Source: Dissulfuribacter thermophilus (GTDB lineage Bacteria > Desulfobacterota > Dissulfuribacteria > Dissulfuribacterales > Dissulfuribacteraceae). Taken from it: DNA of 64,000 bases. Below the pieces are notes generated by a model, which did no database searches, was not told the origin of the DNA, and saw only the letters and a program-made list of their open reading frames with translations. The stretch covers positions 1-64,000 of the forward strand of contig NZ_MAGO01000011.1 in NCBI RefSeq assembly GCF_001687335.1, written 5' to 3'. The translations under genes were made by a program, and so were the position numbers. Positions 1 to 64,000 of this stretch are shown piece by piece. Within the stretch, counting starts at the first letter, position 1. The number at the start of each line of letters is the position of its first letter.

Positions 1-2
1 AT

Positions 3-896
3 GGGGAAGTATTGAGCGACGAAGAGATGGATCTGTTGCAGGAGATCGGCTCTGATGTCGGCTTTGCCCTGCACGCCATTGAAGAAGAGGAAAAACGCCG
101 GCAGGCAGAGGCAGAGGTACGCAGAGCCAGAGACGAACTGGAGCTCAAGGTTGCAGAGCGAACCAGGGAACTGACTGAGGCCAATGCCAGACTCAAGGAG
201 TTGGACCGTCTCAAATCCGAATTCATCGCCACAATGAGCCACGAACTCAGGACCCCGCTCAACTCCATAATCGGCTTTGTTGGCATGATCCTAAAGGGCA
301 TGTCCGGCAAGATCAATGAAGATCAAAAAAAACAGCTTACCGTAGTCTACAGATCGGCAAAGCATCTTTTGATGCTGATAAACGACATCCTGGATGTCTC
401 TCGGATAGAATCAGGAAAAATGGAGATCGTGGTGGACAAAATAGATATCAAGGATATTGTCCGGCAGGTTGAAGGAACCCTATCCCAGGCAATATCTCAA
501 AAGGGTCTGCGGCTCATCAAGGATATTCCGGAAGAAATCCCGGAGGTCTCCAGCGATCCGAAAAGGATCTTTCAGATCCTCCTGAACCTTGTCAATAACG
601 CTGTGAAATTCACCGATGAAGGTGAAATCAGGATTACCTGCAGGTTTGACGACTCTAGCCTAGAAATAGGTGTTGCGGACACAGGCATTGGGATCAAGAA
701 AGAGGATATAGACCACATCTTTGAGCCCTTTCATCAGGTCGATGCTGGCATACGGCGAAAATTTGAAGGTAGTGGCCTGGGACTTTTTCTCTGCAAAAAG
801 TTGGTAACCTTGCTGGGGGGAGAGATCTGGGCCGAAAGCGAATACGGTAAAGGTTCCAAGTTCACCTTTACCATACCTATTGAAAATAGGAAATGA
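3..896 (+). CDS. Sensor histidine kinase, 5' end cut by the window
   Basis: The frame is open to the left edge, so the gene very likely begins outside the window; the first in-window start would be TTG at 12. Counting from that TTG, residues 1-25 resemble the last helix of a GAF domain, 25-70 are a charged coiled coil, and the HisKA H-box (SHELRTPLNS) puts the phospho-accepting His at 77. The HATPase_c domain follows with N-box (LLNLVNNAVKF, about 190-200), G1 box (DTGIGI, about 223), F box (IFEPF) and G2 box (GSGLGL, about 253). It should autophosphorylate and pass phosphate to the response regulator 19 bases downstream. The input signal cannot be deduced because the N-terminus is missing. 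Confidence 0.93.
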   Translation, partial: GEVLSDEEMDLLQEIGSDVGFALHAIEEEEKRRQAEAEVRRARDELELKVAERTRELTEANARLKELDRLKSEFIATMSHELRTPLNSIIGFVGMILKGMSGKINEDQKKQLTVVYRSAKHLLMLINDILDVSRIESGKMEIVVDKIDIKDIVRQVEGTLSQAISQKGLRLIKDIPEEIPEVSSDPKRIFQILLNLVNNAVKFTDEGEIRITCRFDDSSLEIGVADTGIGIKKEDIDHIFEPFHQVDAGIRRKFEGSGLGLFLCKKLVTLLGGEIWAESEYGKGSKFTFTIPIENRK

Positions 897-915
897 ATTA
901 GAAAGGAGCAAGATA

Positions 916-2388
916 ATGAAGATCCTTATTGTAGATGACAACAAGGACAATCTCTATATGCTGGAGTCACTTCTCCGTGGATCAGGTTTTGAAGTAGAAA
1001 CGGCCGACGACGGCAAAAAGGCCCTGGAAAAGGCCAGACAGGATGATTTCGATATGATTATTTCCGACATCCTAATGCCGCGTATGGACGGCTTCCAGCT
1101 CTGCCGGGAAATAAAAAAGGACGACAGACTCAAAAAGATCCCATTTGTCTTTTATACCGCCGCCTATACGGATAGCAAGGACAAAGAGTTCGGGTTAAGC
1201 CTAGGAGCCGACAGATACATCATAAAACCGACTGAACCAGAGGTCTTTATCGAGACAATAAGAGAACTGTTCGCAGAAAAAGGGCGCTCCGCGGAGGCTT
1301 CCACCACCTCTTCGCTGGTGAAGGAAGAGTCCGTTTTTCTCAAGGAGTACAATGAACGGCTGGTAAAAAAACTAGAAGACAAGATGCTTGAACTGGAAAA
1401 GGCGAATAAGGCCTTAAAGGCATCTGAGGAACTATACAAAAAACTGATCGAGAATGCCAATGATGGCGTGGTGGTTATCGAAGAATCCGGGCATATCAGT
1501 TTCGCCAATTCAAAGTTCTTCGAAGTCACCGGTTATTCGCGGAATGAACTCAAAGATCTCCAGGTAATCAATCTGGTCCATCCGGAGGACCGAAATCTAG
1601 TCCTGGGAACCATGAAAAAGAGGCTCGCCGGAGAAAGGTGCCCTGAAAATTATGAAGCACGTGTCCTATCCAAGGGCGGAGAGACGATCTACGTGGATAT
1701 CAACGCCAGTCTCATCAAAAACAAAGACGGTACTTCTTCCATATTGGCCTTCTTGAGAGATATCACGGACCAAAAACGGATCAACAAAGAACTCAAAAAG
1801 AGTCTGGAAGAACTGCGAAAAATTATGGATGGAGTCATCCACGCCATGGCTTTAACTGTTGAGACCAGAGACCCATATACCGCCGGCCACCAGCGGCGGG
1901 TAGCCAAGATTTCCCGTGCAATCGCAGAAGAAATGGGCCTTGGGAATGAGAAGGTTGAGGAAATCTACACATCTGCCGTCATTCACGACATAGGGAAAAT
2001 ATCGGTGCCTGCGGAGATCCTGGTCAAACCCGGCCGAATAACCGAGATAGAATTCAGTCTTATCAAGACCCACTGCCAGGTAGGATATGAGATAATAAAA
2101 AACATAGAATTTCGCTGGCCCATTGCCGAGATCGTGCTTCAACACCACGAAAGGCTAGATGGCTCCGGTTACCCGGCCAGACTTTCAGGTGATGATATCC
2201 TCCTGGAGGCCAGGATCATAGCAGTTGCCGACGTGATCGAGGCCATGGCTTCTCACCGTCCCTACCGGCCTGCTCTTGGTATAGAGAAGGCTCTTGAGGA
2301 GATCTCCCGGAACAAAGGTATCCTCTATGATCCTGATGTGGTAGATGCCAGCCTGGCACTATTTGAGAAAGGTTTCAGTCTTGGCTGA
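916..2388 (+). CDS. Response regulator with PAS and HD-GYP (c-di-GMP phosphodiesterase) domains
   Basis: The 490-residue protein has a receiver domain (1-120, phospho-acceptor Asp51 in SDILMP), a coiled-coil linker, a PAS domain (about 175-295) and an HD-GYP domain (about 305-485). The HD pair is His357-Asp358, followed by HHERLDGSGYP from about 410, the hallmark of c-di-GMP phosphodiesterases. The start at 916 follows an AGAAAGGAG ribosome site and leaves a normal receiver N-terminus (MKILIVDDN); an upstream in-frame ATG at 880 lies inside the kinase gene and is less likely. With the kinase upstream it forms a two-component pair that probably lowers c-di-GMP. Function is inferred from domain content. 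Confidence 0.93.
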   Translation: MKILIVDDNKDNLYMLESLLRGSGFEVETADDGKKALEKARQDDFDMIISDILMPRMDGFQLCREIKKDDRLKKIPFVFYTAAYTDSKDKEFGLSLGADRYIIKPTEPEVFIETIRELFAEKGRSAEASTTSSLVKEESVFLKEYNERLVKKLEDKMLELEKANKALKASEELYKKLIENANDGVVVIEESGHISFANSKFFEVTGYSRNELKDLQVINLVHPEDRNLVLGTMKKRLAGERCPENYEARVLSKGGETIYVDINASLIKNKDGTSSILAFLRDITDQKRINKELKKSLEELRKIMDGVIHAMALTVETRDPYTAGHQRRVAKISRAIAEEMGLGNEKVEEIYTSAVIHDIGKISVPAEILVKPGRITEIEFSLIKTHCQVGYEIIKNIEFRWPIAEIVLQHHERLDGSGYPARLSGDDILLEARIIAVADVIEAMASHRPYRPALGIEKALEEISRNKGILYDPDVVDASLALFEKGFSLG

Positions 2389-2643
2389 TATCACATTATT
2401 CATGTCAATCAGATTCCACGTTGTTCTCGCATTCTAGGGATTCCTTTCAAAAGATTCAACCTCTACAGATAGCACAGATAAATTTAAAACATTGCCTTAT
2501 TTCATGAAATAAGTAATGAATCTAGTTTCTTATGAAGTCATCCAGCATATGAATAATTTTAGCATTGATCCTGGAAATGGTGATAAATATAAAACGATTC
2601 AATGAAGTAGCAGATTGAAAAATATTTAGGCCCATAAATGAGC

Positions 2644-2876
2644 GTACACATAACCATAGATCGAGATATTTTAACCTTGATTGAAAAAGTAGCCAGTTTT
2701 AAAGAGCAGGACAATATTCCATCAGCGTACCTAAATCTGTAATGTAAACATCATTAGGAGCTTTTCTGCCGGAACTTGGGACACTTAACCGTAAAGAGAT
2801 AGCAGCTCTAACATGTATCCCCCAATTCAATAGAGATAGTGGTCGATTCACTGGTCATTTAGGCGCTTTTATGTGA
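2644..2876 (+). pseudogene. Remnant of an IS110-family transposase
   Basis: Two pieces in different frames read like the C-terminal Transposase_20 part of IS110/IS116/IS902 transposases. The first (2644-2742) reads ITIDRDILTLIEKVASF, like the coiled segment before the helix-hairpin-helix. The second (2757-2876) reads LPELGTLNRKEIAAL followed by FNRDSGRFTGH, close to the conserved [23 protein letters not shown] block as I remember it. The usual VPGVGP segment is missing between them and the second frame stops at 2874-2876, so this is a deleted, frameshifted scar. The family call is by eye. Confidence 0.6.
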
Positions 2877-2902
2877 GGTCGTGACCGAGATCACGGTCAA
2901 AA

Positions 2903-2938
2903 GTCTCAATCCCCTCAAACGGGTCCAGTCATTCAGAC
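2903..2938 (-). repeat. Single orphan CRISPR repeat, type III-like
   Basis: Read on the minus strand this 36-base unit begins GTCTGAATGAC and ends GGGGATTGAGAC, the ATTGAGAC-type 8-base tag typical of many type III and some type I repeats. It differs completely from the repeat of the array at 14507-15613. I see no second copy within a spacer distance on either side. It is best read as the remains of a second, lost array; a chance match is possible. Confidence 0.5.
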
Positions 2939-3544
2939 TCTTACCTTTTATAGTTCCATAATTTCAGGATGTTGCAAGGCCATTTTTGCCCATCTCCCAA
3001 TTTTCAGAAAATTGGCCCTAAAAATTGGCTATTTTTAGGTCTCTGAAAAAGAATAACTTTTTGAATTTACTATTCAATTTCCGTATTTCCTATCTATGCT
3101 AAATATTAGAATCTTAATATCAGATTCAACTTACTGAAATCACAAAGAAAAACCAGTAACCACCACTAAAACAGCCTCTGAACAGCCGACATAGGGAAAA
3201 ATAAAAGGATTTTCTTAAAATGGCAAGAAAAATACTGAAAAATGACAATATTCTTTCATGGCAATAGATAAAAATCTGATATGAACTATATTATAGATTC
3301 GAATTGCTTCTGTATATTTCCTACATCTAGGGTCCTTTTCTTTGATCACATGGTTTCAGACTTTAAGAGATATTCATATTGATTTTTCTCGATAAAAAGA
3401 TATCTAATTGTCTTAGAAGCAAGAGGTGGGTCTGGTAATTTCCTGTGCGAAGCTTCCAACCTATTGGTCTTGCCCCCTAAGGGAAGAGCCAGGAAATCGG
3501 TTCAAGCAGGCCTTTTCTGAACTGAGTAAGAAAAGGGGTTAGAA

Positions 3545-4846
3545 ATGAATAGAAAATACCTTAGCTTTTTGGGGACAAATCAGTACATCACCTGTAATTA
3601 CTTCTTAGAAGGTTTCCCTACAAAGAGAGATATCCGTTTCATTCAAGAGGCTACAGTCAGCTGGTTCTGCTCGGACTGGGACAAAGATGATGAAATAGTC
3701 ATTTTCACCACAGAGGAAGCATTTTACAAAAATTGGCAAGATGGAGAAGACAACAACTACAATGACAATAAGGGACTTTCAAGTGCCTTAAAAGATTTAC
3801 AACTCAAGGCTCAAATAAAACAGATAAATATCCCTCTGGGCAAGGATACCGAAGAAATTTGGCGTCTATTTCAAATTATTTATGATGTTATCGATGAAGA
3901 CGATCAACTCTATCTTGACATCACACATGCATTTCGTTCTCTACCATTACTTTCATTGGTTGTCTTGAATTACGCCAAGGTCATGAAGCATATCAGTGTT
4001 AAGGCCATTGCATATGGCGCTATGGAGGCACTTGGCCCAGCCTTTAAAGTGAAAAACATGTCCAGGGAAGACAGAAATGTACCTGTATTCGATCTGATTG
4101 CATTTGACGAACTCCTTGATTGGTCCATCGCAATAGACAGGTTTGTAGAAACTGGGGACGCATCCCTTCTAAATAAAATTGCAATAGATTCGGTAAAACC
4201 GATTCTGGCACAAACCAAGGGAAAAGACGCAGATGCGGCTGCTATCAGGCTATTTGTCAAGGCAATGAAGGATCTTTCTGATTCCATTGCAACATGTAGA
4301 AGCCGGGAGATTCCACAAAAGTCCCTTGCCCTTAAAAAGGCATATGAAAAGGCGAAGGGCCAGCAGAAGATAAAGCCACTTCAACCGCTTTTGGAAAAAA
4401 TAGAAGAAAAGATAAGGGATTTTTCCGGAGATGAAATACTAGATGGCATAACCGCAACAAGATGGTGCATTAATCACGGGCTTATACAGCAGGGAATAAC
4501 CATTTTTCTTGAAACCTTGGTGAGTTACGTAATCAGGTCAGCGCATATTGGAGACTTTCATGACCAAACAAAACGAACACTGGTTACACAGGCATTGAAC
4601 ATAAAAAAGCAAGATATTCCTAAAAAAGATTGGCTGAAACCATCTTCAGATGAACCAGAAACCGTAGAAGCCTTGATCCAGTGGTTCGATTCAAATCCTG
4701 AGATTGAAAAGTGTTTCAGCAGTCTCAATAAACCTAGAAATGATATCAACCATGCTGGACAAAGAGATGACTCATTGACGCCTGAAAAACTTAAAAAGTG
4801 TCTGGAAAAAAATTTGAAGCGGTTTTGCAGTGCAAAAGAAACCTAA
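3545..4846 (+). CDS. CARF-HEPN ribonuclease, Csx1/Csx2 type (TIGR02221-like)
   Basis: The 433-residue protein starts MNRKYLSFLGT, like the Rossmann-type CARF domain of the Csx2/TM1812 group. It carries the DxTHG-type motif as D125-I-T-H128 followed by AFRSLP. The C-terminal half is helical and contains R398-N-D-I-N-H403, the R-x4-H motif of HEPN ribonucleases. Known relatives are activated by cyclic oligoadenylate made by Cas10 and then cut RNA non-specifically. Here no cas10 lies nearby; the gene is followed after 31 bases by the broken cmr1 remnant and then by a type I operon. The intact reading frame and HEPN motif suggest it is still selected. Activity with a Cas10 encoded elsewhere is an inference. 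Confidence 0.85.
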   Translation: MNRKYLSFLGTNQYITCNYFLEGFPTKRDIRFIQEATVSWFCSDWDKDDEIVIFTTEEAFYKNWQDGEDNNYNDNKGLSSALKDLQLKAQIKQINIPLGKDTEEIWRLFQIIYDVIDEDDQLYLDITHAFRSLPLLSLVVLNYAKVMKHISVKAIAYGAMEALGPAFKVKNMSREDRNVPVFDLIAFDELLDWSIAIDRFVETGDASLLNKIAIDSVKPILAQTKGKDADAAAIRLFVKAMKDLSDSIATCRSREIPQKSLALKKAYEKAKGQQKIKPLQPLLEKIEEKIRDFSGDEILDGITATRWCINHGLIQQGITIFLETLVSYVIRSAHIGDFHDQTKRTLVTQALNIKKQDIPKKDWLKPSSDEPETVEALIQWFDSNPEIEKCFSSLNKPRNDINHAGQRDDSLTPEKLKKCLEKNLKRFCSAKET

Positions 4847-4877
4847 AAACATAACTGGTTAGGTAACGGAGAGAAAA

Positions 4878-5519
4878 ATGATCCGATATCAACTCAAAGC
4901 TCAATTCAATACGCCTGCCTTTATTGGCGATGCCTTTCACAAGACCCTTTTTCGCCAATGGTGGAGAGTGGTAAAGGCCCCTGAACTTTTAAAGTCCAAT
5001 AGCAACTCTGTAGAAATTGTTAACGAACTAACGGAACAGGAGGGAAGACTCTTTAGTCATTCTTGGCTTAAGTATGAAGATGGCAGCGGCAATAAAAAAC
5101 AATGGGCAATGAAAAGCCGTTTCAGTTTAAGGTTGAAGAGATGGCGATACGTATCTTTGGCATCTTTGGACAAGATTTGACAGTTCACCATCCAGAGGTG
5201 ATAAAGCGTCAGGGCATCGGCTCTCTCCCTAACCTGGGCTATTGGCCAATAACACCCCAAAAAGGGCAAGGTTCAGTTATAAAGGCGTCTCCCGCAATAA
5301 ATTGCACAAAGACAGCAACTCTTTATGTGGAGTTTCCTGAGAAATCTAAAAGTAAGATAGAAAAGGCCCTATATCTCGTCAACCTTTCATATCCAATAAG
5401 AAAACACGCTGTTAAGCCTTGGAGCATATCCAAAGAGATCAGCAAATCAGATCTTCTTCAAAAAAATAAGAGGGTATTTGTGGAAGGCGTGGAACAAAAA
5501 AATTTCATGGAGATGAACA
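4878..5519 (+). pseudogene. cmr1: Frameshifted remnant of cmr1 (type III-B RAMP subunit)
   Basis: The first frame (4878-5180) starts after a GGAGAG site with RYQLKAQFNTPAFIGDA, then FRQWWRVVKA, EGRLFSHSWL and KSRFSLRLKRW, all in the order seen in Cmr1. It ends early. The match continues in another frame from about 5165 with TVHHPEV, LGYWPITPQ and a segment ending ALYLVNLS near 5388, again Cmr1-like. The conserved glycine-rich loop and the C-terminal half of Cmr1 are not found; cas6 begins at 5520. A frameshift between about 5150 and 5185 plus a 3' deletion therefore inactivates it. The Cmr1 call is by motif memory; a sequencing error could explain the frameshift but not the missing half. Confidence 0.68.
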
Positions 5520-6122
5520 ATGGATTCAGAACACACAATCAATCTTTGTTATAAAGTCAAAGGAGACACATTGCCAGTTGATCATGGATTTGCCCTATTT
5601 GGCAGCATAAGTAAAATATTACCTCATTTTCATTCAGAAACACGTGTTGGCTTAAGATTTATTAGGGGCCGGTACGTGGGCAATGGTCTTCTTTCCATCA
5701 AACCAATATCAGAATTAGTGCTCAGAATGCCAAGTTCGCTTATTCCAGAATATTTATCACTCTCAGGGAAAAGCCTGGATATTTCAGGACACAGAGTGGA
5801 TATAGGTGTCCCTCTAACCAAGCCTCTTATCCCTGCAACTGCACTTTATGCCCATTTGGTAACCACAAAAAACGGTCATAATGAGGAAAGATTTAAACAG
5901 GAAATTGTAAGGCAAATGAAGGGACTGAACGTAAGAGGGAAATTCAAGCTTGGTAAAAGACGCACTTTTAAAGTGCATGGGAAACAGGTGGTTGGATATT
6001 CTTTACTTATTTCAGAATTAACTGCTGAGGAATCCATTGTTTTGCAAGAACATGGTCTGGGAGGCAGACGCAAAATGGGCTGTGGTTTTTTTGAACCGTG
6101 GAGGCCCAAAAATGCAATTTAA
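5520..6122 (+). CDS. cas6: Cas6, CRISPR RNA-processing endoribonuclease (MYXAN/Cmx6 type)
   Basis: This 200-residue RAMP protein has the layout of the Cmx6 family: IGVPLTKPLIPATALYA in the middle, then FKLGKRRTFKVHGKQVVGY, and the glycine-rich GLGGRRKMGCGFF loop near the C-terminus (about 179-191). Cas6 cuts the array transcript at the foot of each repeat hairpin and leaves an 8-base 5' tag; the downstream repeats have such a hairpin. The start at 5520 has GGAG seven bases upstream. The tail overlaps the cas3 start by 11 bases. It is the first gene of the operon and is small for Cas6, as usual for this branch. Confidence 0.85.
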   Translation: MDSEHTINLCYKVKGDTLPVDHGFALFGSISKILPHFHSETRVGLRFIRGRYVGNGLLSIKPISELVLRMPSSLIPEYLSLSGKSLDISGHRVDIGVPLTKPLIPATALYAHLVTTKNGHNEERFKQEIVRQMKGLNVRGKFKLGKRRTFKVHGKQVVGYSLLISELTAEESIVLQEHGLGGRRKMGCGFFEPWRPKNAI

Positions 6123-8409
6123 ATACCTGCTGGCTAAAAGCTGCCCTGATCCTGATAATCCCCCGGAGCAGGCAACGCTTTTGGGGCATACAAAAGCAGT
6201 GGTAGAAGCTTTTATAAATCTTTTTGGAACTGCCAATTTTCCTACTAGGCTGGCGAAGAGATGGTTAGAATTTTTCCGTCTTGATAAAAAGTATTATCCC
6301 ATTTTCCAAATAAATTCTCAATTAGCCTGTATTTTACATGACCTTGGTAAAGCTAATAGCGGTTTTCAGCAAATGATAGAAAAAAAAAAGGAGGCTCAAA
6401 AAATACGCCATGAGCAATTAAGTGCAACGCTTCTGTTATGTCCTGAAATAAAAGAGTGGGTTGAAAACAAGAAACACGCTGATTTCAACATTATTATCAG
6501 TGCAATAGCCTGCCATCATTTAAAACTTGAACCACGCAACCAAAATTTACTTACTGGAGAAAAAGGGCAAGCTTTTCTTGTATTTAATATTTATGTCAAA
6601 CAAATTTTAGAAATTATAAATTATCTAGCCCAAAAGACAGATTTGCCTCCTGTAACCGGTCTATCATTGCCTGAAAATTGGGATTTAGAAAAAGGAGAAT
6701 ATGAATACAAAAAAAAATTAGAAAAAGTTTTCATTAAGATAAATCGCAAATGTAAAAAAGATAAAATATTTCGAAGACTTTTACTGGCTGTAAAAACAGC
6801 TTTGATTGTAGCTGACAGTGCAGGATCTGGCCTTAGGAGGGAGAATAAAGATTTGTTCTCCTGGTTGAAAAAGGCCTTTGATGAAAATGAATTGCTTACA
6901 GATAAAACCATCACTTCAAAGATTATAAATCCCAGAAAAAAAGAGATAGAAGAAAAAACTCATAAGCCATTTAAGTGGCAAGATTTTCAGCTTCTTGCCG
7001 ATTGTTTACCACAAAGGGCAGTTCTTGTTTCAGCCTGTGGCAGTGGTAAAACTATGGCTGCCTGGAGATGGATAAGAGCCCAGTTAAAGAGAAAACCCTC
7101 AGCCAGGGTGATGTTTCTTTATCCCACCAGGGCAACGGCTAGTGAAGGTTTTCGAGACTATGTCTCCTGGGCCCCTGAAGGAATCCTGCTTCATTCTTCT
7201 GCTCGTTTTGATTTGCAAAACATGTTTGATAATTTTGATGAGCGCAATCAGACTGACTTTGAACTCGAAGACAGATTATTTGCCCTTGCTTACTGGCAAA
7301 GGCGTATTTTTAGCGCGACAATCCATCAATTTTTAGGAGTTATGCAGTATTCTTATCGTTCTATTTGCCTTTTGCCTTTATTAGTAGATAGCATAGTAGT
7401 TGTAGACGAAGTTCATAGCCTAGATAATTCCTTGTTTTCAGCCTTAAAAAGATTTTTAGAGGAATTTGATCTGCCAGTATTGTGCATGAGTGCCACAATA
7501 ACACCTTCCAGGCGCGAGAAATTAGAAGAGTGTGGCCTTAAAATTTTTCCTGATGATCCTGAAAAGTTAGATGACCTAGCCAAAAAGATAAAGATACCCC
7601 GTTATCAGGCAAACCTCATTGAAGATAAAGAAAGGGCAAAAGATATAGCATTAGATGCTTTGGAACAGGGCAAAAAGGTACTCTGGGTGGTCAATACTGT
7701 GGATCGCTGCCAACAACTATCTCAAGATCTAAATACTTATACAAATATTTTGTGCTATCATAGCCGTTTTAAACTGGAAGATAGGCTCAAAATTCACCAA
7801 GAAGTAGTTGAAAACTTTAAAAACGATAAACCAGTGCTGGCTATAACCACTCAAGTGTGTGAAATGAGTCTTGATCTGGATGCCCACGTTCTAATTACCG
7901 AAACCGCACCTATTACCAGCCTTATTCAAAGAATGGGAAGATGCAATCGACATTTAAAGCATGATTGTGGTGAAATTTACTTATATTTTTCACAGGCTAA
8001 CGCACCTTATAAAGAAGATGACCTGCAAGGCGTAAGAGAATTTGTGAAAAAGATAAATCAGAGAAAATTAAACCAACTGGAACTGGAACATCTTCTGGAA
8101 GCTTTGACTGCCAATATGATAGAAATAGAGAAATACAATGCCTTTTTGGGAGATGGACCCTGGGCAAAGACGCGTGACATTGCAGAGTATAATAACCAAT
8201 TTGTTCAGGCCATACTGGATAGCGATATTGAAAGGTTTTTTGACTTAAAAAATAAAAAACAACCTTTTGATGGACTTATTGTACCTGTACCCAGGAATAT
8301 TCCTGTAAGGCACTCCTCAAAAATAGGGGGATTTCCTTTAATTGTTTCCGCAGACTACTATCATCCACGATTCGGTTTGGCTAAAACGCCTTGGGAGATA
8401 ATTATATGA
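6112..8409 (+). CDS. cas3: Cas3, HD nuclease-helicase
   Basis: The 765-residue protein combines an N-terminal HD nuclease (ILHDLGK, His76-Asp77) and a superfamily 2 helicase: Walker A ACGSGKT (about 308-314), DEVH box 432-435, SAT motif about 460-462 and motif VI QRMGRCNR from about 606. It is recruited by the DNA-bound Cascade complex and degrades the displaced strand while moving 3' to 5'. I chose the ATG at 6112, inside the end of cas6, because GTGGAGG lies just upstream and QFKYLLAKS fits a Cas3 start; an earlier in-frame ATG at 6037 would overlap cas6 by 86 bases. The end overlaps the cas8 start as ATGA. The gene is visibly richer in A+T than the housekeeping genes of the window. Confidence 0.95.
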   Translation: MQFKYLLAKSCPDPDNPPEQATLLGHTKAVVEAFINLFGTANFPTRLAKRWLEFFRLDKKYYPIFQINSQLACILHDLGKANSGFQQMIEKKKEAQKIRHEQLSATLLLCPEIKEWVENKKHADFNIIISAIACHHLKLEPRNQNLLTGEKGQAFLVFNIYVKQILEIINYLAQKTDLPPVTGLSLPENWDLEKGEYEYKKKLEKVFIKINRKCKKDKIFRRLLLAVKTALIVADSAGSGLRRENKDLFSWLKKAFDENELLTDKTITSKIINPRKKEIEEKTHKPFKWQDFQLLADCLPQRAVLVSACGSGKTMAAWRWIRAQLKRKPSARVMFLYPTRATASEGFRDYVSWAPEGILLHSSARFDLQNMFDNFDERNQTDFELEDRLFALAYWQRRIFSATIHQFLGVMQYSYRSICLLPLLVDSIVVVDEVHSLDNSLFSALKRFLEEFDLPVLCMSATITPSRREKLEECGLKIFPDDPEKLDDLAKKIKIPRYQANLIEDKERAKDIALDALEQGKKVLWVVNTVDRCQQLSQDLNTYTNILCYHSRFKLEDRLKIHQEVVENFKNDKPVLAITTQVCEMSLDLDAHVLITETAPITSLIQRMGRCNRHLKHDCGEIYLYFSQANAPYKEDDLQGVREFVKKINQRKLNQLELEHLLEALTANMIEIEKYNAFLGDGPWAKTRDIAEYNNQFVQAILDSDIERFFDLKNKKQPFDGLIVPVPRNIPVRHSSKIGGFPLIVSADYYHPRFGLAKTPWEIII

Positions 8410-10094
8410 AAAAAGAAGACAAAATTACTTTAACTTATAATTTGTTTGAGTTGCCAACTGCCCAACATAAGGCAGGATTAGCAGGTCTTCTGGTTTTAAT
8501 TGAATCTATGCAAAGACGAAAAATGTCTCCACTTCCAAAAGTAGAAGAGATGACTTCATCGAGTGTGATTATTTCTTTTACCAGAGAAAGTATGCAGGTG
8601 TTGTTTGATGATCTGTATGATGCTGAATTTGTGGAGGTAAAATCAAAAAGTAAATGGAAAGATAAAAAGCCAAAAAGAATTGAAGAGGAGGAAATTATAG
8701 AAAACGGCAAGAAAAAAAAGGTCAAATATTTTATTTACGACGAATTTCAGGCCAAAGGCAGTTTTTTTACAACATTTTATCCAGCTGGTTGTGAGAATTG
8801 GTTAACCTTATGGAGACAGATGCTCCGGAATGTCTTGCGTGCCCAGCCAAAAACCCGTGGAGTTTATATAGAAAGGGCAAAAGGTAACCCCTCTCCTGAA
8901 GCTTCAAAGGTTTGGGGCTCTTTAAACAAAGCCATGAAAGCCAAAAAACAGAAAGAGGAAAGTTTTGCTGGTTCTGTATTTATTGGCGCACAGGAAAAAA
9001 ATGCAGAGTTGGTGCCCTTTAAGGGACTCCCACAGGAAAACTTTTTGCTTCACTTCTGGTATATTGTCAGCCTTGTTTTTGAAGTGCAATTCGTGGAAAT
9101 CAAAAAAAATCAGGAAAGAAAAATTAACGTTCACTGGAATGACCTTGGCTATGCTATAGTCATACCTGAACCTTCTGCGATTGATGTATTCAAGGAAGAT
9201 ATAATTGCGATGCTCTCCGATTTACCAGTTGAACAACAAAATTATACACCAGCCTCAGGAAAAGTTAATCTTTTTGAGGAAAGTGCTTTAGAATACTTGC
9301 ATTTTCTTGTGATTAATAAAAGCTGTAAAATGGGTGGGTTCTTTGACTCAATTTCTGGTCTGGAAGTTTACCATATGCAAAAACAGAACAAGAAAGTGCG
9401 TATGCTGGGAGCATCAAGAATAATCCCTGATAGAAGAGTTTTTGAAGAATATGAACGCATGCGACAGTCAAATATGAATCCTATTTTTAAAAGATTTTAT
9501 TTACAAAATATTCTTGCACAAAATCCATGGTATTCAGGTAGCGAAAAATATATCAATAAGTTTCCTGCTGAAATATTTATCTGGAAAAATGGAAAAACTC
9601 CTGAACAGTCAAATTTCAATTTTTTTGGAATTAACTGTAATAAAATATTTAAACAAATAATAGAATATTTAAAAATAAAGGAGGTCAAAGAGGTGCATGA
9701 AGAAAGTAAAGAAATGTTTCTGGCAAAAATTATTTACAGAATGGTCAGGCATTACATTTTGCTTAAGGCATTAAACAAATCTGGATTATCTACTATAACT
9801 GATAAAAAAGACCAGACTATTTATCCCTTTGAACAAAAAGAATACAGGGACGCCATTGAAAAGGTGAGTATGGATGCCTTTTTGGCTATGCGTGGGCGAA
9901 AGGAAGAGGATTTTGTAGAATATTTTACCGGCACTATTTGTGCTGTGCCACAATTCTTGCCTCAAAAAGAATATCTTCTCCTTTCTGATGCCCTGGTGCA
10001 GGGGGGATGGGAAAAGGTAAAATCCTTATCTCTGCTGGCAATTTCTGCTGCATCTTATTTAGCTAAGAATAACCAACACAAGGAGGAAGATTAA
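8406..10094 (+). CDS. Cas8-type large Cascade subunit, Cmx8 family
   Basis: The 562-residue protein starts with TYNLFELPTAQHKAGLAGLL, the strongly conserved opening of the type I-MYXAN Cmx8 family. It takes the place of Cas8: between cas3 and cas7 and about the right size to recognise the PAM and start DNA unwinding. A lysine-rich stretch around 80-105 may contact nucleic acid. The ATG at 8406 overlaps the cas3 stop codon and gives MKKEDK. No catalytic motif is expected or seen. The family is named from memory; the subtype of the whole system rests mainly on this gene and Cas6. Confidence 0.85.
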   Translation: MKKEDKITLTYNLFELPTAQHKAGLAGLLVLIESMQRRKMSPLPKVEEMTSSSVIISFTRESMQVLFDDLYDAEFVEVKSKSKWKDKKPKRIEEEEIIENGKKKKVKYFIYDEFQAKGSFFTTFYPAGCENWLTLWRQMLRNVLRAQPKTRGVYIERAKGNPSPEASKVWGSLNKAMKAKKQKEESFAGSVFIGAQEKNAELVPFKGLPQENFLLHFWYIVSLVFEVQFVEIKKNQERKINVHWNDLGYAIVIPEPSAIDVFKEDIIAMLSDLPVEQQNYTPASGKVNLFEESALEYLHFLVINKSCKMGGFFDSISGLEVYHMQKQNKKVRMLGASRIIPDRRVFEEYERMRQSNMNPIFKRFYLQNILAQNPWYSGSEKYINKFPAEIFIWKNGKTPEQSNFNFFGINCNKIFKQIIEYLKIKEVKEVHEESKEMFLAKIIYRMVRHYILLKALNKSGLSTITDKKDQTIYPFEQKEYRDAIEKVSMDAFLAMRGRKEEDFVEYFTGTICAVPQFLPQKEYLLLSDALVQGGWEKVKSLSLLAISAASYLAKNNQHKEED

Positions 10095-11033
10095 ATGAAC
10101 ATCTTTGGCACTATATTAACATATGCTGCCCCAAGTGCAAACTATCGTGGCGAATCTGCTGAAAATAGAAGTGTACTTCAAAAAATAACCCAGGGCAGGT
10201 TTGAATATCCTATTATTTCTCCAGAAGCTATAAGAAACGCCTTAAGAGACACATTGAGAGAACTTGGTCTTCCCTGCAATCGAGAGAGATTAAATGATGA
10301 AGAACAACTAGCGGTGAAATTTCAGGATTATCCTGATCCCGATAGATTCGCAGATGATTTTTTTATGGGTTGGCTTATTGCTGCTGGAAGCAAAGACAGA
10401 AAAAAGATCTTAAAAGAATTAAAAGAGAGAGGACGCAATCCAGAAGCGTTTTCTTTTAAAAGAGATTCCATTTTACGGATGAATCTGGCTGTTGCGCTTG
10501 AGCCATATCGTTATGACTCTATTTTTACCCAGTCTCCCCAGGATGTAACTCCAAACGAAATAAAATCATATAAAAATGCAGAAAATTCACAGCTTCTGCA
10601 TAGGGAAGTCACATATACTCCCTTTCAATACCCTTTTGCTCTGAACTTAAATGAGTGTGAACAAAAAAAGGATTGGACAAAGATCTTGCTCAAAGCCATT
10701 GGCCAGTTAAATGGGGTAGCAGGCAATCATGCGCGCAGTTATTTTGAAATGGCGCCTGCAAGTATAATCATTCGTTTAACTAATTTGTTAGTGGCTGGTT
10801 ACTCAACCTATGGTTTTGAAATCAAAGATGGCAAACATCTGTTTCCAGAAGTTATAGAAGGTATTTTACAGAATGATTATCCTGGTTCTGAATTTTATTT
10901 TGGGGGTAAAATTGTCAAAGATATGGATGAACCACAACTAAATTCTCTCAAAGAAAAAGGAGCCACTCTTGAAAGAAATCCTCAAAAATTGATTGATATT
11001 GTTGCAGAAAAAATGTTCGCATCAGGAGAATAA
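10095..11033 (+). CDS. cas7: Cas7, DevR/Cst2-type Cascade backbone subunit
   Basis: The 312-residue protein begins NIFGTILTYAAPSANYRGE and continues with ISPEAIRNALRD, both typical of the Cas7/Cst2/DevR family. Several copies should coat the crRNA spacer in Cascade. The segment GVAGNHARSYFEMAPASIIIRLTN is also family-like. It starts directly after the cas8 stop (TAAATG) and ends two bases before cas5, so translation is coupled along the operon. A GGAGGAAG ribosome site lies in the end of cas8. Confidence 0.93.
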   Translation: MNIFGTILTYAAPSANYRGESAENRSVLQKITQGRFEYPIISPEAIRNALRDTLRELGLPCNRERLNDEEQLAVKFQDYPDPDRFADDFFMGWLIAAGSKDRKKILKELKERGRNPEAFSFKRDSILRMNLAVALEPYRYDSIFTQSPQDVTPNEIKSYKNAENSQLLHREVTYTPFQYPFALNLNECEQKKDWTKILLKAIGQLNGVAGNHARSYFEMAPASIIIRLTNLLVAGYSTYGFEIKDGKHLFPEVIEGILQNDYPGSEFYFGGKIVKDMDEPQLNSLKEKGATLERNPQKLIDIVAEKMFASGE

Positions 11034-11035
11034 TT

Positions 11036-11719
11036 ATGCTTATTTTAAAATTACAGGCTCCTTTTGCCTCTTTTCGCACTTTTACTGCTGGAAGCTTTAG
11101 ACCAACTGCAAGTTTTATTACTCCTTCTGCTGCTTATGGGTTGCTATTGAATGTGGCAGGCATAGAGATGCGTTATGATGACGGCAAATCTGTAATGACA
11201 AAAATTGATACCGGGTTGCCTGAATGTTCTATTGCTCTGGCAGCCCTTAAATTTCCTAAGGCACATAGTCTATATCAGCAAATTCACAATTATCCTGTAG
11301 GTAATACTGGGAAAAAACGAAAGGATATAACTAAAGGAGGCAAATATAATATCGTTCCTGCCCGGAGGGCTTTTTTATCCAATATCAAGGCGTTGATAGC
11401 GTTAAAAGATAATCATAAACTAGAAGAAAAAATACAAAGTGGTCTTCAAGGGAAAATTCGGAGAAAATACGGGCTGCCTTTTTTGGGAGACAATAATTTT
11501 TTAATAGACAGGTTGGAGGTAATAACAGAACCAGAACCTGCCCACTGGTATATTCCTATAAAGGCAGACAATGAAATTGAGTATAATGAGTACATCACCA
11601 GATTAACCATTACCATTGACAGGGCCCAAATGAGTAAAACTAGGTCAGCTCTGTTTGTGCCAACAAAAAGGCCTGTAAAAGATATACCGCAAAAGGCCTG
11701 GGTAACTGTTAAATATTAA
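11036..11719 (+). CDS. cas5: Cas5, DevS/Cmx5-type Cascade subunit
   Basis: The 227-residue RAMP protein opens LILKLQAPFASFRTFTAGSFRPT and continues PSAAYGLLLNVAG, which is the Cas5 N-terminal fold of the DevS group. In Cascade, Cas5 binds the 5' tag of the crRNA and caps the Cas7 backbone. A lysine/arginine-rich stretch (about 88-105) and RRKYGLPFLGDN are family-like. The start has CAGGAG upstream, within the end of cas7. Not catalytic in systems that carry a separate Cas6, as here. Confidence 0.92.
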   Translation: MLILKLQAPFASFRTFTAGSFRPTASFITPSAAYGLLLNVAGIEMRYDDGKSVMTKIDTGLPECSIALAALKFPKAHSLYQQIHNYPVGNTGKKRKDITKGGKYNIVPARRAFLSNIKALIALKDNHKLEEKIQSGLQGKIRRKYGLPFLGDNNFLIDRLEVITEPEPAHWYIPIKADNEIEYNEYITRLTITIDRAQMSKTRSALFVPTKRPVKDIPQKAWVTVKY

Positions 11720-11730
11720 AGTAAATTGTC

Positions 11731-13470
11731 ATGTCTATCAACATAACAAACGAAGGCTTTTTCAACTCCCACTTTCTGGCAGAAAAAACGAGAGATAATC
11801 CGCTCATTCGAGTGATGGCTCTGCATGCATTAGCTTATTGTGAGCGGCTTTTTTATCTGGAAGAAGTGGAAGAAATAAGAGTGGCAGATGCCAATATATA
11901 TGCTGGCCGCAGACTGCATGAAGGACTGGACAAAGGAAGCAAAAAATATACCTTAGAGCTTGCCAGCCAGGAACTCGGTATCCGTGGCAAAGTTGACTAT
12001 ATTTGCACAAATGCCGGAGAACTTATCATTTACGAGCATAAAAAAGGCCGTTCAAACAAAGGCAATCAAGCCTGGCCCAGTGATTATCTTCAAACAACAA
12101 CTTATGGTCTTCTTGTTTCAGAACATTTTAATCGTCCGGTAAAAGAGCTACGTATTCGTTATCATGCGGATAACAAAACCATTGTAATTCCATTCGATCT
12201 AAATAAGGCAAAAAATGAAATTTTGAAAGCAGTAAAGAGAGCCAGAGAACTGCGTTCATGTCTTCAAAGACCTCCTGTTAATGTACCAGAAAATCTCTGT
12301 CGCACCTGTTCTCTTGCGCCAGTGTGTTTACCAGAGGAAGAACATTTTGCAGCAGAGGGAAAAGAAAAACCAGTCAGATTGTTTCCTGCTGAAGATGAAC
12401 GTAGGGTAATTCACATACTTGAACAGGGGGCTTTCATTAGCAAAGATGGTTATCAAATAATCATACATTTGCCGGATGGCGAAAAAAAAGCAATTAGCAC
12501 TGCTCATATTTCTTCTCTAGTTTTACATGGAAATGTTCAAATATCAACTCAGACCATTCATTTTTGTGCAGCTAATGAAATAGGAATTCATTGGTTGTCC
12601 TATGGTGGACATTATGTCGCGGCCTTGCAAAGGGGTGCTGGTTTTGTTCAGCGGCATCATCGTCAATATGATGCGTTTTGTAAGCCTTTTTTTACAACGC
12701 TGCTTATTGCCAGGCTTTGTCAGGCCAAAGTAGAAAACCAGTTAAAATATATTTTGCGGCTGGCAAGGGCAAAACGTTCTACACCAGTACAAAACAAGAA
12801 AACATTAGAGGCAACTATAAATGCTATTCGCCACGAAATAAAGGCTATAGCTAGAATAGAAAAAACCCTAAGTAAAGCTGATGATGGAGATATTGTAGAA
12901 TATGATAAATTAACTGGGGAAATGCGAGGGCACGAAGGCAGAGCGGGGAGAGAATATTTTAAGGCACTAGCCTGTATATTAAATTTAGAAAAAGATAGCT
13001 TTTTGTATTTTGATGGCCGTAATCGGCGCCCACCTAGAGACCCATTTAATGCTTTACTGTCTTTTGGTTATGCGTTGCTTTATAAAGATTGTGTAGCTGC
13101 TATTCAGGCCGTAGGGCTTGATCCCTGTTTTGGTTTTTTCCATACCCCACGTTCTACTGCCTATCCTCTGGCTCTGGATTTGATGGAATTATTTAGAGTG
13201 ATAATGTGGGACATGCCACTTATAGCTTCTGTCAACCGCAAGCAATGGCGTAAACAGGACTTTGAAATTACAGGTAAGCAGGTATGGTTAAATAAAGAAG
13301 GGCGAAAAAAAGCTATTATTTTGTATGAAAATCGCAAAAAGGAAAAATGGAAACACCCTGTTTTAAAATATTCTTTAAGTTATGCTCGCACAATAGAACT
13401 TGAAGCAAGATTGCTGGAAAAAGAATGGACAGGCAGTCCTGGTTTGTTTGCCAGACTTAGGCTTAGATAA
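11731..13470 (+). CDS. cas4-cas1: Cas4-Cas1 fusion, spacer-acquisition integrase
   Basis: Residues 1-205 are Cas4: first cluster Cys37 (YCERLFYLE), nuclease residues in GKVDY and IIYEHKKGR, and three late cysteines C190, C193 and C199 (CRTCSLAPVC) for a 4Fe-4S cluster. Residues from about 220 to 579 are Cas1, with catalytic candidates Glu402 (GHEGRAGREYF), His471 (FFHTPRS) and Asp483 (ALDLMELFR). Such fusions are known in several type I systems and select and trim prespacers so that spacers with the right PAM are inserted. It lies 11 bases after cas5 and 19 before cas2. All key residues are present, so acquisition should work. Confidence 0.95.
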   Translation: MSINITNEGFFNSHFLAEKTRDNPLIRVMALHALAYCERLFYLEEVEEIRVADANIYAGRRLHEGLDKGSKKYTLELASQELGIRGKVDYICTNAGELIIYEHKKGRSNKGNQAWPSDYLQTTTYGLLVSEHFNRPVKELRIRYHADNKTIVIPFDLNKAKNEILKAVKRARELRSCLQRPPVNVPENLCRTCSLAPVCLPEEEHFAAEGKEKPVRLFPAEDERRVIHILEQGAFISKDGYQIIIHLPDGEKKAISTAHISSLVLHGNVQISTQTIHFCAANEIGIHWLSYGGHYVAALQRGAGFVQRHHRQYDAFCKPFFTTLLIARLCQAKVENQLKYILRLARAKRSTPVQNKKTLEATINAIRHEIKAIARIEKTLSKADDGDIVEYDKLTGEMRGHEGRAGREYFKALACILNLEKDSFLYFDGRNRRPPRDPFNALLSFGYALLYKDCVAAIQAVGLDPCFGFFHTPRSTAYPLALDLMELFRVIMWDMPLIASVNRKQWRKQDFEITGKQVWLNKEGRKKAIILYENRKKEKWKHPVLKYSLSYARTIELEARLLEKEWTGSPGLFARLRLR

Positions 13471-13489
13471 AAATGGTTTAGGATAATTT

Positions 13490-13783
13490 ATGAATACAGA
13501 TAAGCACTGGTACCTATTTTGTTATGACATAAGAGATCAAAAACGCTGGGCAAAAGTTTTTAAAATAATCAAAGGATATGGCGAACATCTACAATATTCT
13601 ATTTTTAGGATACGAATGACCAAGAAACAACTGGAAAAGTTGCGATGGCAACTAACTAGCATAATGGATGTAGAAGATGATTTAATGATTGTGAAATTGT
13701 GTCCAACCTGTGCCAAAAGGATTATTGACAGCAGAGATGGGGCTAAATGGAAGCAAGATGTACCTTCTTTCGAAGTATTTTAA
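13490..13783 (+). CDS. cas2: Cas2, adaptation subunit
   Basis: The 97-residue protein has the Cas2 ferredoxin-like fold signature WYLFCYDIRDQKRW with the metal-site Asp13, and later QYSIFRIRMTKKQLEKL and EDDLMIVKLC. Cas2 dimers bridge two Cas1 dimers during spacer integration. It is slightly longer than many Cas2 proteins, with a C-terminal tail containing CPTC that is common in systems with a Cas4-Cas1 fusion. It ends the cas operon, about 720 bases before the array. Confidence 0.96.
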   Translation: MNTDKHWYLFCYDIRDQKRWAKVFKIIKGYGEHLQYSIFRIRMTKKQLEKLRWQLTSIMDVEDDLMIVKLCPTCAKRIIDSRDGAKWKQDVPSFEVF

Positions 13784-13997
13784 AGGGACTTTATAGTTAA
13801 GATTCTAATCAGTTTTTTTCGTAGTGTGTCAAATCAAGTTTTATATAACTGAGTATGATAAATGGAGTTTGTTAAATATATTATTATAAAACTTCTTCAA
13901 GATAGTGCAGTTAATTCTTTTGAGCAAGAAAATAAATAATGTTTTCTCTTTTAGGAGAAAATTAATTATAATTGTGAATAAAAATACCCATGATGCT

Positions 13998-14023
13998 CTC
14001 TAAGATTATAAAGAATCTTAGAG
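13998..14023. repeat. 10-bp perfect inverted repeat in the leader region
   Basis: CTCTAAGATT and its complement AATCTTAGAG surround a 6-base loop. It lies 215 bases after cas2 and could end the cas transcript, although no clear T run follows, or could be part of the leader. Confidence 0.5.
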
Positions 14024-14140
14024 CCGTTACGCACTATAATAAAATATTTAATTATAAATTAAATTAATTTAAAATATTGGCTATTAAGAATTTATAATAG
14101 GGGATGGCTACCTCCCTCCATACCGACTCAATAAAGTTTT

Positions 14141-14159
14141 GCCTTGCCGCTGGCAAGGC
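14141..14159. repeat. 8-bp perfect inverted repeat in the leader region
   Basis: GCCTTGCC and GGCAAGGC surround a 3-base loop in an A+T-rich background; TGAAAAATTTT follows. It could act as a terminator for the cas operon or as a protein site in the leader. Confidence 0.5.
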
Positions 14160-14506
14160 TGAAAAATTTTCCAGCTCTGAGCCACCTAATACCTAAACAC
14201 GGGGGCCTATGCAGGTTGAGCAGCAAGAATCATGCAAACAATGAGAAAACTATTTTTTTATCAAGGATGTGTCTTTTTTTTGAATACATAACTAACGGTA
14301 AATAAAAAAAAGCTAGTAAGACTAGATAGTTTAAATATATCATTAACGATATAGGTACTTGAAATTAAAAAAATATATTATTTCAATAAATTAAATAGAA
14401 GAAGGCTGATGTGCTTTATCATATTCTAGGTAAAAAGATAATGTTGATAAAGGTGCTTGAAAAATTTCACCAGACAATAGAAAACTGCAATATTATAAGA
14501 GATAGG

Positions 14507-15613
14507 CTGATTTGATCTCCGATGCCGCAAGGCGTTGAGCACGTACTAATCCTGCTGAATCCTGTATACTGAATCCTCTGATTTGATCTCCGATGCCGCA
14601 AGGCGTTGAGCACGCGAAACTTGGATGGTGACAGCTATTCCCCACCCCTGACTGATTTGATCTCCGATGCCGCAAGGCGTTGAGCACTTGCTTCTGGTTC
14701 TCTCCAGAACAACCCTTACGCACTGATTTGATCTCCGATGCCGCAAGGCGTTGAGCACAAGCCAAAGAGGAATATAAAATCGCCACCTTTGGTAACTGAT
14801 TTGATCTCCGATGCCGCAAGGCGTTGAGCACCGGGCGTGGCTCCTATAGATAAGAACCACTATGTCTGATTTGATCTCCGATGCCGCAAGGCGTTGAGCA
14901 CTTGCATGATCTCCTAGACCGTAGCCTATCCCGTACAGTCTGATTTGATCTCCGATGCCGCAAGGCGTTGAGCACTCAGAGCAGATTGAGTCCGCCAGGA
15001 AAGATAGTGGCCTGATTTGATCTCCGATGCCGCAAGGCGTTGAGCACGTGATACCAAAAGTCATTATCCGTTCTTGCACTACTGATTTGATCGCCGATGC
15101 CGCAAGGCGTTGAGCACTTATCGCCCCAGAGGTCCACGAAGGTCCCGTCATCTGATTTGATCTCCGATGCCGCAAGGCGTTGAGCACGAAGTAGGGCCAG
15201 CGGCCACAACGTACACAAGAGCTGATTTGATCTCCGATGCCGCAAGGCGTTGAGCACGTTGATGGTGTTCCTTACACTAGCCTTAACAACGCCCTGATTT
15301 GATCTCCGATGCCGCAAGGCGTTGAGCACCTGATATAACAGGATGGACAGATGCTTCAACTGGTGCTGATTTGATCTCCGATGCCGCAAGGCGTTGAGCA
15401 CACTACAATTGACTACACTTTTTCTTGGGGGTATCCCTGATTTGATCTCCGATGCCGCAAGGCGTTGAGCACATTTCAAACAATGCTCTTACCAGAGCTG
15501 GTCTGCCTGATTTGATCTCCGATGCCGCAAGGCGTTGAGCACTTGGTTATGCGCTGGCGGTTTAATTAAAAGGAGGACTGATTTGATCTCCGATGCCGCA
15601 AGGCGTTGATCAC
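14507..15613 (+). CRISPR. CRISPR array, 16 repeats and 15 spacers
   Basis: The 36-base repeat starts CTGATTTGATCTCC and ends GTTGAGCAC. Repeats begin at 14507, 14578, 14652, 14723, 14796, 14866, 14940, 15012, 15082, 15152, 15222, 15294, 15366, 15437, 15507 and 15578; spacers are 34-38 bases. Repeat 9 (15082) has one change (TCTCC to TCGCC) and the last repeat has TTGATCAC instead of TTGAGCAC. The degenerate end is distal to cas2, so the leader is on the left and transcription runs along the plus strand. In that sense each repeat has the hairpin AUGCC-GCAA-GGCGU with a GNRA loop, followed by the likely 5' tag UUGAGCAC for Cas6 cleavage. No spacer origin can be told from the sequence alone. Confidence 0.98.
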
Positions 15614-15939
15614 GCGTTGACATCTACAATGTCATCCATCGTTACCTCACTGTTAAGGTCATTTTAATTTCCCCAGTTTAGGGGACTTAAAAATCCTCAC
15701 TTAGTTAGACAATAAATAATTATAGAGGCCTCTAAGGTGCACCCTAGACGCAATCTTGTACCTTATCCATGTTTCGAACTCAAAAAACTGCAAGATAAGA
15801 CACAGAACAGTATGAGGCCAATAGGGTCGTGCTCCCCTAAAAAACTATTTGGACGAAGCCGCCATTTGGAGGCAAAAAGGCCCGAAGTCCTGCAGGAGCT
15901 TTTAGGGTGTTTACATGGATGCCATTTGAATAAATCGAA
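15614..15939. other. Intergenic region between array end and convergent CARF gene
   Basis: I see no gene in this 326-base stretch. CCCC-AGTTTA-GGGG at 15671-15684 is a small hairpin near the array end and might help end the array transcript. The rest has no structure I recognise. Confidence 0.5.
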
Positions 15940-17076
15940 TCATTCAATTTCGATTAGTTGCGGCAAAAATCGTATTCCATATCTCTTTTCTCCTCGACGA
16001 CCAACTGACTCTATACGAAGACAGTGGGCAATGTGGCCAAAATAAGAATCAATCTTGGCATTTATCTTTGTTCGGTATTGTCTGAGATTCTCGATTTCGA
16101 TGCTTTGGATTCCACCCTCAGACAGGGATCTTCTGGGAAGAGTTGGAGAGTTTTGGGCTGCTGTTTCAAAAAATCCACAGATTAAGTGCCTGCATTCATC
16201 TTTTTCCACTTCAGAAAGAGTGGGAAAACAGTATTCACAGACGTCCTCCTCTTTTGAACACCTGCAATCTTTTCTGCGCATGGCAAAAAAGGCATATACT
16301 GCAATCAATGCCGGGCTCAAATCCACCTCTCTTCCGCAATAGGCCAGCTTTCCTCGTGAGATATCTACTCTGAGTTTTGCTGGTGCATCGCACACCACAG
16401 ACATAAGCAGGTCTTCCGGCCGTTCAGGGCCCTCAAGATCTTTTTCAGACAGCCATGATCGAACAGACACAAATGGCATTGGAACTAGCCAGATCTTGGC
16501 ATATTTTGAGTCCTTGAAATAATATTCGTCCTTGTCATCCTTTAGCCTTATCTTTGTATTTATGCGTGGTGGATAATAAAATTCTCTAGAGGACTCAAAT
16601 TCAGGGGAGACCAACACATGATAAATCCTGTCTTGAGGGCGTCCGTAAAATTGAGCAGATAGCGCGAGGCACGCGCTCATGGTCTTCCTGCCACCTGCTA
16701 TTAGAAAATATACTGCGGTATCAGGGTCTTTTGTAAGCTTCCAGGACAGTCTCATACAGGTTTCAACGAGTATGGCGTTGTGTTCAGGGCTTAGGATGTC
16801 GTCTAATTCGTTTCCCTGACTGTCTTTTAGGACATGGATATTTTCAGGAGGAAAATGCACCATTTCCCTGGAGATCTCATATTCATCTAAAAGCCTATAG
16901 AGAGCCCCTGTACCTGAGGCCAAAAGACCTGCATGAATGGCATCCTTTCCAGAACGTGTGGTTATCACGTGAATTTCATGTATGGGCCTCTCTTCCATTA
17001 TAAAGGCATAGAGAGCCTCTGTAATGACCTGTGGATTTAGCCCACTTACTGCCAATAGAATATTTTTAGTTGCCAT
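15940..17076 (-). CDS. CARF protein of the NE0113 family (TIGR02584; ring-nuclease-like), with C-terminal winged-helix-like domain
   Basis: The 378-residue protein opens ILLAVSGLNPQVITEALYA, then EIHVITT, ends of helices typical of the Cas_NE0113 family, and AGGRKTM (127-133), the ligand-loop motif. Some relatives degrade cyclic oligoadenylate and are called ring nucleases, switching off type III effectors. The region after about 235 looks like a winged-helix domain (LRVDISRGKLAYCGREVDLSP ... VGRRGEKRYGI), interrupted by a cysteine group C271-x-C273 ... C280-x2-C283 that could bind zinc. A DNA-binding or regulatory role is possible. It lies convergent to the CRISPR array and 244 bases before the next CARF gene in map order. 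Confidence 0.8.
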   Translation of the reverse strand: MATKNILLAVSGLNPQVITEALYAFIMEERPIHEIHVITTRSGKDAIHAGLLASGTGALYRLLDEYEISREMVHFPPENIHVLKDSQGNELDDILSPEHNAILVETCMRLSWKLTKDPDTAVYFLIAGGRKTMSACLALSAQFYGRPQDRIYHVLVSPEFESSREFYYPPRINTKIRLKDDKDEYYFKDSKYAKIWLVPMPFVSVRSWLSEKDLEGPERPEDLLMSVVCDAPAKLRVDISRGKLAYCGREVDLSPALIAVYAFFAMRRKDCRCSKEEDVCEYCFPTLSEVEKDECRHLICGFFETAAQNSPTLPRRSLSEGGIQSIEIENLRQYRTKINAKIDSYFGHIAHCLRIESVGRRGEKRYGIRFLPQLIEIE

Positions 17077-17156
17077 TTAAAAGCTCCAGTTAAGCCAAAT
17101 TATTGCACTACACTAGGGGTCAAAAATAATTTACCCCGAAAATACCCGTAATAACA

Positions 17157-17278
17157 GGTAGAAGGAAGAAGGTAGAAGGTAGAAGCAAGCCCTGCCTGTA
17201 CAATAGCCTGAGGCTGGAGGGCAAGGTTCAAAGTTCTCTTCCTTCAACTCAAAACTCAAAACTCAAAATTCAAAACTT
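17157..17278. repeat. Heptad tandem repeats in intergenic DNA
   Basis: Between two CARF genes, 17157-17190 consists of near-perfect 7-base units (GGTAGAA / GGAAGAA). At 17238-17278 there is the dispersed unit that starts TTCCTTCAACTCAAAACTC, also built on a 7-base period. Near-identical copies of the second unit are at about 31748-31787 and 50893-50932. The rest of 17077-17320 holds nothing recognisable. Confidence 0.75.
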
Positions 17279-17320
17279 TTATACGGGGGAGACGAATTCG
17301 TTCGTCATGAGAGTTTGGGG

Positions 17321-18445
17321 TTAAAGGTGTTCCCCAAGCTCATCAACTACCAACACTTCCCCCTCAAAATGACAGAAAAGCCTCTTGGCATCCTGGTCTG
17401 CCCATGCATCACATTCATGGGTGGACTCCAATACGGGTTTACCCATTAACTCCTTGAAATCAAGGCGCCTTGGATTGTAGCGCCCTCCCCTTTTTCGTTC
17501 TTCCATGAATTTTGAAAGGTCATCAATCCTCTCATTCAAAATGGCTGTTCGCTCTGGTCCAAGCCCCTTAATGCTTTGGGAGAATCTGTGTCCGAACCTC
17601 ACAAGGTTTGATGGTGGGCAAAGCACCTCCCTTCTGTAAATGGCCTTTTTACACTGGTTCCACAAAAGTTCTCCCCATGGGGACAGGGCAACTTCCCCAT
17701 CCATCTTGAGAATCATGGTCTCAGGAAGACTATTAGGTACCTGCTCCACAGCTAGGCCATTTGAGACCTTTCGGAAAAACTCTAGATGTTCCTGGATTAT
17801 TCCCTCACCATCCATCCTTACAGGTAGCCTAGGTATTCTGAGAAGTTCCTTGCCAGTCTGAAAGATGTATAGGGCTTCATCAGCGTAGAAAGATGCCACT
17901 GTCTGCAAGAATCCTTGGACTCCCTTAAACCCGCCTGTGAGATTAAAGATGATAGAATAGCCCTTGTCTCTATAGCCAGGCACAAGGTCGTGTACGAATC
18001 TGGCAAGTTCAGCGAGGGCGTATTGAAATGATATAAGCTCCACTGTCTGGAGGTCCTTTTGGACGTGCATCATAACTGCAAGACCTTTGGCTTCGAGCCA
18101 CTCCTTTAGGGCACTGCCTGTAGTCCTGCCAAGGAGGGTATCTGAGCAGAGAAGGCAGTGAACGTCCATTGATTTTTCCGGAATACTTCCCCCATAATAT
18201 TGTAGGAGAGAATTCAGTTCAGCGCTCATCTTAAGGAGCTCCTCATCCTTTGCCTGAGCCAACCGCTGTTTGGCCCTCTTGACCAGTGCCTTTAGGAGCC
18301 TTTTGTCTTCTTCATCGGTTATTGAATCAAAATCTTTTATATTTCCATGCTTTAACGTCACATATCTTTCCTCGGCAGACAAAGCGCAATTCGTCAAAAG
18401 ACTTGTCCCACACGTTGTAAGAATAAAACTCCTTTTATTCGTCAT
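17321..18445 (-). CDS. CARF protein of the APE2256 family with RelE-like C-terminus
   Basis: The 374-residue protein starts KRSFILTTCGTSLLTN, the first strand of the APE2256-type CARF domain, and has NLTGGFKG at 168-175, its conserved ligand loop. The last 90 residues, including HECDAWADQDAKRLFCHF and a final VVDELGEHL, resemble the compact RelE/HigB mRNA-interferase fold as in CARF-RelE (Cami1-like) proteins; this part is a fold guess. If right, cyclic oligoadenylate would trigger ribosome-dependent mRNA cleavage. I chose ATG at 18445 over a GTG at 18457 because GGGG lies at a reasonable distance. Same strand as the NE0113-type gene downstream, likely co-expressed. Confidence 0.75.
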   Translation of the reverse strand: MTNKRSFILTTCGTSLLTNCALSAEERYVTLKHGNIKDFDSITDEEDKRLLKALVKRAKQRLAQAKDEELLKMSAELNSLLQYYGGSIPEKSMDVHCLLCSDTLLGRTTGSALKEWLEAKGLAVMMHVQKDLQTVELISFQYALAELARFVHDLVPGYRDKGYSIIFNLTGGFKGVQGFLQTVASFYADEALYIFQTGKELLRIPRLPVRMDGEGIIQEHLEFFRKVSNGLAVEQVPNSLPETMILKMDGEVALSPWGELLWNQCKKAIYRREVLCPPSNLVRFGHRFSQSIKGLGPERTAILNERIDDLSKFMEERKRGGRYNPRRLDFKELMGKPVLESTHECDAWADQDAKRLFCHFEGEVLVVDELGEHL

Positions 18446-18742
18446 CTCTAATAACACCCCTTTAGATTTTCAAGCTTTGGGCCTGGCATTGCACCAGGCC
18501 TTTTACTAGGAGGGAAAAACTTTAAAGCGGAGTCTGGAAAAACCACCTGAGTGGATGTGACTATATTATCCACTGGGTGTAAGTTTTTAAGAAGCATAAA
18601 TGTTTCTGCCTCCTTAGAAGTTCGCGAGAAATTACACTTTTGGCCCTTTAGGGCCAAAGTTTTAGGGGATTGACAGGCCCTGTTCACATCCTCAGCATAG
18701 GAAGGATTACGCGAACTTAGCTCTCATTATAGGAGAGTGTCC
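18446..18742. other. Intergenic region with a perfect hairpin
   Basis: No credible gene. TTTGGCCC-TTTA-GGGCCAAA at 18639-18658 is a perfect 8-bp stem that can be extended by two pairs past a bulged T. It lies downstream of the unknown gene at 18743-19420 on its strand and may end its transcript, although no T run follows. Confidence 0.55.
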
Positions 18743-19420
18743 CTAGTCATCTATTGGAATGATGTTTTCTCTGCGTAAAATCTCTCTATACTTTGAGATT
18801 CTGGTCCGTTGCCACCTTTTAAAGGCCTTACCAACATCGAATTCGTCAATAAAATTAAGTTCTCCGGAAATATCTGTTAGGATCTCAATAAGATACAAAA
18901 AATCTGCAACAAGCTGGGAATAGAGCACAAAAAGTTCCTGCTTACTCTTATAAGGACTATATAGCTCTGAAAGCAAGTAGTAGGATTTTTTGCCGATCTC
19001 AATGAAGTAATCTATGTCTACGAGTCTTCTGGTAAGATGCTCGGGATAAAGCCCTGAGAATATAAGCGAAAGATCACCTACTGCCTTAAGGTCCCGCAAT
19101 TTTTCAAAGAGGTTCTTATGAAGGGCCTCAAGGAGCACGATTCCTAGAGGCCTGTCCTGGACTATCTCTGAATAGAAAAAGTCGTCATTTTCAGAAAGGC
19201 GTTTCAACAGGTGAAGGAGATAGAGCTTTGCATGAGGCCTCAATTCTATGTTTAAACGCCTTTCTGCAGCCTCAACCTCGTCGACAAAGAAGGCATCGAA
19301 TCCTTCAATCAGCTCCATCTCAAACCTGGTACTCCTTTCATGTAATTTTCGTAGATTCAAGTTGAATCTACGATTCTGGTGATAAAAGAACTCACACAAT
19401 AGTTGTTTTGAGTTCCCCAC
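18743..19420 (-). CDS. Conserved hypothetical helical protein
   Basis: I do not recognise a named family. The 225-residue protein is mostly helical by composition, with no signal peptide or membrane segment. The centre, GDLSLIFSGLYPEHLTRRLV followed by DIDYFIEIGKKSYYLLSELY, looks conserved and resembles hypothetical proteins I associate with deltaproteobacteria. The GTG start at 19420 sits two bases after the stop of a possible small frame (19423-19596), suggesting coupled translation, and has GGTAGGG close by. It lies between the CARF genes and selB on the same strand, so it could belong to either neighbourhood; a link to defence is not shown. Confidence 0.7.
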   Translation of the reverse strand: MGNSKQLLCEFFYHQNRRFNLNLRKLHERSTRFEMELIEGFDAFFVDEVEAAERRLNIELRPHAKLYLLHLLKRLSENDDFFYSEIVQDRPLGIVLLEALHKNLFEKLRDLKAVGDLSLIFSGLYPEHLTRRLVDIDYFIEIGKKSYYLLSELYSPYKSKQELFVLYSQLVADFLYLIEILTDISGELNFIDEFDVGKAFKRWQRTRISKYREILRRENIIPIDD

Positions 19421-19422
19421 CC

Positions 19423-19596
19423 CTACCAGGATGAGAGTGTAGCCTTGGGGAAGGCTAGCCCCAATTTCGAGACTCGTCCCTTAAAGGCATAGCCTCTCCA
19501 CTTCATTCCTATGTCCCGAAGTCCTGTCAAAAGTGCTTCCCTTATAATCCGGGATAATGCTCCATAGCCGTGTGAAAACTTTGCCACTCTTGCCAC
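19423..19596 (-). CDS. Possible small ORF (57 aa) or decayed gene end
   Basis: A GTG start with AGGGG five bases upstream opens 57 codons (VARVAKFSHGYGALSRII, then REALLTGLRDIGMKW) ending just before the start of the 225-residue gene. Upstream, in another frame, 19600-19710 also reads like protein (INILIRDTYGVEFVIVSGH). Together they may be one frameshifted gene of about 95 codons rather than a real small gene. No family recognised. The remaining bases up to 19783 hold nothing else I can support. Confidence 0.3.
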   Translation of the reverse strand: MARVAKFSHGYGALSRIIREALLTGLRDIGMKWRGYAFKGRVSKLGLAFPKATLSSW

Positions 19597-19783
19597 CAAA
19601 TCCCCTGGTGGCCACTTACTATGACAAACTCAACCCCATATGTGTCTCTTATCAGTATATTTATCCCATTCCTCCGACAGTCAAGGGGGGCATAGGGTGA
19701 CTGCTTCAAAGAAAAAATATACTATTTTCCCTGCTAGACTTTTGAATTTTTTTGTCTGGAATATACTAGGAATTTTGCGATTT

Positions 19784-21769
19784 CTACTGTAACGAATGAC
19801 CCTTTTTTTCTCCAGAGAATCGGTGAGGACCTCGTCCTGACAATGATTTGGGCTCATTCATAACTCGTGACATGTCGTTTAATCTTCTGGTGAATCCGAT
19901 TGAGTCGAGGTAATCTAATATGTTGAATCGCACTCTGCCTATGGGGATTACCTTTGCAGTATCATCAAAGGTAAGTCTGCCATTGCTGCATATATGTTTC
20001 TCTACGTCTCTTTTTATCCTTTCGAGGTATTCTGTTGTTATAAACTCCTCTCTGTTTCCCTTTTTTGCGTGAAAAATCCTGACGACCTTGTCTGTACGGA
20101 TCAGAAACGATAAAACTCGCCGCACATCGGCCTCGTTAGGTGATCCTAATCTTTCCAAAATATTTGAAAGAGTAACGGGTTTGGGTTCCATCTTTTCCAG
20201 AAGGGAAACAATGTAATGGGAGATCTCCAGAAGATTTTTGGGTAGGTGTGGTCTAAATCCTGCTAGTCTGAGCCGGTCACTTCCCACTGGTTCCAATTTT
20301 TTGTCTTGTCTGAGGGTCTCAAGAAGCACATCTTTCAGTTGCCCGTCCAGTGTAGAAAATCTGTTTCTTATCTCCTCTAGAGAGATGCCCAGATGATCCG
20401 GGTGTGATTGGTGAAAATCTGATACCATGTCTATGGCCGTTTGAATTAGGGCCTCAAAATGCCTTCTTAAATAAAACCTTTCCCCTATACATAGGACCTT
20501 GTGTTTTTTTACGAGTTGCATCATAAGATCTTTTGTCTCCTGGAGGGAACGTCCGGAGGTTATTGCAATTTTTTCCAGCTCAATGGGAGTCGTGTAACTC
20601 TCTTCAAGAATAGTCAATACGATGTCAGGAGCTTCTCCCTGAGACAGAAGTCTCAGATAGTCCACTCTTTCTTGGTCTCTGGTCCGCCACTTGCGTCTTG
20701 ATACCTCCAATATAAGGCCTCCACCCAAGATGCGGACAGGAGAAAGGCTCGCTATTACCAGAGGGAAAAAAGAAAGGGCAGCAACTTCATCTTTAAACCT
20801 CAACTGACAAAATCCCCTGTCTCCTGGCATAAGGACCTCTCTATCCATTAGAACGAGCCTTGCCAACTTATGGGAAGAACCGCAGAATACGCGTATTGTG
20901 GAGTAATTCTTCAAGGGTTGTTTTACATAGTCTCTCAACCTTATTTCTGCGTTGAAAAACCTTCCCTGTGCGAGACGACCTGGCTGTCCGAGCACCATTC
21001 CTTTTTTTATCTGGGTGTGACTGATGCGTCTTAGATTGATTCCAGCCCGCATGCCAGCTTTAACAGAATCAGTCCACCTCCTGCCTGTTTGTATACACCG
21101 GACCTTGTCAAGTACATGGCAGGGATATATCTCTATTTCCGAATCAGTGCAGATCCTTCCAGAGGCTATAGAGCCAGTGACCACTGTTCCATAACCGGCT
21201 ACTGGGAAAACTCCGTCCACTGGCATCATGAACGGCCTGTCTTCATGACTGGGAGAATTGCCTGACAATATAGATTCCAAGGCCCTCGTGAGTTCAAGCC
21301 TGCCAGTTCCTGTGCTGGAGGAAAAATGTATAATGGGAGCATCATTTAAAAACGTGTCCTTTACAAGTCTTCTTGCCTCTTCCTCCGCCAGAGGCAGGAT
21401 TTCTTCATCTACCAAGTCGACCTTGGTTATCACAACGATCCCTTTTGAAACACCTATGGCTTCAATTACGGACAGGTGTTCCAGGGTCTGAGGCATTACG
21501 CCCTCGTCAGCCGCTATTACAAGGATCGCTGCCTCGATTCCCCACAGCCCCCGGACGGTGTTGTGAAGATAGGCCTGATGCCCTGGGACATCGACAAAGA
21601 AGATCGTACCTGAATCCAGGTCAAGGGTAGTATGCCCGACATTTATCGTAAGCCCTCTTCTTTTCTCTTCTGGCTCCCTATCAAGATCGACACCTGTAAG
21701 TGCCTTTACAAGAGAAGTCTTGCCGTGGTCAACATGACCCGCAACACCGACTATCAGAGACCTGGTCAT
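19784..21769 (-). CDS. selB: Selenocysteine-specific translation factor SelB
   Basis: The 661-residue GTPase has G1 GHVDHGKT (11-18), switch II DVPGH and the G4 motif TKVD, followed by EF-Tu-like domains II and III with the SelB-type order, and a C-terminal half of winged-helix repeats that bind the SECIS hairpin (segments near 475-640, such as [20 protein letters not shown]). SelB carries Sec-tRNA to a recoded UGA. The gene starts 24 bases downstream of a tRNA with a selenocysteine-tRNA shape and is on the same strand as the formate dehydrogenase gene, so fdh, tRNA and selB are probably one transcript. selA and selD are not in the window. The start ATG fits the family ([12 protein letters not shown]). 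Confidence 0.95.
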
Positions 21770-21792
21770 ATACCCTCCGTTTCAGGTACAAA

Positions 21793-21882
21793 AGGGGGCG
21801 AGGGGAGTCGAACCTCCTCCCTGTTTATTAGACAGGGCCAACGGGTTTGCAGCCCGTGGGGCACACCGGTACCATCGCCCCC
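21793..21882 (-). tRNA. tRNA-Sec-shaped tRNA with Cys anticodon GCA
   Basis: The minus strand folds as: acceptor stem of 8 bp (GGGGGCGA with TCGCCCCC), D arm GGTAC-CGGT-GTGCC with a 4-base loop, anticodon arm ACGGG-CTGCAAA-CCCGT, a long variable arm CCCTGT-CTAATAA-ACAGGG, and a T arm GGAGG-TTCGACT-CCCC that forms 4 bp with one bulged A. The discriminator is U and CCA is not encoded. Long acceptor, short D loop and long variable arm are selenocysteine-tRNA features; anticodon GCA (21848-21850) and U73 are cysteine-tRNA features. Published surveys (Mukai and co-workers) describe additional Cys tRNAs with an 8/4 fold in deltaproteobacteria. It lies 14 bases after the fdh stop and 23 bases before selB. 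Confidence 0.88.
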
Positions 21883-21896
21883 ATTTGGATTACATC

Positions 21897-24800
21897 CTAT
21901 GTCTTATCAGTCTCTGCCATGTAAATTTTGACTGCGCAGGCCTTGTATTCGGGAGTGAGAGAGATCTCGTCATATGCTGGGCTCGTAAGAAGATTGGTTA
22001 GCACATCTTGGAAATGAAATGCCATAAACACGGTTCCGGGCCTGCTTTTTGCGGTGAGCCTTGCCCTCACCGCTACCTTTCCACGTCTCGATTCCACCCA
22101 TGTCATCGCGCCATCCATTATACCGAAACGCCTTGCGTCCTCAGGATGAATCTCTACGTATTCCTCCGGAGAAATCGTATTGAGTACTCTTGAACGTCTG
22201 GTCATAGAGCCGTTATTGTAATGTGGAAGACGACGCCCTGTGATCAAGACAAGAGGATATTCACTGTCAGGTTGTTCCATGCTACCAGAGTGAAACAGTA
22301 CTGAAAAAAGCCCCTTGCCCCTTGTAAAGGCATTGCTGTGTAAAAGGGGCGTCCCTGGATGAGTGTCGTGGGGACATGGCCAGACAAGTCCATCCCCTTC
22401 GAGGCGCCAGTAATGAACACCGGCCATCACTGGTGTTACCTTAGCGATTTCCTCCATTATTTCTGCCGGATCTGTATAAGACATTGAATATCCCATTTTC
22501 TGAGCAAGAAGGCATACTATCTTCCAGTCTGGCAGGGCCTCACCCGGTGGCTCGACAGCCTTTCTGATCCTTTGAATCCTTCTTTCGGCATTTGTAAAGG
22601 TACCGTCTTTTTCGTAAAAACAGGCAGCAGGAAAGACAACGTGCGCCATTTTCATGGTCTCTGTAGGGAAAATATCCTGGACTATTACTAGCTCCATGCT
22701 GGCCAATGCGGTGCGGACAGCGGAGATATTTGCCTGGGTGTGCATGGGGTCGTCGCCGATACAGTAGAGCGCCTTAAACATCCCCTCTCTTGCAGCCTGA
22801 TACATTTCATGTTCGGTAAGTCCAGGGCCCTCGGGGACACTTGTACCCCACTCCTTGGCGAACTTTTCCCTCGTCTGTACATCATCCACGTCCTGGTAGC
22901 CGGGATATACCATGGGAAGCGCTCCCATATCGCACGCGCCCTGGACGTTATTCTGACCTCGGAGAGGCAGTATGCCAGCGCCTGGTCTACCGACATTGCC
23001 AGTGGCCAGGGCCAGATTGGCGAGCCCCATCACACTGTTTGTTCCATCACGGTGTTCCGTCACTCCAAGGCCATAAAGGATCATGCCTTTACGTGTCCCT
23101 GCATAGCACCTGGTGGCCTCTCTCAGCAGTTCAGCCGAAACACCGGTTATGGCATCCGTCATCTCAGGAGGAAACATCTTTACATGTTGCCTGACCTTTT
23201 CGAATCCTTCAGTGCGTTCTGCGATGAATTCGCTGTCTTCTAGGTGTTCGTCAAATATGACATGGAGCATGGAGTTGAAAAGCGAGACATTGGTGCCGGG
23301 CCTCAGCCTGAGCCAATAATCTGCAATTGAGACCAGATCAGTGCGCCTTGGATCTATGACTATGAGTCTTGTTCCATTGGCTACAGCCCTACGTATCATC
23401 ATCCCTACCACGGGATGGGCCTCGCTTGTATTAGATCCGCATACTATCAGGACTTCTGCCTCCATAATGTCCCTAAGAGAATTTGTGGCAGCACCACTCC
23501 CCAGGGCTATCCTGAGACCAGTCACAGACGGTGCATGGCAGACCCTGGCACAGTTGTCTATATTGTTTGTGCCAATTACCGCCCTGGCAAACTTCTGCGC
23601 CAGATAATTGACTTCATTTTCACACCTTGAGGATGAAACTACTCCAATTGCATTGGGCCCGTATTTTTGCCTGATTTCCATAAGGCGTTTAGCCGCAAAG
23701 TCTATTGCCTCTTCCCAAGAGACCTTTCTGAACTTATCCTCACGGCTTTCACGTATCATCGGCCTTGTCAGACGGTCTGGATGACGATAGAAATCAAAGC
23801 CGAACCTACCTTTTACGCACAGGTCACCATAATTTGGAGCATCCCTAGGATCGGATTTTATCTCCACAATTACACCACATTTTGAATGGATCTCTATCTT
23901 GCAGCCTGTTCCACAGTAAGTACATACGCTCTTTGTGACATCGGCTTCACCTGGTAGTAAGGGGACACCAAGATCCTTTTTCGTAAGGGCACCTGTGGGA
24001 CATGTATCGACACAGGCTCCGCACGAGACGCAGTTGGAGTTTATCACTATGGACTTATCCCTGACGCAGCCATCTTCCTCAATATAGTCCAGCCGCAGGG
24101 CATCTGATTCACAGGTCTGCTCACATCTGTGACATAACACACACTTGTTTGGATCTATCAAAATGGCTGGATGGGTCTTGTCCAGGGGATAATGAAGCCG
24201 TTTCAGGGCCTTTTTTACCCCAAGATCGTGATCGGCGCATAGTGTACGGAAGGTACATTTTGAAAGCCCCAGACAGCCACACTGAAGGCATCTCGCTGCC
24301 TCACGCCTGGCCATCTCCTCGGTAAGGCCGAGTTCAACCTCAAAAAAGTCACAAATGCGCCTTTCAGGCGGACGTTCAGGCATGGATTGGGCAAGGCTCA
24401 CTGTAAAACCATCATAGTTGTGCATATCGACGTCTTCAAAGCGCTTACCCTTGGTAAAATTAAATCTCGGCTCAGATATACCTGTCTTTTCCCCAACCAT
24501 GTACTCATGCATGGCCTCTGCAGCGCGCCTTCCTGCTGCAACCGCCTGAATAACAGTCCTTGGCCCGCTTGCACAGTCACCCCCGGCAAAAATCCCTGGG
24601 ATATTCGTAGCCATGGTGCTGGGATTGGACTTTATTGTCTTTTTGGGGCTCAATTTCAATTTTGCTTCCAGGTCACCAAAGGTGGAAATGGTGTCGTCAC
24701 CCTCCTGACCCAGTGCTGAGATCACTGCATCCCCTTCCCACACGAGCCTGGAGCCTGGCATGGGAACAGGGAAACGTCTGCCCCTCTCATCTGGCTCTCC

Positions 24801-26015
24801 AAGGACCGTCCTGGCCATTATGACCTTCACCTTACCATTGTCCATGCGCTCAATAGACAGAGGCGTGGCCATGAGGAATAGCTGTACCCCCTCCTTTTCT
24901 GCCTCTTCCACATCGCGCTGCTGGGCCGGCATCTCCACTCGGCTCCTCTCGTACACAACAGTAACATCCCTTACACCAAGACGCCTTGCTGAACGCGCGG
25001 CATCCACTGCCACATCTCCACCACCGATTACGAGGACCTTTGAACCGAGAGAGATTTGCCTGCCGAGATTGATCTTTTTCAAGAGCTCAAGGCCATCTAC
25101 GGCAAACTCTCCGCCCTTGATCGAAAGGGATCTTTGCTTCGAGAGCCCAACCGCAATAAATATAGAATCAAAACCCTGATCTTTGAGGTCACTTAAGGTA
25201 AAATCATCTCCCCATCGCCTTCCAACCTTTACATGCACCCCCAGATCCAAGATATTCTGTACCTCTTGTTCCACTACCTTGGTGGGGAGCTTGTAGTTTG
25301 GAATCCCGTATCTCAGGAGCCCACCGAGTTCCTTTTCTGCCTCGAAGATGGTTACGTCATGGCCGAGCTTTCTCAAAAAATAAGCGCAGCTAAGACCAGC
25401 GGGTCCACCACCAATAATGGCTGCACGTTTGCCTGTAGATTCCCCTGGCCGTTCTTTCAAACCACCTTTGGCCTGAACGTAATCTGCCACGAACCTCTTG
25501 AGATGATTTATGCTAATGGGCTCATCCAACAGGACACGCCTACACCTAGTCTCACAAAATCTCGGGCACACCCTCCCCACAGAGAGCGGCAGGGGATTCT
25601 TCTCCTTAATGAGCCTCAGTGCTGCCTCATATTCGCCTCTTGCGATGAGATTAATGTATCCCTGAACGTTGATGCCACCAGGACATGTGAGATTGCAGGG
25701 GGCCTTGCAGTCTCCATAGTGATGAGAAATCAGTTTTTCCAGATTACGTCTTCTTTGCTCCAAAATTTTAGGATCTTTGGTTACCACAACCATTCCATCT
25801 GTTGCCTCAGTGCGGCATGCCCTAACATATTCACCATCAATCTCCACAAGACACAGAAGACATGGCCTCTTGGAATCATCCTTACCAGGGAGGTGACACA
25901 GGTGCGGAATCTCGATCCCTGCATCTCTTGCCGCTTCAAGGACGCTCATGCCCTGTCGGGCAGTGACCTCTCTCCCATCTATCAAGAGGTTTATCACTTT
26001 ATCTGTAACATTCAT
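21897..26015 (-). CDS. Fused formate dehydrogenase / NAD(P)H-ferredoxin oxidoreductase-like protein
   Basis: The 1372-residue protein has, in order: a 2Fe-2S ferredoxin domain (1-80; cysteines around PHLCHLPG and RPCLLCLVEI), a HYGDCKAPCNLTCPGG cluster region, a GltD/NfnB-like FAD and NAD(P) domain (about 190-510; AAIIGGGPAGLSCA and LVIGGGDVAVDAARSA), two 4Fe-4S sites (about 640-690), and a molybdenum/tungsten-bis-MGD formate dehydrogenase catalytic domain (from about 710; CTYCGTGC). The residue that is Sec or Cys in this family is residue 826, codon TGC at 23538-23540, in the motif ARVCHAPSV. It should couple formate oxidation or CO2 reduction to NAD(P) and, with HdrA, to a third carrier. 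Its start overlaps the stop of the upstream gene (TAATG), with GGAGG in front. Confidence 0.92.
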   Translation of the reverse strand: MNVTDKVINLLIDGREVTARQGMSVLEAARDAGIEIPHLCHLPGKDDSKRPCLLCLVEIDGEYVRACRTEATDGMVVVTKDPKILEQRRRNLEKLISHHYGDCKAPCNLTCPGGINVQGYINLIARGEYEAALRLIKEKNPLPLSVGRVCPRFCETRCRRVLLDEPISINHLKRFVADYVQAKGGLKERPGESTGKRAAIIGGGPAGLSCAYFLRKLGHDVTIFEAEKELGGLLRYGIPNYKLPTKVVEQEVQNILDLGVHVKVGRRWGDDFTLSDLKDQGFDSIFIAVGLSKQRSLSIKGGEFAVDGLELLKKINLGRQISLGSKVLVIGGGDVAVDAARSARRLGVRDVTVVYERSRVEMPAQQRDVEEAEKEGVQLFLMATPLSIERMDNGKVKVIMARTVLGEPDERGRRFPVPMPGSRLVWEGDAVISALGQEGDDTISTFGDLEAKLKLSPKKTIKSNPSTMATNIPGIFAGGDCASGPRTVIQAVAAGRRAAEAMHEYMVGEKTGISEPRFNFTKGKRFEDVDMHNYDGFTVSLAQSMPERPPERRICDFFEVELGLTEEMARREAARCLQCGCLGLSKCTFRTLCADHDLGVKKALKRLHYPLDKTHPAILIDPNKCVLCHRCEQTCESDALRLDYIEEDGCVRDKSIVINSNCVSCGACVDTCPTGALTKKDLGVPLLPGEADVTKSVCTYCGTGCKIEIHSKCGVIVEIKSDPRDAPNYGDLCVKGRFGFDFYRHPDRLTRPMIRESREDKFRKVSWEEAIDFAAKRLMEIRQKYGPNAIGVVSSSRCENEVNYLAQKFARAVIGTNNIDNCARVCHAPSVTGLRIALGSGAATNSLRDIMEAEVLIVCGSNTSEAHPVVGMMIRRAVANGTRLIVIDPRRTDLVSIADYWLRLRPGTNVSLFNSMLHVIFDEHLEDSEFIAERTEGFEKVRQHVKMFPPEMTDAITGVSAELLREATRCYAGTRKGMILYGLGVTEHRDGTNSVMGLANLALATGNVGRPGAGILPLRGQNNVQGACDMGALPMVYPGYQDVDDVQTREKFAKEWGTSVPEGPGLTEHEMYQAAREGMFKALYCIGDDPMHTQANISAVRTALASMELVIVQDIFPTETMKMAHVVFPAACFYEKDGTFTNAERRIQRIRKAVEPPGEALPDWKIVCLLAQKMGYSMSYTDPAEIMEEIAKVTPVMAGVHYWRLEGDGLVWPCPHDTHPGTPLLHSNAFTRGKGLFSVLFHSGSMEQPDSEYPLVLITGRRLPHYNNGSMTRRSRVLNTISPEEYVEIHPEDARRFGIMDGAMTWVESRRGKVAVRARLTAKSRPGTVFMAFHFQDVLTNLLTSPAYDEISLTPEYKACAVKIYMAETDKT

Positions 26016-26629
26016 TATGTCCCTCCGGTTCCAAAATTGGCTGAAAGAGTCCTTTCACACCTGGCTCTCACTATAGAGGCTATATTTTTTCTGCTAAAAT
26101 CGCCGGACCTAAGGAGATCCTTGGCAGCATTTATGAGTCCTGTCCGCAACTTTACATCTCGAGCGGCGTTGGCTGCCTCGAGAAGCCGTTGCCTCAACCG
26201 CTCTTCCTTTACGCCTTCGGCCTGTCCAAGAGGACCTAGTTCGGCAATCCTCTTGGTAAATTCGGTGATTATGTTGACAAACCTGGGGCCTTCTGCTGCG
26301 GATGCCCACTCAATGAGAAGGCGCTCCTGCCTGACCCCTATACGTCTCATGGCCTCATGGGCCAGAGAACCGCTTATTAGGGCATGATAATTTCCTGATT
26401 GGTAATGACATTCCCCTGGATGACAGCCTCCAACAAAAACTCCATCAGCACCGACTGCCAATGCCTCCAGAGGGAAAGAGGGATCAAGTCTCCCTGTGCA
26501 CATAATGCGAATGACTCTGAGATTGGGTGGATACTGGTACCGGCCGACTCCGGCTGAGTCCGCAGCAGTATAGCAACACCAATTGCACAGAAAACCGAGA
26601 ATTCTGGGTTCCTGTCTCTGTTTATTCAT
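26015..26629 (-). CDS. MvhD-type iron-sulfur subunit (FlpD/MvhD family)
   Basis: The 204-residue protein contains FLCNWCCYTAADSAGVGRYQ, then RVIRIMCTGRLDP and GADGVFVGGCHPGECHY, the conserved 2Fe-2S core of methyl-viologen hydrogenase delta subunits. In methanogens and sulfate reducers this subunit passes electrons between a hydrogenase or formate dehydrogenase and HdrA. It overlaps hdrA by 8 bases upstream and the formate dehydrogenase gene by one base downstream, so the three products most likely form one complex. The C-terminal 80 residues are helical and longer than the bare family core. Confidence 0.92.
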   Translation of the reverse strand: MNKQRQEPRILGFLCNWCCYTAADSAGVGRYQYPPNLRVIRIMCTGRLDPSFPLEALAVGADGVFVGGCHPGECHYQSGNYHALISGSLAHEAMRRIGVRQERLLIEWASAAEGPRFVNIITEFTKRIAELGPLGQAEGVKEERLRQRLLEAANAARDVKLRTGLINAAKDLLRSGDFSRKNIASIVRARCERTLSANFGTGGT

Positions 26630-29600
26630 TTTCTATCTCCTTTCCTGAGAAAGCGTGGATCTGCGCCATGATTCCATGGTAAGTGAAACGGCCCATTTCT
26701 ATGGCCAACACAGGACAACGAGCGGCACATATGCCGCAACCTTTACAGGATGCGGCAAGGGTTGAGGCCTTTCGTCTCTTTCCTTCCTTGTAGATGCGAA
26801 TCGCGTTGTACGGACAAAACTGCTCGCATGCGCCACAGCCGATACATTTTTCCTTGTCAACCATGGAAACAATTGGTTCTGGTTCCACCTTTCCCCTCGC
26901 CAGAGGCAGACAGGCCCTTGCAGCCGCTGCCTGCGCCTGGGCAATACTTTCATCGATGGAGCGTGGAGAGTGTGCAAGGCCACATACATAGACCCCATCC
27001 ACTGCCAGATCCACAGGCCTCAACTTCACATGGGCCTCGAGGAAGAACCCGTCTTCTGTCGTAGGTACCTTGAGTATTTTTGAGATGTCCTGTACATCTT
27101 CCGGCACAATTCCGGTTGAGAGGACCAATAGATCAGCCTTCCACTCGATTTCCCTATTAAGGAGAGAGTCCCAGACCAAGACAGCAAGCGGACTCTTTTC
27201 ATCTTTTTGCAGAGATGCCCTTGGCGGATTTTCCAGGCTATAACGCTGGAATATCACTCCCTTGCGCCTCGCCTCACGATAGTCATCCTCTATAAATCCA
27301 TAGGCCCTCATGTCTCTGTACAGAATGACTACTTGAATATCCGGGGCCAGCTTCTTTATCCGGAGGGCGTTTTTCAGTGCCTGACCGCAACAGACACGGC
27401 TACAGTATGAAAGGTCATTCCCCCTGGAACCCACACACTGTATCATTACTATGTGCTTCGTTCCCGGAAGTAAGGGACGACGTGAGGCGAGTCTTTCCTC
27501 CAGTTCAATTTGCGTAATGACTCTGGATGACTCACCATAGAAAAATTTTCCCTTGGGTATATAGGGTCGGCCCCCGGTGGCAAGGACTATGACGCCGTGA
27601 CTGATCTCCTCGGTCTTGGAACCGATTGAGATTGTGGAACGGAAATCCCCCACATAACCCGAGACTGAAGACAATACAGCCCCTGTACAGACCCTAATCT
27701 TAGGATGGGATTTGACCTTTTCTATGAGCATTGAAACCTCCTGTCTGGGGTCATTTCCCAGCCTGTCTGCTGTGAGAGCAAGGGCCCTGCCTCCAAGCCT
27801 GTGTTCCCGTTCCACTAGGGTGCAGTAATAGCCCTGTTCTGCTATGGTGAGGGCTGCCGTGAGACCAGCCACTCCGCCGCCGATTACCAAGGCGGATTTG
27901 ACCACCGGAAGTTCCTGCTCTGGTAGGGGAGCGAGATGTTGGGCCTTTGCCACGGCCATCCTAACGAGATCTTTTGCCTTTTCCGTGGCGGCTTGCGGTT
28001 CGTTCATGTGGACCCAGGAACACTGGTCTCTTATATTGGCCATCTCAAAAAGAGACCGGTTAAGCCCAGCGGCCCTCAGTGTCGCCTGAAAGAGAGGTTC
28101 GTGGGTTCTTGGGGTACATGCCGCCACTACTACCCTATTGAGATTGTATTCTCTTATTATTTCGGTAATGTGTCGTTGGGTATCCTGGGAACAGGTGTAC
28201 AGATTGTCAGTGGCATACACTACTCCGGGAAGTGTACGGGCGTATTCCTGGACTTTCTTGACATCTACCACGCCTCCTATATTGATCCCACAGCTACACA
28301 CAAACACCCCTATCCGCGGTTCTTCATTGGAAACGTCGCGTTCTTCAGGATAGGTGATTGATAGTGTCTCTGTATCCCTAGCTTCCTTGAGCAGACCTGC
28401 ACAGAGTGAGGCGGCTCCGCTCGCCTGGGTTACACTGTCGGGTATGTCTTTCGGGCCCTGGAATGCCCCTGCTACGAATACACCCTCTCTATCGGAGCTG
28501 AGTGGCGACCAGATACCTGTGTAGGCAAAATTGTAGGAATTGAGAGATATTCCTGTGGATTCTGAGAGTTTTTCAGCATCCTCGACAGCCTCCAGTCCAT
28601 TAGTCAGGACAACCATGTCGTAGAATTCATGAAAATTCCTTCCATTTTCTGCCACATAGGTGAGCAGAAGCTGTCCATCTATTTGTTCAACCCTCGCAGG
28701 ACGGGCATAGACAATCCTCAGGTCGTGTTCTCTGATGGCACGCTCTCTAGCTGCATCAAACCCCTTACCGTGGGTACGTACATCCATATAAAAGAGGGTG
28801 ATTTGCACATCTGGGTCATGTTCCTTGGCCATGGTCGCCTCTTTTATGGCGTACATACAGCATACAGAGGAACAGTAATTGTTGCCGCAACGTTCATCTC
28901 GAGAACCGATACACTGGAGAAACGCAATACGTTTTGGATGCCGTCCGTCTGAAATTCGAACGATCTCTCCATTGGTGGGGCCACTTGCGCACATTAGACG
29001 CTCGAATTCAAAGGCAGTCAAAACATCTTCATAGAGACCCCAGCCGAATTTTTCTAAGAACTCTTCCTTTATGCGGCCAAAGCCAGGAGCGACAATAGCA
29101 GCTCCCACATTGAGTTCTCGTATCCCTTCGGATTGATCAAAGTCTATTGCCTTTTTCTGGCATAGAGAGGCACATAGCCCACAGGAGTCATAATTGACGC
29201 GTAAACAGGCCTTTGCATCTATATAGTAACTTGTTGGTACTGCCTGGGGATAATCTATGTGCGCGCAGCGGGCCAGTTCCAAACGTTCATTGTATTGGTC
29301 TGCTATGATTCTAGGACAGTAAAGTGAACACTGCCCGCATCCGGTACAGGCGGTTTCGTCTATGAATCTCGGCTTTACAAGTACCTTTGCAGTAAAAGAA
29401 CCTGGTTTGCCATTTAGGGAAATAAGTTCGGCATTCGTGATGATTTCAATGTTTGGATTTCGTCCTGCCTCCACCAGTTTTGGCGCCAGGATACAAAGGG
29501 AACAGTCGTTGGTGGGGAACGTCTTATCGAGTCTTGCCATGGCACCCCCTATGGATGCCGTTTTTTCGAGAAGATAGACCTTGTACCCCAATTCTGTAAG

Positions 29601-29690
29601 GTCAAGGGATGCCTGCACCCCTGCAACACCGCCTCCAATAACCAGGACGCTCCCGGTTACAGGAGTATTAGAACTATTATTGCATTTCAT
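26622..29690 (-). CDS. hdrA: HdrA-like flavoprotein with duplicated FAD module
   Basis: The 1022-residue protein has a first FAD module (VLVIGGGVAGVQASLDL at the N-terminus, NDCSLCILAPKLVE, then CTGCGQCSLYCP and CGLCASLCQ clusters), a second one (ALVIGGGVAGLTAALTI at about 605) and a C-terminal ferredoxin part with CIGCGACEQFCP and CKGCGICAARCP. HdrA is the flavin-based electron-bifurcating subunit of heterodisulfide reductase complexes. No hdrB or hdrC is next to it; instead MvhD-type and formate dehydrogenase genes follow. I chose ATG at 29690 because GGGAGGTG precedes it; an earlier ATG at 29723 has no such site. Direction and partners of bifurcation are inferred. Confidence 0.93.
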   Translation of the reverse strand: MKCNNSSNTPVTGSVLVIGGGVAGVQASLDLTELGYKVYLLEKTASIGGAMARLDKTFPTNDCSLCILAPKLVEAGRNPNIEIITNAELISLNGKPGSFTAKVLVKPRFIDETACTGCGQCSLYCPRIIADQYNERLELARCAHIDYPQAVPTSYYIDAKACLRVNYDSCGLCASLCQKKAIDFDQSEGIRELNVGAAIVAPGFGRIKEEFLEKFGWGLYEDVLTAFEFERLMCASGPTNGEIVRISDGRHPKRIAFLQCIGSRDERCGNNYCSSVCCMYAIKEATMAKEHDPDVQITLFYMDVRTHGKGFDAARERAIREHDLRIVYARPARVEQIDGQLLLTYVAENGRNFHEFYDMVVLTNGLEAVEDAEKLSESTGISLNSYNFAYTGIWSPLSSDREGVFVAGAFQGPKDIPDSVTQASGAASLCAGLLKEARDTETLSITYPEERDVSNEEPRIGVFVCSCGINIGGVVDVKKVQEYARTLPGVVYATDNLYTCSQDTQRHITEIIREYNLNRVVVAACTPRTHEPLFQATLRAAGLNRSLFEMANIRDQCSWVHMNEPQAATEKAKDLVRMAVAKAQHLAPLPEQELPVVKSALVIGGGVAGLTAALTIAEQGYYCTLVEREHRLGGRALALTADRLGNDPRQEVSMLIEKVKSHPKIRVCTGAVLSSVSGYVGDFRSTISIGSKTEEISHGVIVLATGGRPYIPKGKFFYGESSRVITQIELEERLASRRPLLPGTKHIVMIQCVGSRGNDLSYCSRVCCGQALKNALRIKKLAPDIQVVILYRDMRAYGFIEDDYREARRKGVIFQRYSLENPPRASLQKDEKSPLAVLVWDSLLNREIEWKADLLVLSTGIVPEDVQDISKILKVPTTEDGFFLEAHVKLRPVDLAVDGVYVCGLAHSPRSIDESIAQAQAAAARACLPLARGKVEPEPIVSMVDKEKCIGCGACEQFCPYNAIRIYKEGKRRKASTLAASCKGCGICAARCPVLAIEMGRFTYHGIMAQIHAFSGKEIENE

Positions 29691-30274
29691 ATGACACCTC
29701 CCATGGATGCAGAAGACCTGCATCTGTTAGCATGGCGATTCAACCGGCCTCGCCACGCCTGAGAGGTTTTATGTCAGGATTTGATTACAGGTGGGAAAAC
29801 GTGGAAGGACGGCTGAAAACGCCAATAGGTTGTATAGTGGTCTGAACCAGACCTGTTGAATTTTGAGCTAAGGCTCATTCAACAGGCTGATAATACTTAT
29901 AAACCATCTGTCTTTACTCCTTTTAAGGGATTACAGCGACTATAAGATTTCGCTTTTTATAGAAAGAGGAACGTATCATAAAATGATATACTGTCAACTT
30001 TCTTTTAACTCCGCATAACTGCTGCCTCAAAGTCAGACATTTCACAATTTATTAAAAGACGGCGTGAGCTTAAATCTAGATGAGAGCTAACTTTCTGATA
30101 TTACAATTGAACATGATGCAACGTCATTTAGGAACCAGTACTATCGTTAAAAAACAGCTTTTAAAAATGGAGTCAATCTATAGTTAGTTAGACTGTATTT
30201 AACCCTTTAAAATTAGAGAAAAACAAGGCATACTACCCTATCATTGGAAATTAAAACTTAGGGAGGAAAATATT
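29691..30274. promoter_or_regulatory. Divergent intergenic region with a long hairpin
   Basis: This stretch separates hdrA (minus) from the nitroreductase gene (plus) and must hold both promoters. At 29852-29886 CCTGTTGAA pairs with TTCAACAGG, and inside it TGAGC pairs with GCTCA around TAAG, leaving a 3-base bulge. No T run follows on either strand, so an operator or 5' leader structure is more likely than a terminator. GGGAGG at 30261-30266 is the nitroreductase ribosome site. Nothing else is recognisable. Confidence 0.55.
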
Positions 30275-30937
30275 ATGGACGCTATCACTTGTATCAAGAC
30301 CAGACAGAGCATAAGAGCTTATCTTCCTGATCCAGTACCCGAAGAGCTGTTGAGAGAGGTGGTCGAGATAGCCTCATGGAGTCCTTCATATAAGAATACC
30401 CAGCCCTGGGAGGTTATGATCATCTCAGGAGAGAAAAAACAGGCCCTGAGCAAGATGCTCGTAGATCTCTTGGAAAAAGGGGCACCGCCCACCCCCGATA
30501 TACCTGAGCCCACAGTATGGCCCGAAACCCAACAGGCCAGGATAAATCACCTCTATTCCCAGAGGGCCAAGGCAACTGGAATAAATCTGGCAGACCCAGA
30601 AGTGATAAAAAAGGCGAAAAAGGCAAATTTTAATTTCTACGGGGCACCCCACGCGATTTATCTATATCAAGACAAGGACCTTCCTCTTTGGTCACTGTTT
30701 GATATAGGACTCTTTGCCCAGAACCTCATGCTTGCTGCACATGCTAAGGGACTCGGCACAGTACCCCAGGCCTTCACAACTGATTATGCAAAGGAAACAA
30801 AGGAATTCTTAGGTATCCCTGAGTCCAAACGCCTGGTTCTGGGCCTTTCAATAGGATACCCCAACATGGAGGCACCACATAATCAATTGAGGACAGACAG
30901 GGTACCAGTTGAGGAAATCCTTACGTTTGTGGCTTAA
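30275..30937 (+). CDS. Nitroreductase-family FMN oxidoreductase
   Basis: The 220-residue protein starts MDAITCIKTRQSIRAYLPDPVP and has SWSPSYKNTQPWEVMIISG, the FMN-phosphate site of nitroreductases, and later GLFAQNLMLAAHAKGLGT, the typical second FMN contact. Such proteins reduce nitro groups, quinones or flavins with NAD(P)H; the true substrate is unknown. A strong GGGAGG site precedes the ATG. Its 3' end overlaps the convergent methyltransferase gene by 17 bases. Confidence 0.93.
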   Translation: MDAITCIKTRQSIRAYLPDPVPEELLREVVEIASWSPSYKNTQPWEVMIISGEKKQALSKMLVDLLEKGAPPTPDIPEPTVWPETQQARINHLYSQRAKATGINLADPEVIKKAKKANFNFYGAPHAIYLYQDKDLPLWSLFDIGLFAQNLMLAAHAKGLGTVPQAFTTDYAKETKEFLGIPESKRLVLGLSIGYPNMEAPHNQLRTDRVPVEEILTFVA

Positions 30938-31526
30938 AGCCGTTTTTCTCCCACCTATATACCCTCATAGGTGGGATATTCAGGATTTCCATTGATTTTT
31001 TGCATGGTCCAAGTACGGGATTGCACAGGTGAGACACCTTGCTGCTGAACTGGTAGGCCACAAACCTACCACCATGGGCAAGGCACCTGGCAATCTCTTG
31101 GATTATGCGCTTTCCAAGCTCTTCTGGCATTGTGGAAAATGGGATACCAGATATGATTGCATCAGGGTTTGGCAGGTTGTATTGGGCCAAAATCTTCCCG
31201 AGATCCGCTGCACTCCCCAAGTGCGCAATCAATCTTGGATCATCAATTGTCTTAACAAAACTATGAAACTGTGGATTGATCTCAATACTAAGGAGTTTTG
31301 CATCTCTAGGCAAACACGAAAGGATTGCCTTGGTAGTACCTCCTGTTCCTGAACCAAGCTCCACCACAGTCTTACAAGTGCGCACCTCTGCCATATCAAG
31401 TACGCGTCTTTCCAAATATGGTGAACTCGGGATAACTGACCCTATCTGCAAAGGGTGTTTTAAAAATTGCTGAAAGAATATTATCTTTTCGTCTTTTTTA
31501 CCAGCTAGACGTAGTCCGTTGGCCAT
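30921..31526 (-). CDS. SAM-dependent methyltransferase, phospholipid N-methyltransferase/KsgA-like
   Basis: The 201-residue protein carries the SAM-binding motif I VVELGSGTGGTTKAIL and the acidic end of strand 2 LLSIEINPQF. The opening FFQQFLKHPLQIGSVIPSSPYLER and the motif ISGIPFSTMPEE are typical of the group annotated as phospholipid N-methyltransferases (COG3963-like) and of rRNA adenine methyltransferases. The first is more likely from the N-terminus. The C-terminal tail is only moderately basic. Convergent with the nitroreductase gene. Confidence 0.85.
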   Translation of the reverse strand: MANGLRLAGKKDEKIIFFQQFLKHPLQIGSVIPSSPYLERRVLDMAEVRTCKTVVELGSGTGGTTKAILSCLPRDAKLLSIEINPQFHSFVKTIDDPRLIAHLGSAADLGKILAQYNLPNPDAIISGIPFSTMPEELGKRIIQEIARCLAHGGRFVAYQFSSKVSHLCNPVLGPCKKSMEILNIPPMRVYRWEKNGFKPQT

Positions 31527-31930
31527 AATATCTCTATTCCCTCCATTTTTTGGGACGTATTCTGATCCAGATTATTTAACGCAATCCTTTTCACTTCTCA
31601 ATGCCTTTATTGAAACTGTAGACTAGCCAATTAAAAAACTCACCTTTTATTGAGAAACAACCAATTTCATGGCAAAAGGCCAATCTGTAAGTGTTGAGTT
31701 TTGAGTTTTAAGTGTTAAGTTCAAGGAAAAAGCCTTTTATATCCCTATTCCTTCAACTTAAAACTCAAAACTCAACACTCAAAACTTCTTATTTGAGAGC
31801 ATTGTTATTGAATATGGAGATATACAGAAAACAACGGTGTCAGGAGTGGGTAAAGGTCAGCCTAGAGGTAGAGGGCTAGCGGGGCAATTTTGGTAATAAG
31901 CTTTTTCCAAACACAAAGGGGGCTCGGTTT
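31527..31930. other. Intergenic region upstream of glycogen synthase
   Basis: No gene seen. It contains the long inverted heptad repeat at 31690-31779. The last 60 bases lead into the glycogen synthase gene without a clear GGAGG site (AAAGGGGGCTCGG is near). Confidence 0.6.
31690..31779. repeat. Inverted heptad repeat forming a 23-bp stem
   Basis: The left arm (31690-31712, AGTGTTGAGTTTTGAGTTTT...) is exactly complementary to the right arm (31757-31779). The loop contains a second near-complement, AAGTTCAAGGAA against TTCCTTCAACTT, with one mismatch. Both arms have a 7-base period (AACTCAA). The right arm plus flanks is a copy of a unit also seen near 17238 and 50893. Confidence 0.85.
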
Positions 31931-33511
31931 ATGCGGGACAATATTTGCAAAGTATGGATGGTGACCAGAGAATATGAAGGCCTTGCAGGTGTAGGCGGTA
32001 TAAAGGATGTATGCCGCTACCTTTCCGAGGCCTTACATAACAAGGGGGTAAAAGTCAAGGTATTCTTACCACGATACGGCTTTATCAACCCAGAAGACCA
32101 TGGATTCAAAAATATCGGGCCCTCACTCATTGTGGATATGAACTACGCCTCAGAGGAAAGGAGAGAACAGGTCTCATTCTGGAAAAATTGCCTCTATGGA
32201 GTGGATATCGTCATGGTGGAGAGCCAGCGTTTTTCAGAAAAGTTTGGTGTCTATACCTATACTGAGTATGAAGAACGGCTCGATCCAGGAAAGAAAAAGG
32301 GAGAGGGTCACTTTGACTACTTTGCCACCAATGTCCTCTTGGAAAAGGCTGTCCTTGCCTATGCGGCTCACTCAGGCCAAACACCTGACTGTATCCATTG
32401 CCACGATGGTCATACTGCCCTGATACCACCCCTTATGAGGGAACTCGAAGGCTATAGGTACTTTTTTAAGAATACCGGAGCACTCGTAACCATACACAAC
32501 GCAGGTATAGGATATCACCAAGACGTGCTCGATTTGCCATTTGCAAAGGCTATCACTGGTCTTCCATGGAAGGTAATCTATAGCTCCCTTTTGAACGGAT
32601 CTTTTGATCCTTTTTTGGCGTGTTCTCCCTATTCGTGCATGAATACTGTTAGCGAAAACTATGCAAAGGAACTCCAAGAAACAGACCTCGATGCCCTAAC
32701 CGGCTGGCTAGGCCACGCCCTAAAGGAAAGGGGCATCGTCCTAAAAGGTATAACCAATGGTATAGACCCGAGTGCCTATGATCCCAAAAGGCCCGAAGAA
32801 CTAGGGCTCCCCAAGGCCTTTGACCCAATGACAGGAGACCTCGATGGAAAAAGAGAAGCAAGATCACTTCTCTATTCTTTGATTCGAGAGAAGAAGGCCG
32901 ATGGGATACAGATCATTGGTGAGTTAGCCACTGATTTTAAAAGGCCCCTTCTCACTTCCATTGGAAGGCTTACTCAACAAAAAGGCATTGATCAACTATG
33001 CGATGCATTGACAATATTGGCCACAAAAGAGCCTGAATTTCAATGTGTAATACTGGGGACTGGGGAGCACCACATCGAAGAAAGACTAAAGGCCATGGCT
33101 CAAGTTTCAAACCTCAAGGGTAAATTGTGCGTCCTCCTTGGCTATAGCGATAAAATCGGAAACCTCGTTTATGCATCAGGAGACTTCTTTTTAATCCCTT
33201 CCCTGTATGAACCTTGCGGGCTCACGGACTTCATAGCCCAGCTCCTTGGAAACATCCCTATTGTCAGGAAAACAGGGGGGCTAGTGAAGGTAAGAGACTG
33301 TTTTAATGGCTTTTCGTATGAAGAACACACCCCTCATGCCCTATGCAATACCATCATAAAGGCAATATCCTTTTTTAAAAGCCGGCCTGACATGCTCCAA
33401 GAGATTCGACAAAACGCCATTTTTGAAATATATGAAAACTACACTTGGGATAAGGTAGCAGACAAATATCTCGAACTTTATAAGGAGTCGCTCAGGTTTA
33501 AGCTTTTCTAA
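31931..33511 (+). CDS. glgA: Glycogen/starch synthase-like glycosyltransferase (GT5)
   Basis: The 526-residue protein has the GT-B fold of ADP- or UDP-glucose glycogen synthases: the N-terminal VTREYEGLAGVGGIKDVCRYL (the usual KxGGL loop is here GVGGI), HCHDGHTALIPPLM, VSENYAKEL, ITNGIDPSAYDP, and the nucleotide-sugar site SIGRLTQQKGID and PSLYEPCGL. The altered KxGGL loop (AGVGGIKDV) is known in some eukaryotic-type and bacterial relatives, so donor and acceptor may differ from classical GlgA. Monocistronic by position. Confidence 0.85.
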   Translation: MRDNICKVWMVTREYEGLAGVGGIKDVCRYLSEALHNKGVKVKVFLPRYGFINPEDHGFKNIGPSLIVDMNYASEERREQVSFWKNCLYGVDIVMVESQRFSEKFGVYTYTEYEERLDPGKKKGEGHFDYFATNVLLEKAVLAYAAHSGQTPDCIHCHDGHTALIPPLMRELEGYRYFFKNTGALVTIHNAGIGYHQDVLDLPFAKAITGLPWKVIYSSLLNGSFDPFLACSPYSCMNTVSENYAKELQETDLDALTGWLGHALKERGIVLKGITNGIDPSAYDPKRPEELGLPKAFDPMTGDLDGKREARSLLYSLIREKKADGIQIIGELATDFKRPLLTSIGRLTQQKGIDQLCDALTILATKEPEFQCVILGTGEHHIEERLKAMAQVSNLKGKLCVLLGYSDKIGNLVYASGDFFLIPSLYEPCGLTDFIAQLLGNIPIVRKTGGLVKVRDCFNGFSYEEHTPHALCNTIIKAISFFKSRPDMLQEIRQNAIFEIYENYTWDKVADKYLELYKESLRFKLF

Positions 33512-33598
33512 GCCTGTTCATTTTTTGGGGTATTGAATTTTTGAATGCTAAAGCTTATTTTAAGCTTCGAATCCAATTGATAAGGAAGGTAAAATACA

Positions 33599-33799
33599 AT
33601 GGAATTTACAATAAAAGTAAGCGGAATGAGCTGTGAGCACTGCGTAGCCAGGGTAAAGAAGGCAATATTGGAAATAAATGGCGTCAGTAGCTGCGAAGTA
33701 GACCTAAAAACAGGCACTGTAAAGGTAGAGGCAAGCGCTGAAGGCCTGGAAGAAAAGGTAAAAGAGGCTGTTAGAGAAGCAGGCTATTCAATAACATAA
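33599..33799 (+). CDS. copZ: CopZ-like heavy-metal-binding chaperone
   Basis: This 66-residue protein is one HMA domain with the metal site GMSCEHC (residues 9-15) and the usual beta-alpha-beta-beta-alpha-beta length. It would carry Cu(I) to the ATPase encoded 136 bases downstream. A weak AAGG site precedes the ATG. Metal specificity is inferred from the neighbouring CPC-type ATPase. Confidence 0.92.
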   Translation: MEFTIKVSGMSCEHCVARVKKAILEINGVSSCEVDLKTGTVKVEASAEGLEEKVKEAVREAGYSIT

Positions 33800-33935
33800 T
33801 ATCAAAACTCTGATAGATACCGTATTTTCGTATAAACTACAGGATATAAGCGGCCTCCTTTGAACATTTCCAATAGCCGTGGTCTGTTAGTCCGTATTAT
33901 GGCTTTTTGGCTATTACTACAGTGATTTTTTACAA

Positions 33936-36134
33936 ATGAAGGAAGTAGAACTCAAGGTAACCGGGATGAGCTGCGCTGTTTGCGCATCCCGTGTGGAAAA
34001 GACCTTAAAAAATATGGATGGAGTGCTAGAGGCAAGCGTCAACCTCGCTGCTGGGCTTGCAAAGGTCAAGTACGACCCATCAAAGGTGTCTGAACACACC
34101 CTTATTGGTAGCATCGAAAAAGAGGGCTATGGTGCAGAGCCCTTAGAGCTCTTTCCCACAGAACTGGAGGAACAGGGCAAGGACCAGGAGCAACAACTCC
34201 TCCTTAGACTGATAATAGGGGCAGTGCTTGGCCTTGGCTGCTTCATCCTCTCTATGGAAGGGCTGTTTCCGTGGGTTTCAAAGATCCCTCAAGAGCTTAG
34301 AAAAATTCTCATCTTTGCCCTCGCTACCCCTGTACAGTTTTGGGTGGGCTATCCCTTTTTAAAAGGGGCCGTGTCTGCACTCAAACACAAGACCCCGGAC
34401 ATGAATACCCTTGTAAGCCTTGGGAGTCTATCGGCCTACTGGTATTCTGTATTCGCTATGACCTTTCCCCAGGTCCTCATAAGGGCAGGAGCCACTCCTC
34501 ATCTATATTTTGATTCTTCCTGCATGATCATCGTGTTTGTGCTATTTGGAAAATTCCTAGAGGAACGGGCCAAGACCAAGGCCGCCTCCTCCATGACCAA
34601 ACTCCTCAGCCTCATCCCCAAGACCGCCCTTGTGGAATTGCCAAATGGCCAGAGAAAAGAAGTGCCAATTGGCCAGATCAAACAGGGAGACATCGTCATT
34701 GTAAAGCCATCTCAGCGCATACCTGTAGATGGGACAATACTAGAAGGCAATACCACTGTAGATGAATCCGTGATTACCGGAGAGGCAATCCCAGTTGAAA
34801 AGGCTCGCCAAGACCAGGTAATCGGCGGCACAACAAATCTCCATGGCACCTTTAAGATGGTGGCCCAAAAAATTGGGCAAGACACCCTACTTTCCCAGAT
34901 AATAAAGGTGGTACAAGAGGCCCAGGGCTCCAAGGCAAATATACAAAGGCTATCAGATAAGGTGGCATCCTATTTTGTGCCCTTTGTCATTGCTTCGGCA
35001 ATAGCTTCTGCTGCAATATGGTTTTTCTTTGGGCCAGAACCTAAAATCACCAACTCCCTCCTCTCCCTTGTTTCAGTACTGGTTATAGCCTGCCCCTGCG
35101 CCATGGGACTTGCAACCCCCGCTGCAGTCATGGTGGCTACCGGCAGGGGAGCAGAGCTAGGCATACTAATCAAAAACGCCATTGCTATTGAACAGGGGGC
35201 AAACGTAGACACCATTTGCTTTGACAAGACGGGCACGCTGACCAAAGGCAATCTCAAGGTAACTGAAGTAAAGACATTTGAAGGGTCAAAAGATAAGGAT
35301 CTCATAGAGATAGCATTTAGTCTCGAACTCTATTCCGATCATCCCGTGGGAAAGGCAATTAGAGAGTGGGCCTCCAAAGAGGGTATTGAGCCCCGTAAAT
35401 TTGAATCTGTCCATGAAGTACCTGGAAAGGGCATAGTTGGAAAGTGGGAAAACGAGACCTTCCTTGCTGGAAAGCTGAGCCTGTTTCCTGAAAAATATCA
35501 ATATATTATGGACTCGCCTCAAATTGGTACTGTTGTCTTCATAGGTACGGAGTCCAAAGGCCCGCTTGGATACATCCTGCTCCAGGACACTTTAAAGGAT
35601 GAGGCGCAGGACGCCCTCACTGCCCTTAAACAAATGGGTTACAGGCTATATATGATCACCGGGGACACAAAAGAGGCTGCAGAGACAATTCGAAGGACAC
35701 TTCCCCTAGAGGGCTATTGGGCCAATGTGCTCCCCCATGAAAAGGCCTTTAAATTAAGGGAAATGACTGCCAAAGGCCTCAGGGTGGCCATGGTTGGAGA
35801 TGGCGTAAACGATGCCCCTGCCCTGATAGAATCAGACCTCGGCATAGCGCTATCGAGCGGTACGGACATCGCAATGGATGCTGCTTCAATCGGGATCATG
35901 AGAAATGATCTTAGGCTTGTCCCCAGGGCTATGAAGTTATTGAGAAAGACCATACGGGTCATTAAACAAAACCTCTTTTGGGCCTTTGCCTACAACACCC
36001 TTGCCATCCCCATTGCTGCAGGGGTCCTCTATCCCGATTTCGGCATAAGGCTTTCCCCAATGTGGGCAGCACTTGCAATGGCCATGAGTTCAGTTACCGT
36101 GGTGACCAATTCCCTTAGACTCAAGAAGGCCTAA
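33936..36134 (+). CDS. copA: Copper-exporting P1B-type ATPase
   Basis: The 732-residue protein has one N-terminal HMA domain (GMSCAVCASRVEK), eight expected membrane segments, the A-domain TGEAIPVEK, the intramembrane CPC site in VIACPCAMGLATPAA, the phosphorylation site DKTGTLTKG and the hinge MVGDGVNDAPAL. The last helix carries MSSVTVVTNSLRL, the MxxSS motif of Cu(I) ATPases. It should pump Cu(I) out of the cytoplasm. The upstream HMA chaperone supports this. Its last 45 bases overlap the end of the convergent kinase gene. Confidence 0.95.
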   Translation: MKEVELKVTGMSCAVCASRVEKTLKNMDGVLEASVNLAAGLAKVKYDPSKVSEHTLIGSIEKEGYGAEPLELFPTELEEQGKDQEQQLLLRLIIGAVLGLGCFILSMEGLFPWVSKIPQELRKILIFALATPVQFWVGYPFLKGAVSALKHKTPDMNTLVSLGSLSAYWYSVFAMTFPQVLIRAGATPHLYFDSSCMIIVFVLFGKFLEERAKTKAASSMTKLLSLIPKTALVELPNGQRKEVPIGQIKQGDIVIVKPSQRIPVDGTILEGNTTVDESVITGEAIPVEKARQDQVIGGTTNLHGTFKMVAQKIGQDTLLSQIIKVVQEAQGSKANIQRLSDKVASYFVPFVIASAIASAAIWFFFGPEPKITNSLLSLVSVLVIACPCAMGLATPAAVMVATGRGAELGILIKNAIAIEQGANVDTICFDKTGTLTKGNLKVTEVKTFEGSKDKDLIEIAFSLELYSDHPVGKAIREWASKEGIEPRKFESVHEVPGKGIVGKWENETFLAGKLSLFPEKYQYIMDSPQIGTVVFIGTESKGPLGYILLQDTLKDEAQDALTALKQMGYRLYMITGDTKEAAETIRRTLPLEGYWANVLPHEKAFKLREMTAKGLRVAMVGDGVNDAPALIESDLGIALSSGTDIAMDAASIGIMRNDLRLVPRAMKLLRKTIRVIKQNLFWAFAYNTLAIPIAAGVLYPDFGIRLSPMWAALAMAMSSVTVVTNSLRLKKA

Positions 36135-37703
36135 CAGGACGTTTAAATTGGTCTCAAGGTCTGATTTGGTATTTACCCTTATGACCCTGTCTTCCTCCTC
36201 TGGACCAAATGGGACAAATGCCTCCTTTTGTTTGAGATAAATCTCATATCGTCCATCAGAGGGACTAGTGCCTTCCATCTCCCTGAACTTTAGTCTTTCC
36301 CTTACTAGTTCGTCTTCAAGCTCGCACAAAATGAAGACGACCTTACAGTCTATGTAGTCCTCTAGCTCAATTAGGGCCAATCTGTAAGATGCGTCCAAAT
36401 AGGTTGCATCAAGGCACACAGACCTTCCAAGCAGGAGATTTTTGGCTGCATGGCGCCTAAGGGAACTATAGGTTCGCCTGGAAAACTCCTTGCTGTAGAT
36501 ACCCTCCCCAAAGGGTTCGATCCTCTTTTCATCACTGGATATTCCACAGATGAGTTCCTTTCTTATTACGTCTGAGTTGTAGACCTCAAGGCCCATTCGC
36601 TCTGAAAATGCCTTGGCCAAAGTGGACTTTCCCGTACCTGAAAGGCCCATGAAGCAAAAAAGCGTAGTTTTTTCCCCTGATGTCCCGCCAGCATAGCGCC
36701 ATGCAAGGGCCATATAGTCCCTTGCATCCCTTGCGGCCTGCTCCCTTGCCTCTTTAGTTAGGCCAGGGTCATTTGCCATGAAACAGCCTATTTTTGCCCG
36801 AACGTAGGCCCTGTAACACTTGTAAAAATCCATGAGACACAAGAGCTCTGCGTCATTGGAAAGCCTGGAGAACTCGCTGACCAGATGCCTCTCCAGCCAG
36901 GGGAGGCCATGAAAATCAAGATCCATTGCGAGGAAGGCCAGGTCACAGGCCACATCACCACAGCGAAACCTCTTATTAAACTCTATGCAATCAAAACAAT
37001 AGACCTTGCCTTCGTCCTCATCAAAGCAAATATTTGCTGAATAAAGATCTCCATGCCCCTCTCTAATTCGTCCTTCACGCAAACGCCCTTCAAAAAGCGA
37101 TGCATTTTTTTGAAAAAATTCTTCGTTATATCTAATTATTTCATCATATTGTCTTCTATCCAACAGAGTATCCAAAAAATCTTTCGTTTGTTCAAAATTC
37201 TCATCAATATTAAATTTTATCTTATCTATAGCCCCATATTCGTCTACCCAGCCTCCGGTCTCGGCGTTTGCATAAAATGGCACCAGGCGGCTAACGAGCA
37301 TATCAATGTGTCTTATTTCCAACTCTTCCTGAGTGATTAACCGTTTCATCATGCCAGTCTCTGGCATTCTCTTCATCATGAGCACCCATTCGACCACCTC
37401 ACCCTCGTCATCGCCAAGACAAAGGCTGCCATCAGATCTTTTCACTATGGGAAGTACTTGCTGATATATTTCAGGACAAAGACGCCTGTTTAGACGAAGC
37501 TCTTCACGGATAAAGTGCTCTCTTTTATCAAGGGTAGTAAAGTTGAGAAAGCCAAAATCAACGGGTTTCTTTATTTTATATACCTTGTCTCCTGCTAAAA
37601 ATACCCATGAAATATGGGTCTGAACCATCTCTACATCACTTGGAGCATGAGGATAGAAACTTGGATCATTCATCTTTGAAAGCCATTCAGGAACTGTTCC
37701 CAT
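36090..37703 (-). CDS. Bifunctional aminoglycoside-phosphotransferase-like / P-loop kinase fusion
   Basis: The 537-residue protein joins an N-terminal APH-like domain (COG2187 type; GHGDLYSANICF and YCFDCIEFNKRFRCGDV) to a C-terminal P-loop kinase (COG0645 type) with Walker A FMGLSGTGKSTLAKAF at about 347. Such fusions are widespread and annotated as phosphotransferase/ATP-binding proteins; the substrate is unknown and antibiotic resistance is not implied. Its 3' end overlaps copA by 45 bases in convergent orientation. Confidence 0.88.
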   Translation of the reverse strand: MGTVPEWLSKMNDPSFYPHAPSDVEMVQTHISWVFLAGDKVYKIKKPVDFGFLNFTTLDKREHFIREELRLNRRLCPEIYQQVLPIVKRSDGSLCLGDDEGEVVEWVLMMKRMPETGMMKRLITQEELEIRHIDMLVSRLVPFYANAETGGWVDEYGAIDKIKFNIDENFEQTKDFLDTLLDRRQYDEIIRYNEEFFQKNASLFEGRLREGRIREGHGDLYSANICFDEDEGKVYCFDCIEFNKRFRCGDVACDLAFLAMDLDFHGLPWLERHLVSEFSRLSNDAELLCLMDFYKCYRAYVRAKIGCFMANDPGLTKEAREQAARDARDYMALAWRYAGGTSGEKTTLFCFMGLSGTGKSTLAKAFSERMGLEVYNSDVIRKELICGISSDEKRIEPFGEGIYSKEFSRRTYSSLRRHAAKNLLLGRSVCLDATYLDASYRLALIELEDYIDCKVVFILCELEDELVRERLKFREMEGTSPSDGRYEIYLKQKEAFVPFGPEEEDRVIRVNTKSDLETNLNVLLGLLESKGIGHHGN

Positions 37704-38159
37704 TGCGTCTACTCCTTAATTTTGGATGTTGATAAAGATTACGCTCGTGATTATTCTACCGGTTGAAGCATAACACGAAACATAAATCCTGCACGCCTAA
37801 TGTGAGAGATTCACTAAACCGGGCATTTGCAGGATTTTTCTTTAAAATACAGTGTGAGTGTGGCACTCACACATTTTATCATCAGGGACTTAAACCCAAA
37901 TTATGCTATTGGCGAGTTTGCCCAAGATGCGAGGCGCGAGGGGCGAAGACGTACTTAGGTACTTCGAGCCCCGAGCAACAAAGAGACCTGGGCAAAATCG
38001 CCAATCCCGAAGGGCCGCAATCATTTTTGCCCCCTTTCGCAGTGCATAATTTGGGTTAAAGGGCTTTTTTGCCGGCATAAAGGTTTACAGAAAAACAAAA
38101 AATCAATAACATCTGAGAAAAATATTACAAAAATCTTTTAATTAAGGAGCGCATCAAAA
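37704..38159. other. Intergenic region with several inverted repeats
   Basis: No gene seen. AAATCCTGCA at 37784-37793 pairs with TGCAGGATTT at 37828-37837. GTGTGAGTG-TGG-CACTCACAC near 37853-37873 is a perfect hairpin followed by ATTTTAT and may be a terminator. A 165-bp MITE-like element fills 37893-38057. The remaining bases lead into the gene at 38160 with AAGGAGCGC as ribosome site. Confidence 0.7.
37893..38057. mobile_element. MITE-like element with 14-bp terminal inverted repeats
   Basis: AACCCAAATTATGC at 37893-37906 is exactly complementary to GCATAATTTGGGTT at 38044-38057. A second nested pair, ATTGGCGAGTTTGCCC (37908-37923) and GGGCAAAATCGCCAAT (37990-38005), matches at 15 of 16 positions. 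In the centre GGGGC (37940-37944) pairs with GCCCC (37968-37972) around GTAC-TTAG-GTAC. There is no coding capacity. This layered symmetry suggests a non-autonomous transposable element or a structured extragenic repeat. I see no clear target-site duplication. Confidence 0.6.
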
Positions 38160-38735
38160 ATGGGAGAGATTAAAAGTGCCCTTGAGATCGCATTAGAAAG
38201 GGCAGAGAAGATTGGAAAGGCTAGTAAAGACGAGATCGAACAGGAAAAGTGGATTAATGCAGGCAAAAAGATTGCAGCACGCTTTATAAACGGTGAACTT
38301 AAGGGGATCAAAGATGGATTCGGGGAAATCCCCCCAGAAAACATCAATAAGGCCATTGAAGGCGCCACAGATGTCCTTATAAGAAACATCATCCTTCCAA
38401 GGGATAAGTACCAATGGGCCAATATCAACAAGGCAATTGAAGGCATCATAGAACTCAAAGGAAGCACCATCAGACAGGTGACAGACCGTATAATAGAGCT
38501 GTTGAAAATGTACGAACACTCAATTAATCAGTATCAGGAACAGGTGAAGATGCAATTCCAGGCCAAACTAGGGGGATACCAACAGGCAATAGCCCAACAG
38601 TACGGGGCAGAGGTTGCTGCAAACATAGACGTTGAGGCTATTCCAGAGTTTCAGCAGGAATGGTCAAAGATAAAGGGTGAAATAGACTCTCAGTTCGAAC
38701 AACAACTGGAACAGATGAAAAGTTTTCTACGCTAA
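38160..38735 (+). CDS. Conserved hypothetical protein, charged and helical
   Basis: The 191-residue protein has no signal peptide or membrane segment. It is rich in Glu, Lys, Gln and Ile and looks helical throughout, with a coiled-coil-like C-terminal half rich in Gln (YQEQVKMQFQAKLGGYQQAI). The segment NINKAIEGATDVLIRNIILP, with NINKAIEGIIELK again 40 residues later, suggests an internal repeat. I recall similar uncharacterised proteins in anaerobic thermophiles but cannot name a family. AAGGAG precedes the ATG. Confidence 0.75.
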   Translation: MGEIKSALEIALERAEKIGKASKDEIEQEKWINAGKKIAARFINGELKGIKDGFGEIPPENINKAIEGATDVLIRNIILPRDKYQWANINKAIEGIIELKGSTIRQVTDRIIELLKMYEHSINQYQEQVKMQFQAKLGGYQQAIAQQYGAEVAANIDVEAIPEFQQEWSKIKGEIDSQFEQQLEQMKSFLR

Positions 38736-38742
38736 CCGCGTC

Positions 38743-39792
38743 TCAGGGTAAGATTAGCATTGAATCCCCATAGCTGTAAAATCTGTATTGAGCTTTTACA
38801 GCCTCATTATATGCAGACAGAATTAGTTCCCTTCCAGCAAAAGCAGATACCATTATGAGAAGCGAAGACTTGGGTAGATGAAAATTTGTTATGATGGCAT
38901 CAGTGGCCCTAAATGTGAATCCTGGATAAATATACAGGTCGCAAGGGCCACTGTAGGAATCAGCTTTTTCATGTTCTTTAAAAACATACTCTAGGGCCCT
39001 TACCGTGGTAGTACCAACGCATATTATCCTGGAACCATTGGCCTTTGCACTCCTAACCAGTTGGAGAGCACTCGATGGAACGTCTATCCATTCAGAATGA
39101 ATCTTGTGTTCCCTGATGTCTTCTGTTCGAACCGGAGCAAAGGTACCATATCCAACATGCAGGGTTATATAGCCTATCTTGACGCCAATGTCTTTTAATC
39201 GCTCCAAGAGGGCATTAGAAAAGTGGAGTCCGGCAGTTGGTGCCGCAACTGAGCCAATATTCCTTGCAAATATTGTCTGATATCTTTTTTTGTCCAGATC
39301 CTCATCTTGCCTTCTGATGTAGGGGGGAAGGGGGACGTGACCGTGGGTCTCGAGGACCTTTAAGAGCTCACCGTCATACATTAGAGAAATTTTTTTTATC
39401 CAGTCGTCTGCCCCCTCCATGATCTCGATTTCAAGATCAGTTCCCACAATGATTCTTTGGCCTGGTCTAAGGGGCTTAGAAGACCTGAGTAGCGCCTCTG
39501 AAGTTGCTCTGCCCTCCTCTTCTACCCTAGGGAAATTGAGTAAAACTACCTCAACCCTTCCACCAGTGGGCTTCTTACCAAATAACCTTGCTGGAAATAC
39601 CTTGGTATCATTCAATATTAGGACATCAGTCTCTGACAAGAGATCGGGTAAGTCGCAAAATCTGCGATGTTCCCATCTGCCTTGACCTCTATGAAGCACC
39701 ATCAATTTCGAATCATGGCGCTCACTCAAAGGATACTTAGCAATTAGTCGATCAGGGAGTTCAAAATTATAGTCTTCAAGACGGAAGGTCAT
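38743..39792 (-). CDS. queA: S-adenosylmethionine:tRNA ribosyltransferase-isomerase (queuosine synthesis)
   Basis: The protein (349 residues from this start) matches QueA along its length: ELPDRLIAKYPLSERHDSKL, LILNDTKVFPARLFG, GSVAAPTAGLHFS, VGYGTFAPVRTEDIREHKIHSEW cut into its usual blocks, and the final NFHLPKSSLLIMVSAFAG. It transfers and rearranges the ribosyl part of SAM onto preQ1 in tRNA. I chose ATG 39792 because RLEDYNFELP then begins near residue 4 as in relatives; a GTG at 39804 overlaps the stop of the upstream gene and is also possible. Confidence 0.95.
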   Translation of the reverse strand: MTFRLEDYNFELPDRLIAKYPLSERHDSKLMVLHRGQGRWEHRRFCDLPDLLSETDVLILNDTKVFPARLFGKKPTGGRVEVVLLNFPRVEEEGRATSEALLRSSKPLRPGQRIIVGTDLEIEIMEGADDWIKKISLMYDGELLKVLETHGHVPLPPYIRRQDEDLDKKRYQTIFARNIGSVAAPTAGLHFSNALLERLKDIGVKIGYITLHVGYGTFAPVRTEDIREHKIHSEWIDVPSSALQLVRSAKANGSRIICVGTTTVRALEYVFKEHEKADSYSGPCDLYIYPGFTFRATDAIITNFHLPKSSLLIMVSAFAGRELILSAYNEAVKAQYRFYSYGDSMLILP

Positions 39793-39803
39793 AACGGCTT
39801 TCA

Positions 39804-40004
39804 CTAGCCTAGGATCTGGGATTTAGTAGCCAAGAAACAGATGAAAAGACCTGTCAAAATGGAGAACAGACCAAATAGTTTCAGTCTTTCTGGGGGCCAA
39901 GTTTCTATTTCTTTTAAAAATCTGATCATGTGCTCTGGAATGGCAAAATATATCAATCCTTCAAAAATAAGCATCAATCCAAATGCGGTGAAGAAATATT
40001 TCAT
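39804..40004 (-). CDS. Small membrane protein, DUF2065 family
   Basis: The 66-residue protein has two hydrophobic helices (YFFTAFGLMLIFEGLIYFA and FGLFSILTGLFICFLA) joined by a charged loop (HMIRFLKEIETWPPERLK), the pattern of DUF2065/YjeT-like inner-membrane proteins. Function is unknown. It lies directly upstream of queA, whose alternative GTG start overlaps its TAG stop. Confidence 0.8.
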   Translation of the reverse strand: MKYFFTAFGLMLIFEGLIYFAIPEHMIRFLKEIETWPPERLKLFGLFSILTGLFICFLATKSQILG

Positions 40005-40489
40005 TTAATTTTTCCCTAGTGATTGGTAACGAGACCCCAACCCAAATAATTCCACGCCAAAGCAGTGAATATACCACTTAATGTTTTTTAAATATCATAG
40101 AATTCAATCAGTTGCAACTTTGTTTTTTTTGTTTCAAAATCGCCCCTATCCTGGAAAAGAGAATAATTGAAATTCATTCTTGGCATAGTTTTCTGAAATC
40201 TATAACAAATATCTATGACGACCATATAAGTAGAAAACTGGGAAGCAGGTACTAGGCAGTAGTGCCTCCTGAAATCAGAATGGCGTTAAACATACATCTT
40301 AATGATGTCCTTAGTCTTTGAAAAGGAGAACGCAATATTATTGAGGATCTAAAATGTACCCCACTTCGATACTTCACTTTATTTCGATATGACAAGAGAC
40401 TATTTGAGATTCAATAAAAAGAGCAAAATAGTAAAGTGCTGTTTTTCTTTGAAAAAGATAGTGTTTGAAATGACTGAAGACAAAAAAAA
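40005..40489. other. Intergenic region downstream of tRNA-Met
   Basis: I see no gene in these 485 bases. A run of eight T on the minus strand directly follows the CCA end of the tRNA and may serve as its terminator. No repeats or riboswitch-like structure were recognised. Confidence 0.5.
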
Positions 40490-40566
40490 TGGTGGCGGTG
40501 CAGGGACTTGAACCCCGGACACTGCGGATATGAGCCGCATGCTCTGACCAGCTGAGCTACACCGCC
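40490..40566 (-). tRNA. tRNA-Met (CAT), elongator type
   Basis: The 77-base gene includes an encoded CCA. Acceptor stem GGCGGTG / CACCGCC, D arm with AGCTCAGCTGGTCAGAGC, anticodon arm TGCGG-CTCATAT-CCGCA with anticodon CAT, T arm with GGTTCAAGTCC. The anticodon stem lacks the three G:C pairs of initiator tRNA. A tRNA-Ile2 (lysidine-modified CAT) cannot be fully excluded, but the acceptor sequence is of the elongator Met kind. Confidence 0.93.
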
Positions 40567-40851
40567 ACTTCGCGAGGTACCTATTAACAAGTTTTCAGAT
40601 TATGTCAAGAGAAACATGTTGGACAAATACAAATTACTCTCAATTTCGCTCGACATTTGAACCTATCAAAGACTCGCATTTTTACCACATCTTTTACGTT
40701 ATGAGGGTATTTGAATACCTTGTAGTACTATTTCGGCACACCTTCAGCCCTGTATCTTCAACCAATCTTGTGAAGTTCATAATTTAAGATCATTCAATCC
40801 TTGGCAAGCTCCCCTAATTATTGTATAAATTTTTGTATAAGGAGGTGCAAC

Positions 40852-41319
40852 ATGCAAACATTGATCGCAAGAGCAACACCAACCGGTGTCTACGTCGTAA
40901 CAGTCAAGGCAGGAGATAAAATAAACGGGATGACCGCTGCCTGGGTCACTCAAGTCTCATTCAAACCAGCCCTTGTGGGAGTAGCCATTGCACCTCAGAG
41001 ACATACCTATTCACTCATTAAAGAAGCTGGAACGTTCTGCCTAAACGCGCTCCCCGAAGGGACGATTGAATTGGCAAAGCACTTTGGCTTTAAAAGCGGT
41101 AGAAAAGTAGATAAGTTCGAGGGAATCCCATTTACTTATGCCCAAAATGGATCTCCTGTTTTAAAGGATGCTTACGCCTATTTAGAATGCAAGGTAGAAA
41201 ACGAATTTGAGGCAGGTGATCATATATTCTTCGTTGGATCAATAATAGATGCAGCGGAACTCAATAAGGATGCAAATCCACTGATCTTTAAGTGGAACGA
41301 CTTTTTTGGAAAAAATTAG
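40852..41319 (+). CDS. Flavin-reductase-like FMN-binding protein
   Basis: The 155-residue protein has PTGVYVVTVKAGDKINGMTAA, WVTQVSFKPALVGVAI and FCLNALPEG, the FMN-binding split-barrel features of the flavin reductase-like family (PF01613). It probably binds FMN and reduces it or another acceptor with NAD(P)H; some relatives are ferric or styrene-type reductases. I chose ATG 40852 because AAGGAGGTG sits seven bases upstream; longer frames lack such a site. The same TGTATAAGGAGG string precedes the next gene, so they may be one operon. Confidence 0.88.
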   Translation: MQTLIARATPTGVYVVTVKAGDKINGMTAAWVTQVSFKPALVGVAIAPQRHTYSLIKEAGTFCLNALPEGTIELAKHFGFKSGRKVDKFEGIPFTYAQNGSPVLKDAYAYLECKVENEFEAGDHIFFVGSIIDAAELNKDANPLIFKWNDFFGKN

Positions 41320-41342
41320 GAGTTTCTGTATAAGGAGGACAG

Positions 41343-42065
41343 ATGACCGAAGAGCCAAGAAAAAACCCTGCAGAAGAGAATCAGGAGGATTTTAAATATT
41401 TTTTCAGCCAGTTACTGACCCTTCTTCCTCCTAAGGCTCGAGAATATGTAATCCAGTACTCTAGAGAGATCCTATCGTGTGTAATTGTGGTAGTGCTAGG
41501 AGTCGTACTTTATTCAGGTTATTCAGCATACTCTGAAAATCAAGAGAAAGAGGCTGCTACCCTCCTAGGTACTGCCCTTTACGAGAAAGATCCAGACAAG
41601 AGAATTGATGTTCTCAAAAAGGTCATAAATGAACATGGCTCCACCGATGCCTCAAAAATAGCCCTTCCCATATTAGCCAGGGCGTATCTAGACCGCGGGG
41701 ATAAAGAAAATGCCCTAAAATACTTTGAAGAATCAGAGAAAAAGACCTCTAAAAATACAATAATCTATCAGACATCAGTACTGGGACAGGGATACATATT
41801 GGAGGATAAGGGTGAACTTGAAAAGGCCCTTCAAAAATTCGATGAAGCAGTAAAGTCCGCACAGGGAATCGAACGAATTGCCCTGCTAGACAAGGCAAGG
41901 GTGGCCAAAGAGGTAGGAAAAAAGGATCTGGCCCTAGAGGCACTCAATACCTTTTTGAGTGAAAACCCCAGTTCACAAGACCTGGAATTTGTAAAATTTG
42001 AGATACTGGAACTCAAAAGGACTGCACATTCTGATGAGACACCAAAAAATTCCAAATCATCTTAA
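41343..42065 (+). CDS. Membrane-anchored TPR protein, YfgM-like
   Basis: The 240-residue protein has a cytoplasmic N-terminus, one membrane helix (about 45-65, ILSCVIVVVLGVVLYSGYSAY) and a soluble part with TPR repeats (LPILARAYLDRGDKENALKYF and LGQGYILEDKGELEKALQKF). This is the layout of YfgM-type ancillary proteins of the Sec/Bam periplasmic chaperone network. AAGGAGGAC precedes the ATG. A bidirectional terminator follows. Confidence 0.8.
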   Translation: MTEEPRKNPAEENQEDFKYFFSQLLTLLPPKAREYVIQYSREILSCVIVVVLGVVLYSGYSAYSENQEKEAATLLGTALYEKDPDKRIDVLKKVINEHGSTDASKIALPILARAYLDRGDKENALKYFEESEKKTSKNTIIYQTSVLGQGYILEDKGELEKALQKFDEAVKSAQGIERIALLDKARVAKEVGKKDLALEALNTFLSENPSSQDLEFVKFEILELKRTAHSDETPKNSKSS

Positions 42066-42102
42066 ACTCAGCAAATACAACTAGCGAATTTATAAGACAA
42101 AA

Positions 42103-42133
42103 AATGCCGGGCATTCATTAAATGCCCGGCATT
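42103..42133. terminator. Bidirectional terminator-like hairpin
   Basis: AATGCCGGGCATT and AATGCCCGGCATT form a perfect 13-bp stem with a 5-base loop. An A run precedes it and a T run follows at 42146-42151. It sits between the convergent TPR and pheA genes and can serve both. Confidence 0.85.
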
Positions 42134-42177
42134 CCATAAGGGTCTATTTTTCGTTGTAGATATAGACTTACGTCTAC

Positions 42178-43266
42178 CTAAATGGGTAGGCCCATGGGGT
42201 AACTCCCCAACCACACTAAAAAGGTGCAACCCTTTTTAATGGCCTCCACGCCCTCCTTGACCACAGGGTCCTCAATGTGGCCAGCAATATCCACATAGAA
42301 GAGATAGCGCCAGGGTTCGTCCTTTACTGGCCTTGATTGAATTTTAGTAAGATTTATACCCTTTTCTGCCAGGGGTTTTAAGAGCTTAAACAGAGATCCT
42401 GGCCTGTCTTCCAGACTTAGGAGTAGACTCGTCTTATCTCTTCCACTTGGCCTCGGGCAATAATGTCCCAATACCAAGAACCTAGTGGTATTGCCTGCAA
42501 AATCCTCTATACTCTTTGCAACTATCTGGAGGTCATAGGTTCGTGCCGCAAGTGGGCTTGCAATGGCTGCCACCTCAGGGTCCACCGCTGCCCACCTTGC
42601 TGCCTGGGCAGTGCTCACCACCTCTTCTGTGGGGACTGCCGGTAGATTGCGCTGTAACCATCCCTTGCACTGGGCAAGGGCATGAGGATGAGAAAGTATG
42701 CGTTTAATTTGATCAATCCTACCGCTCTTGTTCATTAGATCATGGGATATGGGGAGATAGACCTCTCCAACTACCTTAACCTTGAAATCGTGAAGGCCGT
42801 CTAGGGTGAGGGCCACTGTACCTTCTACTGAATTCTCAAGGGGAACGACCCCAAAATCTGTACGGCCCCTCTCTACCTCTTCAAAGACCTCGGTGATATT
42901 TCTTTGCGGAATGAATTCAGGACTGTGCCCAAAGAATTTACAGGCAGCCATATGGGTAAAGGTTGTGGCAGGTCCGAGGTAACCTATCTTGGCTGGCCTC
43001 TGAGCATTTCTGCACGCAGAGATGATTTCTGAAAATATCACCTTTAGGCCATCATCAGGAAAGACGCCACCATTGATGTCGAGGATATTTTTTAAAACTT
43101 CCCTTTCCCGTGTAACGTCAAGGGGTTGAGATGAAAATTTGGCCTTTTCAGCGCCAATCTCCTTAGCCACTTTAAGACGCTTTTGTAGTAGGGAAACGAG
43201 TTCCTTGTCTATCTCATCGATCTTTTTTCTAAGTTCAAGGAGCCTTTTAACCTCATTGTCCTTCAT
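42178..43266 (-). CDS. pheA: Chorismate mutase / prephenate dehydratase (P-protein)
   Basis: The 362-residue protein has an AroQ chorismate mutase domain (1-85; LLELRKKIDEIDKELVSLL), a prephenate dehydratase domain (about 93-275; IGYLGPATTFTHMAA, PLENSVEGTV, and the TRF motif in NTTRFLVLG) and a C-terminal ACT domain (about 285-360; LEDRPGSLFKLLKPLAEKGI then KIQSRP) that binds phenylalanine. It makes phenylpyruvate and is normally feedback-inhibited. All key motifs are present. Confidence 0.96.
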   Translation of the reverse strand: MKDNEVKRLLELRKKIDEIDKELVSLLQKRLKVAKEIGAEKAKFSSQPLDVTREREVLKNILDINGGVFPDDGLKVIFSEIISACRNAQRPAKIGYLGPATTFTHMAACKFFGHSPEFIPQRNITEVFEEVERGRTDFGVVPLENSVEGTVALTLDGLHDFKVKVVGEVYLPISHDLMNKSGRIDQIKRILSHPHALAQCKGWLQRNLPAVPTEEVVSTAQAARWAAVDPEVAAIASPLAARTYDLQIVAKSIEDFAGNTTRFLVLGHYCPRPSGRDKTSLLLSLEDRPGSLFKLLKPLAEKGINLTKIQSRPVKDEPWRYLFYVDIAGHIEDPVVKEGVEAIKKGCTFLVWLGSYPMGLPI

Positions 43267-43413
43267 TTCTGTAAACCCTCACTTGGTCCAGCAACTCTAA
43301 ATGGCCATATTCCTACATCAAAGCCATGATGCTACTATCACTCTTTTTTAAGACCTTCACGTGGTGCTGCAAAATACAAGGCGAGGTTCAAAGCAGTACT
43401 ATGTGAAGGCCTA

Positions 43414-43719
43414 CTATCTTCCCTCAGCAAGGAAATTATATAACTCCAATAAGTCTCTTTTTATCTGGCTCAAAGGTGAAGAATTCGACTCTTGGCCTTC
43501 AAGCCTCTTTTTTGCCCCAGAAATAGTAAAACCTTCAATATGAACGAGACGCTTTATCTCTTTTATTATCTCCAAGTCCTTTTTGGTATATAGGCGTTGA
43601 TTTTTTATGCGCCGTGGGCGAATCTGTCTAAACTCTTTTTCCCAATAACGAAGTACATGTGGCTCAACACCTGTTATTCTGCTTACCTCGCTAATCCTGT
43701 AATACCTTTTTTCCGCCAT
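43414..43719 (-). CDS. MerR-family DNA-binding protein
   Basis: The 101-residue protein starts YYRISEVSRITGVEPHVLRY followed by WEKEFRQIRPRR, the winged helix-turn-helix of MerR proteins. It lacks the long dimerisation helix and effector domain of full MerR regulators. It starts inside the end of the IHF-like gene (29-base overlap), a pairing common in deltaproteobacteria next to pheST. Its targets are unknown. Confidence 0.93.
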   Translation of the reverse strand: MAEKRYYRISEVSRITGVEPHVLRYWEKEFRQIRPRRIKNQRLYTKKDLEIIKEIKRLVHIEGFTISGAKKRLEGQESNSSPLSQIKRDLLELYNFLAEGR

Positions 43720-43966
43720 TAAGGCGCCCCTTTAGCCAGCGACTTGGATGAAAGCCCACAGTCTCCTTTGTACCCTCTTTAAATTTACTGGCACGTTCAA
43801 TCTTTGAAAAGGTCCCGAAGCGGACGATCTTGACATCTTCGCCTTCTTTTAAAAACTCCTTCACTGATTGAAAAAAGGCATCTACAAGCCGTTTACTCTC
43901 CCGGACTGAAAAACCCATTTCTTCACTGATATGGACTGCAAGATCCTTCTTCGTCAAAGTAGCCAT
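43691..43966 (-). CDS. ihfA: IHF-alpha/HU-family DNA-binding protein with shortened arm
   Basis: The 91-residue protein has the HU/IHF helical body (LTKKDLAVHISEEMGFSVRE, LVDAFFQSVKEFLKEGEDVK) and the FGTF turn. Normal relatives then have a beta-arm of about 28 residues with RNPxTGE at the tip; here only about 18 residues lie between FGTF and the FHPS strand and the tip proline is absent. The nucleotide sequence has no obvious frameshift. The position after pheT supports IhfA, but DNA bending may be altered. It overlaps the MerR gene. Confidence 0.85.
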   Translation of the reverse strand: MATLTKKDLAVHISEEMGFSVRESKRLVDAFFQSVKEFLKEGEDVKIVRFGTFSKIERASKFKEGTKETVGFHPSRWLKGRLNGGKKVLQD

Positions 43967-43971
43967 AGTCC

Positions 43972-46413
43972 TTAAGCCCTAAGTTCTGCTTCAAATCTTT
44001 TCAAAATGGAGTCAACCAATGTTCGGTGAGTCATCGAGACTTCTTCGTCTGTTAAAGTCCTGTCCTTTGCCCTATAAATGAATCGAATGGCAACGCTCTT
44101 CTTTCCTTTTGGAATGGGTTTGCCTTTGTACAAGTCAAAAATGAAGAAGTCTTCAAGATAATCCACGTCTAGCTCGCTTATAAACTGTTCCAACTCCCCA
44201 TATGTTATTGCATCGTCGAGGACTACTGCAATGTCCCTTTCGGATGCGGGGAATTTGGGAAGCGGCTCCATGTTTTTGGGTACTCTTGGGGCCTTTATAA
44301 GGGTCTCGAGATTCAGTTCCAATGCGTATACCGGGACTTCTATATCCCAAAAAGAAAGGCATTTAGGAGAAATCCTCCCAATACATCCGATTATAGATCC
44401 ATCATCGGTCACGCAATAGGCAAAACAATCGTCTGAATAGTACGGAAGTGGGGCTTCAGCCACTTTAAAGGACCAGTCTTTTATCCTCAATTTCCTAAGA
44501 CAGTTTTCAGCCAGCCCCTTGACGTCATATACGTCAACGTCATTGTCTTGCCAGGCCCAATGTTCTGGGAAACGCTTCCCAGTGAGCACGCACATAAGGC
44601 GTTCTTCTTCCCTGACACCTGTTGGTGAGGACTCGTCCTTGAAAAAACAACGTCCCTGCTCAAAGAGCCTGAGATTCAAGTTTTTCCTGGAAATATTTCT
44701 ACGGACTGCCTGTAAGAGCGATGGGACAAGGCTGGTCCTCATGACAGAATGCTCTTCCGTAAGGGGATTTAAGATGGATATTGGCTCTCTAATCTCGTGA
44801 CCCTCTGGGAAACCCAGAGCATCTAGTTCGCGCCTACTACAAAAACTGTAAGAGATTATCTCAAAGACACCCTGCTCAATGAAGATGTCCTTAATTGTCC
44901 TAATAAAATCTATCATAGGGGCCTGTACCGAAGACTGAACAAGATCACCCCTGGGAGAAAGTGTAGGTATCTCTGAAAAGCCCTTGAGACGCGCTATTTC
45001 TTCCACAATATCTATCTCTTCAGAGACATCAAAACGAAAGGAAGGAACACTGACCTCAACTACGCCATCTTCCTTGGGTCCTTCTACCTGTTTAAAACCA
45101 ACTCGGTCCAATAGATCTATCTGTTCCTGATCGTCGACCTCAATACCAGAAAGTCTTCTAATCCTCTCAGGTCTGAATCTAACTGTTCTGTCGCGATATG
45201 GACGTGGATATGAGTCCACCTCTCCCTGGATCTCGCCCCCGGCTATCATGGTAATGAGATCAGCGCAACGCCTAAGGGCAATTTCCACGTTTTTTGGGTC
45301 AACCCAGCGCTCAAACCTATAGCTGGCCTCTGTGTTCAGCTTTAGGGCCTTCCTTGTACGTCTTATCTGGTTGGGTTCAAACCATGCGCTTTCGAGGAGC
45401 ACGTCTTGGGTATTTTCTGAAACCTCAGAATTGGCCCCACCCATGATTCCAGCTACAGCTACTGCCCGGTCCCTGTCTGCAATGACGAGCATATCTGAGG
45501 TGAGTGTGCGTACCTTGTGGTCCAGGGTCTCGATTGTCTCTCCATCCCCTGCCCTTCTCACCCTGATCTCTGGCCCTTTTAAAAGATTCAAATCAAAGGC
45601 ATGCAGAGGCTGCCCAAGTTCAAGAAGGCACAGGTTTGTACAATCAACGACATTATTAATGGGGCGAATCCCCATGGAGAGCAGCTTAAATTTCAGCCAT
45701 GCAGGAGATTCCTGGACCTTGACCCCACGAATAACTGTTGCCATATAGCGCATGCAAAACTCTGGAGACTCGATAGTCACTGGAAAATCTATGTGTTTTC
45801 CCCTGCCCCGCTCAGCACTCTCCATAATTGGGGCCACATTTAATGGGGATGAAAATAGTGCACTTACCTCTCTGGAGATACCAAGGACACTCAGACAATC
45901 TGCCCTATTTGGAGTTATGCCTATCTCCAGGACCCAGTCATCAAGGTCGTAAAATTCTCCCAAGGGTACTCCGGCAGTATCCACCCCTAGAGAGCTTAGA
46001 TCCCAAATCCCTGATCCATCCTCGCCAAGGAGTAGTTCCTGCATTGAGGCAAGCATCCCCTGGGACGTGACTCCCATTATCTCCTTTTCTTCTATAACGA
46101 TACCATTTGGTAGCGCAGTACCTGGTAGGACCAGGGGAGCAATCATGCCAGGTTTGACATTTGGAGCACCGCAGACGACGGTTCTCTTTTCTTTACCGTC
46201 GAAGCACCTTGTAAGTTTGAGCTTTCTACTCCCTTTTAGCTCGCTTACCTCTTCGACAACACAGGAAATTACACCTCTTTTGAGATCCCCAAAGGCCTCA
46301 TATAAACCCTCGACCTCAAGCCCCGCCATTGTAAGGGCGTCTGCCACCTCCTGGTAGCTTACGCCTTGGTTTAATGACACAAATTCCTTTAACCATGAAC
46401 CCAAGCAAAGCAT
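43972..46413 (-). CDS. pheT: Phenylalanyl-tRNA synthetase beta subunit
   Basis: The 813-residue protein has the full PheT set: an N-terminal EMAP-like tRNA-binding domain (TRCFDGKEKRTVVCGAPNV), the B1 and B5 domains, the catalytic-like core (IVEEIARLKGFSEIP) and the C-terminal FDX-ACB anticodon domain (FPASERDIAVVLDD ... FIYRAKDRTLTDEEV). It pairs with PheS to charge tRNA-Phe. It begins one base after the pheS stop. Confidence 0.97.
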   Translation of the reverse strand: MLCLGSWLKEFVSLNQGVSYQEVADALTMAGLEVEGLYEAFGDLKRGVISCVVEEVSELKGSRKLKLTRCFDGKEKRTVVCGAPNVKPGMIAPLVLPGTALPNGIVIEEKEIMGVTSQGMLASMQELLLGEDGSGIWDLSSLGVDTAGVPLGEFYDLDDWVLEIGITPNRADCLSVLGISREVSALFSSPLNVAPIMESAERGRGKHIDFPVTIESPEFCMRYMATVIRGVKVQESPAWLKFKLLSMGIRPINNVVDCTNLCLLELGQPLHAFDLNLLKGPEIRVRRAGDGETIETLDHKVRTLTSDMLVIADRDRAVAVAGIMGGANSEVSENTQDVLLESAWFEPNQIRRTRKALKLNTEASYRFERWVDPKNVEIALRRCADLITMIAGGEIQGEVDSYPRPYRDRTVRFRPERIRRLSGIEVDDQEQIDLLDRVGFKQVEGPKEDGVVEVSVPSFRFDVSEEIDIVEEIARLKGFSEIPTLSPRGDLVQSSVQAPMIDFIRTIKDIFIEQGVFEIISYSFCSRRELDALGFPEGHEIREPISILNPLTEEHSVMRTSLVPSLLQAVRRNISRKNLNLRLFEQGRCFFKDESSPTGVREEERLMCVLTGKRFPEHWAWQDNDVDVYDVKGLAENCLRKLRIKDWSFKVAEAPLPYYSDDCFAYCVTDDGSIIGCIGRISPKCLSFWDIEVPVYALELNLETLIKAPRVPKNMEPLPKFPASERDIAVVLDDAITYGELEQFISELDVDYLEDFFIFDLYKGKPIPKGKKSVAIRFIYRAKDRTLTDEEVSMTHRTLVDSILKRFEAELRA

Positions 46414-46414
46414 A

Positions 46415-47425
46415 TCAGAACTGCCTCAAGAAGCGAATATCATTCTCAAAAAAGAGTCTCAAATCATTTATGCCGTATTTGAGCATTGTGATCCTTTCTA
46501 CCCCTAAACCGAACGCAAACCCAGTAAATCTCTCGGTATCATAGCCGACGTTCCTAAACACCTGGGGATGAACCAGTCCACAGCCAAGGACCTCAATCCA
46601 TCCTGTATCAGAACACACCCTGCATCCTGATCCTCTGCATATTACACACTGGATATCCACCTCGGCACTCGGCTCAGTGAAAGGGAAAAAACTTGGCCTA
46701 AAGCGCAATTTTGTATCGGGATGAAAGATGCTCTGGGCAAAGGTGGTAAGTATACCCTTCAAATGGGCAAAAGAAACATTTTCGTCTACAAGTAGGCCCT
46801 CTACCTGGTGAAACATAGGGGTATGCGTAACATCAGAATCACACCTATAGACCTTTCCAGGAGCAATTATCCTAAGTGGTGGCTCATTTGCCTTCATTGT
46901 GCGGATCTGAATAGGAGAGGTGTGGGTCCTCAAGAGCGTATCGTCTGAAATGTAAAAGGTATCCTGCATATCCCGTGCAGGGTGCTCAGGAGGGATGTTG
47001 AGGGCCTCAAAATTAAAGAAATCCAGCTCTATCTCAGGGCCAGTGGCCACAGAAAAGCCCATTCGCGTGAAACAATCAATGATTTCTCGCATCACCTGGG
47101 TGATGGGGTGTGGCGATGCTTGAGACAAGGCCCTTCCAGGGAGGGTGAGGTCAACTAGCCCCCTCCGTCTCCCCTTTGTCTTTTGTAAAAGGGCCTCTTT
47201 CCTTGCCTTTAAGGCCTGTTCTATCTCTTTTTTGTATTGATTGGCTAATTTTCCGACAAGGGGGCGTTCTTCTGGAGGAAGTTTTCCGACCCCCTTTAGA
47301 ATCTGGGTGAGAGTACCTTTTCTACCGAGATATTTGACTCGTATGGCATTAAGGGCCTCTTCGTCTTCTGCCTCGTCTATGAGGCTAGCCGCCTCTTTCC
47401 TGATTTCATTCAGGCGTTCCTGCAT
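46415..47425 (-). CDS. pheS: Phenylalanyl-tRNA synthetase alpha subunit
   Basis: The 336-residue protein shows an N-terminal coiled coil (1-90) and the class II catalytic core: HPITQVMREIIDCFTRMGFS, DTFYISDDTLLRTHTSPIQ, FHQVEGLLVDENVSFAHLKG and the motif 3 FAFGLGVERITMLKYGI. Cys residues in CVICRGSGCRVC are common in this branch. It lies in the rplT-pheS-pheT order typical of bacteria. Confidence 0.97.
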   Translation of the reverse strand: MQERLNEIRKEAASLIDEAEDEEALNAIRVKYLGRKGTLTQILKGVGKLPPEERPLVGKLANQYKKEIEQALKARKEALLQKTKGRRRGLVDLTLPGRALSQASPHPITQVMREIIDCFTRMGFSVATGPEIELDFFNFEALNIPPEHPARDMQDTFYISDDTLLRTHTSPIQIRTMKANEPPLRIIAPGKVYRCDSDVTHTPMFHQVEGLLVDENVSFAHLKGILTTFAQSIFHPDTKLRFRPSFFPFTEPSAEVDIQCVICRGSGCRVCSDTGWIEVLGCGLVHPQVFRNVGYDTERFTGFAFGLGVERITMLKYGINDLRLFFENDIRFLRQF

Positions 47426-47440
47426 TGAATCCAGGCCCCC

Positions 47441-47791
47441 TTATGCCCCCTTAACACGTTCTACCAATGCACTGAATGCCTTTGGCTCTGTAACAGCAAG
47501 GTCTGCCAACATCTTTCTGTTAATGGCAATTCCAGCCTTTGAAAGCCCATTCATGAACTTGCTATAGCTCAGCCCATGAAGCCTCACAGCTGCATTGATC
47601 CTCTGTATCCAAAGGCGTCTATAGAGTCTCTTTTTGACCTTCCTATCTCTGTAGGCATAGGTCAAACCCTTTTCTACAGCTGCCCTGGCCTGTTTGTAAC
47701 AACGAGAACGTGCACCCCAGTATCCTTTTGCTAGCTTCAGTATCTTCTTTCTACGGCGTCTTGCCTTAAATCCTCTCTTTACCCTTGGCAT
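47441..47791 (-). CDS. rplT: Ribosomal protein L20
   Basis: The 116-residue basic protein starts [20 protein letters not shown] and has [20 protein letters not shown] and [10 protein letters not shown], as in L20. It binds 23S rRNA early in assembly of the large subunit and in some bacteria also represses its own operon. It follows rpmI after 41 bases. Confidence 0.98.
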
Positions 47792-47832
47792 TCTAGGTCT
47801 CCTCCATAAAAATAATTAGTAGTTATCAGCAT

Positions 47833-48027
47833 TTAATTAGGTAGCATTCTCCTAATTTGACGTTCCATAGCCTCACTTGCCACCTTATCTTTCCTCAAAT
47901 TTCTCTTCCTTTTTCTGGTCTTGTGAGTCAGAAGGTGACTTTTACAGGGTTTAAAGTGCACAAACTTTCCTGTGCCTGTCTTTTTAAACCTCTTTGCTGC
48001 AGCCCTCTTTGTCTTTATCTTTGGCAT
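47833..48027 (-). CDS. rpmI: Ribosomal protein L35
   Basis: The 64-residue protein begins [20 protein letters not shown] and contains [18 protein letters not shown], the L35 signature. It lies between infC and rplT, as in most bacteria. Confidence 0.98.
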
Positions 48028-48063
48028 GATTCGTTTTTCTCCTCTCTATACCGCAATTTTTTA

Positions 48064-48585
48064 TTATTTTTCCTTTTTCGGCGCAAGGACCATATTCACT
48101 GTGCGTCCCTCAAATTTTGACATTTGCTCTACAACAGCAATCTCTGCCATTTCCTCTGCAACGCGTTTTAAAAGTTCTACTCCCATATCTGAATGAACAA
48201 TCTCTCTGCCCCTGAATCTCACCGTGACCTTAACCTTATTGCCTTCACTGATAAACTTTCTAATCTGCTTCTTCTTGACTTCGAGGTCATGTACGTCCGT
48301 CCGCGGACGCATCTTCACCTCTTTTACCTGTATGTACGACTGCTTCTTTCGAGCCTCCTGCGCCTTTTTACTCTGTTCGTACTTATACTTTCCATAATCC
48401 ATTATGCGGCAGACAGGGGGCTTTGCCTGGGGGGCAACCTCCACTAAATCGAGCCCTACGTCTTGAGCCCTTTGGAGCGCCTCTCTCAATGGCACAATCC
48501 CTAACTGCTTTCCATCTTCATCAATAAGCCTTACCTCAGACGCCCTGATGGCCTCATTGACATTTATATGTTGTTGCTTAGCGAT
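48064..48585 (-). CDS. infC: Translation initiation factor IF-3 with ATC start
   Basis: The 173-residue protein includes NVNEAIRASEVRLIDEDGKQ at the N-terminus, then DLVEVAPQAKPPVCRIMDYG, and the C-terminal domain with HDLEVKKKQIRKFISEGNKV and VRFRGREIVH. The conserved N-terminal domain continues upstream of the first ATG-type start (48495, internal), to an ATC codon at 48583-48585. That codon lies five bases after GGGAGGTG, and no ATG, GTG or TTG fits. infC is known to use rare AUU-like start codons, which lets IF-3 repress its own translation. The same autoregulation is likely here. Confidence 0.92.
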   Translation of the reverse strand: MAKQQHINVNEAIRASEVRLIDEDGKQLGIVPLREALQRAQDVGLDLVEVAPQAKPPVCRIMDYGKYKYEQSKKAQEARKKQSYIQVKEVKMRPRTDVHDLEVKKKQIRKFISEGNKVKVTVRFRGREIVHSDMGVELLKRVAEEMAEIAVVEQMSKFEGRTVNMVLAPKKEK

Positions 48586-48617
48586 ACTGCACCTCCCTTA
48601 TCCCTGCAGTATTATTT

Positions 48618-50576
48618 TTATTGTAAAATCGCCTCTTTAAAAGGCCTTTGCTCCTCCTCTTTGATAAGCTTGACCAGGCTATCGAGATCACTCGGATCGT
48701 GCTCGACCCCATCCCTAGTCCTTGGACTGACGGTCTTGGATTCTACCTCCTTATCTCCCACAATCAACATATAGGGGATCTTTCTCAATTGGGCCTCGCG
48801 AATCTTTTTCCCTAGTTTTTCATTTCTGAGGTCTGCCTCGGCCCTAATCCCCGCTTTGGTAAGCGCCTCCTTAACCTCCTCAGCCCATGGATTGTGCCTT
48901 TCTGTGACGGTAAGCACGATTGCCTGGACAGGTGAAAGCCAGACTGGAAAGGCCCCTCCATAATGCTCGATCAGAACACCAAAAAAGCGCTCCAGCGACC
49001 CCAATAAGGCCCTATGCACCATGATAGGGGTATGAGGCGCCCCATCTTCTCCAATATACTTCACATTAAATCTTTCAGGAAGATTAAAATCAACCTGAAT
49101 GGTCGAACACTGCCACGACCTATCAAGACAATCTCTAATCTTAATATCTATCTTGGGACCGTAAAAAACCCCTTCTCCTGGGTCCTCTTCATACGGAAGT
49201 CCCATGTCTTTCAGGGCGTTTTCCAAGGCACTGGTGGCACGCTCCCAATTCTCTTCTGTGCCAACAAATTTTTCAGGCCTTGTAGAAAGATAGACATCAT
49301 ATTTATTAAAACCAAACACCCTAAGCATATAGAGAGTCATATCAAGGACTGCCTTTATTTCCTCGTCTAATTGATCAGGGCGTATAAATAGATGGGCATC
49401 ATCCTGGGTAAAACCTCTCACCCGCATGAGACCATGCAAAGTACCCGTTCGTTCATATCTATATACTGTACCCAGTTCACACCACCTGATTGGGAACTCC
49501 CTGTAACTTCTTCGCCTCGAGTTGTACAAGGCAATATGAAATGGACAATTCATGGGTTTAATCTGGTAGGTCACCCCATCAATTTCCATGGGCGAATACA
49601 TGTTTTCTGCATAGAAATCCAGGTGTCCACTGGTCTTCCAAAGGTCTCTACGGGCGATGTGAGGAGTAAAGAGGAGCTCATAGCCTCTAGATAGGTGCTC
49701 GTTTCTCCAAAAATCCTCAATAAGCTTTCTCATCAGTGCACCCTTTGGGTGCCACAGAATTAAGCCAGGACCAATCTCGTCGGAGATAGAAAAGAGCTCC
49801 AACTCCTTTCCAAGCTTCCTGTGATCTCTCTTCTTGGCCTCTTCCAGCCTATCTAGATATTCCTTTAATTCTTCTTTAGAGAAAAAGGCAGTGCCATAGA
49901 CCCTCTGCAGCATTGGATTTTTCTCATCACCACGCCAATAGGCACCGGCCAGACTTGTGAGCTTGAACACCTTGATATGACCAGTGTGAGGAACGTGGGG
50001 ACCACGACAGAGGTCTACAAACTCATTCTGCTCATAAATCGAAACCTGACTCTCACCCTGCTCTTTCAATTCCTGAAGGAGCTCAACCTTGTAATCCTCT
50101 CCACGGTCCTTAAAAAATTCAATCGCTTCGTCGATCCCCAATACCTTGCGATTGATGACAATGGCCCTTTTTGCCAGGGCCTTCATGCGCTTTTCAATCT
50201 CTTTTAAATCCTCTGGGGTAAAGGCCCTTTCACAGTCAAAGTCGTAATAAAACCCGGAATCAGTGGCAGGACCAATGGCAAGCTTTGCATCAGGGAAAAG
50301 CTCTTTTACTGCCTGAGCCAAAAGATGAGCACACGAATGTCTAAAGTGCTCTAGGGCCCGTTCATCTCCATAAAATACGGGCTCGAGCTCAACATCCTCC
50401 TCTATGGGCGAGGAAAGATCTCGAAGCTCACCATCAATCTCCACAAACAGGGCCTTTTTGGCCTTTGACTTTCCAATTGCCTCAACAAGACACTCAAAGG
50501 CACTTGTACCCTTGGCAACACTTAAACTCTTCGGCTCTTCTCCATTAACTTGAACTGAAATATACGATTTTTCCAT
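48618..50576 (-). CDS. thrS: Threonyl-tRNA synthetase
   Basis: The 652-residue protein has the TGS domain (1-60), the editing domain with HFRHSCAHLLAQAVKELFP, the class II core (motif 2 YRYERTGTLHGLMRVRGFTQ, the zinc cysteine in QIKPMNCPFH) and the anticodon domain (VQAIVLTVTERHNPWAEEV). It charges tRNA-Thr and heads the infC-rpmI-rplT-pheST group. The start is uncertain: ATG 50576 fits the TGS domain, and a TTG at 50612 would add 12 residues; neither has a strong ribosome site. No T-box leader was seen. Confidence 0.95.
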   Translation of the reverse strand: MEKSYISVQVNGEEPKSLSVAKGTSAFECLVEAIGKSKAKKALFVEIDGELRDLSSPIEEDVELEPVFYGDERALEHFRHSCAHLLAQAVKELFPDAKLAIGPATDSGFYYDFDCERAFTPEDLKEIEKRMKALAKRAIVINRKVLGIDEAIEFFKDRGEDYKVELLQELKEQGESQVSIYEQNEFVDLCRGPHVPHTGHIKVFKLTSLAGAYWRGDEKNPMLQRVYGTAFFSKEELKEYLDRLEEAKKRDHRKLGKELELFSISDEIGPGLILWHPKGALMRKLIEDFWRNEHLSRGYELLFTPHIARRDLWKTSGHLDFYAENMYSPMEIDGVTYQIKPMNCPFHIALYNSRRRSYREFPIRWCELGTVYRYERTGTLHGLMRVRGFTQDDAHLFIRPDQLDEEIKAVLDMTLYMLRVFGFNKYDVYLSTRPEKFVGTEENWERATSALENALKDMGLPYEEDPGEGVFYGPKIDIKIRDCLDRSWQCSTIQVDFNLPERFNVKYIGEDGAPHTPIMVHRALLGSLERFFGVLIEHYGGAFPVWLSPVQAIVLTVTERHNPWAEEVKEALTKAGIRAEADLRNEKLGKKIREAQLRKIPYMLIVGDKEVESKTVSPRTRDGVEHDPSDLDSLVKLIKEEEQRPFKEAILQ

Positions 50577-50639
50577 CTTGGGAATATTAAGAGACTTTTG
50601 CCCTAAGGACAAAGAAAGGGCGCTGGACTCCGTCTGAAT

Positions 50640-50671
50640 AATAATCCTTTTTTATTGCCTTATGGATTATT
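50640..50671. repeat. 8-bp inverted repeat upstream of thrS
   Basis: AATAATCC and GGATTATT surround a 16-base loop between the thrS start and tRNA-Val. It could end the tRNA transcript or act in the thrS leader. Confidence 0.45.
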
Positions 50672-50705
50672 GTCATTTAATGATTCCAATCCTCAAATTC
50701 TAAAC

Positions 50706-50780
50706 TGGTAGGCGCGGGCGGGATCGAACCGCCGACTTCTACCGCGTCAAGGTAGCGCTCTCCCCCTGAGCTACGCGCCT
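50706..50780 (-). tRNA. tRNA-Val (GAC)
   Basis: The 75-base gene includes CCA. Acceptor stem AGGCGCG / CGCGCCT, D arm AGCTCAGGGGGAGAGCG, anticodon arm CTACC-TTGACGC-GGTAG with anticodon GAC, T arm GGCGG-TTCGATC-CCGCC. It lies upstream of thrS on the same strand. Confidence 0.95.
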
Positions 50781-50848
50781 ACACCGTGTTTTTTGTAGAG
50801 ACCTGTTGATAACAGGATTAGTTTTATTTGTCAAGAGGAGCAAATTAA

Positions 50849-50934
50849 GAGTTTTGAGTTTTGAGTGATGAGTGACGCTCAAAACTCTTTTGTTCCTTCA
50901 ACTCAAAACTCAAAACTCAACACTCAAAACTCTT
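50849..50934. repeat. Inverted heptad repeat between tRNA-Val and cobU
   Basis: GAGTTTTGAGTTTTGAG (50849-50865) is exactly complementary to 50902-50918. The right side, starting TTCCTTCAACTCAAAACTC at about 50893, is nearly identical to the copies at 17238 and 31748. Period 7. It is the third copy of the family in this window. Confidence 0.85.
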
Positions 50935-50982
50935 TTGAGCCCCCTATTGCCCCTAATCCTCAATTAGTGTAAAAGCCTTCTC

Positions 50983-51519
50983 ATGACTATTACGAACAAA
51001 AAAATCTTAATAATAGGCGGAGCAAGAAGCGGAAAAACTGCATTTTCCCTGGACATCGGAAGGTCGTTGATGCAAAACGCCCAAGGCCTCTACGTTGCCA
51101 CTGGTGAAGCGCGCGATGACGAAATGGCCCAAAAAATCAAACTTCACCAGGCAGAAAGGGGAGACAACTGGGACACCCTGGAAGAACCTGTAGAAATCGT
51201 AACGAAACTCCAAAAGTTGGACAAAAACTATGGTGTAGTCCTCATAGATTGCCTTACGCTTTGGACCTCAAACCTAATAGAAAGGCGCGGTGGAAAAGAG
51301 GAAGAATATTTCAATGAGCTGTATAAATGGCTTAGAGATGCCCAACAAAATGTAGTGATCGTCACTAATGAAGTAGGTCTTGGTATAGTCCCAGGCAACT
51401 CAGTTGCCAGAAAATATAGAGAACTCCTTGGAAGATTAAATCAAGGTATTGCAAAAATAGCAGATGAAGTCTACGTCGTTATAGCAGGACTTAGCATGAA
51501 ACTCAAAGGAGGAGAGTAA
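50983..51519 (+). CDS. cobU: Adenosylcobinamide kinase / guanylyltransferase
   Basis: The 178-residue protein has the P-loop [31 protein letters not shown] and [11 protein letters not shown], and the late [21 protein letters not shown], all typical of CobU. It phosphorylates adenosylcobinamide and turns it into the GDP form in the late steps of cobalamin synthesis. It ends two bases before cobT. No cobalamin riboswitch is visible upstream. Confidence 0.95.
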
Positions 51520-51520
51520 G

Positions 51521-52585
51521 TTGGAAAACAGGCTTAAAGTCATTTTGGATACAATAGAGCCAGTTGATACCAAAAGGGAAGCAGAAATTCAGGCCCATCT
51601 GGACGACCTAACCAAACCAAAGGGAAGCCTTGGAAGGCTTGAAGAGCTTGCCCAAAAATACATTCTCATAACAGGTGCTTCATGGCCAAAGATCCCCCAA
51701 AAGGCGGTTTTTGTGTTTGCAGGGGATCATGGGGTTACAGAGGAAGGAATTAGTGCCTTTCCCAAAGAGGTCACATATCAGATGGTATACAACTTTCTCA
51801 GGGGAGGCGCTGGTATAAACGTACTCGCAAGACATGCAGGGGCAAACGTCCACGTTGTTGATGCGGGCGTGGATTATGATTTTGAGAAAAACCAGGACCT
51901 CATTATAAAAAAGGTGGATTACGGCACAAAAAATATGATCAAAGGCCCTGCAATGACACGACAACAGGCTGTAGAGGGCATCTTAAACGGGATAGAGATC
52001 GCCTTTGACGCCATTCAAAGGGGCTACGGACTCCTTGCCACAGGCGAAATGGGCATTGGCAATACGACCCCGGCTAGTGCCATTACTGCTGTCATAACTG
52101 GCAAGAGCCCTGCTTGTGTGACCGGAAGAGGAACTGGCATCGATTCCGATGCGCTGAACAAGAAGATCCAGATCATTGAACAGGCCATAAATATCAATCA
52201 ACCTAATCCATGCGATGGGATAGATGTCCTTTCAAAGGTTGGAGGGCATGAAATTGCAGGTATCGCAGGTCTCATCCTTGGATGCGCAGCTAAAAAAGTG
52301 CCAGTTGTCGTAGATGGCTTTATCAGCACTGCAGGGGCCTTAATAGCTCACACCCTCTGCCCCACAAGTGTTCAATACATGTTTGCCTCCCACATGTCAG
52401 TGGAGCAGGGACACAGAATACAATTAGAGCACCTGGGACTAAAACCGTTACTCGATATGGACCTCAGGCTTGGAGAGGGGACAGGTGCTGCCCTTGCAAT
52501 GACCATCATCGATGCCGCTATAAAGATTTACACTGAAATGGCCACATTCTCAGGGGCAAAGGTAAGCCCAGGGAACGAAGTCTAG
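51521..52585 (+). CDS. cobT: Nicotinate-nucleotide:dimethylbenzimidazole phosphoribosyltransferase
   Basis: The 354-residue protein has [44 protein letters not shown] and the C-terminal [14 protein letters not shown], the set of CobT motifs. It makes alpha-ribazole phosphate, the lower-ligand nucleotide of cobalamin. The start is TTG at 51521, preceded by AAAGGAGGAGAG. It is coupled to cobU. Presence of these two genes supports use of corrinoids. Confidence 0.95.
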
Positions 52586-52595
52586 GGGAAAACTT

Positions 52596-52609
52596 GAGCG
52601 GAGCCGCTC
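52596..52609. terminator. Short GC-rich hairpin between cobT and folE2
   Basis: GAGCGG-AG-CCGCTC lies between two convergent genes, with AAAAC on the left, so it could end transcripts coming from the right (TTTT on the minus strand). A second GC-rich palindrome GGCGGCCGCC follows near 52625. Confidence 0.5.
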
Positions 52610-52659
52610 TCATTCACCATGAGGGCGGCCGCCGCCATTGTGGTCCATACCAACCGTTT

Positions 52660-53457
52660 TCAATCTTCAGTACTCGAATACGTAGTGCAGGCGTAGGCTG
52701 AATGATTGTGGATTGATTCAAAATTTTCCGCCTCTATGTGAAACCAAGACACTCCATTCAACTCCTTGAGCCCTATATATACGTTTCTAACTACGTCTTC
52801 TACAAACATTGGATTTGTATAGGCGTATTCTGTAACGTACTTTTCATCAGGCCTTTTTAGAATTGAAAAGACCTGGCAAGAGGCGGATTTTTCTACACAT
52901 TGGATGAGATCTTCAAGCCATAAGAATTCATTAAATCTCACCCATACCCTAACCTCTCCACGCTGATTATGTGCCCCAAATTCTGAGATCTCCTTGGAAC
53001 AAGGGCATACAGTAGTTACGGGTACCTTGGCTACAAGTACCATGTCTAGGTGTTCGGTAAGGGTACCATGAAGCCCACACCAATATTCCATAAGCCCAGG
53101 TGTTCCGGTTACTGGGGCGCGTTTTTCAATAAAATAAGGAAATTCTACTTCAAGATGGGCCTCATCACTTGAAAGACGCCTCTTCATTTCATTTAATATC
53201 TTGTGAAACGTCTTGACGCTGATATTTCCCCTGTATTCATTCAGAATCTCTACAAACCTGCTCATGTGGGTGCCTTTGAATTGATGAGGCAGATTAACGT
53301 ACATATTTATGTTGGCCACTGTCTGTTGGCGCCCCTTTTGTTTATCGAGTACCGTTATGGGGTAACGGATGTTTTTAATACCCACCCTGTTCAAGGGAAT
53401 ATTCCTAAAATCTGGTAGGCTCTGTACGTCTTTTAGTTCCAAAAATTTGTCTTCCAT
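52660..53457 (-). CDS. folE2: GTP cyclohydrolase, FolE2 type
   Basis: The 265-residue protein contains VGIKNIRYPITVLDK near the start, GTHMSRFVEIL, VTTVCPCSKEISEFGAHNQR (zinc or metal site Cys) and the tail FESIHNHSAYACT, which define the metal-flexible FolE2 family (COG1469). It makes dihydroneopterin triphosphate for folate or queuosine synthesis. The ATG at 53457 gives MEDKFLEL; an upstream TTG would add eight unlikely residues. queA in this window fits a queuosine pathway. Confidence 0.94.
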   Translation of the reverse strand: MEDKFLELKDVQSLPDFRNIPLNRVGIKNIRYPITVLDKQKGRQQTVANINMYVNLPHQFKGTHMSRFVEILNEYRGNISVKTFHKILNEMKRRLSSDEAHLEVEFPYFIEKRAPVTGTPGLMEYWCGLHGTLTEHLDMVLVAKVPVTTVCPCSKEISEFGAHNQRGEVRVWVRFNEFLWLEDLIQCVEKSASCQVFSILKRPDEKYVTEYAYTNPMFVEDVVRNVYIGLKELNGVSWFHIEAENFESIHNHSAYACTTYSSTED

Positions 53458-53491
53458 TCTGTCTACCCAAATAATGATCAATCTTTGTACA

Positions 53492-54244
53492 TTAGCTTTT
53501 CTGCAATGTGCTTAAGGCATTCTTTATTATGTTCTTTATCGTATCAGGCACGTAGGAATAGACTCTTAACCCCTTGCGCTCAGCCGACCTAATCTCTGGT
53601 GAAAAGGGAATACTAAAAAAAGGCCTCATTCCAAGTTCCTGCTCAATAAAGTCTTCATCTTCTCTGCCTGCAACCTGATTCCCTATAACCTTTAGCGTCT
53701 TTATCCCAAGATCATCTGCGAGTTTCTTTATCTTCCGTGCTGTTTCAATGCTTCCCTTGTAGGGCTGAACTACTGTCAACAGGTGATCCACGCTCTGTAT
53801 GGTTCCCCTTCCAAGGTGTTCGACCCCAGCCTCCATATCCATCACAATAACCTCTTGCGGATTGAGTAAGAGCGAATTTACTAAATTTCTCAATACTGCG
53901 TTCTCTGCACAGGCACATCCCCCACCACCTTTTTGTATGGCCCCGACAACCATGAGTTTTATGTTATCGCGTTCCAGCATGAACTTCTCTGGGAGATCGT
54001 CTACTTTGGGATTCAGATTATAAAATGCCCCTTGGCGTTCGCTCCGTTCGGCCAAAAGCTCGTTCATCTCAGCTATAGGGGTTATGCGTTCAGTGTGCTC
54101 AAAACCTAGTAGCCTAGCCAAATGTGGACTTGGATCCGAATCTATGGCAAGGACCTTTTTCCCCATCTCAGCAAAAGTCTCAATTATAATTGAACTAATT
54201 GTACTCTTGCCTACACCACCTTTACCAGAAATGGCGATCTTCAT
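53492..54244 (-). CDS. cooC: CooC-like nickel-insertion ATPase
   Basis: The 250-residue MinD/ParA-type ATPase has the deviant Walker A GKGGVGKSTISS at the N-terminus, IDSDPSPHLARLLG and the cysteine motif GGGGCACAEN near 112, followed by VMDMEAGVEHLGRGT, as in CooC of carbon monoxide dehydrogenase. CooC helps load nickel into CODH. CODH genes are not in the window, so its client is inferred. AGGAG precedes the start. Its gene lies 34 bases upstream of folE2 on the same strand. Confidence 0.88.
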   Translation of the reverse strand: MKIAISGKGGVGKSTISSIIIETFAEMGKKVLAIDSDPSPHLARLLGFEHTERITPIAEMNELLAERSERQGAFYNLNPKVDDLPEKFMLERDNIKLMVVGAIQKGGGGCACAENAVLRNLVNSLLLNPQEVIVMDMEAGVEHLGRGTIQSVDHLLTVVQPYKGSIETARKIKKLADDLGIKTLKVIGNQVAGREDEDFIEQELGMRPFFSIPFSPEIRSAERKGLRVYSYVPDTIKNIIKNALSTLQKS

Positions 54245-54355
54245 ATTTTTTTGCTCCTAAAAGAAAAATTGTATCCCTTTACGAAAAGGGCCTCAGACGA
54301 TAAATTATTTAATCATATCCCATTCATAATAATAATTACCCTTGAGGTGAACACT

Positions 54356-54913
54356 ATGATTAACTTTGAGAAAATTATCAAGTCCAGCACCTGGAAATAC
54401 ATATGCATAGTTTTTTCTATTGTCTCCTTTTTGAATCTCGTGTGGACACCTAGCGTTTTTTGCCAAGATCTCGAACATTACAAAAAGTGTTTTAGACCCT
54501 TGCCTGGCTGGGAACCCGACAAAATTGAAGGCATGAGCATGAATTTTGGAGGGCTTAATATGGTGACTGCCACTAGAATATATGCCCAAAAAGGAAGACA
54601 GATCCAGGTGAGCTTTATGCTTGGCGGAATTGCCGGGACCCAAAAGGATATGGACATAAACGGAAAATTCCAGATGGAAACCAAGGAAAGCTCAATCAAG
54701 GTCAAGAACATCAACGGGAAGACCGTGACTATTATTGACGACAAAGTCGCCAACGAGAGTACAGTTAGCATTGCCCTAAAACCCGAAAAAAAGGAACTTC
54801 CAGGGGCCATTCTCAGTTTCCTTGGGACCAATATGAATGCAGATGAACTTCTTGAGGTGGCCCAAAAATTTAATTGGTCATGCTTTGAAAAACAAATAAA
54901 TGCCCAAAAATAA
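54356..54913 (+). CDS. Exported protein of unknown function
   Basis: The 185-residue protein starts with a charged region and a hydrophobic stretch (YICIVFSIVSFLNLVW) ending near SVFCQ, which looks like a signal peptide. The mature part is polar with several beta-like stretches (ITVTIIDDK-like) and no family I recognise. ATG 54356 has TTGAGGTGA upstream. It overlaps ftsK by 14 bases, so both may be translated from one message. Confidence 0.75.
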   Translation: MINFEKIIKSSTWKYICIVFSIVSFLNLVWTPSVFCQDLEHYKKCFRPLPGWEPDKIEGMSMNFGGLNMVTATRIYAQKGRQIQVSFMLGGIAGTQKDMDINGKFQMETKESSIKVKNINGKTVTIIDDKVANESTVSIALKPEKKELPGAILSFLGTNMNADELLEVAQKFNWSCFEKQINAQK

Positions 54914-57056
54914 TCAAGAAAACCCAACCAAAAGGGGATTAGTAACCCTTTTCCTCATATCTCTTTCTATATTTATTGGGCTATCATTAGGGACCTATTC
55001 CCCCACAGATCCAGTCTTAGTAAGCTATCCCCTTGGCCCATCAAAAAATATCATGGGACCAGTGGGTGCCAATATTGCAGATTTTTTATTGACTTTTTTT
55101 GGAGGCGTTGCCTGGCTGGTTCCCGTTTTATTATGTTTCGTTGCCCTGAGTGAATATAGCTTTTTTCAAAAACTTTTCCCATCAAAGATTTATTTGGGCA
55201 TTGGAACGGCCCTTGTCATTTTAGGTCTGTCCATGATTTTAACTTTCTTCGGATCAGGGAGCACAGGAGCTGGCGGCCTATTTGGATTCTATTGCCAGAA
55301 AATCGTATTGCAGTGGTTCGGCATCGGAGGCGTCATCCTCATAGCGCTGGTACTGATTTTATCGGGTATTATGCTTGGGACCAACCTAGATCTATCAATG
55401 ATCCCTGCGCTCTTAAAAAGAAAAAGGGATGCTGTCCTTGACTTGAAACCAACCAGGACAGGGGCAAGACGCACTAACTCCAAAGAAGCAAATAGCTTGG
55501 CTCAGTCTCAAACAAAAGCGGAATTGCCCAAGATAGCAGAACCACGATCCTTGACGAAAAAGAAGACGAAAAAAGAGGATGAGAAAAACAAGGCAATTGA
55601 TTTCGAAATACAGCCTAAAGTTGAGGGGACGTATTCCCTTCCACCACTCGACCTTTTACAGGACCCGCCAGAATATGAGGTAAAGGTTGACGAAGAATCC
55701 TATTACCAGAATGCACAGGCCCTTGAACAGAAACTCTTGGATTTTGGAGTGGCAGGCAAAGTAGTTGAAATATGCCCTGGCCCAGTGGTTACCATGTATG
55801 AATATAGCCCTGCACCAGGGGTCAAGATAAACAAGGTTACCTCGCTTCAAGACGATATCGCCCTTGCCCTAAAGTCTCACAGCGTTCGCATTGTAGCTCC
55901 AATACCAGGAAAGTCAGTTATAGGGATCGAACTTGCCAATCAAAAAAGACAGGTGGTGTACTTAAAAGAAATATTGGATACTGATCTATTTAGGCGCAAA
56001 ACATGGAAGCTCCCCCTTGCCCTGGGAAAGGACGTGGTGGGCGAACCAGTCCTGACAGACCTTGCGAAAATGCCTCACCTTTTGATTGCAGGGGCAACAG
56101 GCACTGGAAAAAGCGTGGGGCTAAATTCCATGATCTGTAGTCTTCTCTATAAACACGTCCCCCAAAAACTCAGACTCCTCATGATAGATCCCAAAAGGAT
56201 AGAGTTATCACTTTATGACGGTATCCCACACCTCCTTCACCCAGTTGTCAGCGAACCCAAAGAGGCCACCAAGGCCCTTCGTTGGGCAGTACAGGAAATG
56301 GAACGTAGGTATGGGCTCCTGGAGTCCCTTGGGGCTAGAAATATAGAAAACTACAACTCAAAGATAAAAGCGAATGACTCTGAAGAAGGCCCTCAGCCCC
56401 TCCCCTATCTGGTCATCATAATAGATGAGCTTGCAGACCTCATGATGGTATCCTCTAAAGAGGTAGAGTCTGCCATTGCCCGCCTTGCCCAGATGGCCAG
56501 GGCAGCTGGAATACATCTGATTGTGGCTACCCAAAGGCCCAGTGTGGACGTTTTAACAGGATTAATTAAGGCCAATTTCCCCGCACGCCTTTCCTTCAAG
56601 GTCTCGTCCAAGGTGGATTCAAGGACTATCCTCGATACAACAGGTGCTGAACGACTGCTTGGAATGGGAGACATGCTGTTCTTGCCTCCAGCTACCTCCA
56701 CCCTTGAAAGGATACATGGTGCATTCTGCTCAGAGTCTGAAATCAAGGAGATAACGGATTTTTGGAGGAAACAGGGCAGTCCTGAATACGATATGAGTGT
56801 TACCCAAATTGAAGACGAAGAATCCACCAGTGGGAAAAATTCCTCAAATAGCGATTATTCCGACGAACTCTACGACCAGGCAATCGATTTGGTTACGCAG
56901 TCTGGTCAAGCCTCAATCTCCATGATACAAAGGAGACTCAGAGTGGGCTACAATAGGGCCGCCAGGATGATCGAACAGATGGAAAGGGATGGCATAGTAA
57001 GCCCGGCAGACTCAATGGGAAGACGACAGGTGCTGGTTAGGGGCTATGAAGATTGA
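54900..57056 (+). CDS. ftsK: DNA translocase FtsK/SpoIIIE
   Basis: The 718-residue protein has an N-terminal membrane part (about 12-175, four helices), a variable linker (about 180-250), the alpha-beta motor with Walker A LIAGATGTGKSVGLNSM and Walker B VIIIDELADLMM, and the C-terminal gamma winged helix (ISMIQRRLRVGYNRAARMIE) that reads DNA polarity signals. It moves chromosomes during division. The linker is short compared with E. coli FtsK, as in many deltaproteobacteria. Confidence 0.96.
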   Translation: MPKNNQENPTKRGLVTLFLISLSIFIGLSLGTYSPTDPVLVSYPLGPSKNIMGPVGANIADFLLTFFGGVAWLVPVLLCFVALSEYSFFQKLFPSKIYLGIGTALVILGLSMILTFFGSGSTGAGGLFGFYCQKIVLQWFGIGGVILIALVLILSGIMLGTNLDLSMIPALLKRKRDAVLDLKPTRTGARRTNSKEANSLAQSQTKAELPKIAEPRSLTKKKTKKEDEKNKAIDFEIQPKVEGTYSLPPLDLLQDPPEYEVKVDEESYYQNAQALEQKLLDFGVAGKVVEICPGPVVTMYEYSPAPGVKINKVTSLQDDIALALKSHSVRIVAPIPGKSVIGIELANQKRQVVYLKEILDTDLFRRKTWKLPLALGKDVVGEPVLTDLAKMPHLLIAGATGTGKSVGLNSMICSLLYKHVPQKLRLLMIDPKRIELSLYDGIPHLLHPVVSEPKEATKALRWAVQEMERRYGLLESLGARNIENYNSKIKANDSEEGPQPLPYLVIIIDELADLMMVSSKEVESAIARLAQMARAAGIHLIVATQRPSVDVLTGLIKANFPARLSFKVSSKVDSRTILDTTGAERLLGMGDMLFLPPATSTLERIHGAFCSESEIKEITDFWRKQGSPEYDMSVTQIEDEESTSGKNSSNSDYSDELYDQAIDLVTQSGQASISMIQRRLRVGYNRAARMIEQMERDGIVSPADSMGRRQVLVRGYED

Positions 57057-57162
57057 GTACAATCAGACAATTATCCTATTGTGAAAATTGTTTAAGATCG
57101 CGCTTTAAAAATTGTCAGTGATTTTGGATTTGGAATTTCATGGTACGGAGTGCTAAGAAGTA

Positions 57163-58683
57163 ATGGCAAGTGAACTTATAATAAATGTTGAGCCCTGGGA
57201 GACCAGAGTCGCACTATTGGAAAATGGCACAGTAGTAGAGTTTCATGTTGAGCGTGAGGCAGAAAGGGGATTTGTCGGAAATATTTACAAGGGAAAGGTT
57301 GTAAGAGTGCTACCAGGGATGCAGGCTGCCTTTGTAGAAATCGGCCTTCAGCGTACTGCATTCCTTTATGTTACAGATATCTACGATCACCTCCCAGAAT
57401 TTGAGATGATGCTTGGGCGCACGGACTACGACTTTGAAGCAGAAGACGAAGAGCACCCTCTTCATTACGAAGCCCCGCCCTTCAGAATCGAAGACCTCCT
57501 CCACAATGGCCAGGAAATACTCGTACAGGTCTCAAAAGGCCCTCTAGGCACCAAAGGGGCTAGGGTGACATCTCACATTTCCTTGCCTGGTCGCTACCTG
57601 GTACTCATGCCTACAATGAACCATGTGGGTGTGTCTAGGCGTATCAAGGATGAAAAAGAACGAAAACGTCTTCGCGATCTCATAGAGGCAATGAGGCCCC
57701 AGGGACTTGGGTTTATAGCCCGTACTGCAAGCGAAGGCGCTAGTGCCATAGACATCCAAAGTGAGATGGAATTCCTGATAAAACTCTGGGAAAACATCCA
57801 AAAGAAGGCTGCCTCAATCCAGGTCCCAGGCCTTGTATATGAAGATCTTGATATCACTCTTCGTGCTGTAAGAGACCTCTTTACAGGAGATGTCAAAAGG
57901 CTGGTTGTGGATTCTGAAACCGCCTATGCAAGAATAGTAGAATTTGTAGATGCCTTCTGCCATGACCTAAGGCCAATGGTGGAATATTACGACTATCCCA
58001 AGCCCATATTCGAGGCCTTTGGGATTGAAATGGAACTATCTAAGTGCCTGGGGAAAAAGGTGTGGTTGAAGTCTGGCGGATATATTGTTATTGAGAGTAC
58101 AGAAGCACTGACTGCAATCGACGTAAATACCGGTAAATACGTAGGTAGAAGGCACCTCGAGGAGACTATACTTAAGACAAACCTAGAGGCAGTAAAGGAG
58201 ATTGCCTATCAGCTTAGGCTGAGAAACATAGGCGGAATAATTATCATTGATTTTATTGACATGGAGAACCCCGCTCACAGAGAGGAGGTCTTCAAGGCCC
58301 TATCAAAGGCCGTTAGCAAAGACAAATGTAAGGCCAATATACTGAAGATGTCAGAGATTGGTCTCATTCAAATGACTAGAAAGAGAAACAGGGATAGTCT
58401 GTCTCGTATCATGTCTGAACCCTGCTTTTATTGCGAAGGAGAAGGAAACTTAAAATCAAGGCGCACCATTGCCTATGATATATTCAGACGTGTCAAAAGT
58501 GAGGCCAAATGGGCAAACTGTAGTGAAATTGAAATACATGTTCATCCAAGGGTTGGCGATCTCATTCTCAATCATGAGGCACATCACCTAGAATACCTTG
58601 AAGAAATGCTCAATAAGACCATAACTATTGTCTCTAGGCCCGAGATGCATGTAGAACAGCATGACATTATATATAAACCTTGA
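57163..58683 (+). CDS. rng: Ribonuclease G
   Basis: The 506-residue protein has the RNase E/G start (LIINVEPWETRVALLENG), an S1 domain (GNIYKGKVVRVLPGMQAAFV), the DNase I-like catalytic region with LTAIDVNTGKYVG and IIIIDFIDM (metal Asp residues) and the zinc link CFYC near the end. It cleaves 16S rRNA precursors and mRNAs. An inverted repeat follows the stop. Confidence 0.95.
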   Translation: MASELIINVEPWETRVALLENGTVVEFHVEREAERGFVGNIYKGKVVRVLPGMQAAFVEIGLQRTAFLYVTDIYDHLPEFEMMLGRTDYDFEAEDEEHPLHYEAPPFRIEDLLHNGQEILVQVSKGPLGTKGARVTSHISLPGRYLVLMPTMNHVGVSRRIKDEKERKRLRDLIEAMRPQGLGFIARTASEGASAIDIQSEMEFLIKLWENIQKKAASIQVPGLVYEDLDITLRAVRDLFTGDVKRLVVDSETAYARIVEFVDAFCHDLRPMVEYYDYPKPIFEAFGIEMELSKCLGKKVWLKSGGYIVIESTEALTAIDVNTGKYVGRRHLEETILKTNLEAVKEIAYQLRLRNIGGIIIIDFIDMENPAHREEVFKALSKAVSKDKCKANILKMSEIGLIQMTRKRNRDSLSRIMSEPCFYCEGEGNLKSRRTIAYDIFRRVKSEAKWANCSEIEIHVHPRVGDLILNHEAHHLEYLEEMLNKTITIVSRPEMHVEQHDIIYKP

Positions 58684-58684
58684 A

Positions 58685-58730
58685 CCTAAATCCTGCACGA
58701 CAAAAAGGGGACAAAGGTGCAGGACTTAGG
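58685..58730. terminator. Inverted repeat after rng
   Basis: CCTAAATCCTGCAC (58685-58698) pairs with GTGCAGGACTTAGG (58717-58730) at 13 of 14 positions around an 18-base loop. It may end the rng transcript. TAAATCCTGCACG also occurs in the intergenic repeat at 37783, so it may be a dispersed element. Confidence 0.55.
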
Positions 58731-58769
58731 TTGAATTTGAGTGATGAGTGATGACTAAGGAGTAAGGAG

Positions 58770-59849
58770 ATGACCATGAAATCTTCGACCAATTTTAATC
58801 CTCAGGCACATGCTACCCTAATAGGAAGTCTTCCCTTTGAAGACCACGATAATGCTCAAGACGTAGTCTTGAAATACATAGACCAAATACCCATCTGGGT
58901 ACAACTTCCGTGTTACCCTCAAGAACGGCTTCTAACTCAATTTACTGAAGGATTTCCTGGCCTCAGACAAAGTGATGACACTGTCTATTTTGACCCTAAC
59001 GCAGAGGACTTCGAGGCTGAATTTCTTCAATTCTTTGAAGAGTTCCTTGCGGTAAAAGAAGGCGCGAAATCCATTGAAGAATCAGTGTTCGCCCTCTCCA
59101 AAGACCGTGGTAAGGGCTTCTACTGCTTTTTGGAAAAAGTTAGGTCCATGGATCCAAAGCCATATGCCCTAAAAGGTCAAATTACCGGGCCCTTTACACT
59201 CCTTACAGGTATTAAAGACAAGGACGGGAAATTTGCCTTTTATAATCCTCAACTCAGAGAGGCAATAGTCCAAGGACTTTCGCTAAAAGCTGCGTTTCAG
59301 GCCAAAAAACTAAAGGAACTCTCGCCTCATGCAATAGTTTTTCTAGATGAACCAGCGCTCGCCGGCTTTGGATCATCCACTATGGTAGGGATAAGTGCCT
59401 CAGAGGTACAAAAAGATCTCAAGATAAGTATAGATGCAATACATGACGAAGGGGCACTTTGTGGAGTACATGTTTGTGCAAATACTGAATGGTCTTTGCT
59501 TTTGGATCCATCACTAGAGCTGGACATAATAAGCTTTGATGCATTTGATTATCTCGACCGTTTCCTGATATATAAAGACAAGATCCTGAATTTTATCAAA
59601 AAGGGAGGCATCATAGCCTGGGGTTTTGTCCCCACCCAAAAAGAAGAAGAGATACTTTCTGCCACCCCAGACTCACTTATGGAACGTTATGAAGAGGTGT
59701 TGAGGGAGCTGGGAATCACTAAAGAAGAGTTCCTGAACTCAAGTCTGATAACACCGAGTTGCGGAACTGGCCTCCTGTCCAAGGAGCTATCAGAAAAGGT
59801 GCTCTCGCTTACACGAGATCTTTCCCAAAAGATTAGAGACCTTTCCTGA
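58770..59849 (+). CDS. Core MetE-like methionine synthase homologue
   Basis: The 359-residue protein resembles the C-terminal catalytic domain of cobalamin-independent methionine synthase. Key points are IGSLPF at the start, QITGPFTLL, DEPALAGFG, the HxC zinc motif in GVHVCANTEW and the late PSCGTGLL with the third zinc ligand. The N-terminal MetE domain is absent. Known short 'core MetE' enzymes in anaerobes take the methyl group from a corrinoid protein instead of folate. Such a role is inferred here. The stop overlaps the glk start (TGATG). Confidence 0.8.
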   Translation: MTMKSSTNFNPQAHATLIGSLPFEDHDNAQDVVLKYIDQIPIWVQLPCYPQERLLTQFTEGFPGLRQSDDTVYFDPNAEDFEAEFLQFFEEFLAVKEGAKSIEESVFALSKDRGKGFYCFLEKVRSMDPKPYALKGQITGPFTLLTGIKDKDGKFAFYNPQLREAIVQGLSLKAAFQAKKLKELSPHAIVFLDEPALAGFGSSTMVGISASEVQKDLKISIDAIHDEGALCGVHVCANTEWSLLLDPSLELDIISFDAFDYLDRFLIYKDKILNFIKKGGIIAWGFVPTQKEEEILSATPDSLMERYEEVLRELGITKEEFLNSSLITPSCGTGLLSKELSEKVLSLTRDLSQKIRDLS

Positions 59850-60778
59850 TGATCATAGTAGCAGACGTTGGGGGGACCAATACAAGGCTTGCACTCTTCA
59901 AAGGCGGAAGAATAGAAGAGATAAAGATATATCCTTCTAATTCTTTCCGCTCCTTTGAAGAGATTCTCAGTGAATACCTAAAGACAATAGGGCATTATGA
60001 CTGTGAGGCCATTTCAATAGGAATTGCTGGCACAGTTTCAGGCAGTAAAGCAAATTGCGTAAATCTGTCGTGGGGGATTGAGATTGAGGCCTTACAAATG
60101 GCTTTTGACATCCCAAAGGTGGTGTTAATGAACGACTTCGAAGCCGCTGCCTGGGGTGTAATTGCCCTGTCAACATCTGACCTCTTAAAGGTTGGAGGTA
60201 AAGAAACAAGGGCCAATTCCCCTCGTGCCATTCTTGGAGCAGGAACCGGTCTTGGGGAGGCCATCATAATACCATGTAACAACCAAAGGTTTCACGTTTT
60301 GCCCACAGAAGGCGGACACACAGAATTTGCCCCCTGTGACGAAACAGAATGGCATCTCTTTCAATTTTTAAAGGAAAAATATGGCCATGTGAGCATAGAG
60401 AGGGTAGTTTCTGGTCCTGGACTCAAGGATATCTTTTTGTTTCTGTCTGGCAATGAGGTCTCACCTCAAACAGTGGTCGAGCTCGCCCTACAAAAAAGAG
60501 ACGAAAATGCCATGAAAGCCCTGGAGATTTTTATTAAAAACTACGGAAAAGAGGCCGCCAACCTGGCACTTAAGTCCCTGGCATTTGGCGGCGTCTATAT
60601 AGCTGGTGGTATTGCGCCAAAGATTAAGGAAGTGTTTGCTGAGTTCGGCTTTAGAGATGCATTTGAAGACAAAGGCAGGATGAAGGCGATTGTTCGCGAC
60701 ATACCTGTATTCATCGTTCTACATCCCTATCTTGGACTCCTTGGGGCCGGGATTCGATTAATTCATGTGCCCACTTGA
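59849..60778 (+). CDS. glk: Glucokinase, bacterial Glk type
   Basis: The 309-residue protein has the phosphate-1 motif IIVADVGGTNTRLALF, LMNDFEAAAWG (catalytic Asp), ILGAGTGLGEAI and PTEGGHTEFAP, as in the Glk family (PF02685). It phosphorylates glucose with ATP. Translation is coupled to the MetE-like gene, an odd partner. Its end overlaps the convergent Nudix gene by 68 bases. Confidence 0.92.
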   Translation: MIIVADVGGTNTRLALFKGGRIEEIKIYPSNSFRSFEEILSEYLKTIGHYDCEAISIGIAGTVSGSKANCVNLSWGIEIEALQMAFDIPKVVLMNDFEAAAWGVIALSTSDLLKVGGKETRANSPRAILGAGTGLGEAIIIPCNNQRFHVLPTEGGHTEFAPCDETEWHLFQFLKEKYGHVSIERVVSGPGLKDIFLFLSGNEVSPQTVVELALQKRDENAMKALEIFIKNYGKEAANLALKSLAFGGVYIAGGIAPKIKEVFAEFGFRDAFEDKGRMKAIVRDIPVFIVLHPYLGLLGAGIRLIHVPT

Positions 60779-61160
60779 TACAGGGCTTGACCCTCTCAGC
60801 CAGTACATCATAAGCTGACTCAAAGTCCATCCATGCATAGGCGTCATGTTCAGGATGGCCGAGTGCAGGATTTACCCGTAGCTCTACCTCTTTTGTCAGG
60901 GTCTCGGCAACATAATATCGTGCAATCTTTTTACCACCAAGATAGGGAGCACTTTCTTTAAAATCATATCCCCAATTAAATCTCAGATCATTGATGCCTG
61001 TCTCCTCTTCTACCTCTCGTATCGCCGCATCCAACGGTTCTTCTCCCTCTTCAACAAGCCCCTTTGGAAAATCCCAGTATCCAAAGGCTTGTAAAAGGAG
61101 ATATAACCACCTACCTTGTTCACGTCGTACCACAATAACCCCTGATGACAAAACAGGCAT
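60711..61160 (-). CDS. Nudix hydrolase
   Basis: The 149-residue protein has the full Nudix box G-x5-E-x7-REVEEETGI starting at GLVEEGEE, with WDFPKG just before it. It resembles diadenosine polyphosphate or dinucleotide pyrophosphatases of the bis(5'-nucleosyl) type. I chose ATG 61160 because AGGAGGATTT precedes it; a longer frame from 61226 lacks a site. Substrate unknown. Confidence 0.9.
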   Translation of the reverse strand: MPVLSSGVIVVRREQGRWLYLLLQAFGYWDFPKGLVEEGEEPLDAAIREVEEETGINDLRFNWGYDFKESAPYLGGKKIARYYVAETLTKEVELRVNPALGHPEHDAYAWMDFESAYDVLAERVKPCIKWAHELIESRPQGVQDRDVER

Positions 61161-61276
61161 AAATCCTCCTGAAATGACCCTGCACACCTTGGAATAGTTA
61201 AATTTATTTTGGTTTGTATAGCGCATTTTTTGGGTTTTTGCTATAAATTATTGGCTAGAGAGTAATGGAGGTTACT

Positions 61277-61477
61277 ATGAGTGACTTATTGAGTCTCGTC
61301 TTATTCTTCGGCATTGTATTCCTTATCATGCTTCTTTTTCTCTTTCGCAGCCATTTTAAGTTTTTAGAAAAATTCCTTGAAGATCCAAAGCAAAAACTCC
61401 GTAGACAATATGAGAGGGGAGAAATCACCAAGGAAGAATTTGAAAAAAAACTTAAGTTTTTAGAGTCATGCGGGTGA
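61277..61477 (+). CDS. Small membrane protein with SHOCT-like tail
   Basis: The 66-residue protein has one hydrophobic N-terminal helix (LLSLVLFFGIVFLIMLLFLF) and a C-terminal SHOCT-type motif (LRRQYERGEITKEEFEKKL). SHOCT tails occur on many membrane proteins and may aid oligomerisation. GGAGG at 61267-61271 decides the ATG at 61277. Function unknown. Confidence 0.8.
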   Translation: MSDLLSLVLFFGIVFLIMLLFLFRSHFKFLEKFLEDPKQKLRRQYERGEITKEEFEKKLKFLESCG

Positions 61478-61517
61478 CCTAGAAGATCATAGGTGCGTGC
61501 ACCTATAAATTAATAAC

Positions 61518-62873
61518 ATGAAACACATCTTTGTAGAACCAGGAGACCTTGCAACTGGTGCAAAAGAAAAACTGATCCTTGAAACCTTTTTAGGCTCCTG
61601 TGTTGGCGTCACCCTGTTTGATCCCGTTAAAGAGGCTGGGGGTCTCCTACATATACTCCTGCCTAATGGCCCTAAACAAAAAATGGATCGAAATCCCAGC
61701 CTCTATGCAGAAACAGGCATCCTCACCCTGATAGACCGCATGAGGCAATATGGAGTGGATATTTCAAGATTAGAGGCGCATATTGCAGGGGGAGCAAAAA
61801 TCATAACCAAGGGAAGGATGCCTAACATTGGCGTAGGAGAACGAAACATCTTAAAGACCCAAGAGGTCCTGGAAAGACTTAAAATCCCCATCATCACCAG
61901 AAGCGTTGGGGGTTCTATAGGAAGGAGGCTAAAACTCTTTCTCCCTGAGGGAAAAGTTCAGATTGAATTATCAAGGACGACAAAATCTCGTGACATTCTA
62001 AAACAAGAAAGCGAAAAAGGACAAAAACTGGCCCAAGAATTCGATTCTGATTTCTTCAGAAAGGCAGCAGAAGAACTAAAACCCGATTCAAAGATCGCTA
62101 TTCGCGCCCTTCAACTTGTCGGAGGAGATCTTACCACATTAAAAGAGCTAGAGAAGCTCATATTAAAGGACCAGATCCTTGCAGGACGTGTACTCAGCAT
62201 TGTAAACTCAGCCAAGTATGGACTTCCTCAACGCATCAGCAAAATCTCACATGCTATCAGCCTATTGGGTACAAAAAACTTTAAAAAGATCGTAATGCAG
62301 GCATGCGTCCAAGACCTGTATTCAAGACCCTTTAATGGCTATGGACTAGATGAGCAGGCCTTCTTTCATCATGCGGTAGCCTGTGCAGAACTTGCTCAGT
62401 TCCTTGCTGAAAATACTCAGGGTATTGATCCAGAAGAGGCCTATCTTGCTGCCCTTATGCACGACATTGGAAAGATACTCGTTGAAAGGCATTTCATCCA
62501 CCTGTTTTTCAAAGTCAAAAGAACGGTATCCATAGAAAAGATACCCTTTTTATTGGCAGAAAAAAAGATATTGGGAGTCGACCATGCTCAACTAGGGAGA
62601 TTGATTGCCAACTCATGGCAATTGCCACTGTCTCTGGAAGTTGCCATAGCATTCCACCATGAACCACGCAAGGCCAAAGATGCAATGGAACTCGTTGCCA
62701 TTGTCCATATCGCAAACTACATATGCAATATGCTAGGCATTGGTCTGGGATGTGATACCATGTCAAACCTATTCGACACTACCTCATTGTCTCAGTTGGA
62801 GATGGACGAAAGAACCGTCACTGAAATCATAAGGTATATACCAGAAATTTTATTCAAACATGGACCAAACTGA
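61518..62873 (+). CDS. CheD-HDOD fusion protein
   Basis: The 451-residue protein has a CheD domain (about 1-155; ETFLGSCVGVTLFDP with the catalytic Cys, GGLLHILLP with its His) and an HDOD domain (about 180-420; LKDQILAGRVLSIVNSAKYG, ISHAISLLG, LMHDIGKIL). CheD deamidates chemoreceptor glutamines; HDOD domains are signalling modules. The fusion suggests a link between receptor modification and another output. It overlaps cheR by 14 bases. Confidence 0.9.
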   Translation: MKHIFVEPGDLATGAKEKLILETFLGSCVGVTLFDPVKEAGGLLHILLPNGPKQKMDRNPSLYAETGILTLIDRMRQYGVDISRLEAHIAGGAKIITKGRMPNIGVGERNILKTQEVLERLKIPIITRSVGGSIGRRLKLFLPEGKVQIELSRTTKSRDILKQESEKGQKLAQEFDSDFFRKAAEELKPDSKIAIRALQLVGGDLTTLKELEKLILKDQILAGRVLSIVNSAKYGLPQRISKISHAISLLGTKNFKKIVMQACVQDLYSRPFNGYGLDEQAFFHHAVACAELAQFLAENTQGIDPEEAYLAALMHDIGKILVERHFIHLFFKVKRTVSIEKIPFLLAEKKILGVDHAQLGRLIANSWQLPLSLEVAIAFHHEPRKAKDAMELVAIVHIANYICNMLGIGLGCDTMSNLFDTTSLSQLEMDERTVTEIIRYIPEILFKHGPN

Positions 62874-63726
62874 AAAAGAAGCCCTTGACGAAATCGTGAG
62901 AATATTGGAACAATGGTCTGGGTGCCCTTTTTCACATTTTAAAAAAGGGACACTTATAAGGCGTATTAAAAGGCGACTAATTTTGACTAGAAAACCTACT
63001 TTTTCCATATATCTCGATTACCTAAAAATGTATCCAGTCGAATTTCAACATCTATTCGACTCTCTGACAATTAAGGTCAGCTCCTTTTTTAGAGATCCAG
63101 AGGTATTTGAGGCCGTTGAGCATGGGGTGCTACCTCTTTTGTTCAATCGCATAAAAAAGACTGGTCGAGGTCAGTTACGCACATGGAGCGTGGCCAGCGC
63201 TAAAGGTGAAGAGGCCTATTCCATGGGGATTCTTTTGTGTGAATTCATGAAGAACAATGCTTGGGCCAGAGATATTCCGGTTTCAGTAATAGGCTCCGAT
63301 ATAGACTCAACTGCCGTCAGAACTGCTAGACGCGGGATATACAAAAGAGAGGACCTGGCAATAGCCCTAACTAGATATCCCCAATATTTCAAACGAATTG
63401 TTGTTGAAAAAGATGAACTCTATGAGGTCCATCCAGCCCTGAAGAAAATCGTCTCCTTTCTCACCTTTGACTGCACAAACCCTGAATTCAAATCCCCGCC
63501 AGGAGGGGTCTTTGCAGAATATGACATTATTCTTCTGAGGAACGTGCTCATCTATTATGACAATGAGATCAAAGAAAGAATTTTTAAAAGGGTATTCGAG
63601 TGTCTAAAACCAATGGGTTTTTTGATCTTGGGGAAATCAGAAGTGATGCCCAAGCATATGGAGAAATATTTTAAAACTTTTAGCAGAGGGCACAAAATAT
63701 ACTTGAGGGGAGACTCGAGCCCATGA
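62860..63726 (+). CDS. cheR: CheR chemotaxis methyltransferase
   Basis: The 288-residue protein has the CheR N-terminal helical domain (FSHFKKGTLIRRIKRRLIL), VSSFFRDPEVFEAVE, the SAM site in LRTWSVASAKGEEAYSMGIL and the late ILLRNVLIYYD, all typical. It methylates chemoreceptor glutamates. Coupled on both sides to its neighbours (ATGA at the end). Confidence 0.95.
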   Translation: MDQTEKEALDEIVRILEQWSGCPFSHFKKGTLIRRIKRRLILTRKPTFSIYLDYLKMYPVEFQHLFDSLTIKVSSFFRDPEVFEAVEHGVLPLLFNRIKKTGRGQLRTWSVASAKGEEAYSMGILLCEFMKNNAWARDIPVSVIGSDIDSTAVRTARRGIYKREDLAIALTRYPQYFKRIVVEKDELYEVHPALKKIVSFLTFDCTNPEFKSPPGGVFAEYDIILLRNVLIYYDNEIKERIFKRVFECLKPMGFLILGKSEVMPKHMEKYFKTFSRGHKIYLRGDSSP

Positions 63727-64000
63727 TTCCATTTCAACCCAAGAATGAGAAGGTCAAGATATACGATGAAAATGGTATTCTCACCTATGAGGCTGTATAC
63801 CAACTTTATCATCAAAGCATGACTCCAATCAGGATTGTTGGGACGGATTTCTCAATTCTCGCCCACAATCCTGCCATGAATGCCCTATGCCAGGTACTTG
63901 ATCCCCAAATCATTGGAAAACGTTGTTTTGAGGTAGCTCGTTCAGACACGCACTGCGAAACCGACGAATGCCCTGTCAAACTCATACTAAATGGTGAAAA
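63723..64000 (+). CDS. PAS-domain signalling protein, 3' end cut by the window
   Basis: The first 92 codons read as a PAS domain (MTPIRIVGTDFSILAHNPAM, then IIGKRCFEVARSD and ETDECPVKLIL). The cysteine-rich end CETDECP is common in PAS domains of kinases and chemoreceptors in this group. The start overlaps the cheR stop (ATGA). The output domain lies outside the window; a chemoreceptor or kinase is likely. Confidence 0.85.
   Translation, partial: MIPFQPKNEKVKIYDENGILTYEAVYQLYHQSMTPIRIVGTDFSILAHNPAMNALCQVLDPQIIGKRCFEVARSDTHCETDECPVKLILNGE

Follow-up and report, generated by a model that had tools for sequence, protein, structure and literature searches.

Genomic locus

The window, a stretch of 64,000 nucleotides, carries on its minus strand, in this order, genes for an HdrA-like protein, FlpD, a formate dehydrogenase, a tRNA and a protein of the SelB family (Table 1). 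The spacing given in an earlier, sequence-only reading of this DNA is exact: 14 bases (21883–21896) separate the formate dehydrogenase stop codon from the tRNA, and 23 bases (21770–21792) separate the tRNA from the ATG of the selB-family gene. That reading had named the latter simply selB; a selB-family gene is indeed present, but it is not the one for the cell's ordinary SelB, which is located elsewhere in the genome. The tRNA gene and its neighbor are here called selC* and selB*. CRISPR-array-like repeats, followed by Cas_NE0113 and Cas_APE2256, lie downstream of selB* (14546–18457), and the repeats show up as repeated peptides in the list of open reading frames.

Table 1. Features of the selC*/selB* locus in the window
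Feature	Position	Strand	Evidence or remark
selB*, SelB-family elongation factor	19784..21769	minus	TIGR00475, 287 bits
selC*-type tRNA-Cys	21793..21882	minus	ARAGORN, Rfam, folding, alignment
Cys-type formate dehydrogenase, fused NAD(P)-binding and Fe-S domains	21897..26015	minus	neighbor, probably not client
SECIS place of Sec-type relatives	23509..23525	minus	loop letters GGTCT kept, stem 2/6 pairs
TGC codon at formate dehydrogenase Sec position (CARV-C-HAPS)	23538..23540	minus	
FlpD (MvhD-type) subunit, fdh operon	26015..26629	minus	
HdrA-like FAD/Fe-S protein, fdh operon	26622..29723	minus	

A tRNA of selenocysteine shape with cysteine identity marks

ARAGORN calls the gene a tRNA-Cys (gca), and the covariance-model search that the sequence-only reading had proposed returns tRNA-Sec as the best Rfam model (RF01852; 58.8 bits, E 3.3e-10, above the cut-off). 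The fold (z = -3.2) has an 8-bp acceptor stem, a 5-bp D stem with a 4-base loop and a 6-bp variable arm. The T arm pairs slightly otherwise in the single-sequence fold; its 4-bp stem with one bulged A is based on an alignment of 29 relatives, across which the bulged A is invariant. In this alignment 98.7% of cells are paired under the 8/4 structure and 13 pairs have changed on both sides, a fit matched by none of 500 shuffles. The long variable arm covaries in five of its six pairs and is thus under constraint. The Sec-shaped fold described from the letters (8-bp acceptor stem, 4-bp T stem with bulged A, 4-base D loop, long variable arm) is thus recovered by ARAGORN, Rfam, folding and alignment together, as are the GCA anticodon and the discriminator U, the last base being U73.

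The 8/4 arms and long variable arm set this tRNA apart from ordinary tRNA-Cys, which has 7/5 arms and a short variable loop, and the canonical tRNA-Sec genes of this data set have G73 as their last base. U73 and GCA are identity marks of cysteine (PMC7609411) and point to cysteinyl-tRNA synthetase (CysRS), and an 8-bp acceptor stem is disfavored by EF-Tu and favored by SelB (PMC7609411).

The source genome (2.52 Mb, 99.97% complete) holds a complete ordinary Sec system. The search for a second selC and for selA and selD, also proposed earlier, yielded a separate, normal selC with anticodon UCA and G73, a SelA, and a SelD with an in-frame TGA, itself Sec-containing; canonical SelB is encoded on a contig other than that of selB*. 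An ordinary 7/5 tRNA-Cys (contig C2) and two CysRS are also present. The window tRNA is thus an extra one. The sequence-only reading had held that a separate UCA selC, combined with charging by CysRS only and delivery by EF-Tu, would remove the idea of recoding; the selC half of this does exist.

One frame of 786 residues in the same genome (L022:583-2940, contig C8) fuses a CysK-like cysteine synthase to a full CysRS, in addition to the ordinary CysRS. Frames of similar length are found in most class members, whether or not they have selC*, and we rejected the fusion as a dedicated selC* synthetase because it is nearly class-wide irrespective of selC*.

SelB* is a diverged paralogue of canonical SelB

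The window SelB* is a paralogue of canonical SelB with an intact reading frame; it matches TIGR00475 over its full length, against a curated cut-off of 242 bits, and retains domains 1–3 and the final winged-helix fold. In a quick tree, a branch with support 100 separates the 27 tRNA-adjacent SelB* proteins from 97 canonical SelBs. Within the SelB* side, proteins linked to UCA-type tRNAs are nested among those linked to GCA-type tRNAs, so the GCA form is the older one in this sample.

Three sequence marks follow this division. The switch II motif VPGH-E-[KR] is present in 97/97 canonical SelBs, whereas its E occurs in only 8 of the 27 SelB* proteins and the place after it is most often D (15/27); the window protein reads VPGHQA. 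A D-R pair has its R in 96 of 97 canonical SelBs, but G, Q or H in 13/27 SelB*, including all four of the class (D185-G186 in the window protein). In the last winged helix, canonical S-R-K is replaced by G-R-T or similar with the Arg kept, and the Lys of this SECIS-reading helix, found in 95% of canonical SelBs, is present in 0/27 SelB*; the window protein has G-R-V, with Arg612 kept and the canonical Lys absent. Neither these marks nor the tree grouping of canonical SelB thus apply to it. Counted back from the protein end, the R-K of the helix corresponds to Arg606 and Lys607 of Moorella SelB, the former of which presumably contacts SECIS. SelB* thus retains an RNA-reading domain that is altered in detail, and a protein lacking the canonical Lys may be unable to read ordinary SECIS elements. 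The altered G-R-x motif is common to UCA- and GCA-linked members, which would fit the reading of a single kind of hairpin by both.

The tRNA and SelB* occur and decay together

SelB* was found in four of 46 genomes of the class (the source genome, G025, G031 and G002), and the intact selC*-type tRNA occurs in the same four, in a phylum-sampled tRNA scan whose class part held five matching genomes and 13 further members or fewer. The fifth, G026 (L184:1-1900), has mismatches in the acceptor stem of its tRNA and only a remnant of selB* downstream (11 protein letters, not shown). Decay of both genes is as expected of a pair. A Cys-type formate dehydrogenase frame is still open beside these remains.

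It is very improbable that the window pair is likewise a functionless remnant in decay. G026 is an example of decay within the class, and the window tRNA gene does not encode CCA, which is encoded in both selC and the ordinary tRNA-Cys gene of the cell; however, all 30 pairs of the tRNA are intact in the four genomes at a mean identity of 93%, while the SelB* proteins of the class relatives are merely 39–59% identical to that of the window, whose frame is itself unbroken.

A tRNA model built from the four class members matches 37 of 395 genomes of the phylum. Most matches have a selB-like gene downstream and an anticodon GCA or UCA, and U73 is nearly always present. Five matches from one family (f28; L204, L205, L208, L209 and L212, in G099, G062, G134, G189 and G162) are tRNA-Sec-like genes with 8/5 arms, GCA and U73 and no selB nearby; they may be something else, and are possibly Sec-shaped Cys tRNAs employed without SelB. 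Also of note, a CysRS-like gene in G260 (L200:5194-6504; 436 aa, 42% to ordinary CysRS) directly follows selB*, whose partner tRNA has a UCA anticodon and A1-U72, an arrangement that matches the described cysS*.

The neighbors of the pair vary. Across the phylum they are often Cys-rich redox enzymes (HdrA, FlpD, formate dehydrogenase, a double-cubane protein, nickel hydrogenase), and in G031 and G002 a double-cubane protein and its activase, not formate dehydrogenase, are found next to the pair or close by. The assignment of G031, putatively Dissulfurimicrobium hydrothermale Sh68, suggests that the source belongs to the class of this cultured sulfur disproportionator, itself a carrier of the pair.

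Formate dehydrogenase, a neighbor but probably no client

Most genomes of the class, including the source genome, encode a Sec-type formate dehydrogenase (TGA), and seven encode a Cys-type enzyme. All 24 Sec-type genes examined have a SECIS hairpin that starts 12 bases after the TGA, with 6/6 pairs and the loop GGUCU, and the stems of the source genome, G004 and G005 show compensating changes. The whole hairpin is found in none of the seven Cys-type genes. Five of these seven orthologs are in genomes without an intact pair: G006, G036, G038 and G039, which have no SelB*, and G026, where it has decayed. The entire HdrA-FlpD-FDH(Cys) operon is present in G006. With the SECIS missing after the TGC and an intact pair missing from the genomes of most orthologs, we judged the TGC codon an unlikely target, and the neighboring Cys-type formate dehydrogenase is probably not a client of selC*/selB*. 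The link between the tRNA and this enzyme implied by the sequence-only reading therefore stands as adjacency, whereas a functional tie is weakened by the G006 operon and by the other surroundings of the pair in G031 and G002.

These observations bear directly on the proposal, also made earlier, of a tRNA-Sec that reads UGC/UGU. Much as in Aeromonas salmonicida, a tRNA-Sec with a changed anticodon would be charged by SerRS, converted by SelA and delivered by SelB* to place Sec at the formate dehydrogenase TGC. The retained and covarying variable arm, the full Sec machinery of the genome and the position of the TGC, exactly at the Sec site, would all fit, but U73 stands in place of G73, a normal UCA selC is present, the TGC has no SECIS, five of seven orthologous TGC-type genes have no intact pair, and the R after D of canonical SelB is lost in the SelB* of the class. 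We regard this reading as decidedly improbable.

The source genome also has a Sec-type enzyme (L278:614-4762, contig C4; TGA and SECIS) about 60% identical in its catalytic part to the Cys-type enzyme of the window; the two are possibly isoenzymes switched by selenium supply.

Search for other clients

No credible in-frame UGA was found in the genes neighboring the pair, including those beside UCA-type tRNAs; each hit turned out to lie antisense or out of frame, or to be noise. The double-cubane protein was rejected as a UGA client, as no listed copy contains a stop. Folding after each Cys codon of the neighbor genes gave no hairpin in common, and a hairpin after CNWCC of FlpD was discarded as a SelB* mark since it occurs in G006, which lacks the pair, as well.

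Two further explanations can be weighed against this outcome. SelB* could bring Cys-tRNA to ordinary UGC/UGU codons marked by a SelB*-specific hairpin, for example in Cys-rich Fe-S redox enzymes, which would be a dedicated cysteine channel and not recoding. In favor of this, GCA pairs normally with UGC/UGU, the tree places GCA before UCA, the helix that reads SECIS is altered in SelB*, and Cys-rich redox enzymes are frequent neighbors; against it, the Cys codons of these neighbors share no hairpin, the formate dehydrogenase operon persists where the pair is absent, and a similar tRNA of Desulfotomaculum nigrificans is reported, in a review, to act at UGA. We consider a sense-codon channel unlikely, though the strongest of the alternatives. 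Both the altered helix and the older GCA form would be compatible with another hairpin and with sense-codon reading, and a slightly less likely, more specific form of the idea is an orthogonal, position-specific route by which SelB* and the GCA tRNA would supply Cys to hairpin-marked Cys codons, the UGA reading of the UCA form being a later derivative.

Less probable again is a role outside ordinary decoding, in which SelB* with Cys-tRNA would guard or store Cys-tRNA, or would occupy hairpins as a regulator. The archaeal SelB-like protein MM1309 is described as binding and protecting Cys-tRNACys (PMC4329189), and the neighboring genes held no client codon, but SelB* keeps domains 1–3 and the final winged helix with its Arg, and the similar tRNA mentioned above is reported to decode UGA.

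A probable second, cysteine-carrying delivery system

The explanation that we favor, as somewhat probable, is that SelB* delivers the Cys-tRNA of the window pair, with UGA codons as the most likely targets. The selC* tRNA would be charged with cysteine by a cysteinyl-tRNA synthetase, its 8-bp acceptor stem would keep it off EF-Tu, and it would be carried by its own SelB relative, which would place cysteine at chosen codons flagged by an mRNA hairpin. UGA would be the most likely target codon, and GCA would read it in the manner reported for the tRNA of D. nigrificans; the outcome would be a selenium-free backup for selenoproteins. Of the two possibilities left by the sequence-only reading, the Cys tRNA delivered by SelB is therefore the favored one, with the modification that its carrier is most likely the dedicated SelB* encoded right after the tRNA.

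This explanation is supported by the cysteine marks U73 and GCA, where canonical tRNA-Sec genes have G73; by the separate existence of an ordinary tRNA-Cys and a UCA selC; by the shared occurrence of SelB* and intact tRNA in four class genomes and their joint decay in G026; and by the single SelB* branch, whose altered G-R-x motif is found in UCA- and GCA-type members alike. The reported decoding of UGA as Cys by the D. nigrificans tRNA (as reviewed in PMC11415595) and the low-selenium proposal (PMC9437257) also argue for it. Several points speak against a UGA target. No UGA client was seen among the neighboring genes, including those next to UCA-type tRNAs. SelB* is missing the Lys of the helix that reads SECIS. 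In the tree GCA predates UCA, which would be odd had UGA always been the target. The canonical Sec system would also be a competitor at these codons.

The pair represents a decoding system that is known but poorly understood, found here in what are probably sulfur-disproportionating bacteria. Relative to the reviews, our analysis adds the lineage, the SelB* marks, the precedence of the GCA form over the UCA form and the probable independence of the pair from formate dehydrogenase. Sequence marks now separate SelB* from SelB, the change of anticodon is given a direction, and an adjacent formate dehydrogenase should not be assumed to be the client of the pair. Its presence in a group with a cultured member, putative Dissulfurimicrobium hydrothermale, makes the role of the GCA form testable in its own host.

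Comparison with known systems

The closest match is the selC* tRNA-Cys/selB* system of Mukai et al. (2017, Nucleic Acids Res. 45:2776), as summarized in PMC7609411. The sequence-only reading had pointed to such extra 8/4 Cys tRNAs, and every testable selC*/selB* feature is found here: 8/4 arms with the bulged A51a, U73, GCA, an extra SelB downstream, a deltaproteobacterial host and a normal Sec system alongside. The summary reports selC* from Syntrophobacterales and Desulfobacterales, whereas the window putatively belongs to the Dissulfurimicrobium class, and it has neither a cysS* next to selB* nor a UCA anticodon. The CysRS*/SelC* system has been proposed as a low-selenium route (PMC9437257).

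A tRNA-Cys(GCA) from D. nigrificans is reported to insert Cys at Sec UGA codons by way of SelB (Vargas-Rodriguez et al. 2018, as cited in PMC11415595). The window tRNA is likewise a Sec-shaped Cys tRNA with GCA, and delivery by a SelB protein rather than EF-Tu is predicted for it; however, D. nigrificans belongs to another phylum and the review names SelB, whereas the window pair, known from sequence alone, has its own diverged SelB*. The tRNA-Sec(GCA) of Aeromonas salmonicida, which is reported to translate UGC codons for Cys into Sec (Mukai et al. 2016, as cited in PMC11415595), resembles the window in its Sec-shaped GCA tRNA and in the Cys codon of a formate dehydrogenase, but the present case differs from that type, as reviewed, in having U73 and not G73, a separate UCA selC and no SECIS behind the TGC. 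MM1309, proposed as a guardian or alternative factor, is, like the predicted SelB*, a SelB relative that handles Cys-tRNACys; it is archaeal and has three domains, and its abstract describes no linked Sec-shaped tRNA (PMC4329189), whereas SelB* is encoded directly after one.
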